From: Devosia sp. 67-54
Lineage (GTDB): Bacteria > Pseudomonadota > Alphaproteobacteria > Rhizobiales > Devosiaceae
NCBI RefSeq assembly: GCF_001899075.1
Contig: NZ_MKVA01000011.1
Span: 310,001-374,000 of the forward strand
Direction: 5' to 3'
DNA length: 64,000 bases
A model generated the notes under the pieces. It was not told where the DNA came from, did no database searches, and saw nothing but the letters and a program-made list of their open reading frames with translations. This document shows positions 1 through 64,000 of the stretch, piece by piece (positions within the stretch are counted from its first letter, which is position 1; each line of letters starts with the position of its first letter). The position numbers and the translations under genes were made by a program.

Positions 1-1809
1 ATGGCCGTCACCGGTCAGGATCTGCCCGGGCTCAACAAGCCCTCCACCCAGGCGCGGCGTCGCGAGGCGGCGCCGTCGCGGTGGTGGAGCGGCTTTCTGC
101 ACGAGGCGCAGAAGGGCATCGGCGGCGTCTCGCGCGTACTGGGTGCGGTGGTCTTCGGCAGCCTCACCCGGCGCATCGTGGTGCTCAACCTCGTGGCGCT
201 GGCGGTGCTGGTCACCGGCATCCTCTACCTCAACCAGTGGCGTGCCGGGCTCATCGATGCGCGCGTGCAGTCGCTGCGCGTGCAGGGCGAGATCATCGCC
301 GCCGCCATCGCCGCCTCGGCGACGGTCGACAGCGACGTCATCCAGGTCGATCCCGACCGGCTGCTGCAGCTCAAATCGGGCAGCGCCGTCTCGCCCTTCT
401 CCTATTACGATCCCAATCTCGAATTTCCGATCAACCCGGAGCGCGTCGCGCCGCTCCTGCGCAACCTCGTCACCCCAACGCGCACCCGTGCCCGCATCTA
501 CGACCAGTCGGGCTTCATGATCGTCGACAGCGCCTCGATCTACAGCAAGGGCGAGGTGATCCGCTCCGGCCGGCCGCTGGCCGGCTCGACCGCCGATGCC
601 AACAACGATTGGTGGACCTCGCTGATGAGCTGGGTCCCCGGCGACGATTTCCCGCCCTACAAGGAATACGGCGCCGACGAAGGCACCAAATACCCCGAGG
701 TCGCGGCGGCGCTGGGCGGTGCTCCCGCCGACGTGGTGCGCGTCGATTCCGACCATCAATTGGTGATTTCGGTGGCGGTGCCGGTGCAGCGCGTGCGCGC
801 CACCGTCGGCGTGCTGCTGCTTTCGACCGCTCCGGGCGAGATCGATTCCATCGTCGCCACCGAGCGCTGGGGCGTGCTGCGCATCGCGCTGGTCGCCGCC
901 ACCGTGACTATCGTGCTGTCGCTGCTGCTCGCCTCGACCATCGCCGGGCCGCTCCGCCGCCTGTCCGAGGCGGCCGAAAAGGTGCAGACCTCGCCCAGCT
1001 CGCGCGAGGAGATCCCCGATTTCACCTACCGCACCGACGAGGTCGGGCATCTGAGCCGCGCTCTGCGCTCGATGACCAGCTCGCTCTACAACCGCATCGA
1101 GGCGATCGAGCGCTTCGCCGCCGACGTGGCGCACGAGCTCAAGAACCCGCTGACCTCGCTGCGCTCGGCCGTCGAGACCCTGCCGAGGGCGAAGCGCCCC
1201 GAGGATGTCGAGCGGCTCAACGCCATCATCCAGCACGACGTGCGCCGCCTCGATCGGCTGATCTCGGACATCTCCAACGCCAGCCGCCTCGATGCCGAGC
1301 TGGCGCGCGGCACCTCCGAGCCGATCGAGCTCGACAAGCTCTGCGACGCCATGGTCGCCATCCAGAAGGACCTCGCCGCTTCCCGCGAGGTGAACGTCGT
1401 TCTGGAAAAGCACCAGGGCCGCTTCCCGGCGACCGTCATGGGCCACGACAGCCGGCTGGCGCAGGTGTTCAACAACCTCATCGACAACGCCGTGAGCTTT
1501 TCTCCTAAGGACAGCACGGTGACGGTGTCGATCGCGACCAGCGACGACAAGGTCGTCACCACCGTCAAGGACGAGGGCCCGGGCATCCGCGGCGACATCT
1601 CGCGCATCTTCCAGCGCTTCTACACCGACCGTCCGGACGGCGAGCATTTCGGCGACCATTCGGGGCTTGGCCTCGCCATCTCCAAGCAGATCATCGAGGC
1701 GCATCGCGGCACCATCTCCGCCGCCAACCGCACCGACCGCTCGGGCGCCGTCTTCACCGTCAGCCTGCCGCGCGTCGCCATCGACAAGCCGCAACGCCCG
1801 CGCAAATGA
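1..1809 (+). CDS. chvG: ChvG-type sensor histidine kinase
   Basis: Inner-membrane sensor kinase of the ChvG/ExoS/BvrS family, which phosphorylates the regulator ChvI in response to acid or envelope stress. The 602-residue protein has a cytoplasmic N-terminus, a membrane segment at about 59-77, a periplasmic domain of about 200 residues, a second membrane segment at about 291-312, a HAMP region, an H-box (VAHELKNPLTSL, acceptor His378) and an ATPase domain with DEGPGI and GLGLAI boxes. Its stop overlaps the hprK start, which matches the order known in Rhizobiales; chvI would lie left of the window. The first base of the window is the A of the ATG, so the upstream region and the start cannot be checked. 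Confidence 0.93.
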   Translation: MAVTGQDLPGLNKPSTQARRREAAPSRWWSGFLHEAQKGIGGVSRVLGAVVFGSLTRRIVVLNLVALAVLVTGILYLNQWRAGLIDARVQSLRVQGEIIAAAIAASATVDSDVIQVDPDRLLQLKSGSAVSPFSYYDPNLEFPINPERVAPLLRNLVTPTRTRARIYDQSGFMIVDSASIYSKGEVIRSGRPLAGSTADANNDWWTSLMSWVPGDDFPPYKEYGADEGTKYPEVAAALGGAPADVVRVDSDHQLVISVAVPVQRVRATVGVLLLSTAPGEIDSIVATERWGVLRIALVAATVTIVLSLLLASTIAGPLRRLSEAAEKVQTSPSSREEIPDFTYRTDEVGHLSRALRSMTSSLYNRIEAIERFAADVAHELKNPLTSLRSAVETLPRAKRPEDVERLNAIIQHDVRRLDRLISDISNASRLDAELARGTSEPIELDKLCDAMVAIQKDLAASREVNVVLEKHQGRFPATVMGHDSRLAQVFNNLIDNAVSFSPKDSTVTVSIATSDDKVVTTVKDEGPGIRGDISRIFQRFYTDRPDGEHFGDHSGLGLAISKQIIEAHRGTISAANRTDRSGAVFTVSLPRVAIDKPQRPRK

Positions 1810-2285
1810 GCCTCGTCAACATCCACGCGACCGGGCTGGTGCTGGGCAGGACCGGACTGATCCTGCGTGGTGCGCCGGGCTCCGGCAAATCCATCCTCGC
1901 GCTCGAACTGCTCGACGAATGGGCGCTGCGCGGCGTGCCGGCGAAGCTGGTCAGCGACGACCGCATCGACATCGAGCCGACGCCCGGCGGCCTTGTCATG
2001 CACGCCCCCAGAGCGATCGAGGGGCTGATCGAGCTGCGCGGGCGCGGCATCGTCAGCCGCCCCTTCCTGCGCCGGGCGCCGCTGCATCTGGTGATCGACC
2101 TCGTCGACGGCCTCGAGCGCATGGTCGAGGAGGATGCTTTGGTCACCGCGCTCGAGGGCGTCACGCTCGCGCGTTGCCCGGTGCCGCGCGCCGGCCTGGT
2201 GGATAGTCGCCATCAGATGTTGCTGATCCGCGAGGCGCTTCGGGCACTTAGCCCAACTCCCGCAACCCGGAAAAAAACCGCTTGA
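1806..2285 (+). CDS. hprK: Short HPr kinase/phosphorylase
   Basis: Kinase that phosphorylates HPr on serine and links carbon and nitrogen status to the incomplete PTS. At 159 residues it is the truncated alphaproteobacterial form: it consists only of the P-loop kinase core, with Walker A GAPGSGKS at residues 22-29, and lacks the N-terminal domain of Gram-positive HprK. The start ATG overlaps the chvG stop (ATGA), which indicates translational coupling. The presumed targets, EIIA and HPr, are the next two genes. The family role is established knowledge; activity here is inferred. Confidence 0.9.
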   Translation: MSLVNIHATGLVLGRTGLILRGAPGSGKSILALELLDEWALRGVPAKLVSDDRIDIEPTPGGLVMHAPRAIEGLIELRGRGIVSRPFLRRAPLHLVIDLVDGLERMVEEDALVTALEGVTLARCPVPRAGLVDSRHQMLLIREALRALSPTPATRKKTA

Positions 2286-2397
2286 AACACCTGAATCGAG
2301 GGGCAAGACTCGGCGCTTCACATCGGGGTCGGCTCCAGGACAGGGCTTCCCGCTCGGTGCAGTCGCGTCAGGGGGCTGGCGCGTTTGGGGATGGTGG

Positions 2398-2796
2398 ATG
2401 ATCGGTCTGGTTCTGGTGACGCATGGAGCGCTCGCCGTCGAGTTCAAATCCGCCCTCGAGCATGTGGTCGGCCCGCAGGAACAGGTCGAAACCGTGTGCA
2501 TCGGTCCCGATGACGACATGGAAGCGCGGCGCGAGGACATCATCGCCGCCGTCGAGAAGGCCAACACCGGCGACGGCGTGGTGATCCTCACCGACATGTT
2601 CGGCGGCACGCCCTCCAATCTCGCCATTTCGGTAATGAAGACCGTCGGCGCCGAGGTCATCGCCGGCGTCAACCTGCCCATGCTGGTGAAGCTCACCCGC
2701 GTCCGCTCCGACCTCGAGATCAAGCAGGCGGTCACCATGGCCGCCGAGGCCGGGCGGAAATACATCAATGTCGCCAGCGAGTCGCTTGGCGGCTGA
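2398..2796 (+). CDS. PTS EIIA component, mannose family
   Basis: Soluble phosphocarrier of the EIIA-Man family, 132 residues. The N-terminal motif LVTHGALA contains the phospho-acceptor His9, and the ILTDMFGGTPSN segment is characteristic of the family. No sugar-specific EIIB or EIIC is nearby, so this is part of the regulatory (incomplete) PTS typical of Rhizobiales, receiving phosphate from HPr rather than transporting sugar. About 110 bp separate it from hprK, and HPr follows 26 bp downstream. Confidence 0.92.
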   Translation: MIGLVLVTHGALAVEFKSALEHVVGPQEQVETVCIGPDDDMEARREDIIAAVEKANTGDGVVILTDMFGGTPSNLAISVMKTVGAEVIAGVNLPMLVKLTRVRSDLEIKQAVTMAAEAGRKYINVASESLGG

Positions 2797-2822
2797 CCCG
2801 TTTCCGGCATACAGTTTTGCTC

Positions 2823-3140
2823 ATGGATGCTGCGGCGAATGCCGGCCGGGCGCTGGCGCAACAACTCACCATCGTCAACCGCAAGGGCCTGCACGCCCGC
2901 GCCTCGGCGCGCTTCGTGCGCATGGCCGAATGCTTCGACGCCGACATCAAGGTCACCCGCGACGGCACCACCGTTTCCGGCGGGTCAATCATGGGACTCA
3001 TGATGCTGGGAGCCGGACCGGGCAGCACCATTCTCGTGCAAGCCACTGGCAAGCAGGCCCGCGAAGCGCTGGATGCCATCACCATCCTCGTCGAAAACGG
3101 CTTCGACGAAGACAATGAAGGTGTCGGCGCGACGGACTGA
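2823..3140 (+). CDS. ptsH: HPr phosphocarrier protein
   Basis: Small PTS phosphocarrier, 105 residues. NRKGLHARAS carries the phosphorylated His24, and GGSIMGLMML holds the regulatory serine region that HprK modifies. A TTG two codons upstream (2817) keeps the frame open, but the ATG at 2823 is the better start. It forms a functional trio with hprK and the EIIA gene. Enzyme I (PtsP) is not in the window. Confidence 0.92.
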   Translation: MDAAANAGRALAQQLTIVNRKGLHARASARFVRMAECFDADIKVTRDGTTVSGGSIMGLMMLGAGPGSTILVQATGKQAREALDAITILVENGFDEDNEGVGATD

Positions 3141-3168
3141 AGGCCCAGCGCGGGTATCATCCGCTAGC

Positions 3169-3188
3169 ATATAAAGCTTTCTTTATAT
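3169..3188. promoter_or_regulatory. Palindromic operator upstream of ahcY
   Basis: ATATAAAGCTTTCTTTATAT: two perfect 8-base inverted arms around a 4-base spacer, 62 bp before the ahcY ATG. It is strikingly AT-rich in a GC-rich region. Its form resembles operators described for SahR, the ArsR-family S-adenosylhomocysteine sensor that controls methyl-cycle genes in Proteobacteria. That assignment is from memory and inference; no sahR gene lies in the window. Confidence 0.6.
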
Positions 3189-3250
3189 CACCTTGCCCGC
3201 TGGCGCGTCCGTCTCTATAAGGCGCCGCACACGCATCCCGGAGACATGCA

Positions 3251-4642
3251 ATGGCCGACTACGCCGTCAAAGACATTTCGCTCGCCGACTATGGCCGCAA
3301 GGAAATCGGCATGGCCGAGATCGAGATGCCCGGCTTGATGGCCATCCGTGAGGAATTTGCCGCCGCGCAGCCGCTCAAGGGTGCACGCATCGCCGGCTCG
3401 CTGCACATGACCATCCAGACCGCCGTGCTGATCGAGACGCTGGTGGCGCTCGGCGCCGATGTCCGCTGGGTGAGCTGCAATATCTTTTCGACCCAGGATC
3501 ACGCCGCCGCCGCCATCGCCAAGGCTGGCATTCCGGTGTTCGCCCACAAGGGCGAGAGCCTCGAAGAATACTGGGCCTTCACCGACCGCATGATGGATTG
3601 GCCGGGCGGGCAGACCCCCAACATGATCCTCGACGATGGCGGCGATGCCACCATGCTGGTCCTCACCGGTGCCAAGGCCGAGCAGGACCCGTCCATCCTC
3701 GCCAAACCAGCCAATGAGGAAGAAGAGATCTTCTTCGCCACCATCAAGGCGCGCCTCGCCAAGGATCCGAATTTCTATTCGAAGATCCGCGCCAATATCC
3801 GCGGCGTCTCCGAAGAGACCACCACCGGCGTGATGCGGCTCTATCAGCTCCAGGAAAAGGGCGAGCTGCCCTTCCCGGCGATCAACGTCAACGACAGCGT
3901 CACCAAGTCCAAATTCGACAACAAATACGGCACCCGGGAATCGCTGGTCGATGCCATCCGCCGCGGCACCGACGTGATGCTGGCCGGCAAGGTGGCGATC
4001 GTCTGCGGCTATGGCGACGTTGGCAAGGGCTCGGCTGCCTCGCTGCGCGGCGCCGGCGCCCGTGTGCTGGTCACCGAAATCGATCCGATCTGCGCGCTGC
4101 AGGCGGCGATGGACGGTTTCGAGGTGGTGACGCTCGAGGACGCGGCGCATCGCGCCGACATCGTGGTGAGCGCCACCGGCAACAAGGACATCATCACCGT
4201 CGACGCCATGCGGCAGATGAAGGACATGGCCATCGTCTGCAACATCGGCCATTTCGACAACGAGATCGATGTCGCGGGCCTGCGCAATTTCAAATGGACC
4301 AACGTCAAGCCGCAGGTCGATCTGGTCGAGCTCGCCTCGGGCAAGCGCATCGTGCTGCTGTCGGAGGGCCGGCTCGTCAACCTCGGCAACGCCACCGGCC
4401 ATCCGAGCTTCGTGATGTCGGCGTCCTTCTCCAACCAGACGCTGGCGCAGATCGAACTGTGGACCAACGGCAAGTCGCTCGAGCACAAGGTGCACGTGCT
4501 GCCCAAGCGCCTCGACGAGAAGGTGGCCGAGCTGCATCTCGCCAAGCTCGGCGCCAAGCTGACGCAGCTCACCAAGCCGCAGGCCGACTATATCGGCGTG
4601 CCGCAGCATGGCCCGTTCAAGTCCGACCAGTATCGCTACTGA
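3251..4642 (+). CDS. ahcY: Adenosylhomocysteinase
   Basis: Cytoplasmic NAD-dependent enzyme that reversibly hydrolyses S-adenosylhomocysteine to adenosine and homocysteine, keeping methyltransferases free of product inhibition. The 463-residue length is normal for the bacterial enzyme. Visible hallmarks are the substrate segment [16 protein letters not shown], the NAD-binding [13 protein letters not shown], and the C-terminal KSDQYRY. The ATG lies a few bases after a GGAGA sequence. A palindromic operator 62 bp upstream suggests control by S-adenosylhomocysteine level. Confidence 0.97.
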
Positions 4643-4718
4643 TTTTCGGCCTCGGGGCGGCGTCGCATGGCGCCGTCTCCCGCCTCAGGCTGCCACGCCG
4701 GCTGCCGAGCTTCGAGCG

Positions 4719-4837
4719 TTAACCAATCGTTCACTGTTCGGTCCACGGTCAATCGCCATGTTTGGCGATTTGCCCGCTGTGCACAGTGACGAGGACTCTT
4801 TTTCGCGACTCGTCGCCTCGCTATGGTTGGATGATTC
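4719..4837 (+). promoter_or_regulatory. Leader of divL with GANTC cluster
   Basis: The 330 bp between ahcY and the kinase hold no gene. They contain three GANTC sites (4794, 4807, 4833), with two more just inside the next gene (4986, 5004), and a TTAACCAA sequence at 4719 that resembles a CtrA half-site. GANTC is the methylation target of CcrM, and clusters of it mark promoters regulated by GcrA/CcrM in alphaproteobacteria. No clear -35/-10 pair was identified. Confidence 0.35.
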
Positions 4838-4972
4838 GGGGGCACCCTCACAGCCCGGCGCTGCCGGGATACCGTGAGGAAGCGGTCGATGGGCGCCAGC
4901 GTTTTCCGGCGATTGAAGTGATCTGCCCCGGCGGGGCAGGTGGTGGCGGTTCAATTTACCGGAGTTTGGTGC

Positions 4973-7324
4973 ATGCGGCCGGAGCGATTCCGGAGACGAT
5001 TGGGATTCGCGCTTGGCGCTTCGGCTCCCTTGACACTTCTGACTGCCGCCCCGGCGCTGAGCCAGGGCCTGGGGACACCCAATCTTGCCAGCACCGTGCC
5101 GCTCGCCATCGCGCTGGGCGCCGGCGCCTTTGCGCTGGTGGCCCTGGCGCTGGTGCGCCGCATCGTTCGCGACAGTCGCGAGGCGCAGCGCCGTGCCACC
5201 GACCAGGTGGCGTCGTTGCGGGCCATGGTCGACGACTATGAGGCGCTGCTGTCGGGCACCGGCGAGATCACCGTGGTATGGGGCGGCCGTACCGGCAATA
5301 CGCGTCTTCTGGGTCCCGCCTCCGCGGTGCTGCCGAACGGCCGCCGCGTCGAGGCGATCCTCGATTTCGACACCTGGCTGAACGAGCAGGACGCGGCCCT
5401 GCTGGCCAGTCGGGTCAACGATCTGCGCAGCGGCGGGCAGGGCTTCGATGTGGTGCTGCCAGCCCGCGACGGCCGCCAGATGCGGGTCATGGGCTGGGCT
5501 CTGGGCGCCGGCGCCGCCATGCGCGTGCGCCCCACGCTGCACCAGCCCGACGCACGCCCTGCCAATCGCACCGACGATGTCGCCGCGGTGCTGGCGGCCC
5601 TGCCGGACCCCGCTGTGCTGTTCGGCGATGGCCGCAAGGTGGCCTTCGCCAATCCCGCCTACGAGGCGCTGGCCCGGGGCCAGGCGGTGCCGGTCGCCGA
5701 CCTCGCCGCCGCGCATGGACTCGATCTGGTTGAGGTGGCGCTGCCGATTGGCCGCATCGGCTATCTGCGGCAAAGGCCGGTACCGGCCAAGGCCGCACCG
5801 GCGCAGGCCGAGGGTCTGGCGCATCTGGGCGCCATCATCGATGCGCTCGCTACGCCCATTGCCATCTTCAATGCCAGCCGTGAGCTGGTACAGTGCAACC
5901 GCGCTTATGCCGCGCTCTGGCGGCTCGATCCCAAATGGCTGCAGCCGGGCCTCGACGAGCGCGCGATCCTCGACAAGCTGAGGACCATGGGCATGCTGCC
6001 CGCCGAGCCCGACTACCAGGCCTGGCGCGCCAAGCACCTGCAATCCTACACCATCAAGGCGCCGCGCGAGAGCGACCCCTGGTACCTGCCCGACGGGCGC
6101 GTGGTGCAGGTGATCTCGGCGCCGGCCGGCCCGCAGGGCGGCGTCATCTATGTCTTCGAGGACATCACCGACCAGCTCAAGCTCAAGAGCCAGCACCGCA
6201 CCCAGATCGACGTGCAGCGCTCGACCCTCAACGCGCTGACCGAGGGCGTTGCGGTGTTCGGCACCAATGGCCGGCTGACGCTCTCCAATCCGCGCCTGTC
6301 GACGCTGTGGAAGCTGCCGACCAACCTGCTCGAGACCAATCCGCACATCGACCAGATCGTCGAAGCCGTGGGCCGCGTCCTGCCCGAGGATGGCGCCAGC
6401 CTGTGGCGCAACCTCAAGCGCGGCATCGTCGACCTCAACCCCACGCGCACCGACACCAGCGGCCGCATCACCCGGGCCGACGGCCGCATGCTGGACTACG
6501 CCATCACCCGCCTGCCGGACGGGCAGACGATGATGACCTTCGTCGACGTCACCGAAAGCGCCAACTACCAGCGCGTACTGACCGAGCGCAACGAGGCGCT
6601 GATCACCGCCGACCGGCTGAAGGACGCCTTCGTGCAAAACGTCAGCTACGAGCTGCGCAGCCCGCTCACCAACATCATCGGCTTTGCCGACCTGCTGGCG
6701 TCGGAGGCGGTCGGTCCGCTCAATGACAAGCAGAAGGCCTACACCGACTATATCCGCGCCTCGTCGGTGACGCTGGGCGTGCTCATCGACAACATCCTCG
6801 ATCTCGCCACGGTCGATGCCGGCATCGCCGAGCTGCAGCCCGAAGCGCAGGACGTGCCGGCGCTGATCGAGAAGGCGCGCGCCGGCCTGGCCGCCACCTT
6901 CCCGGAGGTCGACGGCGAAAAGCCGCTCAACATCCGCGTCGAGATCCCCGACGCCCTGCCGCCGCTCTATGCCGACGGCACCCGCATCGTGCAAATCCTC
7001 TACAACCTGCTGTCGATGGCGGCGCGCTTCTCCGAACCGGGCGGGCTCGTGACGCTGACGGCGGTTTCGCGCGGCGGACGGATGCTGTTCACCGTCGAGG
7101 ACGAGGGAGCGCAGACCAGCGAGCAGATGCGGGCCGCGCTCAGCGATCGCGGCGACGCCTCGGGCCGCCAGCGCGGCGTCGGGCTTGGCCTCGCCATCGT
7201 GCGCAGCTTCGTCAGCCTGCATGGCGGCACCATCAGCGTGGAGCGGCGCGAGCCGCGGGGCAGCCGCGTGGTGGTGAGCCTGCCGCTGAAGGCCGCCATC
7301 GCCGCTCCGACGGCGGCGGAATAG
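4973..7324 (+). CDS. divL: DivL-like kinase with Tyr at phospho-site
   Basis: Membrane-anchored PAS/kinase protein, 783 residues, resembling Caulobacter DivL, which regulates CckA and hence CtrA activity. The order is an N-terminal signal/membrane region, a second hydrophobic segment near residues 45-65, several PAS-like regions, a dimerisation helix and an ATPase domain (VEDEGA, GVGLGLAIV). The H-box reads NVSYELRSPL, so Tyr559 replaces the phosphorylated His, the defining feature of DivL. An in-frame GTG lies upstream at 4940, but the ATG at 4973 has GGAG 8 bases before it. The position between ahcY and tsaE also fits rhizobial divL. Confidence 0.85.
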   Translation: MRPERFRRRLGFALGASAPLTLLTAAPALSQGLGTPNLASTVPLAIALGAGAFALVALALVRRIVRDSREAQRRATDQVASLRAMVDDYEALLSGTGEITVVWGGRTGNTRLLGPASAVLPNGRRVEAILDFDTWLNEQDAALLASRVNDLRSGGQGFDVVLPARDGRQMRVMGWALGAGAAMRVRPTLHQPDARPANRTDDVAAVLAALPDPAVLFGDGRKVAFANPAYEALARGQAVPVADLAAAHGLDLVEVALPIGRIGYLRQRPVPAKAAPAQAEGLAHLGAIIDALATPIAIFNASRELVQCNRAYAALWRLDPKWLQPGLDERAILDKLRTMGMLPAEPDYQAWRAKHLQSYTIKAPRESDPWYLPDGRVVQVISAPAGPQGGVIYVFEDITDQLKLKSQHRTQIDVQRSTLNALTEGVAVFGTNGRLTLSNPRLSTLWKLPTNLLETNPHIDQIVEAVGRVLPEDGASLWRNLKRGIVDLNPTRTDTSGRITRADGRMLDYAITRLPDGQTMMTFVDVTESANYQRVLTERNEALITADRLKDAFVQNVSYELRSPLTNIIGFADLLASEAVGPLNDKQKAYTDYIRASSVTLGVLIDNILDLATVDAGIAELQPEAQDVPALIEKARAGLAATFPEVDGEKPLNIRVEIPDALPPLYADGTRIVQILYNLLSMAARFSEPGGLVTLTAVSRGGRMLFTVEDEGAQTSEQMRAALSDRGDASGRQRGVGLGLAIVRSFVSLHGGTISVERREPRGSRVVVSLPLKAAIAAPTAAE

Positions 7325-7357
7325 GCATCGCCGCCGGCCTTGTGCTAGTGCTCGGGC

Positions 7358-7786
7358 ATGGGAATCGAGCGCATCTTTCTGGCGGACGACGCGGCCACCG
7401 CGGCGCTTGGCGCACGCCTCGCCGCGCTGCTTCGGCCGGGCGATACGGTGCTGCTCGAGGGAGGCCTCGGAGCCGGAAAAACCACGCTGGCACGGGCACT
7501 TATCCGGACGCTGACGAACGATGCGGCGCTCGACGTGCCGTCCCCGAGCTTCGCCCTGGTGCAGCCCTACGAGACCCCCGACGGGGTGCCGGTCCTGCAT
7601 GCCGACCTCTACCGGATCGGCGATCCGCGCGAGGTCGACGAACTCGGCCTGTTCGACCGCCCCGACGCCATCGTGCTGGTCGAATGGCCCGAGCGCGCCC
7701 GTGACACACTGTCAGGTTCTCTCCGGTCGGTGACGCTGTCCATCCCTGACACACGCACGGGGCGTGTCGCGGAGGTCGCATGGTGA
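7358..7786 (+). CDS. tsaE: tRNA t6A synthesis ATPase TsaE
   Basis: ATPase that works with TsaB and TsaD to make the threonylcarbamoyl-adenosine (t6A37) of ANN-decoding tRNAs. The 142 residues include the P-loop GGLGAGKTT, the PSPSFALV switch region and the HADLYRI and LVEWPERA motifs of the family. It overlaps the start of addB by 7 bases. In many relatives an aminoglycoside phosphotransferase-like gene and a nucleotidyltransferase gene sit between tsaE and addB; here they are absent. Confidence 0.93.
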   Translation: MGIERIFLADDAATAALGARLAALLRPGDTVLLEGGLGAGKTTLARALIRTLTNDAALDVPSPSFALVQPYETPDGVPVLHADLYRIGDPREVDELGLFDRPDAIVLVEWPERARDTLSGSLRSVTLSIPDTRTGRVAEVAW

Positions 7787-10734
7787 GCCGGCGCGGCCTC
7801 TGGTCGATCCCGCCCAACGCGGCCTTCCTGCCGATTCTCGTCGACAAGGTGCTCGACGGCACCCTGTTGTCCGGGTGGGACAGGACCGGGCCGTTCTGGC
7901 TTGCGGACGTGACCATCATCCTGCCGACGCGACGGGCGCGGCTGCATCTGGCCGAGCTGTTCGCGACCCGGCTGGGCGGCGCGGCGCTGCTGCCCGACAT
8001 CCGCACCTTCGGCGGCGAGCCGGGCGAGGAGGAGCCGTTCCTGCCGCCCATCGACGCGCCGGTGGCGCCGCCCGCCGCAAGCCTGATCGAGCGGCGGCTG
8101 GTGCTGTCGCGGCTGGTCGCGGCCTTCGCGCAGCGCGCCGACGGCTTCGCCTCGCCGCCCAATGCGGCGGAAATCTTCTGGCTCGCCGATTCGCTCGGCA
8201 CGCTGATCGACGATTTCACCATCGAGGATGTGCGGCGCGAACGGCTCGGCGACCTGGTGCCCGAGGAGCTCGCGGCGAACTGGCAGCAGGTGCTGGCCTT
8301 CCTCGACATCGCGCTCGAGGCGTGGCCGGCCTATCTGCGCGCCACCGGCCGCACCGATGCCGCCGCGGCGCGCAACGACCGCCTGCGGCGGCAGGCCGAT
8401 ACGGCGCCGCTGCTCTATGGCGAGCGGCCGGTGATCGCCGCCGGCACCACCGGCTCGATCCCCGCGACCGCCGAGCTGCTCAGGGCCATCGCCGCCCTGC
8501 CGCGCGGCGCGCTGGTGCTGCCCGGGCTCGACACCAGCCTCAGCCCCGAGCAGCACAAGCTGCTGCTCGACAGCGACACCCTGCACGGGCATCCGCAATA
8601 CGGCCTCGCAACGCTGCTGCGCCGGCTCGGCGCCGGCATTGCCGACGTCGAGGATCTGGCGCCGGCGACCGAACGCACGCGCCTCGTGCGCGCCGCGCTG
8701 GCGCCGGCGGCGCAGACCGAGCATTGGGAGCGCGAGCGGCAGGCGCTCGCCATCGACGCGGCGCTCGCCGGCGTCGGCGTCATCGCCGCGCCCAATGCCG
8801 ATATCGAGGCCCGCGCCGTGGCGCTGGCGGCGCGGCAGGCGGTCGCCGAGGGGCGGAGCGTCGGCATCGTCACGCGCGACCAGACGCTGGCCCGGCGCAT
8901 CGCCGCCGAGCTGCGCCGCCACGGGATCAACGTCGACGATCCCGCCGGAACGCCGCTCTACCAGTCGAGCGCCGGCCGGCTGGCGCGGCAGGTGCTGGCG
9001 GTGGCGACGGAGAAATTCGCCCCGGTCGATCTCGTTGCGCTGCTGCGCAACGCCGCGGTCACCCTCGGCCGCGGCCGCGACGAGGTGCAGAAGCTGGCGA
9101 CGCGGCTCGACCTCCGGCTGCGGCGCGACCGTACGCTGCCCGGCCTTGCGGGCGTGCTGCCGCTCGCGAAGGAAGACGACCTGCGCGCCCTGCTCGACGC
9201 GCTGGGCCTGGCGCTGGCGCCGATCTGCGATCTGGTCGCGGCGCCCGAGATCGAGGCCGGACAACTGGCGTCGGCGCTCGATGCGGCGCTGACGGCGCTG
9301 GTCGATGGCGCCGATGTGCCGGGCCTGCTCGAATTGCGCCAATGGGCGCGCGACCTTGCGGCCGGCCCCGATGCCGGTCCGCGCTTCCGGCCGGTCAATC
9401 TCGACGGCGTGCTGCAGGCGCTGATGCAGGCCGTCAAGGTGCCGCCCGGCCAGCGCCGGCGCGACGACGTGCACATCTGGGGCGAGCTCGAGGCGCGGCT
9501 GATGAACCCCGATCTGACGATCCTCGCCGGCCTCAACGAGGACATCTGGCCGGCGCCCGCCGATCCCGGCCCGTGGATGAGCCGGCAGATGCGGCTGGGC
9601 GTCGGGCTCGAGCCGCCCGAGCGCCAGCAGGGGCTTGCGGCGCACGATTTCGAGATGGCCTTCGGCAATGCCGAACTGCTCGTCGCCTACGCCACCCGGC
9701 TCGGCACCGCGCCGGCGCTGCCCTCGCGCCTGCTGCAGCGGCTCGACGCCTTTGTCGGCGATGACGCCGCCCGGGCGCTGCGCGCCCGCGGCGACATCTG
9801 GCTGCGCCAGGCGGCGGCCATCGACTTCACCGGCCTGCCGCAACCGGCGCGGCGGCCCGAGCCGCGCCCTCCGGCCGCCCTCCGGCCGCGCCGGCTGCGC
9901 GTCACCGAGGTCGAAACGCTGCTGCGCTCGCCCTACGACATCTACGCCCGCTATGTGCTGCACCTCGAACGGCTGGAGCCGCTCGGCGCCGAGCCGGGGG
10001 CGCGCGAGCGCGGCACCATGATCCACAAGGTGTTCGAGCAGTTCGTCGCTCGTGGGCTGAATTTTTCGGCGCCCGGCGCCGCGGCGCAGCTCGAGGCCAT
10101 GGCGGTCGAACAGTTCGGCGCGCTCGAAAGCATCGCCGAACGGCGCGACATCTGGATCAAGCGCTTCAACCATGCCGCCGAGCTGTTCCTGCTGTGGGAG
10201 CAGGAGCGGCACGGCCGCATCGCCTCGCGCACCGCCGAGATCACCGGCGAATGGACCTTCCCGCTGCTCCAGAACTTCGTTCTGGCCGGCAAGGCGGACC
10301 GCGTCGACCGGCGCACCGACGGCCGGCTCGAAATCCTCGACTTCAAGACCGGCGGCGTGCCGGCGCCCGCCGACATGAAGAATTTCGAGGCGCCGCAATT
10401 GCTGCTCGAGGCGGCGATGGCCGCCGCCGGAGTGTTTCCCGGCGTCGCCCCCGCCGATACCGCCGAGCTCACCTATATCAAGATCGGCCTAGGCCCCAAC
10501 GCCTTCGTGGTGCGCCCGTTCAGCCTGCGCAAGGGCATGTCGCTGATGGACGCCGTGGACGCCATGTCGCGCCGCGTGCAGGCGCATATCGAGGCATTCC
10601 TGATCCGCGACGATCTGGCGATGGTGCCGCGACTGAAGCCGCGCGACGTCGGGCTGCGGCACTCTCCCGGACCCTACGACCATCTGGCGCGCACCGACGA
10701 GTGGACGCTGATTTCGGGGGTCGACGACCCGTGA
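7780..10734 (+). CDS. addB: AddB subunit of AddAB helicase-nuclease
   Basis: Subunit of the AddAB (RecBCD-like) complex that resects double-strand breaks for RecA. At 984 residues it is typical of alphaproteobacterial AddB. An inactivated helicase-like N-terminal part is followed by a C-terminal PD-(D/E)XK nuclease seen as RGTMIHKVFEQF, then RLEILDFKTG (catalytic Asp and Lys region) and FEAPQLLLEA. The ATG overlaps tsaE; a GTG directly after it could also serve as start. The stop overlaps the GTG of addA, so the subunits are translationally coupled. Confidence 0.93.
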   Translation: MVSRRGLWSIPPNAAFLPILVDKVLDGTLLSGWDRTGPFWLADVTIILPTRRARLHLAELFATRLGGAALLPDIRTFGGEPGEEEPFLPPIDAPVAPPAASLIERRLVLSRLVAAFAQRADGFASPPNAAEIFWLADSLGTLIDDFTIEDVRRERLGDLVPEELAANWQQVLAFLDIALEAWPAYLRATGRTDAAAARNDRLRRQADTAPLLYGERPVIAAGTTGSIPATAELLRAIAALPRGALVLPGLDTSLSPEQHKLLLDSDTLHGHPQYGLATLLRRLGAGIADVEDLAPATERTRLVRAALAPAAQTEHWERERQALAIDAALAGVGVIAAPNADIEARAVALAARQAVAEGRSVGIVTRDQTLARRIAAELRRHGINVDDPAGTPLYQSSAGRLARQVLAVATEKFAPVDLVALLRNAAVTLGRGRDEVQKLATRLDLRLRRDRTLPGLAGVLPLAKEDDLRALLDALGLALAPICDLVAAPEIEAGQLASALDAALTALVDGADVPGLLELRQWARDLAAGPDAGPRFRPVNLDGVLQALMQAVKVPPGQRRRDDVHIWGELEARLMNPDLTILAGLNEDIWPAPADPGPWMSRQMRLGVGLEPPERQQGLAAHDFEMAFGNAELLVAYATRLGTAPALPSRLLQRLDAFVGDDAARALRARGDIWLRQAAAIDFTGLPQPARRPEPRPPAALRPRRLRVTEVETLLRSPYDIYARYVLHLERLEPLGAEPGARERGTMIHKVFEQFVARGLNFSAPGAAAQLEAMAVEQFGALESIAERRDIWIKRFNHAAELFLLWEQERHGRIASRTAEITGEWTFPLLQNFVLAGKADRVDRRTDGRLEILDFKTGGVPAPADMKNFEAPQLLLEAAMAAAGVFPGVAPADTAELTYIKIGLGPNAFVVRPFSLRKGMSLMDAVDAMSRRVQAHIEAFLIRDDLAMVPRLKPRDVGLRHSPGPYDHLARTDEWTLISGVDDP

Positions 10735-13700
10735 CCCGCCGCTACCTCAAGCCGCTCCCCGAGCGCATCATCGCCAGCCAGCGCCGGGCCTCGGACCCGA
10801 CGCAATCGGTGTGGGTGACGGCCAATGCCGGCTCGGGCAAGACGCATGTGCTGACCGAGCGCGTGCTGCGGCTGCTGCTGAGCGAGGTGAAGCCCGAGCA
10901 GATCCTCTGCCTCACCTACACCAAGGCGGCGGCGGCGGAGATGCGCGGCCGCATCGGCGGCAATCTCGCCAGATGGGCCGTCGTCGAGGACAGCGAGCTG
11001 CGCCGGACGCTGGGCGACCTGACCGGCGCGCCGCCGTCGGCGGCCATGCTGTCGAGCGCCCGCACGCTGTTCGCGCGCGCGCTCGAAACCCCCGGCGGCC
11101 TGCGCATCCAGACCATCCACGCCTTCTGCGAGGCGGTGCTGCACCGCTTCCCGCAGGAGGCGGGCGTGCCCTTCGACTTCACCGTGCTCGAGGAGCACGA
11201 GCGCGACGGCATGCTGCGCGAGGCGCGCGAGGCCGTGCTGGCCACGGGTCTGCGCGGCGGCGCCCATGCCGGGGCGGTGGCGACGCTGTTCGACATGCTG
11301 AGCGACTTCCAGATCGAGACGGCGATCGTCGAGGCGCTCGGCCAGCAGCGCGTGCTGCGCCACGTGCTGGCCGACCCCGTCCGCGCCCGGCGCAATCTGC
11401 GGCACCTGCTGCAGGTCGGGCCGGGGCCGCTGCGCGAGGCGGTGCTGACCGAGATCGCCGAAGGCTACGGGCCGAGCGCCGCCGACCATCGCGCCGTGTT
11501 CGAGCTGGCCGCGCCCGGCCCGGACGGCGACGAGTTCGTCGACCGGCTGGCGCGCATCGACCCCGAGCGGCCGGACTGCGACCTGCTGCTCGCGGCCTAC
11601 CTGACGCAGACCGGCACGGCGCGGAAGATCCTGCTCAAAAAGCCGGTCGCGCTGCTGATCCCCGACGTGGCGCAGCGCCTCCTGGACGAGGCGGCGCGGC
11701 TCGAGCGGCTGCGGCTCGAGCTGACGCGCGCCGAGCTGGTCGAGCGCAGCGAGGCCATGCTCGACATCGTCGGCGCCATTGCGGCGAGCTACGACGCCAG
11801 GAAGCGGACGCGCTCGCTGCTCGATTTCGACGATCTGATCGAACGGCTCGACGCGCTGCTGCGCAACCCGCGGCACGGCGACTGGGTGCGCTACAAGCTC
11901 GACAGCGGCATCGACCACATCCTGGTCGACGAGGGGCAGGACACCAACCCGCAGCAATGGGCGGTGGTCGAGGCGCTGGTCGACGAATTCTTCGCCGGCC
12001 AGGGCGTGGCACGGCGCACCAGAACGCTGTTCGCCGTCGGCGACCAGAAGCAGTCGATCTTCTCGTTCCAGGGCGCCGATCCGCGGGTGTTCGTCGATCT
12101 GGGCCGCAAGACCTATTTTTCGGCGCGCAGCGCCCGGGTGGAGTTCGAGGCGCTGCCGCTGCGCGACAGCTTCCGCACGCTGCCCGAGGTGCTGGCCGCC
12201 GTCGACCGCGTCTTCGCCCGGCCCGATCTGCACGAGGCGGTGCTCGAAGAGGTGGCGGTCGAGCACCAGACGGCGCGCGCCGAGACCGGCGGCCGGGTGA
12301 CGCTGTGGCCGCCGCTGCGCGACGTCGCCGACGAGGCCGATCCCGACGCCTGGCCGACCACGCCGCCGCAGCAGCAGACGCAGGGCGCGGCGCGCCGCGT
12401 CGCCGAACGGATCGCGCGCGAGATCAAGGGCTGGATCGACGCCGGCCGGCATCTCGGGCCGCGCGGCCGGCCGGTGACGGCCGACGACGTGCTGATCCTG
12501 GTGCAGGTGCGCAGCGTGCTGTTCCACGAGATCATCCGCGCTCTGGTGCAGGCCGGCCTGCCGACGCCGGGGGCCGACCGGCTGGCGGTCACCACCCATA
12601 TCGGCGCGCTCGACCTGATGGCGCTGGGCGACGTGCTGTCCAACCCCGCCGACGATCTGCAGCTCGCCGCGCTGCTGCGCTCGCCGCTGTTCGACATTTC
12701 CGAGGACGAGCTGGCGGCGGTGGCGCAGCCGCGCGCCGCCCGTGAGTGGCTGTGGCACGCGCTGAAACGCTCTTCCAGCGCCGCGGTGCGGGCGGCGCAG
12801 CAGACGCTGCACGAGTGGCGCCGGCGCCTCGATTTCGAGCGGCCCTTCGAGTTCTACAGCGACGTGCTCTATCGCGAAGGCGGCCTCAGGAAGCTGCGCG
12901 CCCGCTTCGGCGCCGAGATCGACGACGTGGTGGCGCAGTTCCTCGACCTGGCGCTGGCGCACGAGCAGGCGCCGCAGCCCTCGCTGCTCGGCTTCCTCGC
13001 CGAATTGCGCTCGCGCGAGGTCACCATCAAGCGCGAGCTGGGCGAGGCCGGCGGCGTGCGGGTGATGACCGTGCATGGCGCCAAGGGGCTCGAGGCGCCC
13101 ATCGTCATCCTCGCCGACGCGGCGAGCACCGAGGAGGGACGCGACCGGCGCGCCATCTTCATGCGCGAGGCGCCGCTGTTCATCCATGCCTCCAGCAAGG
13201 AGGCGCATGTCGGCGAGACGCTGCAGCTGCGCGACGAGGCGCTGGCGGCGCAGCGCATGGAATATTGGCGCAAGCTCTACGTGGCCATGACCCGCGCCGA
13301 GGACGAGCTCTACGTCACCGGCACGCTGACCCGGCAGGGCAAGCTCGAGGGCACCTGGTACGAGGCGGTCGAGCAGGCGCTGCGCCCGGTGGCCGAGAGC
13401 GTGCACGATGGCGAGGGCGCCGAGACGGCGCTGGTCTATCCGCGGCTGGCGGACGGGACGGCGGACGCCGGCGCCGCACCGGCTGTTCCGGCGGCGCCGG
13501 CGCCGCTGCGCCTGCCCGAGCTGCCGACGCACCGGCCGCGGCGCATCGTGCGGCCGTCGACGGCCTTCGCCGAGGCCGACGCCGCGCACGCGCTCGCCAC
13601 CCCCGCCGAGCGGCTGGGCGATCCGCGCGACCCCGAGGCGGCGCGGCAGGAGGGCATTGCGCTGCATGCGCTGCTGCAGCATCTGCTCAAGGTGCCCGAG

Positions 13701-14156
13701 GCCGACTGGCCGACGGTGTCGGCCAAAGCGCTCGCCGTGCTGCTGCCGGGGCGGCCCAAGGCGCATGCCGAGCTCGCGCGCCGGGCCTGCTCGATCCTCA
13801 CCCGGCTCGACCTGGTGCATCTGTTCGGACCCAATTCGCGCGCCGAGCTGCCGATTCTGGCGCGCGGCACGCGCCACGGCGTCCCCGTCACCATCGCCGG
13901 CCGCATCGACCGGCTGGTGGTGGAGCCGGACCGCGTGCTGGTGGTCGACTTCAAGTCCGACGCCGCGCCGCCGGCGACGCCCGCCGGCGTGCCCGAGGCC
14001 TATCTGGCGCAGCTCGGGCTCTATGCGCTGTTCGCAGGCCAGCTCTTCCCGGGACGGGCCGTGGACGCGGCCATCCTGTGGACGAGTTTGGAATCATTGA
14101 TGATTCTGCCGCCGGGGCGGTTGCGGCAGGCGGTTTCCGGCTTCACCATAGGGTGA
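10731..14156 (+). CDS. addA: AddA helicase-nuclease
   Basis: Catalytic helicase subunit of AddAB, 1141 residues. It has a UvrD-type ATPase with Walker A ANAGSGKT (residues 31-38), motif Ia LTYTKAAAAEM, motif II HILVDEGQDTNP, motif III VGDQKQSIFSFQGA, motifs V-VI VMTVHGAKGLEAP and YVAMTRAEDELY, and a C-terminal nuclease around VLVVDFKSD. The chosen start is the GTG of a GTGA overlap with the addB stop, because the open frame upstream only shadows addB. The adjacent trxA is a conserved neighbour. Confidence 0.94.
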   Translation: MTRRYLKPLPERIIASQRRASDPTQSVWVTANAGSGKTHVLTERVLRLLLSEVKPEQILCLTYTKAAAAEMRGRIGGNLARWAVVEDSELRRTLGDLTGAPPSAAMLSSARTLFARALETPGGLRIQTIHAFCEAVLHRFPQEAGVPFDFTVLEEHERDGMLREAREAVLATGLRGGAHAGAVATLFDMLSDFQIETAIVEALGQQRVLRHVLADPVRARRNLRHLLQVGPGPLREAVLTEIAEGYGPSAADHRAVFELAAPGPDGDEFVDRLARIDPERPDCDLLLAAYLTQTGTARKILLKKPVALLIPDVAQRLLDEAARLERLRLELTRAELVERSEAMLDIVGAIAASYDARKRTRSLLDFDDLIERLDALLRNPRHGDWVRYKLDSGIDHILVDEGQDTNPQQWAVVEALVDEFFAGQGVARRTRTLFAVGDQKQSIFSFQGADPRVFVDLGRKTYFSARSARVEFEALPLRDSFRTLPEVLAAVDRVFARPDLHEAVLEEVAVEHQTARAETGGRVTLWPPLRDVADEADPDAWPTTPPQQQTQGAARRVAERIAREIKGWIDAGRHLGPRGRPVTADDVLILVQVRSVLFHEIIRALVQAGLPTPGADRLAVTTHIGALDLMALGDVLSNPADDLQLAALLRSPLFDISEDELAAVAQPRAAREWLWHALKRSSSAAVRAAQQTLHEWRRRLDFERPFEFYSDVLYREGGLRKLRARFGAEIDDVVAQFLDLALAHEQAPQPSLLGFLAELRSREVTIKRELGEAGGVRVMTVHGAKGLEAPIVILADAASTEEGRDRRAIFMREAPLFIHASSKEAHVGETLQLRDEALAAQRMEYWRKLYVAMTRAEDELYVTGTLTRQGKLEGTWYEAVEQALRPVAESVHDGEGAETALVYPRLADGTADAGAAPAVPAAPAPLRLPELPTHRPRRIVRPSTAFAEADAAHALATPAERLGDPRDPEAARQEGIALHALLQHLLKVPEADWPTVSAKALAVLLPGRPKAHAELARRACSILTRLDLVHLFGPNSRAELPILARGTRHGVPVTIAGRIDRLVVEPDRVLVVDFKSDAAPPATPAGVPEAYLAQLGLYALFAGQLFPGRAVDAAILWTSLESLMILPPGRLRQAVSGFTIG

Positions 14157-14248
14157 TACACATTGCGGCGTCGCTGGACTCTTCCTAGCTTTTGGATCAC
14201 ACAAACGCCGCTTTCTTGGAAGGCGACATCCCAAAGGGAATTCTTCAT

Positions 14249-14572
14249 ATGACAAACCACGTTTCCGACGCCAATTTCGGCGAGGAAGTCCTTTCGTCCA
14301 AGGAGCCGGTGCTCGTCGATTTCTGGGCCGAATGGTGCGGCCCGTGCCGGGCCATCGCGCCGGTGCTCGAGGAACTCGCCACCGAGCTCGAGGGCAAGGT
14401 GAAGATCGTCAAGCTCAACGTCGACGAGAACCCCTCGACCACCGTGAAGTACGGCGTCCGCTCGATCCCCACCATGATCCTGTACAAGGGCGGCGAGGCG
14501 GTCGACATGAAGATCGGCGCCGGCACCCCCAAGGCGGGCCTCAGCAAATGGCTCGAGAGCCACGCCGCCTGA
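14249..14572 (+). CDS. trxA: Thioredoxin
   Basis: Cytoplasmic dithiol-disulfide oxidoreductase, 107 residues, with the classic active site WCGPC at residues 29-33 and the cis-proline in RSIPTM. The ATG follows AAAGGGA at a proper distance; an upstream in-frame TTG (14192) has no such site. A strong terminator lies directly downstream. It is paralogous to the CPPC thioredoxin at 15251. Confidence 0.96.
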
Positions 14573-14593
14573 GCTGTCGCAGTCAAGGCAATC

Positions 14594-14633
14594 GAAAACG
14601 CCGTCGGGTGATCCCCGGCGGCGTTTTCGTTTT
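14594..14633 (+). terminator. Rho-independent terminator of trxA
   Basis: A 15-bp stem (left arm 14594-14608, right arm 14614-14628, one G-U pair) with a 5-base loop, followed by GTTTT. It closes the addB-addA-trxA transcript. The A-rich left flank could also let it stop the convergent yjbR gene. Confidence 0.85.
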
Positions 14634-14661
14634 GAGGCACCGCCGGATGCGCAGGCGGCAG

Positions 14662-15006
14662 CTATGCCCGCTGCCGCTTGCGTGGCCGCGGCGGCGGGCT
14701 GGCGCGGGCCGCCTCGACGGCGCCGGCGATCAGCTCGCGGATGAGGTCGGCGTCGGGGCTGGCGTAGCGGACCAGGACGATGGGGTAGCCGGCGTAGTGC
14801 GGCGTCTCGAAAAAGCTTTCGGGGTGGGCGGCGAGCAGCATCTGCTTGGTGCTCGGCTCGAGCCGCAGGGCGAAGGCCTCGTGCGGCTCGTGGCCGACGA
14901 ACAGGACGCCGTTGCCGTTGGCCTTGACGCAGGGCTTGCCGTAGCTGGTCGAGCGCTCGGTGCCGGGGAGGGTGAGGGCATACGCCATCGCCTCGTCGAA
15001 AGTCAT
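14662..15006 (-). CDS. MmcQ/YjbR-family protein
   Basis: Small protein of 114 residues of the MmcQ/YjbR (DUF419) family, recognised by the start MTFDEAMAYALTLPGTERS, then YGKPCVK and FETPHYAGYPIVLVRY. Members adopt a double-wing fold and have been suggested to bind DNA, but their function is not settled. The basic tail PRPRKRQRA fits nucleic-acid binding. It lies opposite to and between the two thioredoxin genes, and its upstream region shares the inverted repeats at 15066 and 15155. Confidence 0.8.
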   Translation of the reverse strand: MTFDEAMAYALTLPGTERSTSYGKPCVKANGNGVLFVGHEPHEAFALRLEPSTKQMLLAAHPESFFETPHYAGYPIVLVRYASPDADLIRELIAGAVEAARASPPPRPRKRQRA

Positions 15007-15065
15007 CGCCGCTGCCTCCGTTTCCCTCCGGGACTGCCAGAGCTTCGCGGTCGGAATGGGGCAAA

Positions 15066-15173
15066 GATGCTATGGCGTCATAGCATCGCGCGGCCGGCGC
15101 GTGTCCGGCGCCCGCATCCCGGGTTTGTCCTCTCCTCCGGGGCTGCCCGGAGGTGATATGGCATCATAGTATC
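15066..15173. promoter_or_regulatory. Two related inverted repeats in divergent promoter
   Basis: Copy A (15066-15087) is a perfect 9-bp inverted repeat, GATGCTATG and CATAGCATC, around GCGT. Copy B (15155-15173) keeps the right arm as CATAGTATC but has a shortened left arm. The similarity continues for about 10 bases beyond each copy. The pair sits between the divergent yjbR and thioredoxin genes, as expected for operators of a dimeric repressor, or as two copies of a short repeat element. Confidence 0.5.
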
Positions 15174-15250
15174 GTGCGGCTGGGCGTTTTGACTTCCGCA
15201 CCGCCCCCGACTCGCCTAGCATTCATCGGCAATCAACGATGGAGAGAACC

Positions 15251-15571
15251 GTGGGCCAGTTGGTGTCGGATGCCGATTTCGGGCGCGAGGTGCTGGAGGC
15301 CAAGGGCCCGGTGCTGGTGGATTTCTGGGCCGATTGGTGCCCGCCCTGCAAGGCCATGGACCCCATCCTGGACGATCTGTCGGTGGAGCTCGACGGTCGC
15401 GTGAAGATCGTCAAGCTCGACGTCGAGACCAATCCGTCCACCGTCGTCACCTACAATGTGCGCGCCATGCCCACGCTGATGCTGTTCAGGGACGGCGAGC
15501 CGGTCGACATCAAGGTCGGCTACGGCCCCTCGCGCGCCCAGCTCACCAAATGGCTGGAGACCTTCGCCTGA
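15251..15571 (+). CDS. Thioredoxin-like protein with CPPC active site
   Basis: Thioredoxin-fold protein, 106 residues from the GTG at 15251. I prefer that start because GGAGAG lies 4 bases before it and the N-terminus then aligns with TrxA; an ATG at 15239 would add four residues but has no ribosome-binding site. The active site WCPPC (residues 29-33) replaces the Gly of TrxA by Pro, a change expected to alter redox potential. The rest closely follows TrxA (VKIVKLDVETNPST, RAMPTLMLF), so the two genes look like diverged duplicates on either side of yjbR. Confidence 0.88.
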   Translation: MGQLVSDADFGREVLEAKGPVLVDFWADWCPPCKAMDPILDDLSVELDGRVKIVKLDVETNPSTVVTYNVRAMPTLMLFRDGEPVDIKVGYGPSRAQLTKWLETFA

Positions 15572-15613
15572 CGCCGAGCCCACGCTACACTCCCGGAAAA
15601 CGGGGGAAAATCC

Positions 15614-17266
15614 ATGCGTGACGCGCAGTTGGCGGCAGCGCCGTTCCATCTCGATGCCGACGGCATCGCCTGGGTGCGGCAGACGCTGGCGCGGCTGACG
15701 CCGGACGAGCGGATCCGGCAATTGTTCAATCTGCGCTCGGCCGGCGACGATCCGGCCCTGCTCGCGGCGCAGCAGGCGTTCCGGCCCGGCAGCATCACCC
15801 GCCAGGCCGGCGCCGACTGGGCCGCCGAGCGGGCGCTGGTCGCCGGCTTCAACGCCGCGGCGCCGGTGCCGCTGCTGGTTTCGGCCGACCTCGAGGGCGG
15901 CCGCATGAGCCTGCCGGGCGGCGGCGAATTTCCCAATCCGCTGGCGCTCGCCGCCATCGACGATCCGGCGCTGACCGGCGCCGTCAGCACCGCCATGGCG
16001 CGCGAGGCGCAGGCGGTCGGCATCAACTGGTCGTTCACCCCGGTGCTCGACATCAATGCCAGGTTCAGGAGCGCCATCGTCGCCACCCGCGGCTTCGGCA
16101 GCGATATCGACACCATCGAGCGGCACGCGCTGGCGCAGCTCACGGCCTTCCAGCAGAACGGCGTGGCCGTGGCGGTCAAGCACTGGCCCGGCGAAGGGTT
16201 CGACGACCGCGACCAGCACCTCGTCACCACCGTCAATCCGCTCAGCATGGACGACTGGGAGGCGTGCTTCGGCCGCCTCTACCGCGCCGCCATCGCGGCG
16301 GGGGCGCTGAGCGTCATGTCGGCGCACATCGCGCTGCCCGCCTTCGTGCGCGAACGCAACCCCGACGCCGGCGTCGAGCTCTACCGGCCCGCCTCGCTGA
16401 GCCGCGACCTCAACGAGGAGCTGCTGCGCCGCCGCCTCGGCTTCAACGGCCTGATCGTCTCCGACGCCACCGGCATGGCCGGCCTCAAGGCCTGGTCGCG
16501 CCGCGCCGACTATCTGCCCGAACTGGTCGCCGCCGGCTGCGACGTGATCCTGTTCGTCGACGACATGCAGGCCGATCATCGCTACATCGCCGACGCGCTG
16601 GCCGACGGCCGGCTGAGCCGGACCCGTGTCGACGAGGCCGTGACCCGTATCCTGGCGATGAAGGCGGCGCTCGGCCTGCACCGCGGGCCGCAGGCCGCGC
16701 CGAGCATCGACATCGCGGCGCATCGGCGTCTTGCCGCCGAGGCGGCGCGGCGCGCCCCGACGCTGGTCAAGGACATTCAGGCGCTGCTGCCGCTCGATCC
16801 GCGGCAGCACCGGCGCGTGCTGGTGTTCTCGACCGGCATCGTCCTTCCCTTCGCGCCCCGCCCGCTGCCCTTCGCGCTGCCCGACCTGCTCAAGGCCGAG
16901 GGCTTCGAGGTGACGATGGCGGCGCCGGGCCAGCGCGTCGCGCCCGGCGATTACGACCTCGTCCTCTATCTGTTCGGCGAGGAAACGCTGCTGACGCGCG
17001 GCCACATCTTCCTCGACTGGCTGCGCCTCACCGGCGATTTCGTCAGCGCCATGCAGCGCTACTGGAGCGAGACTCCAACGCTGCTGATCTCGTTCGGCTA
17101 TCCGTATTATCTCTACGACGCCCCGCGGGCGCCGACCTACGTCAATGCGTATTCGACGACGGAGACGATGCAGCGCGCGGTGGTGCAGGCCCTGCTGGGC
17201 CGGCAGGACTGGAACACGCATTCGCCCGTGGACCCGTTCGCCGGGGACGAGCAGGCGAAATATTAG
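15614..17266 (+). CDS. Glycoside hydrolase family 3 protein
   Basis: Probable beta-N-acetylhexosaminidase-like enzyme of GH3, 550 residues with no signal peptide visible. The N-terminal barrel has the substrate-binding KHWPGEG, a DDRDQH segment matching the Asp/His dyad of NagZ-type enzymes, and SDATGM with the likely nucleophile Asp. A C-terminal domain of about 200 residues beyond NagZ length follows, as in two-domain GH3 proteins. It may act in cell-wall muropeptide recycling, but the substrate is not determined by sequence. It starts about 40 bp after the CPPC thioredoxin and may share its transcript. Confidence 0.82.
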   Translation: MRDAQLAAAPFHLDADGIAWVRQTLARLTPDERIRQLFNLRSAGDDPALLAAQQAFRPGSITRQAGADWAAERALVAGFNAAAPVPLLVSADLEGGRMSLPGGGEFPNPLALAAIDDPALTGAVSTAMAREAQAVGINWSFTPVLDINARFRSAIVATRGFGSDIDTIERHALAQLTAFQQNGVAVAVKHWPGEGFDDRDQHLVTTVNPLSMDDWEACFGRLYRAAIAAGALSVMSAHIALPAFVRERNPDAGVELYRPASLSRDLNEELLRRRLGFNGLIVSDATGMAGLKAWSRRADYLPELVAAGCDVILFVDDMQADHRYIADALADGRLSRTRVDEAVTRILAMKAALGLHRGPQAAPSIDIAAHRRLAAEAARRAPTLVKDIQALLPLDPRQHRRVLVFSTGIVLPFAPRPLPFALPDLLKAEGFEVTMAAPGQRVAPGDYDLVLYLFGEETLLTRGHIFLDWLRLTGDFVSAMQRYWSETPTLLISFGYPYYLYDAPRAPTYVNAYSTTETMQRAVVQALLGRQDWNTHSPVDPFAGDEQAKY

Positions 17267-17290
17267 GCTGACGCCGGATCCGGCGCGTGT

Positions 17291-17397
17291 GGCCCCCACC
17301 CCCACCCCGCAAGGGGGAGGGGAGCGCGACTGCAACATCGGCGATTGCGGTTCCATCGCCCCCCTCCCCTCTGCGGGGAGGGGTTGGGGGTGGGGGC
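17291..17397. repeat. Inverted pair of GC-rich intergenic repeats
   Basis: Two copies of a C-rich/G-rich unit in opposite orientation, 17291-17323 and 17358-17397. Each is itself a short hairpin, for example CCACCCCGCAAGGGGG and CTCCCCTCTGCGGGGAG. They resemble dispersed intergenic repeats common in Rhizobiales. No coding potential is visible. Confidence 0.6.
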
Positions 17398-17486
17398 AAA
17401 GTGAGCCGGCTGCTGCCATCTGCTCAGGCCGGCAGCGTGCCGTTGCGCGCAGCATCGCTGCGCACTGGACCATCATTCCATCAGCC

Positions 17487-17686
17487 TGGTCCCCTCGCCC
17501 CTGAAGGGGCGAGGGTAGCGCAGCTTCGGAGCACAGCGACGTAGCGGAGCTGGGTGAGGGGTGCGGTGGTGAACCTTGCGCGTTGCGGGCCGCATCGCTT
17601 GAGCCGAGAGATCGCACCCCTCACCCGGCTTCCAGGCTCGCTGCGCTCGCCAAGGCGCCGACCTCTCCCCTGAAGGGGCGAGGTGA
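17487..17686. repeat. Second inverted pair of intergenic repeats
   Basis: Copies at about 17487-17566 and 17612-17686 face each other. Each contains the hairpin CCCCTGAAGGGG and a stretch reading GGTGAGGGG or its complement. With the pair at 17291 they fill almost all of the 441 bp between the GH3 gene and folC, where I see no gene. Confidence 0.6.
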
Positions 17687-17707
17687 GGCTGACTGTAAAA
17701 TGGTGGT

Positions 17708-19000
17708 CTACTCCGGCGGGGTGCCGTTGCGGGCGAGCACGTCGCCGGCGAGGTAGAGCGAGCCGCAGATCACCACGCGGGCGTTCGGCACCTCGGCGGC
17801 ATCCCGCAGCGCCGACAGCACCGACCGGCAGGCTTTCGACGGCAGTCCGTGCGACAGGCCGGCGTCGGCGATGGCGCGCGCCGGCCAGGAATTGGGCTCG
17901 CCCGGAATGCCGAGGCCCAGCACCCGCGGCGCCATCGGCTTGAACGGCGCGAGGAAGTCGGCCGGCGGCCGGGTGTTCATCATGCCGACGATCAGAACGA
18001 GGTTCTTTTTGCGCCGTGCCTGCATCTCCTCGAGCGACAGCGCCAGCGCCGCCGCGCCATGGGCGTTGTGGCCGCCATCGAGCCAGAGCTCGGCGCTTCT
18101 GGGCAACAGCGCGCGCAATCTGCCGGTGAGCGGCTGCAATCGCGCCGGCCACACGACGTGGCGCAGCCCCGCCGCCATCTGCGCCTCGCTGACCGGCAGG
18201 CGGAAGTGCCGCACCGCCGCGACGGCGAGCGCCGCATTGTCGTATTGATGGTGGCCGCGCAGGGCGGGCGGCGGCAGATCGAGCAGGCCGGCCTCGTCCT
18301 GGTAGATCAGCCTGCCGTCCTGCGGGAAGCCGTCATAGTCGCGGCCCTGAACGAAGGGGGTGATCTTGAGCTTCGCCGCGGCGCGCTCGATGGTGTCGAG
18401 GCCCTCGTCGCGTTGCCGGCCGATCACCGCCGGGCTGCCGCGCTTCAAGATGCCGGCCTTGTTGGCGGCGATCTCGGCGATGGAATTGCCCAGATACGCC
18501 ATGTGGTCGTAGTCGACCGGGGTGATGATCACCCCGGCGGGGTGGTCGACGATGTTGGTCGAATCGAAGCTGCCGCCCATGCCCACCTCGAGCAGCAAAT
18601 AGTCGGCCGGCGTTTCGGCGAACAGCTTCAGCGCCGCCGAGGTGGTGATCTCGAACTGCGTGATCGGCTGGCCGGCATTGATGCGCTCGACCGCTTCCAG
18701 CATGGCGTTGAGCCGGCGCGAGCCGACCAGCTCGCCGGCCAGCCGGATGCGCTCGTTGAAGCGCACCAGATGCGGCGAGGTGAAGACGTGCACGCGCTTG
18801 CCCGCCGCCTCCAGCATGGCGCGCAGATAGGCCACGGTGGAGCCCTTGCCGTTGGTGCCGGCGACGTGGATCACCGGCGGCAGCTGCCGCTCCGGATGGC
18901 CGAGCTCGGCCAGGAGCCGCCGCTCGCGGTCGAGCTGCAGATCCATGAAACGGGGATAGAGCGCCGTCAGGCGCTTGAGGATGGCATCGGTGCGGGACAT
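17708..19000 (-). CDS. folC: Folylpolyglutamate/dihydrofolate synthase
   Basis: ATP-dependent ligase that makes dihydrofolate from dihydropteroate and adds glutamates to folates. The 430 residues show the P-loop HVAGTNGKGS, the TSPHLVRFNERI segment, LEVGMGGSFDSTN, and C-terminal LDGGHNAHG with the second ATP-site residues. The start MSRTDAILKRL is placed at 19000 because the frame upstream only overlaps accD in an unnatural reading. It lies downstream of accD on the same strand, the usual rhizobial order. Confidence 0.95.
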   Translation of the reverse strand: MSRTDAILKRLTALYPRFMDLQLDRERRLLAELGHPERQLPPVIHVAGTNGKGSTVAYLRAMLEAAGKRVHVFTSPHLVRFNERIRLAGELVGSRRLNAMLEAVERINAGQPITQFEITTSAALKLFAETPADYLLLEVGMGGSFDSTNIVDHPAGVIITPVDYDHMAYLGNSIAEIAANKAGILKRGSPAVIGRQRDEGLDTIERAAAKLKITPFVQGRDYDGFPQDGRLIYQDEAGLLDLPPPALRGHHQYDNAALAVAAVRHFRLPVSEAQMAAGLRHVVWPARLQPLTGRLRALLPRSAELWLDGGHNAHGAAALALSLEEMQARRKKNLVLIVGMMNTRPPADFLAPFKPMAPRVLGLGIPGEPNSWPARAIADAGLSHGLPSKACRSVLSALRDAAEVPNARVVICGSLYLAGDVLARNGTPPE

Positions 19001-19110
19001 GCAGAATCGCCCAGGAACGGATGGGTAATAGCACCGGCGCGGCAACAATCCAGAGGCGCGGTGGGGGATGTGGGGGAGCGGCCCCGGTGGGGGCGGTCGC
19101 GCCCTCGCGC

Positions 19111-20070
19111 CTATTCCGACGCGGCTTGCGTCACCGGGCCTTCGAGGTCGTCGTCGTTGGCGGTGCTGGTGGGCAGCGGCACCAAAGCCGGGGCCGAGGC
19201 GAGGTCGGCGGGGGTGGCCTGTTTGGTCAGCATGGCCAGCATCGAGCCGATGGTGGAGCGCAGATTGTGGCGGTGCACCACCATGTCCACCATGCCGTGC
19301 TCGTAGAGATATTCCGAGCGCTGGAAGCCCTTGGGCAGCTTTTCGCGGATCGTCTGCTCGATCACCCGCGGGCCGGCGAAGCAGATCAGCGCGCCCGGCT
19401 CGGCGATGTGCACGTCGCCCAGCATGGCGTAGGAGGCGGTGACACCCCCGGTGGTGGGGTTGGTGAACACCACGATGTAGGGCAGGCCGGCGTCGCGCAG
19501 CCTGAGCACCGCGACGGTGGTGCGCGGCATCTGCATCAGCGACAGGATGCCCTCCTGCATGCGCGCCCCGCCCGAGGAGGCGAACAGCACGAACGGCGTC
19601 TTCAGCTCGACCGCCTTCTCGAGCCCGGTGATCACCGCCGAGCCGGCGGCCATGCCGAGCGTGCCGGCCATGAAGTCGAAATCCTGCACCGCCACGGTCA
19701 CCGGCTGGCCGTAGAGCCTGCCGGTCGCCACCAGCACCGCATCGTCCATGCCGGTCTTGAGGCGGGTCTCCTTCAGCCGGTCGACATAGCGCTTCTGGTC
19801 GCGGAATTTGAGCGGGTCCTGCGCCACCTGCGGCAGCGGCACGGTGTCGTACTGCCCGCGGTCGAGGAAGGCCGTCATGCGGTCGCCGGCCTTGATCTTC
19901 ATATGGTGGCCCGAGCCGGGCACCACCCACTGATTGGCCTCGAGATCGCGGTAAAACACCATCTCGCCGGATTCGGGATCCTTCACCCACAGATTTTCCG
20001 GCGTCTCGCGCTTGGTATTGCCCAGAAACGACCGGATTTTGGGGGGGAGGACGTTGTCGATCCAGCTCAT
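19111..20070 (-). CDS. accD: Acetyl-CoA carboxylase carboxyltransferase beta
   Basis: Beta subunit of the carboxyltransferase that transfers CO2 from biotin to acetyl-CoA, the first step of fatty-acid synthesis. The 319 residues include the crotonase-fold signature [11 protein letters not shown] and [18 protein letters not shown]. The N-terminal zinc ribbon of E. coli AccD is present in outline ([13 protein letters not shown], then [12 protein letters not shown]), but all four Cys ligands are replaced. From memory this loss is shared by Rhizobiales. AAGGGA precedes the ATG. Confidence 0.95.
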
Positions 20071-20442
20071 GAAGGCTTCCCTTGGGGCAATGGCCGGCCC
20101 CGGTTATGGGACGATTGTGGCAATATAGGCGCGCGCGGGACAACGCGCAAATCCGGGTGCGGGGGCGCGCGGGCGGGGTGTGGATGGGCCGGCGCATCGT
20201 CGCCGGAGGCGGCGCTCGCGGGTGATGGCGGCCGCGCGGCAGCGGCGGCGCGCCGCCGTCCTCCGGCGGAGCGATCGGCACGCTCCGGCCGGGGTGACGC
20301 CGGGGCGGGCAGGCGGGTCCGGGGCCGTGCCGGGGCGCCGATCTAGAAGCCGATTCTTTCGCTTGCCACGACTTTTGAGACGTGCCTACACTGATAACGT
20401 TTACTTAAGGACATATACGGCCGACTTTTCTCGGGGGCGTCC
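20071..20442 (+). promoter_or_regulatory. Intergenic region with promoter at 20363-20392
   Basis: No gene is visible in these 372 bp. The first 270 are very GC-rich without recognisable signals. Near the right end TTGCCA (20363-20368) and TACACT (20387-20392), spaced 18 bp, form a plausible housekeeping promoter for the outer-membrane protein gene at 20443. The region marks the left border of the accessory block between accD and trpA. Confidence 0.45.
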
Positions 20443-21600
20443 GTGCAAGGCAATATTTTCGGCGTGGCCATCTGGCCCGCAGCAATACTGTTATGTCTTT
20501 TTTCCAACGCGGCGCTGGCGCAACAGAAGCCGGCCGTGTCCGGGCTCAACGGCAAGTTCGAATTCAGTGCGGGGGCGCTCTCGCTGCCGACGCCGGCCTT
20601 CATGGGTCGCGCCGCCGGGGCCCTCACCGTTCCGCTCGGCGACGGCTTCGGACTGCAGGCGGATGTGAGTGCGTCCACAGCCCCCGGCGTCACCGCCAGC
20701 GCCGCGTTGCATCTGTTCACCCGCGATCCGGACTCGTACCTGCTCGGCGCCTCGTTCGGGCTCGTGCGCTCGCCCGGCGCCACCATCCTCGCGGCCGGGC
20801 CGGAGGCCGAGCTCTACCGCGACCGGGTGACGGTGGAAGCCTGGGGCGGCGTCGCCATGGTGCGCCCGGCGGCGCCGGCGCCCGACCGCGTCGGCCTCTT
20901 CGCGCTGGGCACGGTGGCCTATTATCCGACCGACAATTGGCGCGTGTCGCTCGGCGTGTCGTCGCTCGACGGCTATGCGGCGCTGCAGCTGGGCAGCGAA
21001 TACCTGCTCGACAGGTTCGACCTGCCGGTCGCCGTCACCGGCGAGGCGCGCCTCGGCCAGGACGGCGCCATCCGCGCGCTGGTCGGCCTCAAGACCTATT
21101 TCGGCCCCGACCCGCACAAATCGCTGCTCGCCCGCCACCGCGAGGACGATCCGGCCGACCTCGGCAGCGCGCTGTCCGCCGCGGCGGGACGGTCGACGCT
21201 GCTGGGGGCGCCACCCAAAAGCGAGGACAAGACGGCATCGGCCGATACAGCAAGCGGCGGACCTGCGCCCGGCGGCCACCCGCCGGCCACTGCCGGCGAC
21301 ACGCCGCCGCCCGCCAGCGGTCCGGCCGGCGATCCAGGCGATCCGCCGGGTGACTCCACCACGCCGCCGGACACCACACCGCCGCCAGATGCGCCGCCGC
21401 CACCCGACACCCCGCCACCCGACACACCGCCGCCGGATACCACGCCGCCCCCGGACACGACTCCGCCGGGCGATCTGCCGCCGCAAGGTGACGGAGGCGC
21501 GGGAACCGGGGAGGTCGGCAGCCCGACAACCAAACCAGACGACTGCTTTGGGCCGAATATCTGGTGGGACGAGGAGCTTCAGCTCTGCCAGTCGATGTAG
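20443..21600 (+). CDS. Secreted outer-membrane-type protein, Pro-rich tail
   Basis: Exported protein of 385 residues that I cannot assign to a named family. A signal peptide ends near residue 26 (AALAQ). Residues of about 30-220 alternate hydrophobic and polar residues with many Gly, as in outer-membrane beta-barrels (for example LGSEYLLDRFDLPVAV). Then come a low-complexity linker of PPDT/PPPD repeats (about residues 300-348) and a conserved-looking end, DDCFGPNIWWDEELQLCQ, with two Cys and paired Trp. GTG start after GGGGGC. The linker could span peptidoglycan and present the Cys-Trp module. Confidence 0.6.
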   Translation: MQGNIFGVAIWPAAILLCLFSNAALAQQKPAVSGLNGKFEFSAGALSLPTPAFMGRAAGALTVPLGDGFGLQADVSASTAPGVTASAALHLFTRDPDSYLLGASFGLVRSPGATILAAGPEAELYRDRVTVEAWGGVAMVRPAAPAPDRVGLFALGTVAYYPTDNWRVSLGVSSLDGYAALQLGSEYLLDRFDLPVAVTGEARLGQDGAIRALVGLKTYFGPDPHKSLLARHREDDPADLGSALSAAAGRSTLLGAPPKSEDKTASADTASGGPAPGGHPPATAGDTPPPASGPAGDPGDPPGDSTTPPDTTPPPDAPPPPDTPPPDTPPPDTTPPPDTTPPGDLPPQGDGGAGTGEVGSPTTKPDDCFGPNIWWDEELQLCQSM

Positions 21601-21768
21601 CGCCGTCGCCGGGATGAAAAATCTGCCTGGCGCGGTCCATGCCGCCTCGGCAGCAGAAAACCGACCTGGCGCGCCTGCGACGGAAGGCGTAGGCGCCGGC
21701 CGCTGTCACGGGCTTTTCACGGAACCGTGATGTGGTATGCTCTCCCGCAGGGGAGAGGGACTTCGTCA

Positions 21769-22056
21769 ATGGCGCGGCCATCGCAGGGCAACCTGCCGCC
21801 AGCGCGACCGCACTGCCTGTCGTGCGGCTCGCAGCATGTATTTCCGGGCATCGTCGAAACGGCGACGGGCTGCGACGTGCGGCTCAAATGCCTCGATTGC
21901 GGCTGGCATGCCGCCGCGCCTGACGTCGAGCCGCATCCCGAACATCCGTCCCGCCGCCGCGACACGCACGAGAAGCGCCGCGCCGCCCTGCCGCTCGGGG
22001 CGCTGCTGCGCGCCTCGCTCGCCATGCGGCCGCAGCCGCCGGGGGTCTGCGCCTGA
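21769..22056 (+). CDS. Small zinc-ribbon-like protein
   Basis: Hypothetical protein of 95 residues. Four cysteines in two pairs (CLSCGS, then CLDCGW about 25 residues later) suggest a zinc ribbon; the remainder is basic (RRRDTHEKRR). The ATG at 21769 follows GGGAGAGGG; an upstream in-frame ATG at 21727 lacks a site. It is convergent with the VOC gene. The function is unknown and the call rests on the Cys pattern. Confidence 0.5.
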   Translation: MARPSQGNLPPARPHCLSCGSQHVFPGIVETATGCDVRLKCLDCGWHAAAPDVEPHPEHPSRRRDTHEKRRAALPLGALLRASLAMRPQPPGVCA

Positions 22057-22074
22057 GCGGTCGGGCCCCGATGG

Positions 22075-22512
22075 CTACCGCAGATCCTCGGCGAGGCCGA
22101 TGAGCAGCCCTTCGGGCCCGCGGATGTAGCAGAGCCGATACACGTCCTGATACTGCACGATCTCGCCGACGAGCCGCGCGCCGTGCCGGTCGAGCCGGCG
22201 CAGCGTGCCGTCGAGGTCGTCCACCGCGAACATCGCGCGCAGATAGCCCAGCGCGTTGACCGGCGCGGTGCGGTGATCGGCGACCACCGGCGGCGCGAGG
22301 AAACGCGAAAGCTCGAGCCGGCTGTGCCCGTCCGGCGTGCGCAGCATGGCGATCTCGACGCGCTGGTCGCCGAGCCCGGTGACCCGCCCCGCCCACTCGC
22401 CCTCGACCATGCCCCGCCCTTCGAGCTCGAGCCCGAGCGCGCAAAAGAAGTCGACCGCCGCCTCGAGGTCGGCCACCACGATCCCGACATTGTCCATGCG
22501 CCTGAGCGCCAT
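22075..22512 (-). CDS. VOC-superfamily (glyoxalase-like) protein
   Basis: Protein of 145 residues with two glyoxalase/bleomycin-resistance half-modules: MDNVGIVVADLEAAVDFF at the start and YLRAMFAVDDLDGTLRRL in the middle, ending YIRGPEGLLIGLAEDL. Such proteins are metal-dependent lyases, dioxygenases or binding proteins; the substrate cannot be told. The ATG at 22512 has GGAG 8 bases upstream, better than the GTG at 22521. Confidence 0.8.
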   Translation of the reverse strand: MALRRMDNVGIVVADLEAAVDFFCALGLELEGRGMVEGEWAGRVTGLGDQRVEIAMLRTPDGHSRLELSRFLAPPVVADHRTAPVNALGYLRAMFAVDDLDGTLRRLDRHGARLVGEIVQYQDVYRLCYIRGPEGLLIGLAEDLR

Positions 22513-22688
22513 CGCATCCACTCCATGCTGTCGTTTGGCGGCCGGCGCCGAGAGGGCGCGCGTGGCATCCGCAAGCGGCGAGTCGCGCCCGCCGCAGCGT
22601 CACTATCGCTCATAAGGTTGAGTGGCGTCCCGCCGTCGACGAAAGCGAACCATATCCATACTCCGCAAGGGCCGGCGCGGCCACCGTG

Positions 22689-23330
22689 CTAGGCCTTGCT
22701 GGCTGTCGCAGGCGCCTTGCGGAGGGCCACCTGGTAGGACTTGAGGATGATGTCGGCGTCGGCGTGCCAGTCGAGAAACGTATCGATAGCCTGCTTTGGA
22801 GTGTGCTCCGGTGCCAGCTCCGGCTTCCAGCCATAGTCATCGAGCAGCATGATGCCGCCGGCGCGAAGCAGGCTCCATGATGCCAGCATGTCGATCATCA
22901 CCGTATCGCGCTGATGGCCGCCGTCGACATAGATGAGGTCGAACGCCGCCTGCTCGGTGACGAGCGTTCCGAGCGCCAGGATCGACGGGCCCTTCATTTT
23001 CCGGACGCGTGCGCCGAATTGTCTGATGTTGCGATCGAAACGGTCTTCTACCTCGGGCTTCTTGAATGTGTCGGCACAGACGAGCGTGCAGTTCTCGATG
23101 TGATTGAGCCAGAACAGGGCGGACCGGCCTTCGAGGCTTCCAATCTCGAGAACGTCCTTGATGTCGCCGCGGTAGGGCTTCAACAGCGCGGCCCACACGA
23201 GCGGCCTCTGGCCAACCCAGTCGGCCACCAGGTCCTTGCCCTGGTAGTAGCTCGCAAACGGGTGGTGCCGTCCAGCCATTGCCAGCACGCGAGCTTCGAG
23301 ACGCTGCGCTGCAGAAGTCGGCTTGTCCAT
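22689..23330 (-). CDS. Class I SAM-dependent methyltransferase
   Basis: Protein of 213 residues with a Rossmann-like methyltransferase core. Motif I is DVLEIGSLEGRSALF, a CADTF segment follows strand 2, FDLIYVDGGHQRD is the motif found in Methyltransf_24-type enzymes (macrocin or rhamnosyl O-methyltransferase and cephalosporin-hydroxylase relatives), and GGIMLLDDYGW follows. The substrate is unknown; small sugars or secondary metabolites are typical for relatives. Upstream are about 345 bp with no gene. Confidence 0.75.
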   Translation of the reverse strand: MDKPTSAAQRLEARVLAMAGRHHPFASYYQGKDLVADWVGQRPLVWAALLKPYRGDIKDVLEIGSLEGRSALFWLNHIENCTLVCADTFKKPEVEDRFDRNIRQFGARVRKMKGPSILALGTLVTEQAAFDLIYVDGGHQRDTVMIDMLASWSLLRAGGIMLLDDYGWKPELAPEHTPKQAIDTFLDWHADADIILKSYQVALRKAPATASKA

Positions 23331-23500
23331 CTTCGCGATCCCCAAGCCGTGGCAGCCAACACCCAATCCGGCGCGCGGGCAAGCGCCCGGGCACGGCGCC
23401 CGCCCCGACGCCGATCCACGCAGAAGCGCCGGCCGAAACCCCGCGCGACCACCACCGGCGCGCCTGAAGCCGGTGGGACAAGGGGAGGCGCAGCGACAAA

Positions 23501-23526
23501 GCCCCCGGCCTGCCGAGGGCCTTTTC
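23501..23526. other. Terminator-like hairpin in gene-free region
   Basis: GCCCCCGG and CCGAGGGC form a stem with one mismatch around CCTG, followed on the plus strand by CTTTTCT. No plus-strand gene ends here. The 23331-23672 stretch holds no convincing coding region, so this could end an unannotated small RNA or be a stray hairpin. Confidence 0.3.
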
Positions 23527-23672
23527 TCTGGGGACATCGTGGCGACGCCGCCGACGCGGGGTGCCGACGAATCGCCTGCCCAGGTCATTGAAGAATTGGC
23601 GCGCCGGCCAGAATAGAACTGCGAACTCTTATGTGATTGAGATTGCCAGGTAATTCCACGAGGCGAATTGGC

Positions 23673-23705
23673 TCAAATGTCCGCTTTGCGCCAACAGCGG
23701 ACGTT
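23673..23705 (-). terminator. Terminator overlapping the CDF gene stop
   Basis: Ten-base arms (23676-23685 and 23696-23705, one wobble pair) with a 10-base loop, followed on the minus strand by TTTGAGC. The right arm includes part of the stop codon of the metal exporter gene. The same type of GTCCGCT hairpin is common between genes in Rhizobiales, so it may be a repeat used as a terminator. Confidence 0.55.
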
Positions 23706-25029
23706 AGTGGTGATGCTCCTCGGGCTCGACCATTGCGAACGCCACTTCCTCGTTGTCGTTGCCGGCGGTGAGGCGCAGCTTGGCCGAGAACTCATGCGGC
23801 TCGGCGGGAGCCACAGCGCTGCGCAGCCAGTGGTGATCACCGGCAACTGGTTGCAGGTCGAGAACCTCGATGTTGCTGCCTCGCGCAATGTCGACGCGGG
23901 CACTCAGCCCTTCAGCATGCCGTGACACGCGCAACTGCATGCGCTCGCCCTCGGGCGTGTCAACGATCTGAAGCAGACCATCAGCCAGTCGGCTCGCAAC
24001 CTGGATCGGCTTTGGCGCATGGTGATGCTCGCCTTCCGCCACCGGCGCCGCGATGCGGATCTGCGCGGAGGTGAGCCCGGGCATGTGGTGGAACAGCTCC
24101 TCGCGGTAGCTCTCGACGATATCGCTCGCTGCAGCGACCAGCAGCCGGTCGTCGACCTCGATGGTCGCCTCGACGTAGAGGCGATGCCCGAGCCAGCGTG
24201 CCTGCGCCTCGGTGACCTTTCTGATGCCCTTGACGTGCTCGGCGGCATGCACAATCTCGTCCACCGTTCCCGGTTCGACGCCATCGAGCATACGGGTGAG
24301 AACCGCCCGCGCCGACTGCCAGACGATGCCGAAGATCGCGACTGTGATGATGAGGCCGATGATCGGATCGGCCAGCGGGAAACCGAGCGCAACGCCGATC
24401 GCGCCCAGCACCACCGCCAGGCTGGTGAGCCCGTCGGTGCGCGCGTGATAGCCGTCGGCGATCAGCGCCGCGCTATTGATCTCGCGCCCGACGCGAATGC
24501 GAAACACCGCCACCGCCTCATTGCCGATGAAGCCGATGATACCGGCCGCAGCGACCCACCACAGTTGCGCGATCGGCCGCGGGTGGATCAACCGACCAAT
24601 CGCTTCGTAGCCAGCAACAATGGCGCTCGCGAGAATGATCAGCACGATTAGCACGCCGGCGATATCCTCAACCCGCCCAAGACCATAGGTGAAACGCTTG
24701 CTGGCCGGACGACGGGCGAGCACGAACGCGACCCACAACGGGATCGCCGTGGTGGCATCGCCGAAATTGTGGATCGTGTCGGCGAGCAGGGCGACGCTGC
24801 CGCTCCAGAGCACCACCACCAGCTGGATCAGCGCGGTGATGATCATCACCACAAACGACCATTTCACGGCCCAGATGCCGCGATTGGTCGCGGCGATGCT
24901 CGGGTCGATCACGCCATGCATGTGACCATGACCGCCACCGTCACTACCGTGATCGTGTCCATGGGTCACACCGTCAACCGTTGCGGGGCTGCCGAAGCCG
25001 AACCAATCCAGGATCTTGGCGAGCATCAT
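23704..25029 (-). CDS. CDF-family metal cation exporter
   Basis: Inner-membrane cation/proton antiporter, 441 residues. A His-rich N-terminus (eight His in residues 22-38) precedes six membrane segments with the metal-site motifs HNFGD (His87, Asp91) and YHARTDG. The cytoplasmic domain (GTVDEIVHAAEHVKGI) is followed by an unusual extension of about 120 residues, His-rich at both ends. The gene four bases upstream encodes a CsoR/RcnR-type metal sensor, an arrangement like dmeRF of Rhizobium, where Ni and Co are exported. The metal specificity here is inference. Confidence 0.85.
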   Translation of the reverse strand: MMLAKILDWFGFGSPATVDGVTHGHDHGSDGGGHGHMHGVIDPSIAATNRGIWAVKWSFVVMIITALIQLVVVLWSGSVALLADTIHNFGDATTAIPLWVAFVLARRPASKRFTYGLGRVEDIAGVLIVLIILASAIVAGYEAIGRLIHPRPIAQLWWVAAAGIIGFIGNEAVAVFRIRVGREINSAALIADGYHARTDGLTSLAVVLGAIGVALGFPLADPIIGLIITVAIFGIVWQSARAVLTRMLDGVEPGTVDEIVHAAEHVKGIRKVTEAQARWLGHRLYVEATIEVDDRLLVAAASDIVESYREELFHHMPGLTSAQIRIAAPVAEGEHHHAPKPIQVASRLADGLLQIVDTPEGERMQLRVSRHAEGLSARVDIARGSNIEVLDLQPVAGDHHWLRSAVAPAEPHEFSAKLRLTAGNDNEEVAFAMVEPEEHHH

Positions 25030-25033
25030 GTCC

Positions 25034-25300
25034 TCACAGGTATTTGGCCAGCACCTTGAACTCGGCCATCGCCTCGGCTTGAGTCATCTCGCCATGTTCG
25101 ACGCCATCGCCGAGGCAGTGCTCCATGTGGTCCTGCACCAGCTCGCGCTTAGCGTTGGTGATCGCGCTTTCCACGGCGAACAGCTGCTGGGCGAGATCGA
25201 CGCACGGTTGGCCGGCTTCGATCATGTCGATGACTTTGGCGAGATGCCCCTGCGCGCGCTTCAGACGCTTGGCGATATCGGGATGGGAGTGGTGCTTCAT
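25034..25300 (-). CDS. CsoR/RcnR-family metal-sensing repressor
   Basis: All-helical DNA-binding repressor of 88 residues (DIAKRLKRAQGHLAKVIDMI is the family signature) that releases DNA on binding metal. Ligand positions are Cys33, His58 and Cys62, spaced as in copper-sensing CsoR, while the N-terminus has His3, His4 and His6 as in RcnR/DmeR. Copper and nickel/cobalt are therefore both possible. It is the first gene of a two-gene operon with the CDF exporter. A GC-rich inverted repeat 10 bp upstream of the ATG is the probable operator. Confidence 0.85.
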   Translation of the reverse strand: MKHHSHPDIAKRLKRAQGHLAKVIDMIEAGQPCVDLAQQLFAVESAITNAKRELVQDHMEHCLGDGVEHGEMTQAEAMAEFKVLAKYL

Positions 25301-25310
25301 AGCGCGCTTT

Positions 25311-25331
25311 GTATCCCCCAGGGGAGGATAC
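25311..25331. promoter_or_regulatory. Operator of the metal sensor-exporter operon
   Basis: Inverted arms GTATCC and GGATAC around a C-tract and G-tract (CCCAGGGGA). This A/T-flanked G/C-tract design is typical of RcnR/CsoR-family binding sites. It lies 11-31 bp before the repressor start codon, suited to autorepression. Confidence 0.65.
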
Positions 25332-25427
25332 GGCAATTCAGAGTTTATGCAGGCAAAGCCTATTGCACATCAATCCCGCACCGATTTGCCAATCCAGCCT
25401 GAAGCGAAAGCGGCCGCCATGCAGGAA

Positions 25428-25452
25428 TGACCGCTCTGGGCCAGAGCGGTCA
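25428..25452. repeat. Perfect 25-bp palindrome
   Basis: Two 12-base arms, TGACCGCTCTGG and its exact complement, around a single G. It lies 33 bp downstream of the tRNA-Arg 3' end (tRNA transcribed leftward) and about 100 bp before the metal operon operator. There is no T-run, so termination is doubtful; it may be an operator or cruciform-prone site. Confidence 0.6.
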
Positions 25453-25485
25453 CTGGTTCGAAGACATTCTGAATGGCGGTAGTTT

Positions 25486-25562
25486 TGGCGCACCCGAGAC
25501 GATTCGAACGTCCGGCCTTTGCCTTCGGAGGGCAACGCTCTATCCAGCTGAGCTACGGGTGC
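25486..25562 (-). tRNA. tRNA-Arg (CCG anticodon)
   Basis: Seventy-seven bases with encoded CCA. Acceptor GCACCCG pairs with CGGGTGC, the D-arm reads AGCTCAGCTGGATAGAGC, the anticodon loop CTCCGAA gives anticodon CCG (reads CGG), and the T-loop is TTCGAAT. I found no repeat of its 3' end to the left, so it is not shown to be an integration site. Confidence 0.95.
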
Positions 25563-25574
25563 GTGGGAAAACGT

Positions 25575-25766
25575 CTAGACGACCCACGCGGCGTCGTCAA
25601 ACGGCAGTTCGGGCGCGGGCTCGGCCCACAGCCGGTTGAGCTCTTCGAGGAAAAGGTCGGCCATGTCGCCGGTGTCGTCCAGCTCGGCGCTGGCGGCCAT
25701 GACGGCGGCGATTCCTTCCGCGAGGCTGTCGGTAAGCTGGTCAGACTGCTGGGTTTTGTCGTTCAT
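25575..25766 (-). CDS. Small acidic hypothetical protein
   Basis: Protein of 63 residues, acidic, predicted helical, without a recognised family (MNDKTQQSDQLTDSLAEGI, ending ELPFDDAAWVV). A good ribosome-binding site (GCAGGAG) precedes the ATG, and it lies directly upstream of tRNA-Arg on the same strand. This makes it a likely real gene rather than a chance frame. The function is unknown. Confidence 0.55.
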   Translation of the reverse strand: MNDKTQQSDQLTDSLAEGIAAVMAASAELDDTGDMADLFLEELNRLWAEPAPELPFDDAAWVV

Positions 25767-25873
25767 CACGCACGCTCCTGCTGCAACCCCCGGGGCGGAA
25801 CGCTAGAGGCGCGATGCGGCGGCGGCGCGATGATTTCGGGGAGAGAATGTGGCGGGAAAGCTGGTGGTTATCC

Positions 25874-25974
25874 GAGCTCTGCCGATCGATCCCAAAGGGG
25901 GGCGTCCGGCCAACCGTAGTTATTTTGCGCTCTGTCCGATCGATCCCCAGAGGGATCGCTCGGCCAACCGCTGT
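25874..25974. repeat. Tandem hairpin repeat, locus 1 (two units)
   Basis: Two units of about 50 bp share the order CTCTG(T)CCGATCGATCCC, loop, then GGCCAACCG. Unit two has a hairpin with arms 25937-25947 and 25952-25962 (one mismatch, 4-base loop). The same family occurs at 42093-42231. It fills the gap between the small acidic protein gene and the pseudouridine synthase gene. Confidence 0.65.
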
Positions 25975-25980
25975 GGGGCC

Positions 25981-26658
25981 TCAGAACGGCGCCGGGGCGA
26001 CGTAGCGGTGCACGGCGTGGTCGGCGGGGTGGGTGAATTGCAGCATTTCGGCGTGCAGCTGCAGCCGGTCGGCGGCGGCGCGCGCCTCGCCTTCGGCGTA
26101 GAACGGGTCGCCGAGGATCGGGTGGCCGAGCGCCAGCATGTGGACGCGCAATTGGTGGGTGCGGCCGGTGAGCGGGGTGAGCTGCAGCCGGGTGACGCCG
26201 CCCTCGCGCGCCAGCACCTGCCAGCGCGTCTGGCTCGGCCGGCCGCGCTCCAGATCGACGCGCTGGCGCGGCTTGTTCTCCCAATCGGTGGCAAGCGGCA
26301 GGTCGACGAGGCCGCTGTCGCCGGCGACATCGCCCCAGACACGGGCGATGTAGTATTTTTCCACTTTGCGGTGCTCGAACTGGCTGCCGAGCGCGCCGAG
26401 CGCCGCCTTGTCGAAGGCGAGCAGCAGCAGGCCGGAGGTGTCCTTGTCGAGCCGGTGCACCACCTTGGTCTGCGGGTGCTGCCGATAGCGCGCCTGCACC
26501 CGCGCCTCGAGGCAGTCGGCAAGGCTCGGATCCTTGCCCGGCACGGTGAGCAGGCCCGAGGGCTTGTTGCACAGGATCAGCCGGTCGTCCGCGTAGACGA
26601 TGTCGAGCCACGGCTCGGTGGGCGGACGGTAGTCGAAGGTGGCGGGCAGCGGCGGCAT
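25981..26658 (-). CDS. RluA-family pseudouridine synthase
   Basis: Enzyme of 225 residues that converts uridine to pseudouridine in rRNA and/or tRNA. The catalytic motif HRLDKDTSGLLLLA holds the nucleophilic Asp; RLILCNKPSGLLTVPGK and LTGRTHQLRVHM are the other family boxes. There is no S4 domain, so it is closest to RluA itself (23S U746 and tRNA U32), but the target is inferred. The ATG at 26658 is chosen; the open frame extends 15 residues further without a start signal. Confidence 0.88.
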   Translation of the reverse strand: MPPLPATFDYRPPTEPWLDIVYADDRLILCNKPSGLLTVPGKDPSLADCLEARVQARYRQHPQTKVVHRLDKDTSGLLLLAFDKAALGALGSQFEHRKVEKYYIARVWGDVAGDSGLVDLPLATDWENKPRQRVDLERGRPSQTRWQVLAREGGVTRLQLTPLTGRTHQLRVHMLALGHPILGDPFYAEGEARAAADRLQLHAEMLQFTHPADHAVHRYVAPAPF

Positions 26659-26875
26659 AGGGGGTCTCTCTCGCGCGCTCGCGGACGCAAAAGCGGACGC
26701 CACTTTTGCTGCTCGCGCTTTGGCGCCTCATAGCAGCCCCGGCCGGCATGCACAAAATCTGCGGTACGTGCATCATGCCCTCTTCCCTGTTCACCGGGCG
26801 CCGTTAAAGATGCGGGCCGAGGACAGCGGCGCGTCCGGCCGGACGGCGCCGCCAGCAGCAAAGCGGAGGAATTTC

Positions 26876-27985
26876 ATGGCGGCCAGGCAGCGCATGGGCG
26901 TCGGCATCATCGGCGCCGGCAATATTTCGAGCCAGTACCTCAGGGCGATGCGCGATTTCCCGGTGCTCGACATCCGCGGCATCGCCGACATGCGGCCCGA
27001 GGTTGCGACGGCCAGGGCGGCCGAATTCGGCGTTCCGGCGGCGAGCGTCGAGGCGCTGCTCGCCGACCCCGGCATCGACATCGTGGTCAACCTCACCATC
27101 CCGCGGGCGCATGTCGAGGTGGGCCTGCGCGCCGTGGCCGCCGGCAAGCACATCTATGGCGAAAAGCCGCTGGGGGTGACTTTCGCCGACGGCAGGAAAC
27201 TGATGGACGCGGCGAAGAAACGCGGCGTGCGCGTCGGCTCGGCGCCCGACACCTTCCTCGGCGGCGGGCACCAGACGGCACGCGCCGTGGTCGACAGCGG
27301 CAAGCTCGGCACCATCATCGGCGGCACCGCCTCGTTCGGCGTGCCGGGGCACGAATACTGGCATCCCGATCCGGCGTTCTACTACGACATCGGCGGCGGG
27401 CCGGTGCTCGACATGGGGCCGTATTACATCACCGATCTGGTCAATTTGCTCGGACCGGTGAAGGCGGTGCAGGCGATGAGCCTCACCCCGCACAAGCGGC
27501 GGCCGATCCGCTCGGCGCCGAAGAAGGGGCAGCTGATGCCGGTCAAGGTGTTCACCCACGTCACCGGCACGCTGCAATTCGTCTCCGGCGCGCTGGTGCA
27601 GGTGGCGCTGAGCTTCGACGTGCCCAAGCACACGCACCGGCCGATCGAGCTCTACGGCACCGAGGCGGCGCTGCAGGTGCCCGACCCCAACGCCTTCGGC
27701 GGCGAGGTGAAGCTGGCGAAGCCGCGGGCCGAAACCTGGGACGACGTTCCAGTCAAGCTGCCCTATGCCGATGCCAACTACCGCTCGCTGGGCGTGGCCG
27801 ACATGGCCTACGCCATCCTAGGCAACCGCCCGCACCGGGCGAGCGGCGCGCTGGCGCTGCACGTGCTGGAAGTGATGGAGGCGTTCGCGACGGCGAGCAG
27901 ATCGGGCGAGATCGTCCGCATCCGCACCCGGGTGGAGCGGCCGGCGCCGATCGCCGATTCGCTGAAGCGCGGCCGCATCGCCTGA
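26876..27985 (+). CDS. Gfo/Idh/MocA-family oxidoreductase
   Basis: NAD(P)-dependent sugar or inositol dehydrogenase-type protein, 369 residues. The N-terminal Rossmann fold shows GVGIIGAGNISSQYL, GEKPLGV carries the family's EKP motif, and a C-terminal alpha/beta domain follows (VLDMGPYYITDLVNLLGP). CGGAGGA lies 6 bases before the ATG. No sugar transport genes are adjacent, so the substrate is unknown. Confidence 0.88.
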   Translation: MAARQRMGVGIIGAGNISSQYLRAMRDFPVLDIRGIADMRPEVATARAAEFGVPAASVEALLADPGIDIVVNLTIPRAHVEVGLRAVAAGKHIYGEKPLGVTFADGRKLMDAAKKRGVRVGSAPDTFLGGGHQTARAVVDSGKLGTIIGGTASFGVPGHEYWHPDPAFYYDIGGGPVLDMGPYYITDLVNLLGPVKAVQAMSLTPHKRRPIRSAPKKGQLMPVKVFTHVTGTLQFVSGALVQVALSFDVPKHTHRPIELYGTEAALQVPDPNAFGGEVKLAKPRAETWDDVPVKLPYADANYRSLGVADMAYAILGNRPHRASGALALHVLEVMEAFATASRSGEIVRIRTRVERPAPIADSLKRGRIA

Positions 27986-28079
27986 GCGCCCGCCTTGCCG
28001 TGCCGTCCGCCGGGACGGCGCCGGAACCTCGTTCGCGCCCCCGGCGTTTGCCTCGGGATGTGAACGAAAGGAGCCGGCC

Positions 28080-28271
28080 ATGGCCGATCGCGAAACGATT
28101 ATCGACACGGGTGGCGGCGGGAGCGACGGCGGCTTCGGCGCCGGCATGATCCTCGCCATCGTATTGGTGGTGCTGCTGCTGATCGCCGGCGGCTATCTGG
28201 TGATCAACCACGGCAGCTCGGGCAGCACCGTGACGCTCGACGTCCCCAAGGTCACCGTCAACGCCAAATAG
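28080..28271 (+). CDS. Small single-pass membrane protein
   Basis: Protein of 63 residues: a Gly-rich N-terminus (IDTGGGGSDGGFG), one membrane segment (about residues 22-42) and a short external tail rich in Val/Thr. AAAGGAG lies 7 bases before the ATG and a hairpin terminator follows. The family is unknown to me; similar small Gly-rich membrane proteins are frequent in this order. Confidence 0.65.
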   Translation: MADRETIIDTGGGGSDGGFGAGMILAIVLVVLLLIAGGYLVINHGSSGSTVTLDVPKVTVNAK

Positions 28272-28290
28272 CAGACCCAGCCGACAGCGG

Positions 28291-28314
28291 ACGGGCGGCC
28301 CTGCGGCCGCCCGT
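28291..28314. terminator. Hairpin between convergent genes
   Basis: Perfect 10-base arms (ACGGGCGGCC and GGCCGCCCGT) with loop CTGC between the small membrane protein gene and the convergent gene at 28326. There is no T-run, so efficiency is uncertain; it may serve both directions. Confidence 0.5.
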
Positions 28315-28325
28315 TGCCGTGCGCG

Positions 28326-28826
28326 TCAGGCGAGCCGCAGCCGCCGCTTCGGCATCAGCCGGCGCCACAGCAGGCCGGCCGCGACGAGGCAGAGCGGGAT
28401 GGCGACGAGCGCCGGGGTCCAGCCGGCTTCGGCGCCGAACAGCACGTCGTGCATGCGCCGGCCGGGCAGCAGCGTGAAGGCGCCGGTGAGCAGCAGCGCG
28501 CCGAAATACAGCGTCACCATGGCGGCGCGGTGCCCGACGACGTCGCCGCGGCGAATGCGCCAGATGGCGACGGCGAGGCCGCCATAGGTGACGACGACGA
28601 ACAGGTGGATGGGCGAGAACGGTCCGATCAGCCGGATTTCGTTGATGAACAGCGCGCTGGTCGCCACCACCAGCATCAGCCCGGCATAGAGCCGGCCGAG
28701 CGCCTTGTGCAGCGGCGTGCCCTTGCGCAGGAGCAGCACGATTGCGCCCAGCACCATCGCCGCGATGGCGGCGGTGGCGTGGATCTGCACCTGCAGCGGC
28801 GCGGCGAGAAGCGGATCGAGGCTCAT
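28326..28826 (-). CDS. DUF2306-like integral membrane protein
   Basis: Protein of 166 residues with about four membrane segments; the His-containing stretch LQVQIHATAAIAAMVLGAIVLL and HKALGRLYAGLMLV resemble the DUF2306 group of predicted membrane proteins. The function is unknown. It is transcribed 11 bp after the membrane protein gene at 28838, so the two probably form one operon. Confidence 0.6.
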   Translation of the reverse strand: MSLDPLLAAPLQVQIHATAAIAAMVLGAIVLLLRKGTPLHKALGRLYAGLMLVVATSALFINEIRLIGPFSPIHLFVVVTYGGLAVAIWRIRRGDVVGHRAAMVTLYFGALLLTGAFTLLPGRRMHDVLFGAEAGWTPALVAIPLCLVAAGLLWRRLMPKRRLRLA

Positions 28827-28837
28827 GCCGGGCTCCG

Positions 28838-29350
28838 TCACGCCGCCGTCGGCGCCGAGGTGAAGAACACCCGCAGCCGGGCGACGGTGCGGCCGAGCAC
28901 CATGGCCGAGAGCAGGCTCGAGACGAACGCCGTGACCAGGTGCACCGTCGGGTCGCCGACGAAGGCCGGGTTGATCGCGGTGGTGACGGCGAGCCCGTAG
29001 CGGAAGCCGAAGATCAGCACCACCTGTACCAGCGACCACCATTCGCCGCGCAGCCACAGCCTGCCGCCGGGCAGGCGGCGGGTGGCGCCCTCGCGCTCGA
29101 GCAGCCAGCCGCTGGTGCCGCCGACGGCGAGGCCGGCGGCCACCGCCGGCAGGATGGCGAGGCCGCCCCCGACGATGCCGCTCATGGCGGTGGCGATCAT
29201 GATGGCGGGCAGCAGCAGCAGGCGCCACACCGGCACCACCCGGTCGCGGGTGCGCTGGTAGCCCATGAACACGATGAAGGCGAAGATGGCCCACACATAG
29301 GGCGGGGTGTGGGTGAGGATGCCGATGAGCAGCGGGCCGATATTGGTCAC
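28838..29350 (-). CDS. Multi-pass membrane protein, DUF6622-like
   Basis: Protein of 170 residues with about five membrane segments (MTNIGPLLIGILTHTPPYVW at the start, GYQRTRDRVVPVWRLLLLP next). GTG start with AAGGAGAG 9 bases upstream. It is divergent from the LytTR regulator gene at 29465, which may control it by proximity. The function is unknown. Confidence 0.55.
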   Translation of the reverse strand: MTNIGPLLIGILTHTPPYVWAIFAFIVFMGYQRTRDRVVPVWRLLLLPAIMIATAMSGIVGGGLAILPAVAAGLAVGGTSGWLLEREGATRRLPGGRLWLRGEWWSLVQVVLIFGFRYGLAVTTAINPAFVGDPTVHLVTAFVSSLLSAMVLGRTVARLRVFFTSAPTAA

Positions 29351-29464
29351 GGGGAAAACTCTCCTTGAGGCACCGCCGGCGAGGGGCCGGGCGGCTTGTG
29401 CGGCGCATGTGGCTCGCCTAAGTCAGGGCCGCAATGCGAACTTCGTGGCCGGAGCCTGCCCGTC

Positions 29465-30277
29465 GTGAACCGTAGAGCCCTGCAATTGGCGCTTCGTGAA
29501 ATGCAGGCGGCCAGCACCGGCCGCTATTCGCGGATCGGCATGATTCTGAGCACCGTGCTGCTGGCGGTGAGCGGGCCGTTCGGCACGTTCGAGAGCTTCA
29601 ACCTCGGCCAGCGCGTCGGCTATTGGGGCGTGATGGTGGTGGGCAGCTACCTGGTGGGGCAGGCGGCGTCGAGCTTCTTTCTCGAGCTGCTGCGCGAGCA
29701 GATCACCCAGAAATGGCCGCGGGTGCTGCTGGGCGGGCTGCTCGCCAGCCTGCCGGTCACCATCGTGGTGCTGCTGGTCAACGGCGTTGCCTACCAGCAC
29801 ATGGATCTGGCCGAGAGCCTCAGCATCTGGATGTACGCCACCATCGTGACGCTGGCCGTGGTGGTGGTGTTCGTGACCTTCAGCGAGCTGATGGCCGGGG
29901 CGCCGCCGGCCGGCGCGGCCGAGCCCGCTCCCGCCGCGACGCCGCCGCCTCCGGCCGCGCCGCAGGCCGCCATCCTCGATCGGGTGCCGCTGCCGCAGCG
30001 CGGCCGGCTGCTGGCGCTGACGGTGGAGGACCACTATGTCGACATCGTCACCGATCGCGGCAAGGCGCTGGTGCTGATGCGCCTGGCCGACGCCATCCGC
30101 GAGGCGGCGCCGGTGCCCGGACTGCAGATCCACCGCTCGCACTGGGTGGCGCTCGACGCCGTGAGCCGCACCGAACGCAGCGCCGGCAAGGTGATCGTGG
30201 AGCTGAGCAACGGCCTGCGCCTGCCGGTGAGCCGCGGCTACATGGCGATGGCCAGGGACGCCGGGCTGGTCGGATAG
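29465..30277 (+). CDS. Membrane-bound LytTR transcription regulator
   Basis: Protein of 270 residues: four predicted membrane segments in the first about 145 residues, a Pro/Ala-rich linker, then a C-terminal LytTR DNA-binding domain (LLALTVEDHYVDIVTDRGKALVLMR; IHRSHWVALDAV; LPVSRGYM). Such proteins regulate nearby genes from the membrane without a separate kinase. The divergent pair of membrane-protein genes is the obvious candidate target. GTG start at 29465, GGAG about 10 bases before; a later ATG at 29501 is possible. Confidence 0.78.
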   Translation: MNRRALQLALREMQAASTGRYSRIGMILSTVLLAVSGPFGTFESFNLGQRVGYWGVMVVGSYLVGQAASSFFLELLREQITQKWPRVLLGGLLASLPVTIVVLLVNGVAYQHMDLAESLSIWMYATIVTLAVVVVFVTFSELMAGAPPAGAAEPAPAATPPPPAAPQAAILDRVPLPQRGRLLALTVEDHYVDIVTDRGKALVLMRLADAIREAAPVPGLQIHRSHWVALDAVSRTERSAGKVIVELSNGLRLPVSRGYMAMARDAGLVG

Positions 30278-30283
30278 CCGCGG

Positions 30284-31021
30284 TTAGCCGTCGATGCCGT
30301 AGACCATCAGCTCGCGGCCGTGCACCTTCAGCCAGTCGCGGCCGCGCGACATGTTGGGCAGGGTCCGCTCCACCGTGCGCCAGAAGGCGGGCGAGTGGTT
30401 CATTTCGACCAGGTGCGCCACCTCGTGCGCCGCCACGTAGTCGAGCACGTAGGGCGGCGCCAGGATCAGCCGCCAGTTGAAATTGAGCTTGCCCGTCGAC
30501 GAGCACGAGCCCCAGCGCGTCGACTGGCTGCGCATCGAGATCGACTTGACGTTCACCCCCAGCACCGCCGCGTGCAGCCGGCAGCGCCGCTCGAGGTCCT
30601 TGAGCGCTTCCGCCTTCAGCCAGTCGATCAGCCGCCGGGCCCGGTGCGCCGGCTCGCCCGGCACCAGCAGCGCCCGCTCGCCCTCGTGCTCGCCCACCTC
30701 GACCACGCCGCGCACCCGCCCGGTCGGCACGATCCGGTGGTTGACGCCGCGCAGCGGCACGATGGCGCCGCGCACGAAGGCCACCGGCTTGACCGAGCTT
30801 TCGAGCCGCTCGGCGAGCCAGGGCGTGTGGCGGTCGAGGAAGGCCTTGGCCTCGGCCCAGCGGCCGAATTTCGGCACGGTCAGCAGCGGCTGCCCGCCAT
30901 GCGGCAGCGACAGCCGGTAACTCTTTGCCCGCATTGAGACTTTTACCGTCACGGCAATCGAGTCCCGGCCGATCCGCACTTCGGCGGCCGGCGGCCAGCG
31001 CTTCTGCAGCAGGGGGATCAT
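30284..31021 (-). CDS. YgjP-family metal-dependent hydrolase
   Basis: Protein of 245 residues of the YgjP (DUF45, M48-like) family. The zinc motif HEVAHL with a downstream Glu/His region (MNHSPAFWRTVERT) and SQSTRWGSCSSTGKLNFNWRLI are diagnostic. Members act as metallohydrolases, and some have been reported to hydrolyse nucleoside triphosphates. The start could be further upstream (in-frame ATG at 31054). The gene ends close to the convergent LytTR gene. Confidence 0.82.
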   Translation of the reverse strand: MIPLLQKRWPPAAEVRIGRDSIAVTVKVSMRAKSYRLSLPHGGQPLLTVPKFGRWAEAKAFLDRHTPWLAERLESSVKPVAFVRGAIVPLRGVNHRIVPTGRVRGVVEVGEHEGERALLVPGEPAHRARRLIDWLKAEALKDLERRCRLHAAVLGVNVKSISMRSQSTRWGSCSSTGKLNFNWRLILAPPYVLDYVAAHEVAHLVEMNHSPAFWRTVERTLPNMSRGRDWLKVHGRELMVYGIDG

Positions 31022-31069
31022 GATGCGCGAAACGCTAGGACGGATTCGGGGCATCGCCAATATCGCCGA

Positions 31070-31102
31070 AAACAAAAAAAGCGTCCTCCGCATGGAAGAC
31101 GC
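31070..31102 (-). terminator. Terminator of the DUF2852 gene
   Basis: On the minus strand a 9-bp stem (GCGTCTTCC with GGAGGACGC, one wobble) and 4-base loop precede TTTTTTTGTTTT, a classical rho-independent terminator about 130 bp after the DUF2852 stop. Confidence 0.8.
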
Positions 31103-31228
31103 CAGTTGCAACCCGCAAAGTCCGGGTCGTCAGGGGAGAAATCGGGAGCGCGCCCATGGGCCGGGCCCGCCCCCTCGGGAAATGGTCTGGCCGACCGGAC
31201 CCAGGGGCCCGCCCGGCCAGGGGCTGGA

Positions 31229-31669
31229 CTAGACGCTCTGGCCGCTGCCGTAGCCGGACGAGCCGCCGGCATTGCCGTTGCGGTCGCGCATGAAGCGGTC
31301 GAACTCCTCGCGGTCCCGGGCCATGCGGAGGTTCCGCAGATAGTCCTGGAACTTCTGGTAGTCCTCGTCGAGGCGCCTGCGCTCCTCTTCGAGCCGCTTC
31401 AACTGCTCGGCGCGGTACTCGTCGAAGGCGGCGTTGCCGCTCGACTGCTGCCAGCTGTTGAAGCCCTGATGCCGGTATTTGTTGCCCTGGCACCAGGCCT
31501 TGGACTTGCTGACCCACGCCTCGGCCTTGTCCGACGAGCCACCGAACATCTCGCCCCACAGGATGTAGGCGAGCATCGCGAGACCCAGCGGCCAGAAGAT
31601 GACGAAGCCCAGCACCATCAGGGCGATGGTCAGCGGGCTCCATTGCGGTTTGATAAAGGTGGCGTTCAT
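31229..31669 (-). CDS. DUF2852 protein
   Basis: Membrane-anchored protein of 146 residues of a family found in alphaproteobacteria. One or two membrane segments (residues about 14-38), AWVSKSKAWCQGNKYRHQGF in the middle, and a charged helical, probably coiled-coil region (about 75-125, with EEERRRLDEDYQKFQDYL). The function is unknown. GGGAGA precedes the ATG. It is divergent from actS. Confidence 0.8.
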   Translation of the reverse strand: MNATFIKPQWSPLTIALMVLGFVIFWPLGLAMLAYILWGEMFGGSSDKAEAWVSKSKAWCQGNKYRHQGFNSWQQSSGNAAFDEYRAEQLKRLEEERRRLDEDYQKFQDYLRNLRMARDREEFDRFMRDRNGNAGGSSGYGSGQSV

Positions 31670-31813
31670 TGCTTAGTCTCCCAGTCACGAACGAAAGGGA
31701 TGTGGCCCCATCGTCCGCGGGATCAAGCAAATGCCTGTCCGATTTTTCCTCTTGAATCCGCCGAAAACGATTCCCATGCGGCCGGCCCGCGCCGCCGCGA
31801 ACGGCAGATTGTG

Positions 31814-33127
31814 ATGAGCATCGGCAGCGAAATCCGCCCGCTTCTGCCCGGCAATTGGCGGCCGCTGCGGCTGGGGACGCTCGTCGGCCTGCGCTGGCTG
31901 GCGGTCATCGGCCAGACCATCGGCGTGCTGTTCGTCGCCTGGGGCCTCGGCTACCCGCTGCCGCTGGTCGAATGCCTGTCGCTGATCGCGCTCTCGGTGG
32001 TGGTCAATCTGGTGCTGATCCTGCGCTTCGGCGCCGGCAACCGGCCCTCGGCGACGGTCTCGACCATCCAGCTCGCCTACGATCTGGCGCAGCTCGGGGG
32101 CCTGCTGTCGCTCACCGGCGGGCTCGAGAATCCGTTCTCGCTGCTGCTGCTGGCGCCGGTCTCGGTGTCGGCCACCACCCTGCCGCAGCGCTCGATGCTG
32201 ATCGTTTCGGCGCTCGCCATCGCCATCGCCACCACCATTTCGGTCTATCACCTGCCCTTGCCGTGGGATCCGCAGCGGCGCATCACGATCGACCGCGTCT
32301 ATGTCATCGGCATCTGGGTCAGCCTCGTCTGCGGCGTGGTGTTCATCGCCGCCTACACCAACCGCGTGGCGCACGAGGCCCGCCAGCTCGCCGATGCGCT
32401 GGCGGCGACCGAGCTGGCGCTGTCGCGGCACGAGCAGCTCAGCGCCCTCGACGGCCTCGCCGCCGCCGCCGCGCACGAGCTGGGCACGCCGCTCTCGACC
32501 ATCGCGCTCGCCGCCAAGGAGATGAAGGCCGACATCCCGCCCGGGCCGCTCGCCGACGACGTCGAGCTGATCATCGCCCAGTCCGCCCGCTGCCGCGCCA
32601 TCCTCGCCAAGCTGCGCAGCCTCAGGAGCGGCGAATCCGGCGATCCCTTCGCCCAGGTGCCCATCGGCGAGCTGCTCGAGGAGGCGGCGGCGCCGCTCGA
32701 GGGGCTGGGCAAGTCGATTTTCGTCGAAATTCCGGAAAATCGCGACGAGCCGGTGTTCAAGCGCAATGTCGGCCTGCTCTACGGCCTCGGCAATCTGATC
32801 GAGAATGCCACCCATTTCGCCCGCGCCAAGGTGACGGTGGAGGCGAGCTGGGACCGCGTCAGCATCGGCGTCATCATCACCGACGACGGCCCGGGCTTCC
32901 CCGACGAGCTGATCGCCCGGCTGGGCGAGCCCTACCTCACTACCCGGGCCCGCAACACCGCGCCGGACGGCGATGCCCCCGGCGGGCTGGGGCTCGGCAT
33001 CTTCATCGCCAAGACCCTGCTGGAGCGCACCGGGGCGAGGCTCGCCTTCGAAAACGCCTCGGCCTCCGGCGGCGCCCGGGTCCGCGTGATCTGGCCGCGC
33101 AAGGCCATCGAGGCCGCGGCACTTTGA
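31814..33127 (+). CDS. actS: ActS/RegB/PrrB redox sensor kinase
   Basis: Membrane histidine kinase of the redox-responsive RegB/PrrB/ActS family, 437 residues. Six membrane segments contain the quinone-binding motif GGLENPFSLL. The H-box is AAAAHELGTPLSTI with His221, and the ATPase domain has DDGPGF and GGLGLGIFIA. Cys260 in QSARCRAIL matches the redox-active Cys of the family. It senses ubiquinone pool and redox state and phosphorylates the partner encoded 33 bp downstream. The ATG at 31814 is used; longer readings run through unrelated sequence. Confidence 0.92.
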   Translation: MSIGSEIRPLLPGNWRPLRLGTLVGLRWLAVIGQTIGVLFVAWGLGYPLPLVECLSLIALSVVVNLVLILRFGAGNRPSATVSTIQLAYDLAQLGGLLSLTGGLENPFSLLLLAPVSVSATTLPQRSMLIVSALAIAIATTISVYHLPLPWDPQRRITIDRVYVIGIWVSLVCGVVFIAAYTNRVAHEARQLADALAATELALSRHEQLSALDGLAAAAAHELGTPLSTIALAAKEMKADIPPGPLADDVELIIAQSARCRAILAKLRSLRSGESGDPFAQVPIGELLEEAAAPLEGLGKSIFVEIPENRDEPVFKRNVGLLYGLGNLIENATHFARAKVTVEASWDRVSIGVIITDDGPGFPDELIARLGEPYLTTRARNTAPDGDAPGGLGLGIFIAKTLLERTGARLAFENASASGGARVRVIWPRKAIEAAAL

Positions 33128-33160
33128 CCTTTGCCGCCCAAGCGCCTAAATGAACAACAA

Positions 33161-33712
33161 ATGAGCACCGCCGATGCGCTTCCCGAGGGCGACAAGACCC
33201 TCCTTCTGGTCGATGACGACAAGGCCTTCCTGACCCGCCTCGAACGGGCGATGGAAAAACGCGGCTTTGCCGTGCGCAGCGCCGACACCGTGGCCGCCGG
33301 CCTCAGCGCCGTCGACGCCGCCCCGCCGGCCTATGCCGTGGTCGACCTCCGGCTCGAGGACGGCAACGGCCTCGACGTCGTCGACGCCCTGCACAAGAAG
33401 CGCCCCGAGGCCCGCGCCGTGGTGCTCACCGGCTACGGCAACATCGCCACCGCCGTGACCGCGGTGAAGCTCGGCGCCGTCGACTACCTCAGCAAGCCCG
33501 CCGATGCCGACGATGTGATCAACGCCCTGCTCGCCACCGGCGAGAACCAGCCGGCGCCGCCCGAAAACCCGATGTCGGCCGACCGCGTCCGCTGGGAGCA
33601 CATCCAGCGCGTCTACGAGCTGTGCGACCGCAACGTCTCCGAGACGGCGCGCCGGCTCAACATGCACCGCCGCACCCTGCAGCGCATCCTCGCCAAGCGG
33701 GCGCCGAAGTGA
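33161..33712 (+). CDS. actR: ActR/RegA/PrrA response regulator
   Basis: Partner of ActS, 183 residues. The receiver domain has phospho-acceptor Asp62 in VVDLRLEDGNGLDV and Lys in YLSKPADADD. A Pro-rich hinge (NQPAPPENP) follows, then a Fis-type helix-turn-helix (NVSETARRLNMHRRTLQRIL) nearly invariant in the family. It controls redox-related genes such as respiration, carbon and nitrogen fixation. Confidence 0.94.
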   Translation: MSTADALPEGDKTLLLVDDDKAFLTRLERAMEKRGFAVRSADTVAAGLSAVDAAPPAYAVVDLRLEDGNGLDVVDALHKKRPEARAVVLTGYGNIATAVTAVKLGAVDYLSKPADADDVINALLATGENQPAPPENPMSADRVRWEHIQRVYELCDRNVSETARRLNMHRRTLQRILAKRAPK

Positions 33713-33715
33713 GTG

Positions 33716-33762
33716 GTGAATGGTGAATGGTCGGTAGCGCCCTTCGACCGTTCACCATTCAC
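33716..33762. repeat. GTGAATGG inverted repeat
   Basis: Eighteen-base arms (33716-33733 and 33745-33762, one mismatch) made of repeated GTGAATG, with a further copy of the motif to about 33776. It fills the actR-MBL gap and resembles intergenic repeats of Rhizobiales. It may act as a terminator for actR. Confidence 0.6.
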
Positions 33763-33801
33763 GATTGACCATTCACGGCTCGCATTCTCCCGGAGACCTC
33801 C

Positions 33802-35469
33802 ATGACCGTCACCATCCATTTCCACGGCGCGTCCGGCACCGTGACCGGCTCGTGCTACCGCATTGTCCATCCCAAGGGGCAGTTCCTGGTCGATTGCGGC
33901 ATGTTCCAGGGCAACAAGACGGTGCGCGACCTCAACTACAAGCCGCTCCCCTTCGATCCCCGGGCCATCGACTTCCTGCTGCTGACGCATGCCCATATCG
34001 ACCATGCCGGCCTGCTGCCCAAGCTGACCAAGAACGGCTACCGCAAGCCGATCTGGGGCACGCCGCCCACCGGCGGGCTGCTCGAATATCTGCTGCCCGA
34101 CGCCGCCGGCATCCAGGAGAGCGAGGCCGAGTTCGAGACCCGCAAGCGCGGCCGCAAGGGCAACGCGCCGCTCGAGCCGCTCTATACGCTCGAAGATGCC
34201 AGCGCCGCGCTGGAGCTGCGCACGCCGGTCGACTACGAGCAGTGGATCGACCCCGGTCCGGGCGTGCGCGCCCGCTACTGGAACGCCGGCCACATCCTCG
34301 GCTCGGCCTCGATCGAGGTGCAGGTGGCCGATGCCGACGGCAAGAGCGTGACCATCCTGTTCTCCGGCGACCTCGGTCCGGATGAAAAGGTGTTCTACAA
34401 GAGCCCGAGCGCGCCCTCGGGCTTCGACTACATCCTCAGCGAATCCACCTATGGCGGCCGCGAGCGCCCGCCCTATACGCTCGAGCAGCGCCGCGAGGCG
34501 CTGAAGGCCGAGATCAACGACGCGCTCGGCCGCGGCGGCAATCTGGTGATCCCCGCTTTCGCCGTCGAGCGCAGCCAGGAGCTGCTGCACGACATCGGCC
34601 TGCTGATCAAGAACAAGGACATCTCGCCCTCGCGCGTCTTCCTCGACAGCCCGCTGGCGAGCAAGGTCACCGCCGTCTACCGCAAATACGAGGCGATGTT
34701 CGACGACGTCGAGCTCAGCGCCGCCGAGCTGTTCAACGACCCGAGCTTCCGCATCGTCGAATCGGTCGACGATTCCAAGGCCATCAACCAGATCAAGGGC
34801 GGCGCCATCATCATGTCGGCCTCCGGCATGTGCGACGCCGGCCGCATCAAGCACCACCTCGTCAACAATCTGCCGCGCGCCAACGCCACCGTGCTGTTCG
34901 TCGGCTACCAGGCGCCGGGCACGCTGGGCCAGATCATCCTGTCGGGTTCCAAGGCCGTGCGCATCTTCGGCGACGAGATCCCGGTGCGCGCCCGCATCCG
35001 CTCGATGGGCAATTACTCGGCCCATGCCGACCATTCCGAGCTCATGGCCTGGGTCACGCAGCGGCTGCCGGCGCATGGCGCGATCTTTCTGACCCATGGC
35101 GAGGACGAGGAACGCACCGCGCTGCGCAACGCGCTGCTCGCCACCGGCATCGCCGGCGACCAGGTGATCATGCCGCTGCTCGACGATGCGGTGGAGCTGC
35201 AGGCCGGCGGCGGCCGCACTTTGGTCGAGCCGCAGGCCCGCCGCATGGACCTCAATCAGATCAACGCCGACTGGTACAACGCCTATTCGAGCTTCATGAT
35301 CGATCTGTCCAACCGCCTGCAGCATGCGCCCACCGACGCCGCGCGCATGAACCTGCTGGTCGGGCTCAAGGACAAGCTCGGCGTGCCGCCGGTGGTGCCC
35401 GCCCCGACGCCGGTCACCCCGGTGAAGGCGACTGGAACGATCGTCCACGAAGAGGCGAGCGAGGACTAG
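33802..35469 (+). CDS. MBL-fold beta-CASP RNA-processing exonuclease
   Basis: Protein of 555 residues of the CPSF/RNase J-like metallo-beta-lactamase superfamily. The metal motif HAHIDHAG, the beta-CASP region (RVFLDSPLASKVTAVYRKY, SASGMCDAGRIKHHL) and the RNA-specificity motif YSAHADHSEL are visible, ending FLTHGEDEERTAL. It probably cleaves or trims RNA in the cytoplasm; the substrate is unknown. It is separate from RNase J proper by length and motif spacing. It is convergent with the MFS gene at 35479. Confidence 0.85.
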   Translation: MTVTIHFHGASGTVTGSCYRIVHPKGQFLVDCGMFQGNKTVRDLNYKPLPFDPRAIDFLLLTHAHIDHAGLLPKLTKNGYRKPIWGTPPTGGLLEYLLPDAAGIQESEAEFETRKRGRKGNAPLEPLYTLEDASAALELRTPVDYEQWIDPGPGVRARYWNAGHILGSASIEVQVADADGKSVTILFSGDLGPDEKVFYKSPSAPSGFDYILSESTYGGRERPPYTLEQRREALKAEINDALGRGGNLVIPAFAVERSQELLHDIGLLIKNKDISPSRVFLDSPLASKVTAVYRKYEAMFDDVELSAAELFNDPSFRIVESVDDSKAINQIKGGAIIMSASGMCDAGRIKHHLVNNLPRANATVLFVGYQAPGTLGQIILSGSKAVRIFGDEIPVRARIRSMGNYSAHADHSELMAWVTQRLPAHGAIFLTHGEDEERTALRNALLATGIAGDQVIMPLLDDAVELQAGGGRTLVEPQARRMDLNQINADWYNAYSSFMIDLSNRLQHAPTDAARMNLLVGLKDKLGVPPVVPAPTPVTPVKATGTIVHEEASED

Positions 35470-35478
35470 CCGTCCGCC

Positions 35479-36615
35479 TCAGCCGCGCGGCCGCAGGAAG
35501 CGCGCCAGCCATTGCGACAGCACGATGGCCGGCAGGATCACGCCGAACGTGGCGCGGATGCCCAGGGTGCTCGCGACCCAGCCGAGCGCGGCGGGCGAGG
35601 CCAGCATGATGAGCTGCACCGCCAGCGTCAGCGAGGCGACGTTCTGCGACGACGGCCGGTCGCCGAGCCGCGCCGCCGCCGAGGTGGTGAGCGGGTAGGA
35701 GACGCACACCCCGACCCCGACCAGCAGGAAGCCGGCGAGCGCCAGATCGAGGCTGGGCGCAAAGGTCACCAGCAGGCAGCCGGCGAGGGCCGCGATGTTC
35801 AGCCCGCGCGCCACCCGCACCGGGCCGTAGCGCGTCACGAGCCCGTCGGCGTTGAGCCGGCCGATGCTCTGCGCCAGCAGGAACACCGGCAGCGTCAGCG
35901 TGTCCACCCAGCCCGGCGCCGCAAAGCTGTCGCGCATATAGATCACCGACCAGTTGCGCAGCGCGCCTTCGAGCAGGTTGGGCCCGATGGTGAAGGCGAC
36001 CAGCAGCAGGATCGGCAGCGTCGGCAGCGACAGCCGGCGCACCGTCCGCGCCGCATGCGGGCGCGGCGCCGCCGGGTCGAGCCCGAACGTCACCCAGAGC
36101 GCGATCGGCGCCAGCGGCACCGCCAGCAGCCCCAGATGCAGCAGCGGGCTCATGTGCAGCCCCGTCGCCAGCGTGCCGAGCAGCGTCGCCAGCAGGTAGC
36201 CGCTGCTCCACGCGCCGTGGCACGAATTCATGACCCGCCGGGGCGCCGCGGCTTCGATGCGGTCGGCCTCGATGTTCATCGCCATGTTGGGCAGCGAATA
36301 GAACAGCGCATAGGCGACGAAGACCATGAACAGCGCCGCGGCGCTGGGCATCGCCGCGAGCAGCGCCGTGGCCACCGGCAGGCCGGTGAGGCCGAGGATC
36401 AGGATCGGCCGCGTGCCCGTGCTCTCGAGCACCTGGCTGCCGAACAGGAACACCAGCATCGAGCCGATGGGAAAGCCCAGGAACGTCAGCCCCAGTGTCG
36501 CCGCGTCGACGCCGAGCGCGTTCTGGATGTCGGCGATGTGCGAATAGAGCCCGCCCGAGCTGATCGCATGCAGGAAGAACACCGCCCGGATGCGAGTGTG
36601 GCGGTCGAGCAGCAT
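35479..36615 (-). CDS. MFS transporter, paralog 1
   Basis: Twelve-helix transporter of 378 residues. The signature YSHIADIQNALGVDAATLGL is shared with the two other MFS proteins at 37078 and 38303, as is WSVIYMRD before helix 7. Its ATG overlaps the stop of mmcB (ATGA), so its translation depends on the mmcB mRNA. The substrate is unknown; related carriers take sugars or drugs. Confidence 0.82.
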   Translation of the reverse strand: MLLDRHTRIRAVFFLHAISSGGLYSHIADIQNALGVDAATLGLTFLGFPIGSMLVFLFGSQVLESTGTRPILILGLTGLPVATALLAAMPSAAALFMVFVAYALFYSLPNMAMNIEADRIEAAAPRRVMNSCHGAWSSGYLLATLLGTLATGLHMSPLLHLGLLAVPLAPIALWVTFGLDPAAPRPHAARTVRRLSLPTLPILLLVAFTIGPNLLEGALRNWSVIYMRDSFAAPGWVDTLTLPVFLLAQSIGRLNADGLVTRYGPVRVARGLNIAALAGCLLVTFAPSLDLALAGFLLVGVGVCVSYPLTTSAAARLGDRPSSQNVASLTLAVQLIMLASPAALGWVASTLGIRATFGVILPAIVLSQWLARFLRPRG

Positions 36616-37085
36616 CAGAGCGTGTCGCCGCCCGTCTGCGGGTCCATCAATTGGTGCACGCGGTCGGCCCCCAGCCGCGTGAGCTTCAGCAGCAGCGCCT
36701 TGCGCCGCGCCGGCGCCAGCGGGAACGTCTCGGCCTGCCGCAGGATTTCGGCGCCATGCGCGTCGGCGACGATCAGCCCCTCCTCGGCGGGAAAGATGCC
36801 GGCGTCGAGCTCGGGCGGCTTGGCGAAGAAGAAGCGGTCGCAATAGTCCTTGTAATTGGGCCATTTGGCATCGACGCGGTAGTCGATCAGGCTCGACTTG
36901 ATCTCGACGATCCAGATCTCGCCCCTGGGCCCCACGCCCAGCACGTCGGCGCGCCGTCCGTTGGCCAGCGGCACCTCGGCGAAGCAGCAGAAATCGTGCA
37001 CCGAGCGCAGCAGCCGCATCACCCCGCGCTGCACCCGGAGCGCCGTCGGCGATTGCCTCAGGTCGACGATTTGCGGCTCAGCCAT
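36615..37085 (-). CDS. mmcB: MmcB-family DNA repair protein
   Basis: Protein of 156 residues of the MmcB family (mitomycin C resistance), with a PD-(D/E)XK nuclease-like core: RADVLGVGPRGEIWIVEIKSS holds the Asp, Glu and Lys. In Caulobacter mmcB belongs to the SOS response. Here it is wedged between two transporter genes, overlapping the upstream one by 8 bases and the downstream one by the ATGA. No LexA box is obvious inside the overlaps. Confidence 0.85.
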   Translation of the reverse strand: MAEPQIVDLRQSPTALRVQRGVMRLLRSVHDFCCFAEVPLANGRRADVLGVGPRGEIWIVEIKSSLIDYRVDAKWPNYKDYCDRFFFAKPPELDAGIFPAEEGLIVADAHGAEILRQAETFPLAPARRKALLLKLTRLGADRVHQLMDPQTGGDTL

Positions 37086-38268
37086 TGGGCGTCAGCGGCT
37101 CCGGCAGCACCTCGCCCGGCGACGCCGGCCGGCCGCGCGACGGCAGGGCGCGCACGGCGAGCAGGCTGGCGACCACCAGCGGCAGGCAGACGACATACGA
37201 CCAGCGTATGCCGATGGCGTGCGCGATGAAGCCCAGCGCCGGCGGCGCGAGGAAGAAGATCACGAACGACACCTGGGCGATGGCCGCGACATTGGTCGCC
37301 GCCGAGCGGTCGGTGCGCTGCGCCGCCGCCGACACCACCAGCGGATAGATGGCGCTGGTGCCGGCGCCGAGCAGGCCGAAGCCGGCGATGGCCACCGCCG
37401 GATGCTGCGCCAGCGACACCGCGGCGAGGCCGGCGACGCAGATGCACAACAGCACCGTCACCACCAGGCGCGGCGAGAAGCGGTCGATCACCGGGCCGAG
37501 GAAGATGCGCGCCGCCGCCATGATGGCGGTGAACAGCGTCAGCCCGAGGCCGCCGACGAACGGCTCGGCCGCGAACACGTCGCGCATGTAGATCGCCGAC
37601 CAGTCCACCCCGGCGCCCTCGACCAGGAAGGCGACGCAGCCGATCAGGCAGAGCGGCAGCAGCGCCAGCGTCGGAAACGAGAGCAGCGGCGGCTTCTCGT
37701 CTTCGTCGGCCTTGGCGACGGGAGCATCGGTCAGCCCCGCGAGCACGAAGATGCCGGCCACCGTCACGATCAGGAAGGCGATGCTGAGATGCAATCCTGC
37801 CGGCACCCCCATCTGCCGGATGCCGGCGGCCGCCAGCGAGGTGATGAAGAAGCCCAGGCTCCAGAAGCCGTGCGCCTGGCTCATCAGCGAGCGCTTGTGC
37901 AGCGCCTCGAGCCGGCCGATCTGCACGTTGAGGTTGATCTCCATCGCGCCCGACAGCAGCCCGCCCACGAACAGCACGGCAAAGGCCAGCCGTGCATCGG
38001 TGATCAGCCCGATGCTGGCATAGCAGGCGACCGAGCCGAGCACGGTGATGAAGCCGGTGGTCCGCGCCCCGAGCTTTTCGATCAGCGGCGACGACAGCGT
38101 CAGCGAGATCAGGGAGCCGATGGCGCCGCCGATCAGCACCAGCCCCAGCTGCGCCTCGTTGACGCCGAGCGCCTGCTGGATGTCGGGCAGCCGCGAATAC
38201 ATCGCGCCGGTGATCAGCGAGAACAGGAGGAAGCAGGCGGCGAGCCGGTGGTGCTGCTGGAGCGACAT
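37078..38268 (-). CDS. MFS transporter, paralog 2
   Basis: Twelve-helix transporter of 396 residues, closest to paralog 3: both have YSRLPDIQQALGV or IFPRLPDIQHQMGV at helix 1, DWSAIYMR before helix 7 and SAAAQRTDR in helix 10. It starts 34 bp after paralog 3 and overlaps mmcB, forming one transcription unit. The substrate is unknown. Confidence 0.82.
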   Translation of the reverse strand: MSLQQHHRLAACFLLFSLITGAMYSRLPDIQQALGVNEAQLGLVLIGGAIGSLISLTLSSPLIEKLGARTTGFITVLGSVACYASIGLITDARLAFAVLFVGGLLSGAMEINLNVQIGRLEALHKRSLMSQAHGFWSLGFFITSLAAAGIRQMGVPAGLHLSIAFLIVTVAGIFVLAGLTDAPVAKADEDEKPPLLSFPTLALLPLCLIGCVAFLVEGAGVDWSAIYMRDVFAAEPFVGGLGLTLFTAIMAAARIFLGPVIDRFSPRLVVTVLLCICVAGLAAVSLAQHPAVAIAGFGLLGAGTSAIYPLVVSAAAQRTDRSAATNVAAIAQVSFVIFFLAPPALGFIAHAIGIRWSYVVCLPLVVASLLAVRALPSRGRPASPGEVLPEPLTPNG

Positions 38269-38302
38269 GGAAACGACCGAGAAACGGAAACGCGGGGGGA
38301 GC

Positions 38303-39490
38303 CTATTCTCCCGGCGCGGGATCGGGCAGGGCGGCGCGCACCGGTTTCTTGCCCAGCGCCCCGGCCAGCACGAAGCTCAGAACGATCAGCGGCAGCCCGA
38401 TGCCGAACGACCAGCGGATGCCGAACGCCTGCGCGATGCCGCCCAGCAGCGGCGGGCCGAGCAGGAAGATCACGAACGAGTTCTGCGCCAGCGCCGCGAC
38501 GTTGATCACCGCCGGCCGGTCGGTGCGCTGCGCCGCCGCCGACATCGCCAGCGGGAAGATGGCGCTGGTGCCGACGCCGCAGAGCGCAAAGCCGATGAGC
38601 GACAGTACCGGCAGCGGCGAGAAATAGACGGTCAGCGTGCCGACCAGGAGGATCACCAGCAGCACCCGGGCGACGATCTCGGGCGAATGCTTTTCGACGA
38701 AGCCGTCGGCGAAGAACCGCGTCGTCGCCTGGCTGAAGGCGAAGCAGGCGACGGCGACGCCGGTGAGGAACGGGCCGGGATTGAAGATGTTGCGCATGTA
38801 GATGGCCGACCAGTCCATGCTGGCGCCCTCGAGCAGCATGGCGCTCAGCGTCACCGCCACCAGCACCATGATGGCGCCGGTGGGCGCAGCAAAGCGCGGC
38901 GGCGCGTCGGTGCTGCCGCCGGCCCGGTGCGGCGCCGGCTCGAAGCGGCCGAGCAGCAGCACGACGCCGACGAGGCCGATCGGGATCACCAGCATCAGGT
39001 GCAGTTGCGGCGAGATGCCGAGCTGCGCCATCCAGGCGCCGAACAGCCCGGCGGCGAAAAAGCCGATGCTCCAGAAGGCGTGCGAGCGGTTCATGATGCG
39101 GAAGCCGACCTGGTGCTCCACCCGGTCCGCCTCGGTGTTGACGATCATTTCGATGACGCCGATCACCAGCCCGACCGGCACCAGCAGGACAAAGAACACC
39201 AGCGGGCTCGGCGCATGCACGGCGATGGCGTACAGCACTGCGAGCAGCGGGATGGCGCCGAGCAGCACCCGGCGGAAGCCGAGCTTTTCGATGAGTGGCG
39301 CGGCGAAGGTCAGCGAGATCAGCGTACCCACCGGCGTGCCGATCAGCCCCAGCCCCAGCGCCCCTTCCGCCACCCCCATCTGGTGCTGGATGTCGGGCAG
39401 GCGCGGAAAAATGCTGCCCATGCAGAAGGAATACACGGCAAACGCCGCAAAGACCCGGAAATGCGGGGGCAGGGTGAGGCCGAATCTCAT
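38303..39490 (-). CDS. MFS transporter, paralog 3
   Basis: Twelve-helix transporter of 395 residues and first gene of the run paralog 3, paralog 2, mmcB, paralog 1. Conserved pieces are the LPDIQ helix-1 motif, VNTEADRVE in loop 4-5 and MDWSAIYMRN. The ATG at 39490 is preferred; an upstream TTG (39517) coincides with a palindromic operator-like site. The cluster looks like local duplication. The substrate may be a sugar if the shared operator with the mannosidase is real. Confidence 0.82.
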   Translation of the reverse strand: MRFGLTLPPHFRVFAAFAVYSFCMGSIFPRLPDIQHQMGVAEGALGLGLIGTPVGTLISLTFAAPLIEKLGFRRVLLGAIPLLAVLYAIAVHAPSPLVFFVLLVPVGLVIGVIEMIVNTEADRVEHQVGFRIMNRSHAFWSIGFFAAGLFGAWMAQLGISPQLHLMLVIPIGLVGVVLLLGRFEPAPHRAGGSTDAPPRFAAPTGAIMVLVAVTLSAMLLEGASMDWSAIYMRNIFNPGPFLTGVAVACFAFSQATTRFFADGFVEKHSPEIVARVLLVILLVGTLTVYFSPLPVLSLIGFALCGVGTSAIFPLAMSAAAQRTDRPAVINVAALAQNSFVIFLLGPPLLGGIAQAFGIRWSFGIGLPLIVLSFVLAGALGKKPVRAALPDPAPGE

Positions 39491-39503
39491 CGGAAAAAGC
39501 TCG

Positions 39504-39517
39504 CAGGAACGTTGCAA
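39504..39517. promoter_or_regulatory. LacI-type operator-like site before MFS paralog 3
   Basis: CAGGAACGTTGCAA matches 11 of 14 positions of the perfect palindrome TTGCAACGTTGCAA found upstream of the mannosidase gene, and contains the ten-base palindrome CGTTGCAACG just beyond. It lies 14-27 bp before the ATG, a typical repressor position. Confidence 0.4.
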
Positions 39518-39571
39518 CGAGCTTTAATCGGCGGACGCCGATGAAACAAGCGCCAGCTTGAGCTCAGCGGC

Positions 39572-40141
39572 CTACAGCACCACCTGGAAATCGTCGCGCA
39601 GCACGTTCACCCCGCTGTCGGGATTGCGCACGATCTGGATGCGGCGGTACTGGCCGCCGCCATGGTCGCTGTCGGGCGAGCGCTCGTGGCCGGTGCGGTT
39701 GCGCCGGTCGGGGCCGAAATAGGTCGCCGTCTCGTAGTAGGTGTGGGTGCGCCCCACCTGCCGGAAGATGCGCTCGCTGAGGTCGCCGGCGCTGAACGGC
39801 AGCGCGATGATGTCGTCGAAGCCCATGCGGATGCAGGCCTTGGTGGTCTCCAGCGACGGCGTGCGCGAGAAATACAGCAGCGGCGAAAAGCGCAGATCCG
39901 GGTTGGGCGAGAAGCGGATGGCGTCGGCGGTCGGCTTCAGCGATTCGACGTCGCCGACTTCGGCGCAGAGGAAGAAGATCAGCGGCGTCAGCCGCACCTG
40001 CTTTTCGGCACGGGCGAGGCCGGAATAGCGCTCGACCGGCATGAAGCCCACCGCCCGGGCGAGATCCTGCAGCGCGGCGGTGCTGCCATCGCGGGCCCCA
40101 ACGATGTAAGCTGCGGCATTCAAGGTCGACGCTCCGACCAT
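39572..40141 (-). CDS. Uncharacterised protein, receiver-like
   Basis: Protein of 189 residues, cytoplasmic. Residues about 10-135 alternate strands and helices in a pattern reminiscent of a receiver domain (AYIVGARDGSTAALQDLARA, TPLIFFLCAEVGD, MGFDDIIALPFSAGDLSERI), but no clear phospho-acceptor Asp and Lys set is seen. The C-terminus is basic and Gly-rich (PDRRNRTGHER, GGGQYRRIQIVRN). I do not recognise a named family; a degenerate receiver is an inference. Confidence 0.5.
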   Translation of the reverse strand: MVGASTLNAAAYIVGARDGSTAALQDLARAVGFMPVERYSGLARAEKQVRLTPLIFFLCAEVGDVESLKPTADAIRFSPNPDLRFSPLLYFSRTPSLETTKACIRMGFDDIIALPFSAGDLSERIFRQVGRTHTYYETATYFGPDRRNRTGHERSPDSDHGGGQYRRIQIVRNPDSGVNVLRDDFQVVL

Positions 40142-40237
40142 ATGTGCATTCCCGATCCGAACTCATCCCACCGCATCGTCAATAATCCGTTAAGAAGGGT
40201 TACCGGTTCGTTGGCGGCGGGTCGGGAGAAGGCCCCC

Positions 40238-42031
40238 TCACTTCACGAACAGATCGACGAAGCCGAATTTGCTGACGTCGACGAGGCCGAGATCGGTGAG
40301 GCGGAGCTCGGGGATCACCGGCAGCGCCAGGAACATGTGCTGCATCACCGCATTGTTGAGCGTGCAGCCGCACGCCGCCATCGCCGCGATCAGCTGCTCG
40401 GATTTGCGCGCCACGATCTCGGCGCGCTCCTCCGACATCAGCCCGGCGATCGGCAGCTCGACCAGCGCCAGCTCCTGGCCGCGGCTGACCACGACGAAGC
40501 CGCCGCCCACCTGCTGCAGCCGGTTGGCGGCGATGGCCATGTCGTCGCGATTGGTGCCCACCACGATCATCTGGTGGCTGTCATGCGCCACGGTGGAGGC
40601 CACGGCGCAGTCGATGCCGTAGCCGAAGCCGGTGACGAAGCCGTTGACCACGCGGCCGGCGCCGGTGTGCCGCTCGATCACCGCCACCTGCGCCACGTCC
40701 TGCGTGCGGTCGGCGCCGACCAGCCCGTCGGCCACCGGCAGCACCCGCTCCTCGGCCCGCGTCGGCGCCTGGTTCTCGATGATCCGGATGACGCGCGCTG
40801 TAACGCTGTTCCGGCCGGGCGGCGCGGCGATGGCGAAATCCTCCGGCCCGATGACGCGGCCGACCTTGACCGTGCCCTTGGCGAAATCGGGGTAGGGATA
40901 GGGCGCAATGTCGGCGACGAGAACGCCGTTCTCGGCCAGCACCTTGCCCTGCGCGATCACCGTCTCGATCGGCAGCGTCACGAGGTCGGAGCTGAGGATC
41001 AGATCGGCGCGGCGGCCGGGGGTGATCGAGCCGAGCTCGCGCTCCAGCCCGAAATGCGTCGCCGTGTTGAGCGTCGCCATCTGCAGGGCGGTGATCGGCT
41101 TCAGCCCCTGCGCGATGGCGTGCCGCACCGTGTGGTCCATGTGCCCGTCATCGACCAGCGTCGCGGCGAAGCGGTCGTCGGTGCACAGGATCAGGTTGCG
41201 CGGATCGAGCCCGCCTTCGGTGACCGCCTTGATCTGCGGGCCGACATCGTACCAGGCCGAGCCGAAGCGCAGCATGGCGCGCATGCCGAGCCGCACTCGC
41301 GCCACCGGGTCGATGGCGCGCGTCCCCTCATGGTCGTCGGCCGGTCCGCCCGCCACATAGCCGTAGAACGGCCGTCCAAGGTCGGGTGAGGCATAGTGCC
41401 CGCCCACCGTCTTGTGGGCGCGCTGCGTCGCCGCGATCTCGGCCAGCATCTTCTTGTCGTTGGCGGCGACGCCGGGGAAATTCATCATCTCGCCGAGCCC
41501 GATGATGTTGGGCCAGGTCATGGCCTCGGCCACGTCGCGCTCGTCGATCGAGGCGCCGGCGGTCTCGAGCCCGGGTGCGGCCGGCACGCAGCTCGGCATC
41601 TCGACATAGACATTGGTCGGCATCGCCGCCGCCTCGTCATGCATCAGCCTGACGCCGGCGAGGCCGAGCACGTTGGCGATCTCGTGCGGATCGATGAACA
41701 TCGAGGTGGTGCCGTGCGGGATCACCGCGCGGCAGAATTCGGTGACCGTCACCATGCCGCTTTCGACATGCATGTGCCCGTCGCAGAGGCCGGGAACCAG
41801 GTAGCGGCCGTCGGCCTCGACGATCGTGGTGCCCTCGCCGACGGTGTAGCCGAGATCCGGCCCGACGGCGGCAAAGCGTCCGGCCTTGATGGCGACGTCG
41901 GTGCCGGCGATGATCTCGCCCGAATGCACGTTCACCCAGCGGCCGTTGCGGACCAGCATGTCGGCGGGCGCCCGCCCCATGGCGACATCGACGAGCTGTG
42001 GCGCGGTTTCGGACCAGGGGCGGATGGGCAT
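40238..42031 (-). CDS. ade: Adenine deaminase
   Basis: Amidohydrolase converting adenine to hypoxanthine in purine salvage, 597 residues, standard length. The metal-binding DGHMHVESGMV, the EIANVLG and CTDDR segments and the C-terminal domain (HDSHQMIVVGTN, MQHMFLALPVIPELRLTDLG) are typical of Ade. The ATG at 42031 is used; the frame upstream only crosses a repeat. A tandem hairpin repeat separates it from the mannosidase gene. Confidence 0.95.
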   Translation of the reverse strand: MPIRPWSETAPQLVDVAMGRAPADMLVRNGRWVNVHSGEIIAGTDVAIKAGRFAAVGPDLGYTVGEGTTIVEADGRYLVPGLCDGHMHVESGMVTVTEFCRAVIPHGTTSMFIDPHEIANVLGLAGVRLMHDEAAAMPTNVYVEMPSCVPAAPGLETAGASIDERDVAEAMTWPNIIGLGEMMNFPGVAANDKKMLAEIAATQRAHKTVGGHYASPDLGRPFYGYVAGGPADDHEGTRAIDPVARVRLGMRAMLRFGSAWYDVGPQIKAVTEGGLDPRNLILCTDDRFAATLVDDGHMDHTVRHAIAQGLKPITALQMATLNTATHFGLERELGSITPGRRADLILSSDLVTLPIETVIAQGKVLAENGVLVADIAPYPYPDFAKGTVKVGRVIGPEDFAIAAPPGRNSVTARVIRIIENQAPTRAEERVLPVADGLVGADRTQDVAQVAVIERHTGAGRVVNGFVTGFGYGIDCAVASTVAHDSHQMIVVGTNRDDMAIAANRLQQVGGGFVVVSRGQELALVELPIAGLMSEERAEIVARKSEQLIAAMAACGCTLNNAVMQHMFLALPVIPELRLTDLGLVDVSKFGFVDLFVK

Positions 42032-42092
42032 GGGGCGATTCCTTCTGACGCAATGGCCGATGAGACGGGGCGGCGCCGCGCCCGTCAAGTTC

Positions 42093-42231
42093 CGGCTCGC
42101 TCGTCCAACCGCTGTTCTCTGACGCTCTGTCCGATCGAGCCGAAAGACGGCTCGATCGTCCAACCGCTGTTCCCCGGCGCTCTGTCCGACCGAGCCGGAA
42201 GGCGGCTCGTTCGTCCAACCGCTGGTGCCCG
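42093..42231. repeat. Tandem hairpin repeat, locus 2 (three units)
   Basis: One partial and two full units of about 55 bp, each CGCTCTGTCC + hairpin + TCCAACCGCTG. The middle unit has a perfect 11-bp stem (42132-42142 with 42148-42158, loop AAAGA). The last has arms 42187-42197 and 42203-42213 with one mismatch. Stem sequences differ from locus 1 (GAGCC/GGCTC versus GATCCC/GGGATC) while pairing is kept. Confidence 0.75.
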
Positions 42232-42235
42232 TGGT

Positions 42236-45200
42236 TCAGCCGCGCGTCAGCCTCCAGCTCCGCACCTCGAACGGCATCAGCTCGGCGGGGGCGTCGCGCT
42301 GCTGCGGCTCTTCGAGGATGGTCACCGGCGCGGCGGTCCAGCCCGGCGCGGTGACGGCGAAATCGCCGCGCCGGCCGGCGGGCTCGTAGACGCGGAACAC
42401 CAGGCCGCCGCCCTCCTCGGCCGCCTTGAGGCCGGAGAAGGCGGCCGGAATGCCGCCGACCGCGAGCGGCGTCGCCGTGCCCTGCCGCAGCCCCGACACC
42501 TCGCGCAGCAGCAGCGGCTGGTTGAGATCCTCGGCCTCCTCGCGCACCCCGCTCTCGTGCCAGTCGCCGGCATGCGGCAGCAGCGCATAGGTGAAGCTCT
42601 GCGTGCCCTCGTCGGCCAGCGGATCGGGGTAGATGGGCGAGCGCAGGAGGCTGAGGCCGAGCACGTTGCCGCGCACATTGTGCCCGTATTTGGCGTTGTT
42701 GAGCAGCGCCACGCCGAAGCCGGTCTCGCTCAGATCGATGAAGCGGTGCGCCGCCGCCTCGTACATCGCCTGGTCCCAGCTGGTGTTGGCGTGGGTCGGC
42801 CGCTTCACCACGCCATTGGCGCATTCGAAGGTGGCGGTCATGGCGCGGGCCGCCACCGGGGTGCGGGTGCGCAGGAACACGCGCCGGTCGTGCCAGTCGA
42901 GCGTGGTCTCGATGTCGAGGCGCGGGCTGTTGGCGGCAAGCACATAGGTCTGCGTGATGGTGGAGTTGCGGAAGCTGCGCACCACGCGGATGGCGGCGCG
43001 ATGCGGCCCGCGTTCGACCAGCTCGAGGCTGTCGAGCGCGGTGAGCTGCTCGCCGCGTTCGGCGTAGTCGTCCTCGACGTCCCAGGCGTCCCAGTTGCGC
43101 GGCTTGTCGACCGGATAGGCCCAGAGCTGGTTGCCCGGCCCGGCCAGCGCCTCGCGGCCGCTCGGCTTGTGGATGAGCGAGGCCAGCGTGCCGTCGGCGG
43201 CGATGGTCGCCTTCAGAACGGCGTTCTCGAGCGTGGTCCTGCTGGCGGCGAGGCCCGGGGCCGGCGCGACGTCGCGGCCGACGATCGCGACGCCGAGCGG
43301 CGGCACGCTGCCGGCGCCAGCCAGCAGCGACCCGTCGGGCAGGGGCAGCGCCAGGCGGCGGGTCGACAGCGACGGGTTGACGACGAGGTAGCCGTCGCCA
43401 TCGCCGGCCGGCAGTTGCGCCGCGATGGCGTCGAGCGCCTCGGCCTGCGCCGCCTTGCCTGCTTCGACCACGGCGCCGAGCTCGCTTTCGGCGTCCTGGT
43501 ACACCTCGCGGATCGACGAGCCGGGCAGGATGTCGTGGAACTCGTTCTTCAGCACCACGCGCCAGTAGGGCTCGAGGCTCGCCGGCGCCGCGGCGCCGAG
43601 CAGATGCGCGAGGCTGGCGGCGGTCTCGGCGGTGATCAGCGCCCGCTCCGCCTGCCGGTGCGTGCGCTTGACGCCCGATTGCGTGGTCAGCGTGGCGCGG
43701 TGCAGCTCGAGATAGATCTCGCCGGCCCACACCGGCAGCGCGGTCGTTTCCGCCTGCTGCCGGGCGGCGGCGAAGAAGTCCTTGACCTGGCCCCAGCGCG
43801 CTTTCGGCAGCACCGGGAAATCACGCAGCTGCGCCTCGCGCTCGACCATCTCGGCGGTGGTGCCGCCGCCGCCATCGCCATAGCCGACCGCCAGCAGCGT
43901 GGTGCCGTGTTGTGTCTTGCCGCCGAAATTGCGCCAGGTCGCCACATAGGCGTCGGGCTGCAGCTCGCCATTGTAGCCGCCATGCGGGTTGGCGAAGGTG
44001 TGGGCCAGCACGCGGCTGCCGTCGAGGCCTTCCCACCAGAACAGATCGGCCGGGAATTTGTTGGTCTCGGACCAATTGACCTTGATGGTGAAGAAATTGT
44101 CGATGCCGCCCTGCTTCAGGATCTGCGGCAGCGCGCCGGAAAAGCCGAAGCAGTCGGGCAGCCAGCACACGCTGTGGCGCACGCCGAACTGCCGTTCGAA
44201 ATAGCGCTGGCCGTAGAGCACCTGGCGGATCAGCGATTCGCCGGTGGGCATGTTGGTGTCGGGCTCGACCCACATGCCGCCGATGGTCTCCCACTGGCCG
44301 GCGGCGGCGCGCGCCTTGATGGCGGCGAACAGCGCCGGATCGTCCTCGGCGATCTGCGCATAATATTGCGCCGTCGACTGGTTGAAGCGGTAGTCGTCCG
44401 ACGCCTCCATCAGGCCGAGCGCGGTGTGGAAGGTGCGGCGCATCTTGCGGCGCGTCTCGGCATAGGGCCACAGCCAGGCGAGGTCGATATGGGCGTGTCC
44501 GGTGAGCAGGATTTCGCCCTGCTGCGGATAGCGCTGCTGCAGCGTCCGCAGCGCCTCGACCAGCCCGTCATGGGCCGCGACGACGCTGGCGCGCTGGCCC
44601 TGGTCGAGCGCCACCGCCGGGCCGGCGGAGGGCGGCAGCTCCCAGATCCGCTGCTGCTGCGGCGAGGGCGCGAGGCGGGTGATGTAGTCGGCGGTGGCCG
44701 AGGGCCAGTCGAGGCTGCGCTGGCAGGCTTCGGCGACGCTCAGCAGATGCGGTACCACCTCGTGATTGCCCAGCGCCAGGCAGGCCTCGTGCACCTGCTG
44801 CAGCAGCAGGTGCAGCCGATGCACCGGAACGTCGATCCACTGCAGCACGGCGCGGTTGAGGCGCGGATTGCGCACCGGTACGCCGAACGGCTCGCGCGCC
44901 GTGCTTTCGGCGGCGATCGCCACCTGCCGGTGCTTGAGCGGAAACTCGCGATGGTACGGGTCGACGCCGAACGAGGCGGCGTCGCGGTTGGGATAGCTCA
45001 GCGTCACCAGGCCCTCGCCGCCGAGGTCGAGCACCAGCCGCGTCTCCTCCAGCGGCCAGTGCGCCGGCACTTCGGCGGTGGCGGCGAATTTGTGCACGCC
45101 CTCGCGGCTCGGCCAGGCGCCACCGATCTCGATCGGCGCGCCGTCGAGGCTCCAGCCGGTGACCGTCACCCCCTCGCGGGCGCGCCAATAGCGCAGCTCC

Positions 45201-45250
45201 TCGCTCCGCACCTTGAGGCGGTCGAGCCGCTGGGAAACCGTCAACGCCAT
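42236..45250 (-). CDS. Glycoside hydrolase family 38 alpha-mannosidase
   Basis: Large cytoplasmic enzyme of 1004 residues removing alpha-mannosyl residues. The zinc-binding TGHAHIDLAWLWP, the nucleophile region WLPDCFGFSGALPQIL and ETIGGMWVEPDTNMPTGES are GH38 hallmarks, followed by the beta-sandwich C-terminal half. No signal peptide. A perfect TTGCAACGTTGCAA palindrome 51 bp upstream points to a LacI-family repressor. No mannoside transporter is adjacent, but the nearby MFS cluster may share the operator. Confidence 0.93.
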   Translation of the reverse strand: MALTVSQRLDRLKVRSEELRYWRAREGVTVTGWSLDGAPIEIGGAWPSREGVHKFAATAEVPAHWPLEETRLVLDLGGEGLVTLSYPNRDAASFGVDPYHREFPLKHRQVAIAAESTAREPFGVPVRNPRLNRAVLQWIDVPVHRLHLLLQQVHEACLALGNHEVVPHLLSVAEACQRSLDWPSATADYITRLAPSPQQQRIWELPPSAGPAVALDQGQRASVVAAHDGLVEALRTLQQRYPQQGEILLTGHAHIDLAWLWPYAETRRKMRRTFHTALGLMEASDDYRFNQSTAQYYAQIAEDDPALFAAIKARAAAGQWETIGGMWVEPDTNMPTGESLIRQVLYGQRYFERQFGVRHSVCWLPDCFGFSGALPQILKQGGIDNFFTIKVNWSETNKFPADLFWWEGLDGSRVLAHTFANPHGGYNGELQPDAYVATWRNFGGKTQHGTTLLAVGYGDGGGGTTAEMVEREAQLRDFPVLPKARWGQVKDFFAAARQQAETTALPVWAGEIYLELHRATLTTQSGVKRTHRQAERALITAETAASLAHLLGAAAPASLEPYWRVVLKNEFHDILPGSSIREVYQDAESELGAVVEAGKAAQAEALDAIAAQLPAGDGDGYLVVNPSLSTRRLALPLPDGSLLAGAGSVPPLGVAIVGRDVAPAPGLAASRTTLENAVLKATIAADGTLASLIHKPSGREALAGPGNQLWAYPVDKPRNWDAWDVEDDYAERGEQLTALDSLELVERGPHRAAIRVVRSFRNSTITQTYVLAANSPRLDIETTLDWHDRRVFLRTRTPVAARAMTATFECANGVVKRPTHANTSWDQAMYEAAAHRFIDLSETGFGVALLNNAKYGHNVRGNVLGLSLLRSPIYPDPLADEGTQSFTYALLPHAGDWHESGVREEAEDLNQPLLLREVSGLRQGTATPLAVGGIPAAFSGLKAAEEGGGLVFRVYEPAGRRGDFAVTAPGWTAAPVTILEEPQQRDAPAELMPFEVRSWRLTRG

Positions 45251-45300
45251 GATGATCGTCCGTCCTTGAAAGGCCGCCGCACGCGGCGCCCGTGGTTTTA

Positions 45301-45314
45301 TTGCAACGTTGCAA
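45301..45314. promoter_or_regulatory. LacI-type operator before the mannosidase gene
   Basis: Perfect 14-base palindrome TTGCAACGTTGCAA with central CG, the form preferred by LacI/GalR-family repressors. It lies 51-64 bp upstream of the mannosidase ATG. A weaker copy stands before MFS paralog 3. No LacI-family gene is in the window. Confidence 0.6.
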
Positions 45315-45355
45315 ATGACGCAATGGCAGGCCGGCGCAAGGGCCGGGCGGCGGCC

Positions 45356-46176
45356 TCAGCTCCGCGCGCGCCTGGCCCCGGCGGCGAGGTCGCGGACCAG
45401 CGCCGTCACCGCGCCGACCGTGCCGGCGGTGGCCCTGCCGTCTGCGAGCGAATTGGCGACGGCGTTGCACACGGCGGTGCCGACCACCACGCCGTCGGCG
45501 TCGCGGCCGACGCGGGCGGCGTCGTCGGCGGTCTTGATGCCGAAGCCGACGGCCACCGGCAGCGCCGTGTGGCCCTTGATGCGCTTGACCGCCGCGCCCA
45601 CCGCGGCGTGCGACTTGATGGCGGCGCCGGTGATGCCGGTCATCGACACGTAATAGACGAAGCCCGACGTGTTCCGCAGCACCATCGGCAGCCGCTGGTC
45701 GTCGGTGGTGGGCGTGGCGAGCCGGATGAAGTTGAGCCCGGCCCCCAGCGCCGGAAGGCAGAGCTCGCTGTCCTCCTCGGGCGGCAGGTCGACCACGATC
45801 AGCCCGTCGACCCCGGCCGCCAGCGCATCCTCGAGGAAGGCGTCGACGCCGTGGCTGTAGATCGGGTTGTAATAGCCCATCAGCACGACCGGCGTGGTGT
45901 CGTTGCCCTTGCGGAACTCGGCCACCATCGCCAGCGTCTTGTTGAGCGTCTGCCCGGCCCTCAGCGCGCGCAGCCCCGCTGCCTGCACGCCGGGGCCGTC
46001 GGCCATCGGGTCCGAGAACGGCATTCCGAACTCGATCATGTCGGCGCCCGCCGCGGGCAACGCCTTGAGGATCGCCAGGCCGGTCTCGAGATCCGGATCG
46101 CCGGCCATGGTGAAGATACCGAGGGCAGGGCGGCCGGCTTTGGCGCAGGCGGCGAAGGTGTCGGCGATGCGGGTGC

Positions 46177-46180
<4 letters not shown>
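45356..46180 (-). CDS. trpA: Tryptophan synthase alpha chain
   Basis: Alpha subunit (274 residues) that splits indole-3-glycerol phosphate into indole and glyceraldehyde 3-phosphate; indole is channelled to TrpB. The catalytic Glu lies in [17 protein letters not shown], the catalytic Asp in [10 protein letters not shown], and phosphate-binding GFGIKTADD is present. Its ATG overlaps the trpB stop. It is last of the trpF-trpB-trpA run; accD, which normally follows, is 25 kb away. Confidence 0.96.
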
Positions 46181-47412
<1,232 letters not shown>

Positions 47413-47428
47413 GATGTGGGTCGGGCCT

Positions 47429-48082
47429 TTAGCTCGCCGCGGCGGACCGCGCATTGGTGATGAAGGCGCGGACCAGCGCCGCATCCTTGACCCCGGGCGC
47501 CGTCTCGACCCCGGAGGACACATCGACCCCCAGCGGCCGCGTCGCCGCGATGGCGGCGGCCACGGTGTCGGGCGTCAGGCCTCCCGAAAGCATGAAGCCG
47601 AGCGAGGGGTCAAGCGCCTTGAGCAGGCTCCAGTCGAAGGCGGCGCCGTGCCCGCCGGGGCGCGTCGCGTCCTTGGGCGGCTTGGCGTCGAGCAGCAGCC
47701 GGTCGGCGCAATCGGCAAAGCCGGCGACCGCCGCCACGTCCTCGGCGGCGCCGATGGCGCAGGCCTTGAGGATGGCGATGCCGGCCTCGTCGCGGATGGC
47801 GGCGACACGGTGCGGCGTCTCGGGGCCGTGCAGCTGGATCCAGTCGGGGCCGAGCGCCGCCACCTGCGCCACCAGCGTGTTGTCGGGATTGACCAGCACC
47901 ACGCAGGTCTCGGCATGGCCGCGGGCGCGCGAGATAAGCTCGCCGATCGGGTCGAGCTCGAGATGCCGCGGCGAGCGGGGAAAGTGCATGAAGCCGACCA
48001 TGTCGGCCCCCGCCTCGATGGCGGCATCGAGGATCGCCTCCGTCCTGATGCCGCAGATCTTGATGATGAGGGGCTCGCTCAT
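47429..48082 (-). CDS. trpF: Phosphoribosylanthranilate isomerase
   Basis: Third tryptophan pathway enzyme here, 217 residues, isomerising phosphoribosylanthranilate to the ribulose form. The catalytic Cys is in IKICGIRT and the catalytic Asp in LLLDAKPP. It is preceded by lapA with a 4-bp gap and followed by trpB, so trpFBA is one unit with lapA and possibly ihfB. Confidence 0.95.
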
Positions 48083-48086
48083 GCGG

Positions 48087-48431
48087 CTAGGGCTGCGCCA
48101 GGTCGTCGACGGTGGCGGGCAGCGCCGGCGAGCGGCGCAGGGCGTTGACCTCGCGGTTCAGCCGCTCGGCCTCGCGACGGTAATTGCGTTCGTCGCGCCG
48201 GTGCTGGCCCTGCGCGAACCAGGTGGCGACGCCGCCCAGCACCACGCCGAACAGCAGCACCGTGAACAGCACCAGGAACAGCGGCACGCCGACGCCGGGC
48301 GTCGACAGCGCCTCGGACGGCACGAACGGGTTGAAGTTCACCACCACCAATTGCCGGTTGGCGAGCGCAAACACGATCAGCACCAGGCACAGCGGCACGA
48401 GCACGACCCAGCCGACGATGCGTCTCAGCAT
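48087..48431 (-). CDS. LapA-domain membrane protein
   Basis: Inner-membrane protein of 114 residues with two membrane segments, NRQLVVVNFNPF between them, and a cytoplasmic coiled coil (RRDERNYRREAERLNREVNALRR, about residues 78-100), matching the LapA (DUF1049) family. E. coli LapA takes part in control of lipopolysaccharide assembly; in Rhizobiales it sits by convention between ihfB and trpF, as here. Confidence 0.85.
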   Translation of the reverse strand: MLRRIVGWVVLVPLCLVLIVFALANRQLVVVNFNPFVPSEALSTPGVGVPLFLVLFTVLLFGVVLGGVATWFAQGQHRRDERNYRREAERLNREVNALRRSPALPATVDDLAQP

Positions 48432-48452
48432 CCGCCCGGTCCCATGCTGATG

Positions 48453-48734
48453 TCAGTTCTTGTTGAGGCGCTCACGGATCTCTTTGCCGGCCTTGAACTG
48501 CGGCACGTATTTCTCGCCGACGTCGACCTGCTCGCCGGTGCGCGGATTGCGCCCGACGCGGGCCGGGCGGTTCTTGACGGCGAAGGCGCCGAAACCGCGC
48601 AGCTCCACGCGGTCGCCGCGCGCCATGGCGTTGCCGACCTCGTCGAGAATGGCGTTGACGATGTTCTCGATGTCACGCTGGAACAGATGCGGATTCTCGT
48701 CTGCAAGCTTTTCGACCAGTTCAGACTTGATCAT
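48453..48734 (-). CDS. ihfB: Integration host factor beta
   Basis: DNA-bending protein of 93 residues, the beta half of IHF. Start [17 protein letters not shown], then [12 protein letters not shown] and the DNA-intercalating arm [12 protein letters not shown]. It affects recombination, replication and sigma-54 promoters. It lies between sppA and lapA in the canonical order. Confidence 0.95.
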
Positions 48735-48771
48735 CGCGCCCCCCGGGCCTGCCGGAAACCCTTAGGTAACA

Positions 48772-49710
48772 TCATTGAACCTGCCAAAGGGAGACCAGCC
48801 CGTCAAGCGCGACGGGGCCGTCGGCCGGCAGGCCGAGCAGCGCCCGGGCCTCGCCGCCCAGCCATTTGCCCAGATTGGTGAAATTGCCGCCCCCGGTGGG
48901 ATACCAGGTGACGATCGGCAGGTCGGGCTTGAGCCCCTTGGTCTTGACCAGCCAGTCGACGGCCTCGGCCTCGCCGCCCACCTCGTCCACCAGCTTGTTG
49001 GCGATGCCCTGGTGGCCGGTCATGATCCGCCCGTCGGCCAGCGGCAGCACCTCGGCGCGGCTGAGGCCGCGGCGCTCGGCGACGATGTCGACGAACCACG
49101 AGAAGGAATCGTCGACCAGCGATTGCAGCGAGGCGCGCACCTCCGGCGTCATCGGATGGTCGAGCGCCGGCTCGGCCTTGAGAGGCCCCGAGGCCACCTT
49201 GTCGGCGCCGATGCCGATGGTGTCGAGCAGCTTGCCGGCATTGTAGGTCTGGAACAGCACGCCGATCGAGGCGACGATCGACAGCCGGCGCACGAACACG
49301 CGGTCGGTGGCGATGGCCGCCATGTAGGCCGCCGAGGCCCCCAACTCCTTGATGTAGGCGACGACCGGCTTTTTGGCGCGCAGCTTGCCGATGGCCTCGT
49401 ACAGTTCTTCGCCGCCGGCGGTGGTGCCGCCCGGCGAGTTGATGGCGATCACCACCGCCTTCACCGTATCGTCCTTGGCCAGCGTCTCGAGCGTCTTGAG
49501 CCGCACCGGATCGGAGGCGATGGTGCCGTCGATGACGATTCGCGCGATCTGCTCGCCGCTGAGCCCGTATTCGGTGGCGTAGCGCGCGCCCACCGCCAGG
49601 ATCGCCACCACCAGCGCCACGAACGCCAGGATGCGCCAGCGGAAGCGCGACCGGCGCAGCGCACTCGCCGCCGGAATGGCGTGGGCGGGATCGACGATCG
49701 GATCGGTCAT
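48772..49710 (-). CDS. sppA: Signal peptide peptidase SppA
   Basis: Membrane-anchored serine peptidase of 312 residues that degrades cleaved signal peptides. One membrane segment at about 25-43, then the S49 domain: INSPGGT oxyanion region, and nucleophile Ser in YIKELGASAAYMAA. This is the short form (half of E. coli SppA), which assembles as an octamer with Lys supplied in the domain. The ATG at 49710 is used; a GTG at 49719 is possible. Confidence 0.93.
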   Translation of the reverse strand: MTDPIVDPAHAIPAASALRRSRFRWRILAFVALVVAILAVGARYATEYGLSGEQIARIVIDGTIASDPVRLKTLETLAKDDTVKAVVIAINSPGGTTAGGEELYEAIGKLRAKKPVVAYIKELGASAAYMAAIATDRVFVRRLSIVASIGVLFQTYNAGKLLDTIGIGADKVASGPLKAEPALDHPMTPEVRASLQSLVDDSFSWFVDIVAERRGLSRAEVLPLADGRIMTGHQGIANKLVDEVGGEAEAVDWLVKTKGLKPDLPIVTWYPTGGGNFTNLGKWLGGEARALLGLPADGPVALDGLVSLWQVQ

Positions 49711-49773
49711 GCGGGACACCCTCGAAGAGTGAGCGGCTTAGCCCGGCGCACGCATCCTTGGCAAGGCGACCGA

Positions 49774-50082
49774 TCAGCCGGCTGTCTTGCGAGCCGCCTT
49801 CCGATCCTGCGCCCGGATGTAGTCTTGCAGCACGCGATTGATATCGAACATCAGCGCGCCGCGGTTTCCACCGCGCTTGAGGAACCATTCGACGACGCGG
49901 CCGTCGATGGGGACCGGCGGAAACATCGCGGGACGGATCGCCCGCGCCCAGAATTTCTCGTCGAGCGTAGGAATGTCGGGGACGTCGGTGTCGTTGTCCG
50001 GCGCGGTTTCCAGCGCGGCCAGGCGCTTGCGTCGATCCGCCGCCAATTTGCGCGTAACCTTCGGATCCAGCGCATATTTCAC
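49774..50082 (-). CDS. brnA: BrnA-type antitoxin
   Basis: Probable antitoxin and autorepressor, about 102 residues from a GTG at 50082, 8 bases after the toxin stop. An ATG at 50169 would add 29 residues and overlap the toxin gene by 80 bp, which is less likely. The C-terminal half fits BrnA (IPTLDEKFWARAI, IDGRVVEWFLKRGGNRGALM, INRVLQDYIR), a ribbon-helix-helix-like DNA-binding domain that also neutralises BrnT. Confidence 0.7.
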   Translation of the reverse strand: MKYALDPKVTRKLAADRRKRLAALETAPDNDTDVPDIPTLDEKFWARAIRPAMFPPVPIDGRVVEWFLKRGGNRGALMFDINRVLQDYIRAQDRKAARKTAG

Positions 50083-50089
50083 GATCCGC

Positions 50090-50374
50090 TCAGCCTTCGT
50101 AGCGCCGGCGCTCGTACTTCTCAGCGCGACGCGCCGAGATGATGCGGATGGTTTCGGTGCCTGTTTCATCGTCCCAAGTCGCGTACGCGACCACAATCAG
50201 AATGAAGCCGTGCGATACTCCGATGGCCAGCCAGCGCTGCTCGCCATCGACAACGCGATCCTGTTCGATGTGAACAAACGGATCGTCGAAAACCTCTGTC
50301 GCCTCTTCGAAGCTCAATTTGTGCTTGCGAAGGTTGGATGCAGCCTTTGCCGCATTCCATTCGAACGCTCGCAT
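50090..50374 (-). CDS. brnT: BrnT-type toxin
   Basis: Ribonuclease-like toxin of 94 residues of the BrnT family: FEWNAAKAASNLRKHKLSFEEA at the start, FDDPFVHIEQDRV, then IIVVAYATWDD and IRIISARRAEKYERRRYE, all diagnostic. It is first gene of a toxin-antitoxin operon with brnA, inserted between the sppA and acetyltransferase genes. Such modules inhibit translation under stress; activity here is inferred. Confidence 0.88.
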   Translation of the reverse strand: MRAFEWNAAKAASNLRKHKLSFEEATEVFDDPFVHIEQDRVVDGEQRWLAIGVSHGFILIVVAYATWDDETGTETIRIISARRAEKYERRRYEG

Positions 50375-50457
50375 GCGCGCCCCCGAACCTTGCGCATGCG
50401 CCTCAAACTAGCGCGTACTGGCGCCGGGTTCAACCTGGAGGCCAGGCGCCGCAGCAG

Positions 50458-50967
50458 CTACAGCCGGCGCACCATCAATTGGGCGGCGTCTTCGTAGCTC
50501 CTGAGCTTTTCGGCGAGGTGCGGGGCGTCGGCCGCCTCGAACTCGTGGCGCCGCCAGAACCCCTGGCTGCCATTGACGGCGACGAGGCTCATCGTGGCGA
50601 AGCCGTGGGCGCGGGCGTGCTTGGCCAGCGCGTCGACGATGAAGCTCGCCGCGCCGATGCGGCGGGCCACGGGCAGCAGCGCCAGATCGTGGATGTAGTA
50701 GGTGTCGGCGTCCGCCGGCAGCTCGCCCAAAAGGCTGTTGAGCGGCGGCAGGTCGCCCAGCCGCCAGGGGTGGCTCAGCACGTAGCCCGCCGGCCGCTCG
50801 TTGACCTCGAGCAGATAGGTGCCGTGGAAATAGATGCGCTGCCGCTCGGCCAGCACCTCGACGCTCTCGAAGAACGCCGGATGCACGCTCGCGGCGATCT
50901 GCTCGACCGCCGGCATGTCGTACCCGGTGAGCGAGCGCCAGGCCACGCCCGGAATTTTCATCGGCAT
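50458..50967 (-). CDS. GNAT-family N-acetyltransferase
   Basis: Protein of 169 residues with the acetyl-CoA fold. YYIHDLALLPVARRIGAASFIVDA is motif A, although the usual R/Q-x-x-G-x-G/A loop reads VARRIGAA; LVAVNGSQGFWRRHEFE is motif B. The substrate is unknown. Start alternatives at 50997 and 50961 exist. It lies just downstream of rpsA on the same strand, separated by a hairpin. Confidence 0.78.
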   Translation of the reverse strand: MPMKIPGVAWRSLTGYDMPAVEQIAASVHPAFFESVEVLAERQRIYFHGTYLLEVNERPAGYVLSHPWRLGDLPPLNSLLGELPADADTYYIHDLALLPVARRIGAASFIVDALAKHARAHGFATMSLVAVNGSQGFWRRHEFEAADAPHLAEKLRSYEDAAQLMVRRL

Positions 50968-50987
50968 CGGTCGGCCCCAAACGACGA

Positions 50988-51014
50988 AGGCCCGCACGGC
51001 TAGCGCGCGGGCCT
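50988..51014 (-). terminator. Hairpin after rpsA
   Basis: Arms AGGCCCGC and GCGGGCCT around an 11-base loop, about 65 bp after the rpsA stop; on the minus strand it is followed by TCGTCGTTT, a weak T-run. It is probably the terminator of cmk-rpsA transcription. Confidence 0.5.
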
Positions 51015-51080
51015 CGATTACGCAACTGCGCAGTGATGACGGCGCCCGATCCCCGCCTCAGGCGGGGCGGGCGCTGCGCC

Positions 51081-52778
51081 TCACTTCTTCTCGCGGTCCT
51101 TGAGCGCGGCGCCCAGGATGTCGCCGAGCGAGGCGCCCGAATCCGACGAGCCGTACTGCGCCACCGCTTCCTTCTCCTCGGCGATTTCCAGCGCCTTGAT
51201 GGAGAGGGCGATCTTGCCGGTCTTGCGGTCGTACTGGGTGACGCGGGCATCGACCTTGTCGCCCTTGGCGAAGCGCTCGGGGCGCTGGTCGTTGCGGTCG
51301 CGGCTGAGGTCGGCGCGGCGGATGAACGCGGTCATCTCGCTGTCGGCGATCTTGACCTCGATGCCGCCATCGTTGACCTCGGTCACCGTGCCGGTGACCA
51401 CCGAGCCCTTGCGCAGGCCCTCGCCCGAGGCGTCCTTCTCGTCGCCGGTGCCCAGCTGCTTGATGCCGAGCGAGATACGCTCCTTGTCGACATCGACGTC
51501 GAGCACCTTGGCCTTGACGATATCGCCGCGGTTGTACTCGTCGAGCGCCAGTTCGCCCGGCTTGGTCCAGTCGAGATCGGAGAGGTGGACCATGCCGTCC
51601 ACGTCGCCGTCGAGGCCGACGAACAGGCCGAACTCGGTCTTGTTCTTGACCTCGCCCTCGATGGTCGAGCCGATCGGGAACTTCTCGGCGAAGCTCTCCC
51701 ACGGGTTCTGCAGCGTCTGCTTCAGGCCCAGCGAGATGCGGCGCTTGTCGGGATCGACCTCGAGCACCATCACCTCAACCTCCTGCGAGGTGGAGACGAT
51801 CTTGCCGGGGTGGACGTTCTTCTTGGTCCAGCTCATCTCGGAGACGTGGATCAGCCCTTCGATGCCCGGCTCGAGCTCGACGAACGCACCGTAGTCGGTG
51901 ATGTTGGTCACCCGGCCGGTGAACTTGGCGCCCACCGGATACTTGGCCTCGATGCCTTCCCACGGGTCGGCCTGGAGCTGCTTCATGCCCAGGCTGATGC
52001 GGTGGCTCTCGTGGTTGATGCGGATGATCTGGACCTTGATGGTCTCGCCGATCGACAGCACTTCCGACGGATGGTTGACGCGCCGCCAGGCGATGTCGGT
52101 GACGTGCAGCAGGCCGTCGATGCCGCCCAAATCGACGAACGCACCGTAATCGGTGATGTTCTTGACCACGCCGTCGACGATCTGGCCTTCCTCGAGCTGC
52201 TGCACGATCTCCGAGCGCTGCTCGGCGCGCGATTCCTCGAGGATGGCGCGGCGCGACACGACGATGTTGCCGCGGCGCTTGTCCATCTTCAGGATCTGGA
52301 ACGGCTGCGGCACGTTCATCAGCGGGCCGATGTCGCGGATCGGGCGGATGTCCACCTGCGAGCGCGGCAGGAACGCCACGGCGCCTTCGAGATCGACGGT
52401 GAAGCCGCCCTTGACCTGGTTGAAGATGATGCCTTCGACGCGCTGGTTGGCGTTGTACATCTCTTCGAGCTTGACCCAGCTCTCTTCGCGGCGGGCCTTC
52501 TCGCGGCTCAGCACCGCCTCGCCCATCGCGTTCTCGACGCGATCGACATACACTTCGACCTCGGACCCGACCTTGATGGTTCCGTCACGGCCGGCCTGGC
52601 CGAATTCCTTGAGGGCGATGCGGCCCTCGGTCTTCAAACCGACGTCGATGATCGCCAGATCCTTTTCGATCGCGACCACCGTTCCCTTGACGACGGCGCC
52701 TTCCATCGGCTCGTTGTCGAGGAAGGAGTCCATCAGCATGGACTCGAAATCGTCTTTCACTGCAGCTTGCGTAGCCAA
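51081..52778 (-). CDS. rpsA: Ribosomal protein S1
   Basis: mRNA-binding protein of the small ribosomal subunit, 565 residues with six S1 repeats (for example GAFVDLGGIDGLLHVTDIAWRRV and GAFVELEPGIEGLIHVSEMSW). The start is a TTG at 52778, giving MATQAAVKDDFESM, with GGAGAGAT directly upstream; a TTG four codons earlier overlaps that site. A 165-bp leader with several GC hairpins precedes it. Non-ATG start plus leader fits the autoregulation known for S1. Confidence 0.95.
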   Translation of the reverse strand: MATQAAVKDDFESMLMDSFLDNEPMEGAVVKGTVVAIEKDLAIIDVGLKTEGRIALKEFGQAGRDGTIKVGSEVEVYVDRVENAMGEAVLSREKARREESWVKLEEMYNANQRVEGIIFNQVKGGFTVDLEGAVAFLPRSQVDIRPIRDIGPLMNVPQPFQILKMDKRRGNIVVSRRAILEESRAEQRSEIVQQLEEGQIVDGVVKNITDYGAFVDLGGIDGLLHVTDIAWRRVNHPSEVLSIGETIKVQIIRINHESHRISLGMKQLQADPWEGIEAKYPVGAKFTGRVTNITDYGAFVELEPGIEGLIHVSEMSWTKKNVHPGKIVSTSQEVEVMVLEVDPDKRRISLGLKQTLQNPWESFAEKFPIGSTIEGEVKNKTEFGLFVGLDGDVDGMVHLSDLDWTKPGELALDEYNRGDIVKAKVLDVDVDKERISLGIKQLGTGDEKDASGEGLRKGSVVTGTVTEVNDGGIEVKIADSEMTAFIRRADLSRDRNDQRPERFAKGDKVDARVTQYDRKTGKIALSIKALEIAEEKEAVAQYGSSDSGASLGDILGAALKDREKK

Positions 52779-52943
52779 ATATCTCTCCAATCGCGCCCGG
52801 TAGCTGGTGTTGAGCCGGCCCGGCTTCGTCGCTCTGCCAAAGCAAAAGCGACCCGGTGCGCGAAAGCGCGAGCCAGCGATTTGATTGAAATGCCGCGGCC
52901 GGTCCTTGGTCGATGACGAAGGGGCGTTGCGGGAAAGGTTGGA

Positions 52944-53606
52944 TTAGAAGCCGTTCGGAGTGGTCGAACGCTTCGCCTTTCCGGCCAGAACCCCGTCGAC
53001 AATGGCGACGGCTGCGCGGAGTGCGGCGTCTATATCCAATCGCGTGGTGTCCAGCAAGTGGGCATCGGGCGCCGGATAGAAGCCGCCATGCGGGTTGGCG
53101 CGGTCGCGCGCATCCCGCTCCTCTATCTGGTGATAGAGGCCGTAGCGGTCAACCGCCTGGCCGCGCGCTTCGAGCTGGCGCGCCCGGCGCTCCATGCGCG
53201 CCTTGGAATCGGCCTCGATGAACAGCTTCACGTCGGCATCGGGGGCGATCACCGTGCCGATGTCGCGCCCGTCGAGCACGGCGCCGCCCGGCTGCAGCGC
53301 GAATTTGCGCTGGAAATCGTAGAGCGCCGCGCGCACCGGGCCGATCACCGCCACCTTGCTGGCGAGCGGCCCGGCCGCGGCGCTGGTGAGGCTGTCGCGG
53401 TCGCTGAGATGCGCCGGATCGAGCGCCTGCGCCGCCGCGATCGCCCGCGCCTCGAACTCCGGCGTGTCCACCGCCTCGGCCGCCGCGAGGCCGACGGCGC
53501 GGTAGAGCAGCCCGGTATCGAGATGCGGCAGCCGGTAGTGCCGCGCCAGCCCCAGCGCCAGCGTGCCCTTGCCCGACGCCGCCGGGCCGTCGACGGCGAT
53601 GATCAT
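52944..53606 (-). CDS. cmk: Cytidylate kinase
   Basis: Phosphorylates CMP and dCMP with ATP, 220 residues. P-loop DGPAASGKGT, substrate segment LDTGLLYRAV, LDGRDIGTV and the lid Arg residues (RMERRARQLEARG) are intact. Its ATG overlaps the stop of the aroA-position gene (ATGA), the classical aroA-cmk-rpsA operon. Confidence 0.96.
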   Translation of the reverse strand: MIIAVDGPAASGKGTLALGLARHYRLPHLDTGLLYRAVGLAAAEAVDTPEFEARAIAAAQALDPAHLSDRDSLTSAAAGPLASKVAVIGPVRAALYDFQRKFALQPGGAVLDGRDIGTVIAPDADVKLFIEADSKARMERRARQLEARGQAVDRYGLYHQIEERDARDRANPHGGFYPAPDAHLLDTTRLDIDAALRAAVAIVDGVLAGKAKRSTTPNGF

Positions 53607-54919
53607 GCCGCCGGACCGCCGGCGGCCGGGGCGCTCGAAAAGCTCGCCCCGACATGCTCGAAGGCGGTCACGAAATCGGGAAACAGCTCGGCCATCACGG
53701 TTCCGTCCTCGATGCTGACCGCGCGGTCGGCGGCCATCCCCAGCACGAGGAACGCCATCGCCAGTTTGGGGTCAAGCCGCGGCGCCACGTTTCCCCCGCC
53801 CGGCACCCGCTTGCTGCCGCGCACCAAAAGGCCCCCCTGCTGCTCGATGCAGTCGACGCCATTGGCCCTGAGCGCGCGGGTGAGCGCCAGCCGCCGCACC
53901 CCCTCGCCCAGCCCCTCGAAGCGGGTGTCGCCGGCGGCGAAGGCGGCCGCGACGCAGAGGATGGGGAAATCCTCGGCCGCGATGCCGAGTTCGGCCGGAA
54001 TCACCGCCCCCTGCAGCCCGCCATGCCGCACCACGATGTCGGCGCCGCCCTTCTGCGCCGCGCCGATGGCGATGTCGCCGCCCATCAGCGCCAGCGCATC
54101 GAACAGCGCGAGCCCGCGCGCCGTCAGCGCCACGCCGCTTAGGGTGAGCTCGGAATCGGGGGCGATCAGCGCCGCCACCGCCGGATAGACGGCGAGGTGC
54201 GGATCGCCCGGCACCGTCAGCGCCTGGGCCCGCAGCGGCGCCAGGCCCTCGAGCCCGAGGCGCAGCCCCGCCGCGTCCTCCTCGGCGCCGAGCCGCGCCC
54301 CGAAGGCGGCGAGCAGATCGATCGCCGGATCGTGGCTGCCGGCCGGCAGCGTGAGGCGCGAGCGGCCCACGGTCACCAGCGCGTTGAGCAGCAGCGGCGC
54401 CACCAGCCCCGCCGCCTCGGCCGGCAGCGCCAGGTCGAGCGGCACGCCGAAGCGCGGGCCGCAGAGCCGCATCTGCCCTCCGTCGCGCGCGATGCGGCAG
54501 CCATTGCGGCCGAGAAAGCCGAGCAGCGCCTCGCTCACCGGATCGGCCGGGGGCCCGTCGAGCACCACCTCCATGTCGTGCCCGGCGATGAGGCCGATGA
54601 GCAGCGGCGCCGCGGCGCCGGTTTCGGCCAGCGGCAGCGGCCCGGCGGGGGTGAGCAGCCCGCCCACCCCGAGCCCCTGCACGTGCCAGCGCGGCCCCGC
54701 CGGCGCGACGTAGGCGCCCAGCGCCCGCAGCACCTCGGCTGTCGCGGCCAGTTCGGGGGCCGGGCTCACGGTGTCGAGCACGCTTTCGCCGCGCGCCATC
54801 GCCGCCAGGATCAGCGCCAGCGCCGACAGCAGCGGCTCGCCGGGCAGCCGCATCGGCCCGCGCAGCCACGGCGACCGCTCGGCGCTGAGCGGCAGGGACG
54901 GAATCGACGCTTTGTTCAT
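53603..54919 (-). CDS. AroA-like protein lacking EPSP synthase motifs
   Basis: Protein of 438 residues in the usual aroA position, uninterrupted and coupled to cmk. Overall it follows EPSP synthase: VPGDPHLAVYPAVAALIAP, FPILCVAAAFAAGDTRFEGL and LAMAFLVLGM align well. The catalytic motifs are gone, though. PGDKSISHR is PGEPLLSAL (residues 26-34, losing Lys, Ser and Arg), NAGTGCR is ETGAAAP (99-105, losing the Arg), RPM is DPV, the KESDR block is shortened and changed, and DHR is DPK. Both substrate sites should therefore fail. It is most likely a pseudoenzyme or repurposed paralog; a functional aroA is expected elsewhere. Confidence 0.85.
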   Translation of the reverse strand: MNKASIPSLPLSAERSPWLRGPMRLPGEPLLSALALILAAMARGESVLDTVSPAPELAATAEVLRALGAYVAPAGPRWHVQGLGVGGLLTPAGPLPLAETGAAAPLLIGLIAGHDMEVVLDGPPADPVSEALLGFLGRNGCRIARDGGQMRLCGPRFGVPLDLALPAEAAGLVAPLLLNALVTVGRSRLTLPAGSHDPAIDLLAAFGARLGAEEDAAGLRLGLEGLAPLRAQALTVPGDPHLAVYPAVAALIAPDSELTLSGVALTARGLALFDALALMGGDIAIGAAQKGGADIVVRHGGLQGAVIPAELGIAAEDFPILCVAAAFAAGDTRFEGLGEGVRRLALTRALRANGVDCIEQQGGLLVRGSKRVPGGGNVAPRLDPKLAMAFLVLGMAADRAVSIEDGTVMAELFPDFVTAFEHVGASFSSAPAAGGPAA

Positions 54920-55015
54920 CACGCAACTGCACCGGGAGGCGGTGCGCCAGCATCGTGGCGAGGCGCGGCGCAAATGAGGCGGATGCACGGCTGGGATTTG
55001 CCGCGTTTTTTGCGT

Positions 55016-55044
55016 TTGACAGGCAAATCGTTTGCCCCTAACCG
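55016..55044 (+). promoter_or_regulatory. Possible promoter of the TIGR02300 gene
   Basis: A perfect -35 TTGACA (55016-55021) is followed after 17 bp by TAACCG (55039-55044), a weak -10. It stands about 50 bp before the TTG start of the TIGR02300 gene and opposite the aroA-like gene. Confidence 0.4.
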
Positions 55045-55091
55045 AGCGAACCCAGCGGAGGCCCCGCGTTTCAACTCATAGGGAAGCTGCC

Positions 55092-55505
55092 TTGGCCCAA
55101 GACCCACGCGGTACAAAGCGCGAAGACCCCGAGACCGGCAAGAAGTTCTACGATCTCAACAAGGATCCGATCGTCTCGCCCTACACAGGCAAATCCTATC
55201 CGCGCTCCTATTTCGAGCAGACCCTCGCCTCGCGCAAGGCGAACGAGCGCGACGAGGAGCAGGAGGACGAAGAGGACGTCGAGGTCGAGGACGTGACCAA
55301 GGCGCCCGACGAGCCCGAGGTCATCTCGCTCGAGGACGCCGATGCCGAAGAGGCCGGCGAGTCCGGCGACGAGGAAATCCCCGATGTCGAGGACGTCGAG
55401 GATGTCGAGGACATCGGCGACGACGACGAGGACGCTTTCCTCGAGGAAGACGAGGAAGAGGACGAGAACCTCGATTTCGACGTCGAGGGCGGCGACGAGC
55501 GCTGA
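55092..55505 (+). CDS. TIGR02300-family acidic protein
   Basis: Protein of 137 residues of a small alphaproteobacterial family (TIGR02300) of unknown function. The N-terminus GTKREDPETGKKFYDLNKDP and PIVSPYTGKSYP are diagnostic, although the Cys usually found near KR is Asp here. The C-terminal two thirds is almost all Asp, Glu and Val and likely disordered. The start is TTG at 55092 with GGGAAG upstream. It is a constant neighbour of aroA and tRNA-Ala in Rhizobiales. Confidence 0.85.
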   Translation: MAQDPRGTKREDPETGKKFYDLNKDPIVSPYTGKSYPRSYFEQTLASRKANERDEEQEDEEDVEVEDVTKAPDEPEVISLEDADAEEAGESGDEEIPDVEDVEDVEDIGDDDEDAFLEEDEEEDENLDFDVEGGDER

Positions 55506-55626
55506 TCCCCGCGTCCGGCGCGCGTCGCAGCGACGCGCCCGGATTTGGTGCTTGCGTCCTCGGAAACGCTCGACTAGAGAACACCCGCGCTTCGGCAGGT
55601 CCGCCCGCCGAGCCATCCCAAGGAAT

Positions 55627-55702
55627 GGGGCCATAGCTCAGTTGGGAGAGCGTCTGAATGGCATTCAGAAGGTCGTCGGTTCGATTCCGATTGGCTCCAC
55701 CA
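55627..55702 (+). tRNA. tRNA-Ala (GGC anticodon)
   Basis: Seventy-six bases with encoded CCA. Acceptor GGGGCCA pairs with TGGCTCC, D-arm AGCTCAGTTGGGAGAGC, anticodon loop ATGGCAT (GGC), T-arm GTCGGTTCGATTCCGAT. Its 3' part from 55665 also codes, in antisense, for the C-terminus of the recombinase, so it is the left attachment site of the mobile element. Confidence 0.96.
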
Positions 55703-57227
55703 CTCTTTCGCACAGCACCCTCAAGGTCTCTAAGACCTTGAACGGTAAGGCGGTTTCAGCGGTTCGATAGCCGGTCTTCCGGTCATAGGCCAGACGCTGA
55801 CCCCAAACGAGCTTCAGCACCGCCCGGCGATCCTCGACGCGCTCGGAACGCCATAGACGGCAAGGGTTTGCCAGGAACTCGAAAGCGGTTCGATAAGTCC
55901 GGCCGAAGGACGGTCCCGTCTGCGTCGTGGTCGCGATTTTTTCGTTCAAGACTGCCTTGCGCAATTCCAGGTCATGGATGCGCCTTTCATAGGCCGCGGC
56001 GAGTTGCGAGCTGGTGGCCTCCACGGCTCGGTCCAGCAGTTGTTCGACCTGGCCGTTCAACTGGCGTAGCTCCTGTTCCCAAAGCGTACGCCTCTGCTGG
56101 ATGTTTCCCAGCTTCATCTCCCACAACTCGCGGATCATCGCGAAGGCCGCGTGGAAGAGTGTTGCAGTCGGCTGCAAACTTGCCAGCATCACGTCGAACT
56201 CACCTTCGAGTTTTTCCTTGCGCACTGACTTGCGGTACTCGCCGCATCCGCGGGTATCGCAGAGATAATATGGGTAACGCTTCGACCGGCCCTTCGACCA
56301 GCAGGCCGTAAGAGGTTCACCGCAGCAGCCGCAGACGACGAAGTTGCGTAGCGGAAAGTCGGCGCTCAAATCCTTGCGGGCGGGCGCGTTTCTCACCCCT
56401 TGGCGCCGAGCGAGAATCGCCTCGTGCGTCTCCAGCGTGATGAGGGCTTCGTGCTGACCGCGCACAAGATGCAAGCCCCATGATTCGATGCTGAAGTATC
56501 CGGCATAGAGCTGGCGTGTCAGCAACTGCGCGATGTGCGACATGTGGACCTCGCCGTTCCGCGCTTTTGGGTAGGCCGGTTGCGCCTGAAGAAAGCGCTG
56601 CACTTCGGTCAGCGTCTGGAGCCGACCCGACGCATAACCATTAAGAGCCTCGGCGACGACCGACGCGACGGGTTCGTCGCGCACCAGCATTCTCCCATGC
56701 CCCGTGACATCCGCAAATCGATAGCCCACTGGAGGCAGGAAGAGCCAATAGCCCGCGCTGGCACGCGCGGTCATCTTCTGGACGACCTGTCGGCTGTTTT
56801 GCTTGCGTTCAAGCTGGCCCTGCGCAGCCAGCACCGTCTCGATGAATTCGCCCTCGGGCGTATCCTCGAAGCGGAAGTTCGGGCACTCGATGCTGGCGCC
56901 CCTCATCCTGAAGGCGTGACGCAGCTTGATGTGGAATTCTGTGTCGCGAGCAAAGCGCTTCAGATCGTCGAAGATGACGACATAGTTCTTTCGGCCGCGC
57001 TGCGCATCGAGATAGCTCAGCAACGCCACCATGCCGGGCCGCTTCATGAAGTCGCCGCCGCCCGACACATCGTCGGGGAAAACCGCCTCGACCTCACATC
57101 CGATCGACTGGGCATGGTGGCGGCAACGCGCCTCCTGCGATTCGAGTCCGTGCCCGTCCGTCGCCTGCTTCGCACTCGACACGCGGCAATAGATGAGGGC
57201 CTTGGTTGGTCTGGTTGGGGTCGTCAT
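55665..57227 (-). CDS. Large serine recombinase (integrase)
   Basis: Site-specific recombinase of 520 residues. The resolvase domain has IYCRVSSAKQ with catalytic Ser17 and Arg residues in FDDLKRFARD; the recombinase domain follows (PVGYRFAD, YAGYF), then a zinc ribbon near residue 300 (CGCCGEPLTACW) and a long coiled-coil part (about 370-430). The last 12 residues (EPIGIEPTTF and two Val) are encoded by antisense tRNA-Ala, and the stop lies in the tRNA anticodon arm. It probably inserts the element here; serine recombinases seldom use tRNA genes. The ATG overlaps the next gene's stop. Confidence 0.93.
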   Translation of the reverse strand: MTTPTRPTKALIYCRVSSAKQATDGHGLESQEARCRHHAQSIGCEVEAVFPDDVSGGGDFMKRPGMVALLSYLDAQRGRKNYVVIFDDLKRFARDTEFHIKLRHAFRMRGASIECPNFRFEDTPEGEFIETVLAAQGQLERKQNSRQVVQKMTARASAGYWLFLPPVGYRFADVTGHGRMLVRDEPVASVVAEALNGYASGRLQTLTEVQRFLQAQPAYPKARNGEVHMSHIAQLLTRQLYAGYFSIESWGLHLVRGQHEALITLETHEAILARRQGVRNAPARKDLSADFPLRNFVVCGCCGEPLTACWSKGRSKRYPYYLCDTRGCGEYRKSVRKEKLEGEFDVMLASLQPTATLFHAAFAMIRELWEMKLGNIQQRRTLWEQELRQLNGQVEQLLDRAVEATSSQLAAAYERRIHDLELRKAVLNEKIATTTQTGPSFGRTYRTAFEFLANPCRLWRSERVEDRRAVLKLVWGQRLAYDRKTGYRTAETALPFKVLETLRVLCERVVEPIGIEPTTF

Positions 57228-57562
57228 GAATCTCCTTCTTTCTTGCCCCGGCTCGATCGTTTGAACACGGCGGCGACAGCTTGGGCTTTCCTCGGGCTGG
57301 CGGTCGTATCCGAGTCTAGCACGGGACCGGCATCGCGCGCACGTTTGACAGCCGGACGCTCGGCCCCGTGCAGCTTGGCAGCGCTCACGCTGCGCTGCAC
57401 GATCTGCTGTTGGGCCAGTTGTACAGGATCATCGCCGAAGGCCCGATCGACGAAGCTTTCCATGATCCGCCACAGCGCCGCGAGAAGCTCGGTCTTCTCG
57501 CGGTCGCTGAGGTCAAGGTGCTCGACATGGCGGCGGTACTTCGTCAGATCGACCTCACTCAT
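57224..57562 (-). CDS. Uncharacterised mobile-element protein, 112 aa
   Basis: Protein of 112 residues: an N-terminal helical part (LTKYRRHVEHLDLSDREKTE, then LLAALWRIMESFVDRAFG) and a basic, probably disordered tail ending FKRSSRGKKEGD. The family is not recognised. Its stop overlaps the recombinase ATG (ATGA), so it is translationally coupled and may assist or regulate recombination. Confidence 0.65.
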   Translation of the reverse strand: MSEVDLTKYRRHVEHLDLSDREKTELLAALWRIMESFVDRAFGDDPVQLAQQQIVQRSVSAAKLHGAERPAVKRARDAGPVLDSDTTASPRKAQAVAAVFKRSSRGKKEGDS

Positions 57563-57572
57563 TGCCCAGCCC

Positions 57573-58301
57573 TCAGCGCCTCAGCTCCATGCGCGAGCGC
57601 GACGGGATCCGTGCGCTCGACGGCCCCGGCCGGCGGCTGTCGCCGTCGCCACGGGCAGCCTCACGACGGCGCTGTGGCTCGCGCGACGGCTCGTCGTTCG
57701 ACTCCGACTCACGGCCCGCCTGCCGCGCCTGACCGCGCTGGCGTTCGGCCTCGATCTGCGGGCGGTAGAACGTCTCTTCAATGTCCTTGCCCCACTGGTA
57801 GAAGTCGGCGCCCTCCACGGCCTGAAACTCTTCCTTCATCAGCCGCTTGGCCCCGGCGTCCGTGATGCCCAGCTCGCGGCCGAGCAGTTCGCCCTGATGG
57901 GCAAAGGCGCGCGAAAAGGTGATCTTGTCGCCGGTTTCGATCATCTCACCCGTGGCCTTGGCGAAATGAACGCCGAGACTCTTCTGCTGCGGCGTCAGCA
58001 TTTCCTCGCGCTGCATCAGCTTTTCCCGCATATCGTTCATCGACTGGCCGACACGGGAGCGGAAGATGTCGCGGATCATCGTCTCCGCCTTGCCGGAGTC
58101 GAACTTCTCGGTCCGGGCGAAGGCGTGCGCGTAGTCGGCAAGCTTTTCCTTGAACGTGCCGCTGCGCAGTATTTCGCGCTCGATGATGCTGGTAATGGCC
58201 ACCGCTTCGTCGAACTGCGAATTGCTCAGCAACCGCGCCGAGTAAGTCTCCCGCACGTCTGCGGCTTGATCTTGGTAGTTCTGGGTCTTTGACTGTTCCA
58301 T
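57573..58301 (-). CDS. Uncharacterised mobile-element protein, 242 aa
   Basis: Protein of 242 residues, soluble, mostly helical (DVRETYSARLLSNSQFDEAV at the start, KEKLADYAHAFARTEKF later), with a C-terminal tail of about 60 residues rich in Arg, Glu, Ser and Pro. No catalytic motif is seen and no family is recognised. AAAGGAG precedes the ATG at 58301. It is first gene of the leftward unit 242 aa, 112 aa, recombinase, behind a promoter with an overlapping palindrome. Confidence 0.65.
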   Translation of the reverse strand: MEQSKTQNYQDQAADVRETYSARLLSNSQFDEAVAITSIIEREILRSGTFKEKLADYAHAFARTEKFDSGKAETMIRDIFRSRVGQSMNDMREKLMQREEMLTPQQKSLGVHFAKATGEMIETGDKITFSRAFAHQGELLGRELGITDAGAKRLMKEEFQAVEGADFYQWGKDIEETFYRPQIEAERQRGQARQAGRESESNDEPSREPQRRREAARGDGDSRRPGPSSARIPSRSRMELRR

Positions 58302-58332
58302 TGCTTTTCTCCTTTTGCTAGAACAAACCATG

Positions 58333-58362
58333 AACATAGGAATAATATTCCTACGTTGGCAA
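58333..58362 (-). promoter_or_regulatory. Promoter with palindromic operator
   Basis: On the minus strand TTGCCA (58362-58357) and TATGTT (58338-58333), spaced 18 bp, form a promoter. A perfect 8+1+8 palindrome (58337-58353, TAGGAATA and TATTCCTA) covers most of the spacer, so a repressor bound there would block the recombinase operon. The site is markedly AT-rich. Confidence 0.6.
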
Positions 58363-58414
58363 GACTTATTTGCGAGTGGGCCGCCTGATCTGCGGGCGGG
58401 ATTGCCATAACTGC

Positions 58415-58879
58415 CTACCTCTCGAACGGGCGCACTCGCCGGTCCACGGCGCGCGCAAAGGCGGAGCGGGCGACGCCTCGCATCCGGTTTTCGCCGGCCG
58501 AGCGCTCAACAACCTCCTTGAGCTGCCTGCGCTCGTATTCATCGATCACCATGAGGCGACGCTCATGGGCGTCCCGCACATCGCGTTGCGCCTGGCGCAG
58601 CAGGTCCGCCGGATTGAAACGATCGGCGCCGCCCCAGAACGGCTTGAACTCGCGGCGCTGCGCCCCGGCCTCGGCGATCAACTGGCGCCGGCGGGCTTCG
58701 ACACGGCTGTCGTACCGGGCCGCGTAAAGGTCTTTCTCTTTGACCCGCGCATCCTGGCACCGAACCTTCAAATCCTGCACCCGCCGCCACTGGCGCGGCG
58801 ACTGGATGGTCTGGGCTTCGCGGCGTAGCGTCGCCAGCTCGAAGATGCGGCGCAGTTCCTGATCTATCGGCAAGCTCAT
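58415..58879 (-). CDS. Uncharacterised charged protein, 154 aa
   Basis: Protein of 154 residues, highly charged (many Arg and Glu), predicted almost wholly helical, possibly coiled coil (EARRRQLIAEAGAQRREF; LLRQAQRDVRDAHERRLM). The ATG at 58879 starts MSLPIDQELRRIFELA; the frame extends 15 residues upstream. It is divergent from the 85-residue gene at 58942. The function is unknown; DNA binding is possible from charge alone. Confidence 0.55.
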   Translation of the reverse strand: MSLPIDQELRRIFELATLRREAQTIQSPRQWRRVQDLKVRCQDARVKEKDLYAARYDSRVEARRRQLIAEAGAQRREFKPFWGGADRFNPADLLRQAQRDVRDAHERRLMVIDEYERRQLKEVVERSAGENRMRGVARSAFARAVDRRVRPFER

Positions 58880-58941
58880 GATCTGCCTCGCAATCCGGCC
58901 CAAATTTGCAATCGACGCCCGCATTCCGTCACGCTTGTCCG

Positions 58942-59199
58942 ATGATGCAGTTCGACGACAGTGACGATGTGGAAGAGTGGCTGGAAACGCTCGGCTACGA
59001 AGACTTCTGGACGCAGGCCGACCTGTTCGTCCTCGAGCTTTGCGGTCAGTCCCGTGCGTGCTGCGACAGGCAGATCGCCTCCGGCAGTATTGACGCGAAC
59101 ACCGTTCTTGACGTGCTGAAAGGCATGGCGCGGCTCGAACTGATCGAGCGCTTCAGCCTCAAACCGCGCGACATCATGCCGTGGTATTCCCTTCATTGA
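58942..59199 (+). CDS. Uncharacterised small protein, 85 aa
   Basis: Acidic N-terminus (MMQFDDSDDVEEWLETLGYE), then a helical part with three Cys (ELCGQSRACCDRQ) and the end FSLKPRDIMPWYSLH. It is the only complete plus-strand gene inside the visible element, and its stop overlaps the stop of the gene at 59193 by 7 bases. The family is unknown; the call rests on open frame and placement. Confidence 0.45.
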   Translation: MMQFDDSDDVEEWLETLGYEDFWTQADLFVLELCGQSRACCDRQIASGSIDANTVLDVLKGMARLELIERFSLKPRDIMPWYSLH

Positions 59200-59468
59200 C
59201 CGCCTCCCGCGTCGCCCTCGCGGTGAAACACAACCCAAGAACACTGGCCATCACCGGCAGACGACGTGAAGACCCCATACGGACCGACGAAGGTGCAGCG
59301 CGTGTACCAGCGGTCCTTGAAGCTCCACGGGTCGCCACCTGCCGGTACATCGAAGCTGTAAGAAAACAGCACATGCGGCAGGCCGAAGGCCGCATAGGCA
59401 GCGTAGAGGCCGAGCGCCGCCGGCACCCACAGGAAATAGGCCGGGCGGATAAGGTGGGGCCGCGTCAT
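59193..59468 (-). CDS. Small membrane/secreted protein, 91 aa
   Basis: Protein of 91 residues with one N-terminal membrane segment (AYFLWVPAALGLYAAYAAFG) and an outer part with Trp and two Cys (WYTRCTFVGPYG, GDGQCSWVVFH) that could form a disulfide. It overlaps the end of the coupling ATPase gene (ATGA), so it is last of that operon. The family is unknown. Confidence 0.6.
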   Translation of the reverse strand: MTRPHLIRPAYFLWVPAALGLYAAYAAFGLPHVLFSYSFDVPAGGDPWSFKDRWYTRCTFVGPYGVFTSSAGDGQCSWVVFHREGDAGGGQ

Positions 59469-60856
59469 GGGGCACCTCCATTGTCGATGACGACCTTGGG
59501 GTCCGGCGCAAGCCGCACGCCTTCGAGCGGATTGTCGGCCAACTCATGGCAATAAGGTGCGATCTGGTTCTGCCGGATTTTCCGGCAATGGATGAAGCCG
59601 ACGCCGGCAACGTGCAGGAGCTGCTGATCGGGCGGCAGCCGCATCAGCTCGTCGGCGCTCAGCAGCCGGTCGCGGCCCGTCGAGAAATTCCGCGACCACG
59701 CGCTGCGGTCCGAAGACAGCCCGAGGCTGGAGCTGACATTGAGCGCTTCGCCCATGGCGCGGGACGCGCGCTCGGCTTCCTCGAAAACAGAAAAGGAGAG
59801 CCACTGCTTGGTCGTGCAGTTCTCCTCCAGCAGCGCGGTTTCCTTCTCGCCATAGCGGCGGACGATGTCCTGCCGGCTCTGCGCGATGAAGTGCGAACGG
59901 GCGCCGAAGGCGCGCTGGATGGTGACGCGGTTCAGGGCATCGCGCAGCGGCGCGTTGCAGAACTCATCGAGGATGTATTCGGCGCGGCCCGCCCCATGCC
60001 GCAGTTGCGCGTTCATCAGTGCCAGAAAGTGCAGGGCGAAGAACGGCCCCAGCCGGTCGGTGAAGCGCGCCGGATTGACGAAGCACACCACCCAGCCGTC
60101 CCGGATCAGCTCGGTGTGCGTGAGGCTGGCATTGCGCCCGGCATCCTGCAGCGCGCCACTGGCGAATATTTTCAGCGCGCTGACGGCCGCGCGTATGTGC
60201 TGCGCATAGTGCTCCGGGTTTTCCCGTTGCATGTCCAGAATCTGACGTGCCGGGTTGCTAAGGCTGGGGGCGAGGCTTTCGCTGCCGTCCTCGAGCGCCA
60301 TCTGCCACGTCCGGGGATCGGCGATCAGCGCCTGGAGCGCGCCCGGAAAGCACAGGCGCGGATTGCGCTCGAGAAGGGCACGCAGGCCGAAATCCATCAG
60401 GTCGCGCGGCGACGAGCGCCAATAAAGATTCTTGGCGTCGTCGGCCGGCTCATCGATCAGCGCGTGCGTGATGTTGTCGAGGACGAACGGCAACTGGTCG
60501 GGATCGTCCGCCGCCGCGGCAGACGCCGCCCCGAACGCATTGAGCGAGAGACGGTGCGGATGGTTCGCTCCCAGCACGCCGAATTCATCCACGATGCCAA
60601 ATCTGCGGCCGTGTTTGACGCACATCGCGCCAATCTGCGCGGCGATCTCGCCGTCCTTAGCATCGTTGATGAAGATTGCGCGGTTCCTGTCGGCGAGCAT
60701 CGTCATCAGCGCCACCATCGACACGCAGGTCGTCTTGCCGCCGCCGGCCGCCGCGAAGGTGATCGAGGACCCGGCATTGACCGGCTCCAGGATCGGCTTG
60801 CCATCGAAGGTCAGCCCGAGAATGCGGCGCCCGGCATTGTGAATGCGCTGGGTCAT
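59465..60856 (-). CDS. VirD4/TraG-like conjugative coupling ATPase
   Basis: P-loop ATPase of 463 residues resembling type IV coupling proteins that bring DNA to the conjugation channel. Walker A AAGGGKTT (36-43), FINDAKDGE in place of the usual DPKGE, Walker B region YILDEF, and FIAQSRQDIVRRYG as arginine-finger-like segment. It lacks N-terminal membrane helices; those may be supplied by the small membrane proteins encoded immediately upstream. Starts and stops overlap on both sides. Confidence 0.82.
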   Translation of the reverse strand: MTQRIHNAGRRILGLTFDGKPILEPVNAGSSITFAAAGGGKTTCVSMVALMTMLADRNRAIFINDAKDGEIAAQIGAMCVKHGRRFGIVDEFGVLGANHPHRLSLNAFGAASAAAADDPDQLPFVLDNITHALIDEPADDAKNLYWRSSPRDLMDFGLRALLERNPRLCFPGALQALIADPRTWQMALEDGSESLAPSLSNPARQILDMQRENPEHYAQHIRAAVSALKIFASGALQDAGRNASLTHTELIRDGWVVCFVNPARFTDRLGPFFALHFLALMNAQLRHGAGRAEYILDEFCNAPLRDALNRVTIQRAFGARSHFIAQSRQDIVRRYGEKETALLEENCTTKQWLSFSVFEEAERASRAMGEALNVSSSLGLSSDRSAWSRNFSTGRDRLLSADELMRLPPDQQLLHVAGVGFIHCRKIRQNQIAPYCHELADNPLEGVRLAPDPKVVIDNGGAP

Positions 60857-61155
60857 TGGATCATCCCCGCCCGCCGCAGATCGGCTTCCGTCGCGAGCTG
60901 CGCCGACTTCGGCGCGCCGCCTTGCGCTGCGAACTCGGCCAGCGCTTTGCGCCGCTGCCACGATGCAAGGATCAGTCGCACAGCCCTCACCAGCGAGCCG
61001 AGCGCGCCAGCCCCGAGCACGATGGAAATAAGCCCCATGCCCCACCATTCGCCCTCGGCGGGCCATATCCGCCAGGCGGTCCAGGCCAGCAGCGCCGCCC
61101 CGAAGAGATTGAGATTGACCGCCGCGATGTCGCGGACGCCGGTATCATTCGGCAT
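60853..61155 (-). CDS. Small membrane protein, 100 aa
   Basis: Protein of 100 residues with two membrane segments (about 14-29 and 37-60) and a basic cytoplasmic tail (SWQRRKALAEFAAQGG). Its stop overlaps the ATPase ATG, and its start lies inside the end of the 132-residue gene. It is a plausible membrane anchor for the ATPase, by position only. Confidence 0.6.
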   Translation of the reverse strand: MPNDTGVRDIAAVNLNLFGAALLAWTAWRIWPAEGEWWGMGLISIVLGAGALGSLVRAVRLILASWQRRKALAEFAAQGGAPKSAQLATEADLRRAGMIQ

Positions 61156-61543
61156 CGCGCATCTCCCTCGCATCGCGGATGGACATCGCCTCTTCGATCG
61201 CCCGGCGCACCTGGCGCAGTGTCCGCACCGGCCCGAGGCTCGTGGCGACCTCGTGATCGCGCAGCGCCAGCGAATGGACCTGCAGCGTGCCGATCGACAG
61301 CCCCGCGAGCGCCGCGGCCGCACCGATCGCTACGAGCGCCCCGATCTCGCCCGGATAGAGATAGCGGGAGAAGGCGGCGGCGAGGCCGAAGGCGGCGGCC
61401 GCCAGCGGCAGCACGACGATCAGCAGCGGGCGCTCGACCGACACATATTCGATCTGCGCCAGCCGATAGGTCTTGCGCCGGGTGCGCAGCACGCGGTCGG
61501 TGACCTCGAAGCCGCCGCCGCGGAAGAAGATGGTTCCACTCAT
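61145..61543 (-). CDS. Membrane protein with PH-like start, 132 aa
   Basis: Protein of 132 residues: an N-terminal strand-rich part (FRGGGFEVTDRVLRTRRKTY) typical of small DUF6232-like membrane proteins, two membrane segments (about 40-82), then a charged tail. It overlaps neighbours on both sides. The function is unknown. Confidence 0.55.
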   Translation of the reverse strand: MSGTIFFRGGGFEVTDRVLRTRRKTYRLAQIEYVSVERPLLIVVLPLAAAAFGLAAAFSRYLYPGEIGALVAIGAAAALAGLSIGTLQVHSLALRDHEVATSLGPVRTLRQVRRAIEEAMSIRDAREMRDAE

Positions 61544-62157
61544 GACGCCGCTCCCTCGGGCGCGGCGCAGGCACCGGCCTGCTGGAGGCGCAGGAGCCGC
61601 GCGTCAAACCCATCCAGCGCGGCCGGGCGCACGAGGGAAAAGCTGCCGGCGAAGATCGCCCATTCGGTGCGCGTCTCGGCGATCGCCGCATCTGCCGCGC
61701 AGCCGCACACATCGCCCGCTGCCGCCAGCCGGGTTGCGGTTTCGGCGCGGATCTGGCCCAGCGCGTCCTGATACGCCTGCTTGGCGGCGGCGACGTCCCC
61801 GGCCTCTTGCTCCATGGCCAGGTCCATCATGTCGTCAACGCCGAACATGGTGCTCAGGTCGCCGCCCAGCTCCTTGAGTCCTTGCATGAACGGACTGTTG
61901 CGCAGCGCCCGCAATCGTGCCGCCGCGCGTTCACGGGTCGTCTCCGCCGCCGGTGGCGGCAGGGCCCCGATGCGTGCCGCGCCGCCCTGGGCGGCCAGCG
62001 TGCGGACGGCGGCGGCGCAGGCCGGCAGATGATCGGCGCGCACCACGCGCTCGGCGACGAACGGGCCGCTGAGGAAGTAGGCGAAGCTGCCATAGGCCAG
62101 GGCAGCGATCACCAGCGTCTTGGGCAGGATGCCGCCCAGGTTGAGATCGGGAAACAT
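61540..62157 (-). CDS. Membrane-anchored hypothetical protein, 205 aa
   Basis: One N-terminal membrane helix (ILPKTLVIAALAYGSFAYF), then a mostly helical domain of about 170 residues with Cys pairs (LPACAAAV; DVCGCAADAA; AGACAAPEG), suggesting a periplasmic disulfide-containing protein. No family recognised. It is coupled to the 132-residue gene (ATGA overlap). Confidence 0.58.
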   Translation of the reverse strand: MFPDLNLGGILPKTLVIAALAYGSFAYFLSGPFVAERVVRADHLPACAAAVRTLAAQGGAARIGALPPPAAETTRERAAARLRALRNSPFMQGLKELGGDLSTMFGVDDMMDLAMEQEAGDVAAAKQAYQDALGQIRAETATRLAAAGDVCGCAADAAIAETRTEWAIFAGSFSLVRPAALDGFDARLLRLQQAGACAAPEGAAS

Positions 62158-62187
62158 GGGATTCTCCTTTCGGGCGTGAGAGGGTGA

Positions 62188-63489
62188 TCAGTCCGGCCGA
62201 CGGGCCTTGCGGCGCACGGTGGCCAGCCTGCCGCGGCCAGCGGCGACCAGGCTGGCCCCGTCATCGCCGTCGCCGGGCTTGCGCTGCGCGATGAGCCGCG
62301 GCCGCGGCTGTTCGATCGCCGGAACGGCGGCGCGGAGCTTCGGCGCCGCCCTGCGCGGTTCGGCGGCCGGCGGCGGCGCGGCGGCGATGACGGCCTCGCG
62401 GCGATAGATGTCCCAGCGCAGGCCCCAATAGGTGAACAGCCACAGGGTGCTCGGGAACACGATCTCCACCACGGCGGCGATCGCGGCCACCGGGATGAAA
62501 TGCCCGATGAAGCCGAGCGTGTCGCCGACGCCGGGGCGCGGCGGGAAGGCTGGCGGCGGCTCGCCGGCCGTGGCCGTGATCGAGCCGACGACCGTCTCGA
62601 GCACCTGCGCCTGCTTCTGCGTGATGGCGGCGAGCGCCGTGGTGGCTTCGGGCCGGTCGGCGACGGTGACGCCGGCTTTCACCTCCTCGGCATAGGCCGA
62701 GATCAAGGCGAGCGGCATGGCTTCGGACAGTTGCGCCGCCTGCTGGCGAATGCGCGCATCGACGAGCTGAAGCTCGCCGCGGCGCGCCCAGATGTCCTCT
62801 CCGTCATCGGCGAGAATGTGCTGATAGTCGGCTAGGGCGGCATCGAGCGCCGCGAGCGCGCTCGCCCGCGCGGCCTCGCCGGCAGTCAGTTGATCGCCCA
62901 CGGTCTGGGCGCGGCCGGCGAGCGCGTCGAGGGCGCGCCACACCGGCCCCTGGCCGCCGCTCGCGCGGCCCGACACGCAGGAGCTTTGCTGCTCGCAATC
63001 GCGCTTGGCGCTGAGATCATCGACGATCGAGCGCAGGGCGGACGCGGCGCGGCCCGCTTCGGCCGCGCTCTGGGTGCGATCGCCGATAAAGGTAGCAAGC
63101 TCCGCGCCATGCCGCTGCATTTGCAGCACGGCCACGTCCTTGAGGACGAGGCCGGCATAGGTCGCGGTGAAGAGGCCCGCGCCGACCGCCAGCATCGAAA
63201 CGATGCTGACAATGGCGGCGCCGAGATACCCTTTGGCGGCTTGGGGCGCGCCATGCTCGATAGCGAGGCGGTTGACCGCATAGGCGACGACGCCGGCGCT
63301 CAGTGACAGCACCAGCGCCTTGGCGTTGCTCCACAGATCATGCCCCGAAATGATATTGGGCAACGCCAGGAACAGCAGCGTGGCGGAAAACACCACGCAC
63401 ACTGGAATCGCCCATTCGGTGAAGGGCGGTATCCGCTTGCGCGGCAATTGCATGGGACCGCGCTCAGCGGCCGGGTCGGGCTTGGACAT
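62188..63489 (-). CDS. Multi-pass membrane protein, 433 aa
   Basis: Protein of 433 residues: three membrane segments near the N-terminus (about 27-130), a helical, probably periplasmic domain with Cys residues (KRDCEQQSSCVSG), a further membrane segment near 325-350, and a Pro/Arg-rich cytoplasmic tail. The layout suggests a scaffold spanning the inner membrane. No family recognised. It lies 30 bp upstream of the 205-residue gene. Confidence 0.6.
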   Translation of the reverse strand: MSKPDPAAERGPMQLPRKRIPPFTEWAIPVCVVFSATLLFLALPNIISGHDLWSNAKALVLSLSAGVVAYAVNRLAIEHGAPQAAKGYLGAAIVSIVSMLAVGAGLFTATYAGLVLKDVAVLQMQRHGAELATFIGDRTQSAAEAGRAASALRSIVDDLSAKRDCEQQSSCVSGRASGGQGPVWRALDALAGRAQTVGDQLTAGEAARASALAALDAALADYQHILADDGEDIWARRGELQLVDARIRQQAAQLSEAMPLALISAYAEEVKAGVTVADRPEATTALAAITQKQAQVLETVVGSITATAGEPPPAFPPRPGVGDTLGFIGHFIPVAAIAAVVEIVFPSTLWLFTYWGLRWDIYRREAVIAAAPPPAAEPRRAAPKLRAAVPAIEQPRPRLIAQRKPGDGDDGASLVAAGRGRLATVRRKARRPD

Positions 63490-63527
63490 GGTCGGTTCCT
63501 CACAGATCGAAGGCGATAGGCCGCGTG

Positions 63528-63776
63528 CTATCTGATCGTGGGCTCGTCGCTATCGGAGCCCGGCAGGAGCGACTCGACCCATTCCCGCACGCCCGGCTCA
63601 TCGATGAATCGAGTCCACTCATCGACTTCGGCGGCGATCCAGATGCGCCCGTGCGAGTGGTGGCAGGCCGAAGACGGAAACACGCCCAGGTGCTCCAGCC
63701 AGAGCACGGCGCTCAGCGTGAAGCCCGTGCGGGCGACTACGTCGTCGGCGGTGTAGTGTGTGGTTGCATTGCGCAT
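63528..63776 (-). CDS. Excisionase/AlpA-like HTH protein
   Basis: Protein of 82 residues with an N-terminal winged-helix pattern (YTADDVVARTGFTLSAVLWL, then GRIWIAAEVDEW) as in MerR-like excisionases and AlpA regulators. It is first gene of the leftward operon to 59193 and divergent from the gene starting at 63919, so it may regulate both or act in excision. Confidence 0.6.
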   Translation of the reverse strand: MRNATTHYTADDVVARTGFTLSAVLWLEHLGVFPSSACHHSHGRIWIAAEVDEWTRFIDEPGVREWVESLLPGSDSDEPTIR

Positions 63777-63918
63777 GTCTTGTTCGTCCTGACAAAGCCG
63801 TTACGATTTCCGGCCAGGAACAAAGCTTGCGCACTGAGTGACGGACCGCTTTTTCCGGCTGGTCCTAGCTCAATAATCACGGACTTCCCCGAAGTCCCGA
63901 GACAGAGTTGTAACAACG

Positions 63919-64000
63919 ATGCCGCAGAAGGTGCTGAAGGGCGACTATGACGTGTACGCCCTGCAGCGGATCATCCAGAAGCTGAGCGACCTCGTGCGCT
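63919..64000 (+). CDS. Partial CDS running off the window
   Basis: An ATG at 63919 begins MPQKVLKGDYDVYALQRI and stays open to the last base (27 codons). The 142 bp between it and the HTH gene probably hold divergent promoters; none was clear. Too short to assign. Confidence 0.4.
   Translation, partial: MPQKVLKGDYDVYALQRIIQKLSDLVR

Follow-up and report, generated by a model that had tools for sequence, protein, structure and literature searches.

An eroded class II EPSP synthase, probably a non-catalytic pseudoenzyme, is kept under purifying selection at the aroA locus of Devosiaceae that carry a class I AroA

What does the gene at an aroA locus encode when the residues that make EPSP synthase an enzyme are gone from its product? 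The question is raised by a locus within a 64,000-nucleotide stretch of the genome of Devosia sp. 67-54 (the window). A preliminary description, made from the sequence alone, had reported an open gene that aligns along its length with EPSP synthase, is coupled to cmk, and lacks the catalytic motifs, and had proposed a new role or a structural pseudoenzyme. All of the listed motif losses are present, the frame is open from start to stop, and the stop codon overlaps the start of cmk (Table 1). The FYDLN_acid gene lies divergently upstream, and cmk and rpsA follow downstream. No sigma-70-like promoter was found at the aroA locus, against 0.2 expected.

Table 1. Features of the pseudo-aroA locus (window coordinates)
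Feature	Position	Strand	Remark
rpsA, ribosomal protein S1 (S1 repeats)	51081..52790	-	
cmk, (d)CMP kinase	52944..53606	-	
Stop/start overlap (ATGA) of pseudo-aroA with cmk	53603..53606	-	4 nt
Degenerate class II AroA (pseudo-EPSP synthase), 438 aa	53603..54919	-	ATG start, TGA stop, open ORF
DPK replacing DHR	53765..53773	-	residues 383-385; invariant in the four-genome clade
EGVRR at the shortened KESDR loop	53891..53905	-	residues 339-343; Glu339 and Arg343 invariant in the four-genome clade
DPV replacing RPM, loop shortened	54536..54544	-	residues 126-128
ETGAAAP replacing NAGTGxR	54605..54625	-	residues 99-105
PGEPLLSAL replacing PGDKSISHR	54818..54844	-	residues 26-34
N-terminal segment PLSAERSPWLRG	54857..54892	-	residues 10-21; top-conserved 12-residue window of the genus's six copies
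FYDLN_acid protein, divergent, conserved locus neighbor	55092..55505	+	TIGR02300-type according to the preliminary description

The 438-residue protein aligns nearly end to end with the CP4 EPSP synthase (2ggd; residues 7 to 427; E = 1.9e-58, phmmer), and the best Foldseek matches of its model are 2gg6, 2ggd, and 2gg4, which places it in the EPSP-synthase family fold. The gene encodes a class II (CP4-type) AroA without its former substrate contacts and occupies the native FYDLN/aroA/cmk/rpsA locus. The concern that it would be misannotated by homology as the target of glyphosate is partly borne out: Pfam would call it EPSP_synthase (PF00275; 113.3 bits against a cutoff of 22.8, residues 19 to 418), but it falls short of the aroA equivalog TIGR01356 (152.6 bits against a cutoff of 287.25). 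Adjoining the locus is a large serine recombinase gene (Resolvase, Recombinase, and Zn-ribbon domains; 55665-57227, minus strand), the 3' end of which overlaps a tRNA-Ala(GGC) gene (55627-55702, plus strand); this overlap suggests an integrated element that runs on into the rest of the window.

Erosion of the active site was scored at 17 positions, named by motif and E. coli number and mapped onto the alignment columns by motif; some of them, for example Asn94, Gly96, and Ser169, we assumed to be catalytic-site positions. The others, namely, Lys22, Ser23, Arg27, Arg124, Gln171, Asp313, Lys340, Glu341, Arg344, His385, and Arg386, are given as catalytic residues in passages of PMC10305266 and PMC7144000, where several of the tabulated positions are named as ligand contacts (PMC10305266) and Glu341 as the acid/base (PMC7144000). 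With class II EPSP synthase the window copy has in common full-length homology, the locus, and the fold family, but it differs in keeping only 3 of the 17 positions, the columns of Gly96, Glu341, and Arg344, the last two at the KESDR loop, which is five residues short and where the alignment is ambiguous by a residue or so. It is extremely unlikely that the protein still acts as an EPSP synthase through an unusual site. The family fold, by sequence and by Foldseek, would allow it, and less eroded copies in the sister genus (13 to 15 of 17 positions) still constrain the old polar sites; however, the equivalents of Lys22, Ser23, Arg27, Arg124, Gln171, Lys340, His385, and Arg386 are all changed in the window copy, and the same genome has an intact class I AroA.

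That second enzyme was found by searching the whole assembly (4.21 Mb, 12 contigs, 99.93% complete), which holds three PF00275 matches: MurA (L001), the class I AroA (L002), and the window gene. The class I gene lies on another contig (G000:C5:648348-649613), and its motifs are intact (PGSKSITNR, NAGTATR, RPI, VKECDR, and DHR), so the window gene is not the only aroA of the genome; had it been so, in a tryptophan/tyrosine prototroph, the pseudoenzyme reading would have failed according to the preliminary description. Few members of the class have a class I AroA of this type: it was found in 8 of 337 sampled genomes (E ≤ 1e-70), the window genome included, which suggests arrival by horizontal transfer. 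Six of the seven other class I genomes, which lie outside the order sample, have no second AroA above the cutoff; G780, described below, is one of the six. The seventh, G786 (L176/L206), lies outside the family and has, besides class I, a seemingly intact class II AroA at the cmk locus; it is a counterexample to the idea that class I strictly entails decay. Seven Devosiaceae genomes (G003, G006-G009, G104, and G106) carry another AroA type, 37 to 44% identical to the class I enzyme of the window genome; thus, AroA may have been replaced in the family more than once.

The survey covered 136 Devosiaceae genomes, many of them MAGs; the 17 positions were tabulated for the 63 in which a class II AroA matched along its length, and the match in G132, which is split over two contigs, was excluded. 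All 25 tabulated copies in genomes without a class I orthologue keep 17 of 17 positions. The 38 copies from two class I-bearing genera (6 in the window's genus, 32 in a sister genus) keep 0 to 15, with 19 of them at 8 or fewer, and none keeps the Lys340 equivalent. Of the 19 genomes in the window's genus, 18 have a class I orthologue, and subtraction from the tally gives 75 of 75 for the sister genus; the one exception, G096, is a fragmented assembly that lacks a cmk match as well. The residues lost differ between lineages, and parsimony by eye on the gene tree (FastTree, in which long branches may attract) would put the independent catalytic losses at no fewer than five. Alignment with the same-locus genes of relatives revealed that the losses of the window copy are common to three relatives at 58 to 61% identity.

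Several sister-genus copies are half eroded (G022, G023, G035, G036, G044, G066, G074-G077, and G084), with DDIP instead of DEYP, Gln at the Lys340 equivalent, and, in all but G074, Ala instead of Ser23; the old polar sites are still constrained in the two pairs fitted, and these copies are possibly an altered yet active enzyme. Among the matches listed from 397 sampled genomes of the order, no member of the window clade was found outside the family, the window scoring 759 bits and the next best of those matches 340. A scan of named genomes brought up Devosia nanyangense and, apart from that, just an ordinary Chloroflexi AroA. Three class II matches listed in the order search (G323, 1.1e-51; G476, 5.2e-57; and G143, 3.1e-48) are far weaker than most others and may be incomplete or degenerate copies from other families.

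The class II gene is missing in 13 of the 19 genomes of the window's genus and in 43 of the 75 of the sister genus. In 12 of those 13 genomes, cmk starts 160 to 207 bp from the FYDLN match, and clean loss is therefore viable; in the 13th, G085, a contig edge falls at this place. One genome without the gene, G090, is nested inside the window clade (FastTree, four concatenated proteins). The absence of the gene in the genus, G090 included, and in the sister genus indicates that it is dispensable. The earlier proposal of a pseudoenzyme or new role stands in part: the residues are gone, the frame is kept, and purifying selection is measurable, but the gene is absent without a trace in 13 of the 19 genus genomes.

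The open frame, considered as proof of function, was set aside as weak. The opposite strand of the GC-rich aroA stretch also holds long ORFs, and in simulated neutral decay the probability that one lineage has zero stops was 0.02 to 0.57, so an open frame alone says little. Better evidence is provided by the losses held in common with the three relatives and by codon models that reject neutrality. An ordinary pseudogene in neutral decay, open by chance, is accordingly a very unlikely explanation, although spurious long ORFs are common in such GC-rich DNA, a stop-free frame is not improbable for one lineage, and decay does occur elsewhere: G780, from another family of the class and with a class I AroA, has a truncated 230-aa AroA-like relic beside FYDLN (L207 2926-3618, minus strand), which is an independent, further decayed case. 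Against it, the frame is full in all four genomes with common losses, as far as their contigs reach, and ω is well below 1 in every fitted pair.

These ω values come from a pairwise codon model (F3x4, custom code), the dN/dS check that the preliminary description had called for. They range from 0.022 to 0.074 in eight intact pairs and from 0.044 to 0.203 in fourteen pairs from the two class I genera. Window-clade pairs give 0.037 to 0.072 (2ΔlnL of 129 to 224 against ω = 1) with saturated dS, from 3.9 to the ceiling of 8. That ceiling was reached in 3 of 12 fits (G000/G096, G000/G092, and G050/G058) and also in G021/G031. With dS fixed at 1.5 to 2, window-clade ω is 0.14 to 0.24. Neighboring genes have a dS of 0.75 to 1.9, and cmk or class I AroA 1.0 to 1.9; were dS like that of cmk or class I AroA, window-clade ω would be nearer 0.15 to 0.3. 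In less saturated pairs, every ω is likewise well below 1: 0.17 for G047/G046 (dS 0.44), 0.20 for G010/G082 (dS 1.06), and 0.13 for G050/G012 (dS 1.38). The other low-scoring pairs give a 2ΔlnL of 121.8 to 235.2 against ω = 1, which is rejected in every fitted pair of dead copies. Catalytic residues are thus lost and purifying selection at the protein level is retained, the combination by which a pseudoenzyme is recognized, and neither neutral evolution nor a broken frame, the marks of a pseudogene, was found in the window gene.

To locate the constraint, sites were classed from intact AroA only, by sequence variability and not by coordinates, into 134 core, 92 variable polar (surface-type), and 71 invariant polar sites. 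Sequence-based classes were used because the AlphaFold model of the window protein (three-sequence alignment; pLDDT 80.6, pTM 0.68), which has the family fold in each domain and an unreliable domain arrangement, superposes too poorly on CP4 for surface mapping (TM 0.44, rmsd 21.7). At invariant polar sites, ω rises from 0.002 to 0.033 in five intact pairs to 0.068 to 0.336 in eleven dead pairs; at core sites it is 0.007 to 0.016 in intact versus 0.028 to 0.140 in dead pairs, and at surface-type sites 0.07 to 0.15 versus 0.05 to 0.38. The old site has therefore undergone the greatest relative release, the core is relaxed too, and the surface-type sites are still constrained, with ω = 1 rejected for them in 11 of 11 dead pairs (2ΔlnL of 26 to 94). 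The formerly invariant polar sites of dead copies evolve at about the rate of surface-type sites. In two half-eroded pairs (G023/G022 and G035/G075; 13 to 15 of 17 positions kept), the old polar sites are still constrained (ω of 0.010 and 0.036), and these copies may be active.

A further reading is a new enzyme with the enolpyruvyl-transferase fold and a different substrate. In its favor, Glu339, Arg343, and Asp383-Pro-Lys385, near the old C-domain half of the site, are invariant in the window clade, as is Asp317. Against it, the four closest copies already show drift in the other half of the pocket, polar sites that used to be invariant change at roughly the surface-type rate, and the lineages differ in the residues lost; a new enzyme is therefore improbable.

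Conservation in the window clade is uneven along the protein, at 0.67 in the C-terminal-half domain versus 0.51 in the other domain, compared with 0.68 and 0.66 in intact AroA, within what we take to be the domain limits; this asymmetry is missing in two of six dead groups (G011/G039 and G021/G031). A second feature lies at the N terminus. Across the six copies of the genus, residues 10 to 21 (PLxAERSPWLRG) have a mean pairwise identity of 0.91 (overall 0.50), the highest of 423 twelve-residue windows, but across nine intact AroAs they come 412th of 420 (0.42). When the four closest copies alone are compared, the segment ranks 5th of 423, after those at 382-384 and 11. In the sister genus, degenerate copies have a different segment at that place (rank 38 of 415), and ERSPWLRG is specific to the window's genus. 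A nucleotide-level element at the N terminus was considered and rejected: fourfold sites are less conserved in the segment (0.40 of 75) than elsewhere (0.59 of 1016), so the constraint acts on the protein. G100 has the segment with 12 of 17 positions left, and the segment may therefore predate full loss.

The main rival to a pseudoenzyme is an operon passenger that is kept folded: the protein would have no function, its frame being maintained because broken translation hurts cmk-rpsA expression and its residues constrained only because a misfolded product is harmful. We consider this rather unlikely, although much of the locus fits it. A 4-nt overlap with cmk occurs in 14 of the 38 degenerate copies and a spacing of 0 to 23 nt in 17 more; 37 of the 38 frames are open, the exception being G062, the class I AroA of which is also split; and the best-kept positions in degenerate copies are core positions and glycines. 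On the other hand, 5 of the 38 copies are separated from cmk by 83 to 108 nt, clean deletion is tolerated, the surface-type sites are constrained, and an N-terminal segment conserved more than in the working enzyme is poorly explained by folding needs.

On balance, the window protein is best read as a pseudoenzyme that has been retained without catalysis and probably serves in binding or regulation. Such a role would account most simply for the constraint on surface-type sites and for the newly conserved N-terminal segment. In the scenario that we favor, with confidence somewhat above even, the presence of class I AroA would make the resident class II AroA redundant for EPSP synthesis, its catalytic site would then decay, in several lineages, and the folded protein would be retained under protein-level purifying selection. 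The dead protein would work by binding, as a non-catalytic scaffold or regulator, with the C-terminal-half domain and the PLxAERSPWLRG segment as its recognition surface. It would be translated together with Cmk and S1, and the likeliest candidate partners would be the operon products or enzymes of the aromatic pathway. A bolder version, which we put forward tentatively as possible but doubtful, is that a second, non-catalytic job, original or gained early, was laid bare by the class I takeover, in which case the dead Devosiaceae proteins would form a new regulatory family of pseudo-EPSP synthases and would fine-tune either the cmk-rpsA operon or the aromatic pathway. They might act as ligand sensors: in the window clade one half of the old site is lost, but Glu339, Arg343, and Lys385, close to its C-domain half, do not vary.

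The closest precedent already in print, going by the passages cited, is TyrA-AroF of Pseudomonas syringae, in which the fused EPSP synthase (AroF) domain has lost about 200 residues and a stand-alone EPSP synthase is attributed to LGT; its authors suggested that the AroF remnant might become a new regulatory domain (PMC1173090). In both cases, a resident EPSP synthase is disabled and a second one is present. However, the P. syringae remnant is a truncated fused domain in one species (PMC1173090), whereas the Devosiaceae proteins are stand-alone, full length, present in many species, and under measured constraint, with an N-terminal segment conserved more than in the enzyme. Another dead shikimate-pathway domain with a compensating enzyme is described, in the portions cited, for Candida albicans Aro1: the DHQase domain is inactive through active-site substitutions, the unrelated-type Dqd1 can compensate, and in the structures the DHQase domain mediates homodimer formation (PMC9074039). 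Unlike the window protein, this is a domain of a eukaryotic multi-enzyme and belongs to another pathway step (PMC9074039). Finally, a nonenzymatic job in an EPSP synthase relative is known from Populus PtrEPSP-TF, a transcriptional repressor according to the relevant part of a review (PMC8416159); it differs in an N-terminal HTH motif gained in plants, and Pfam detects no HTH-type N-terminal domain in the window protein. In the literature searched, mainly open licence, no report was found of a pseudo-EPSP synthase in Devosia or of a partner or phenotype of the window protein.

For annotation, these results are a warning that in these genera a Pfam match at the aroA locus does not necessarily denote an EPSP synthase or a glyphosate target. 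For the biology of the family, a single locus, compared across 63 related genomes that have or lack a second AroA, is occupied by working, half-eroded, and dead EPSP synthases. The Devosiaceae aroA locus is thereby a natural experiment on what stays under selection once catalysis is unneeded, and it points to the N-terminal segment and the C-terminal-half domain as candidate non-catalytic parts.
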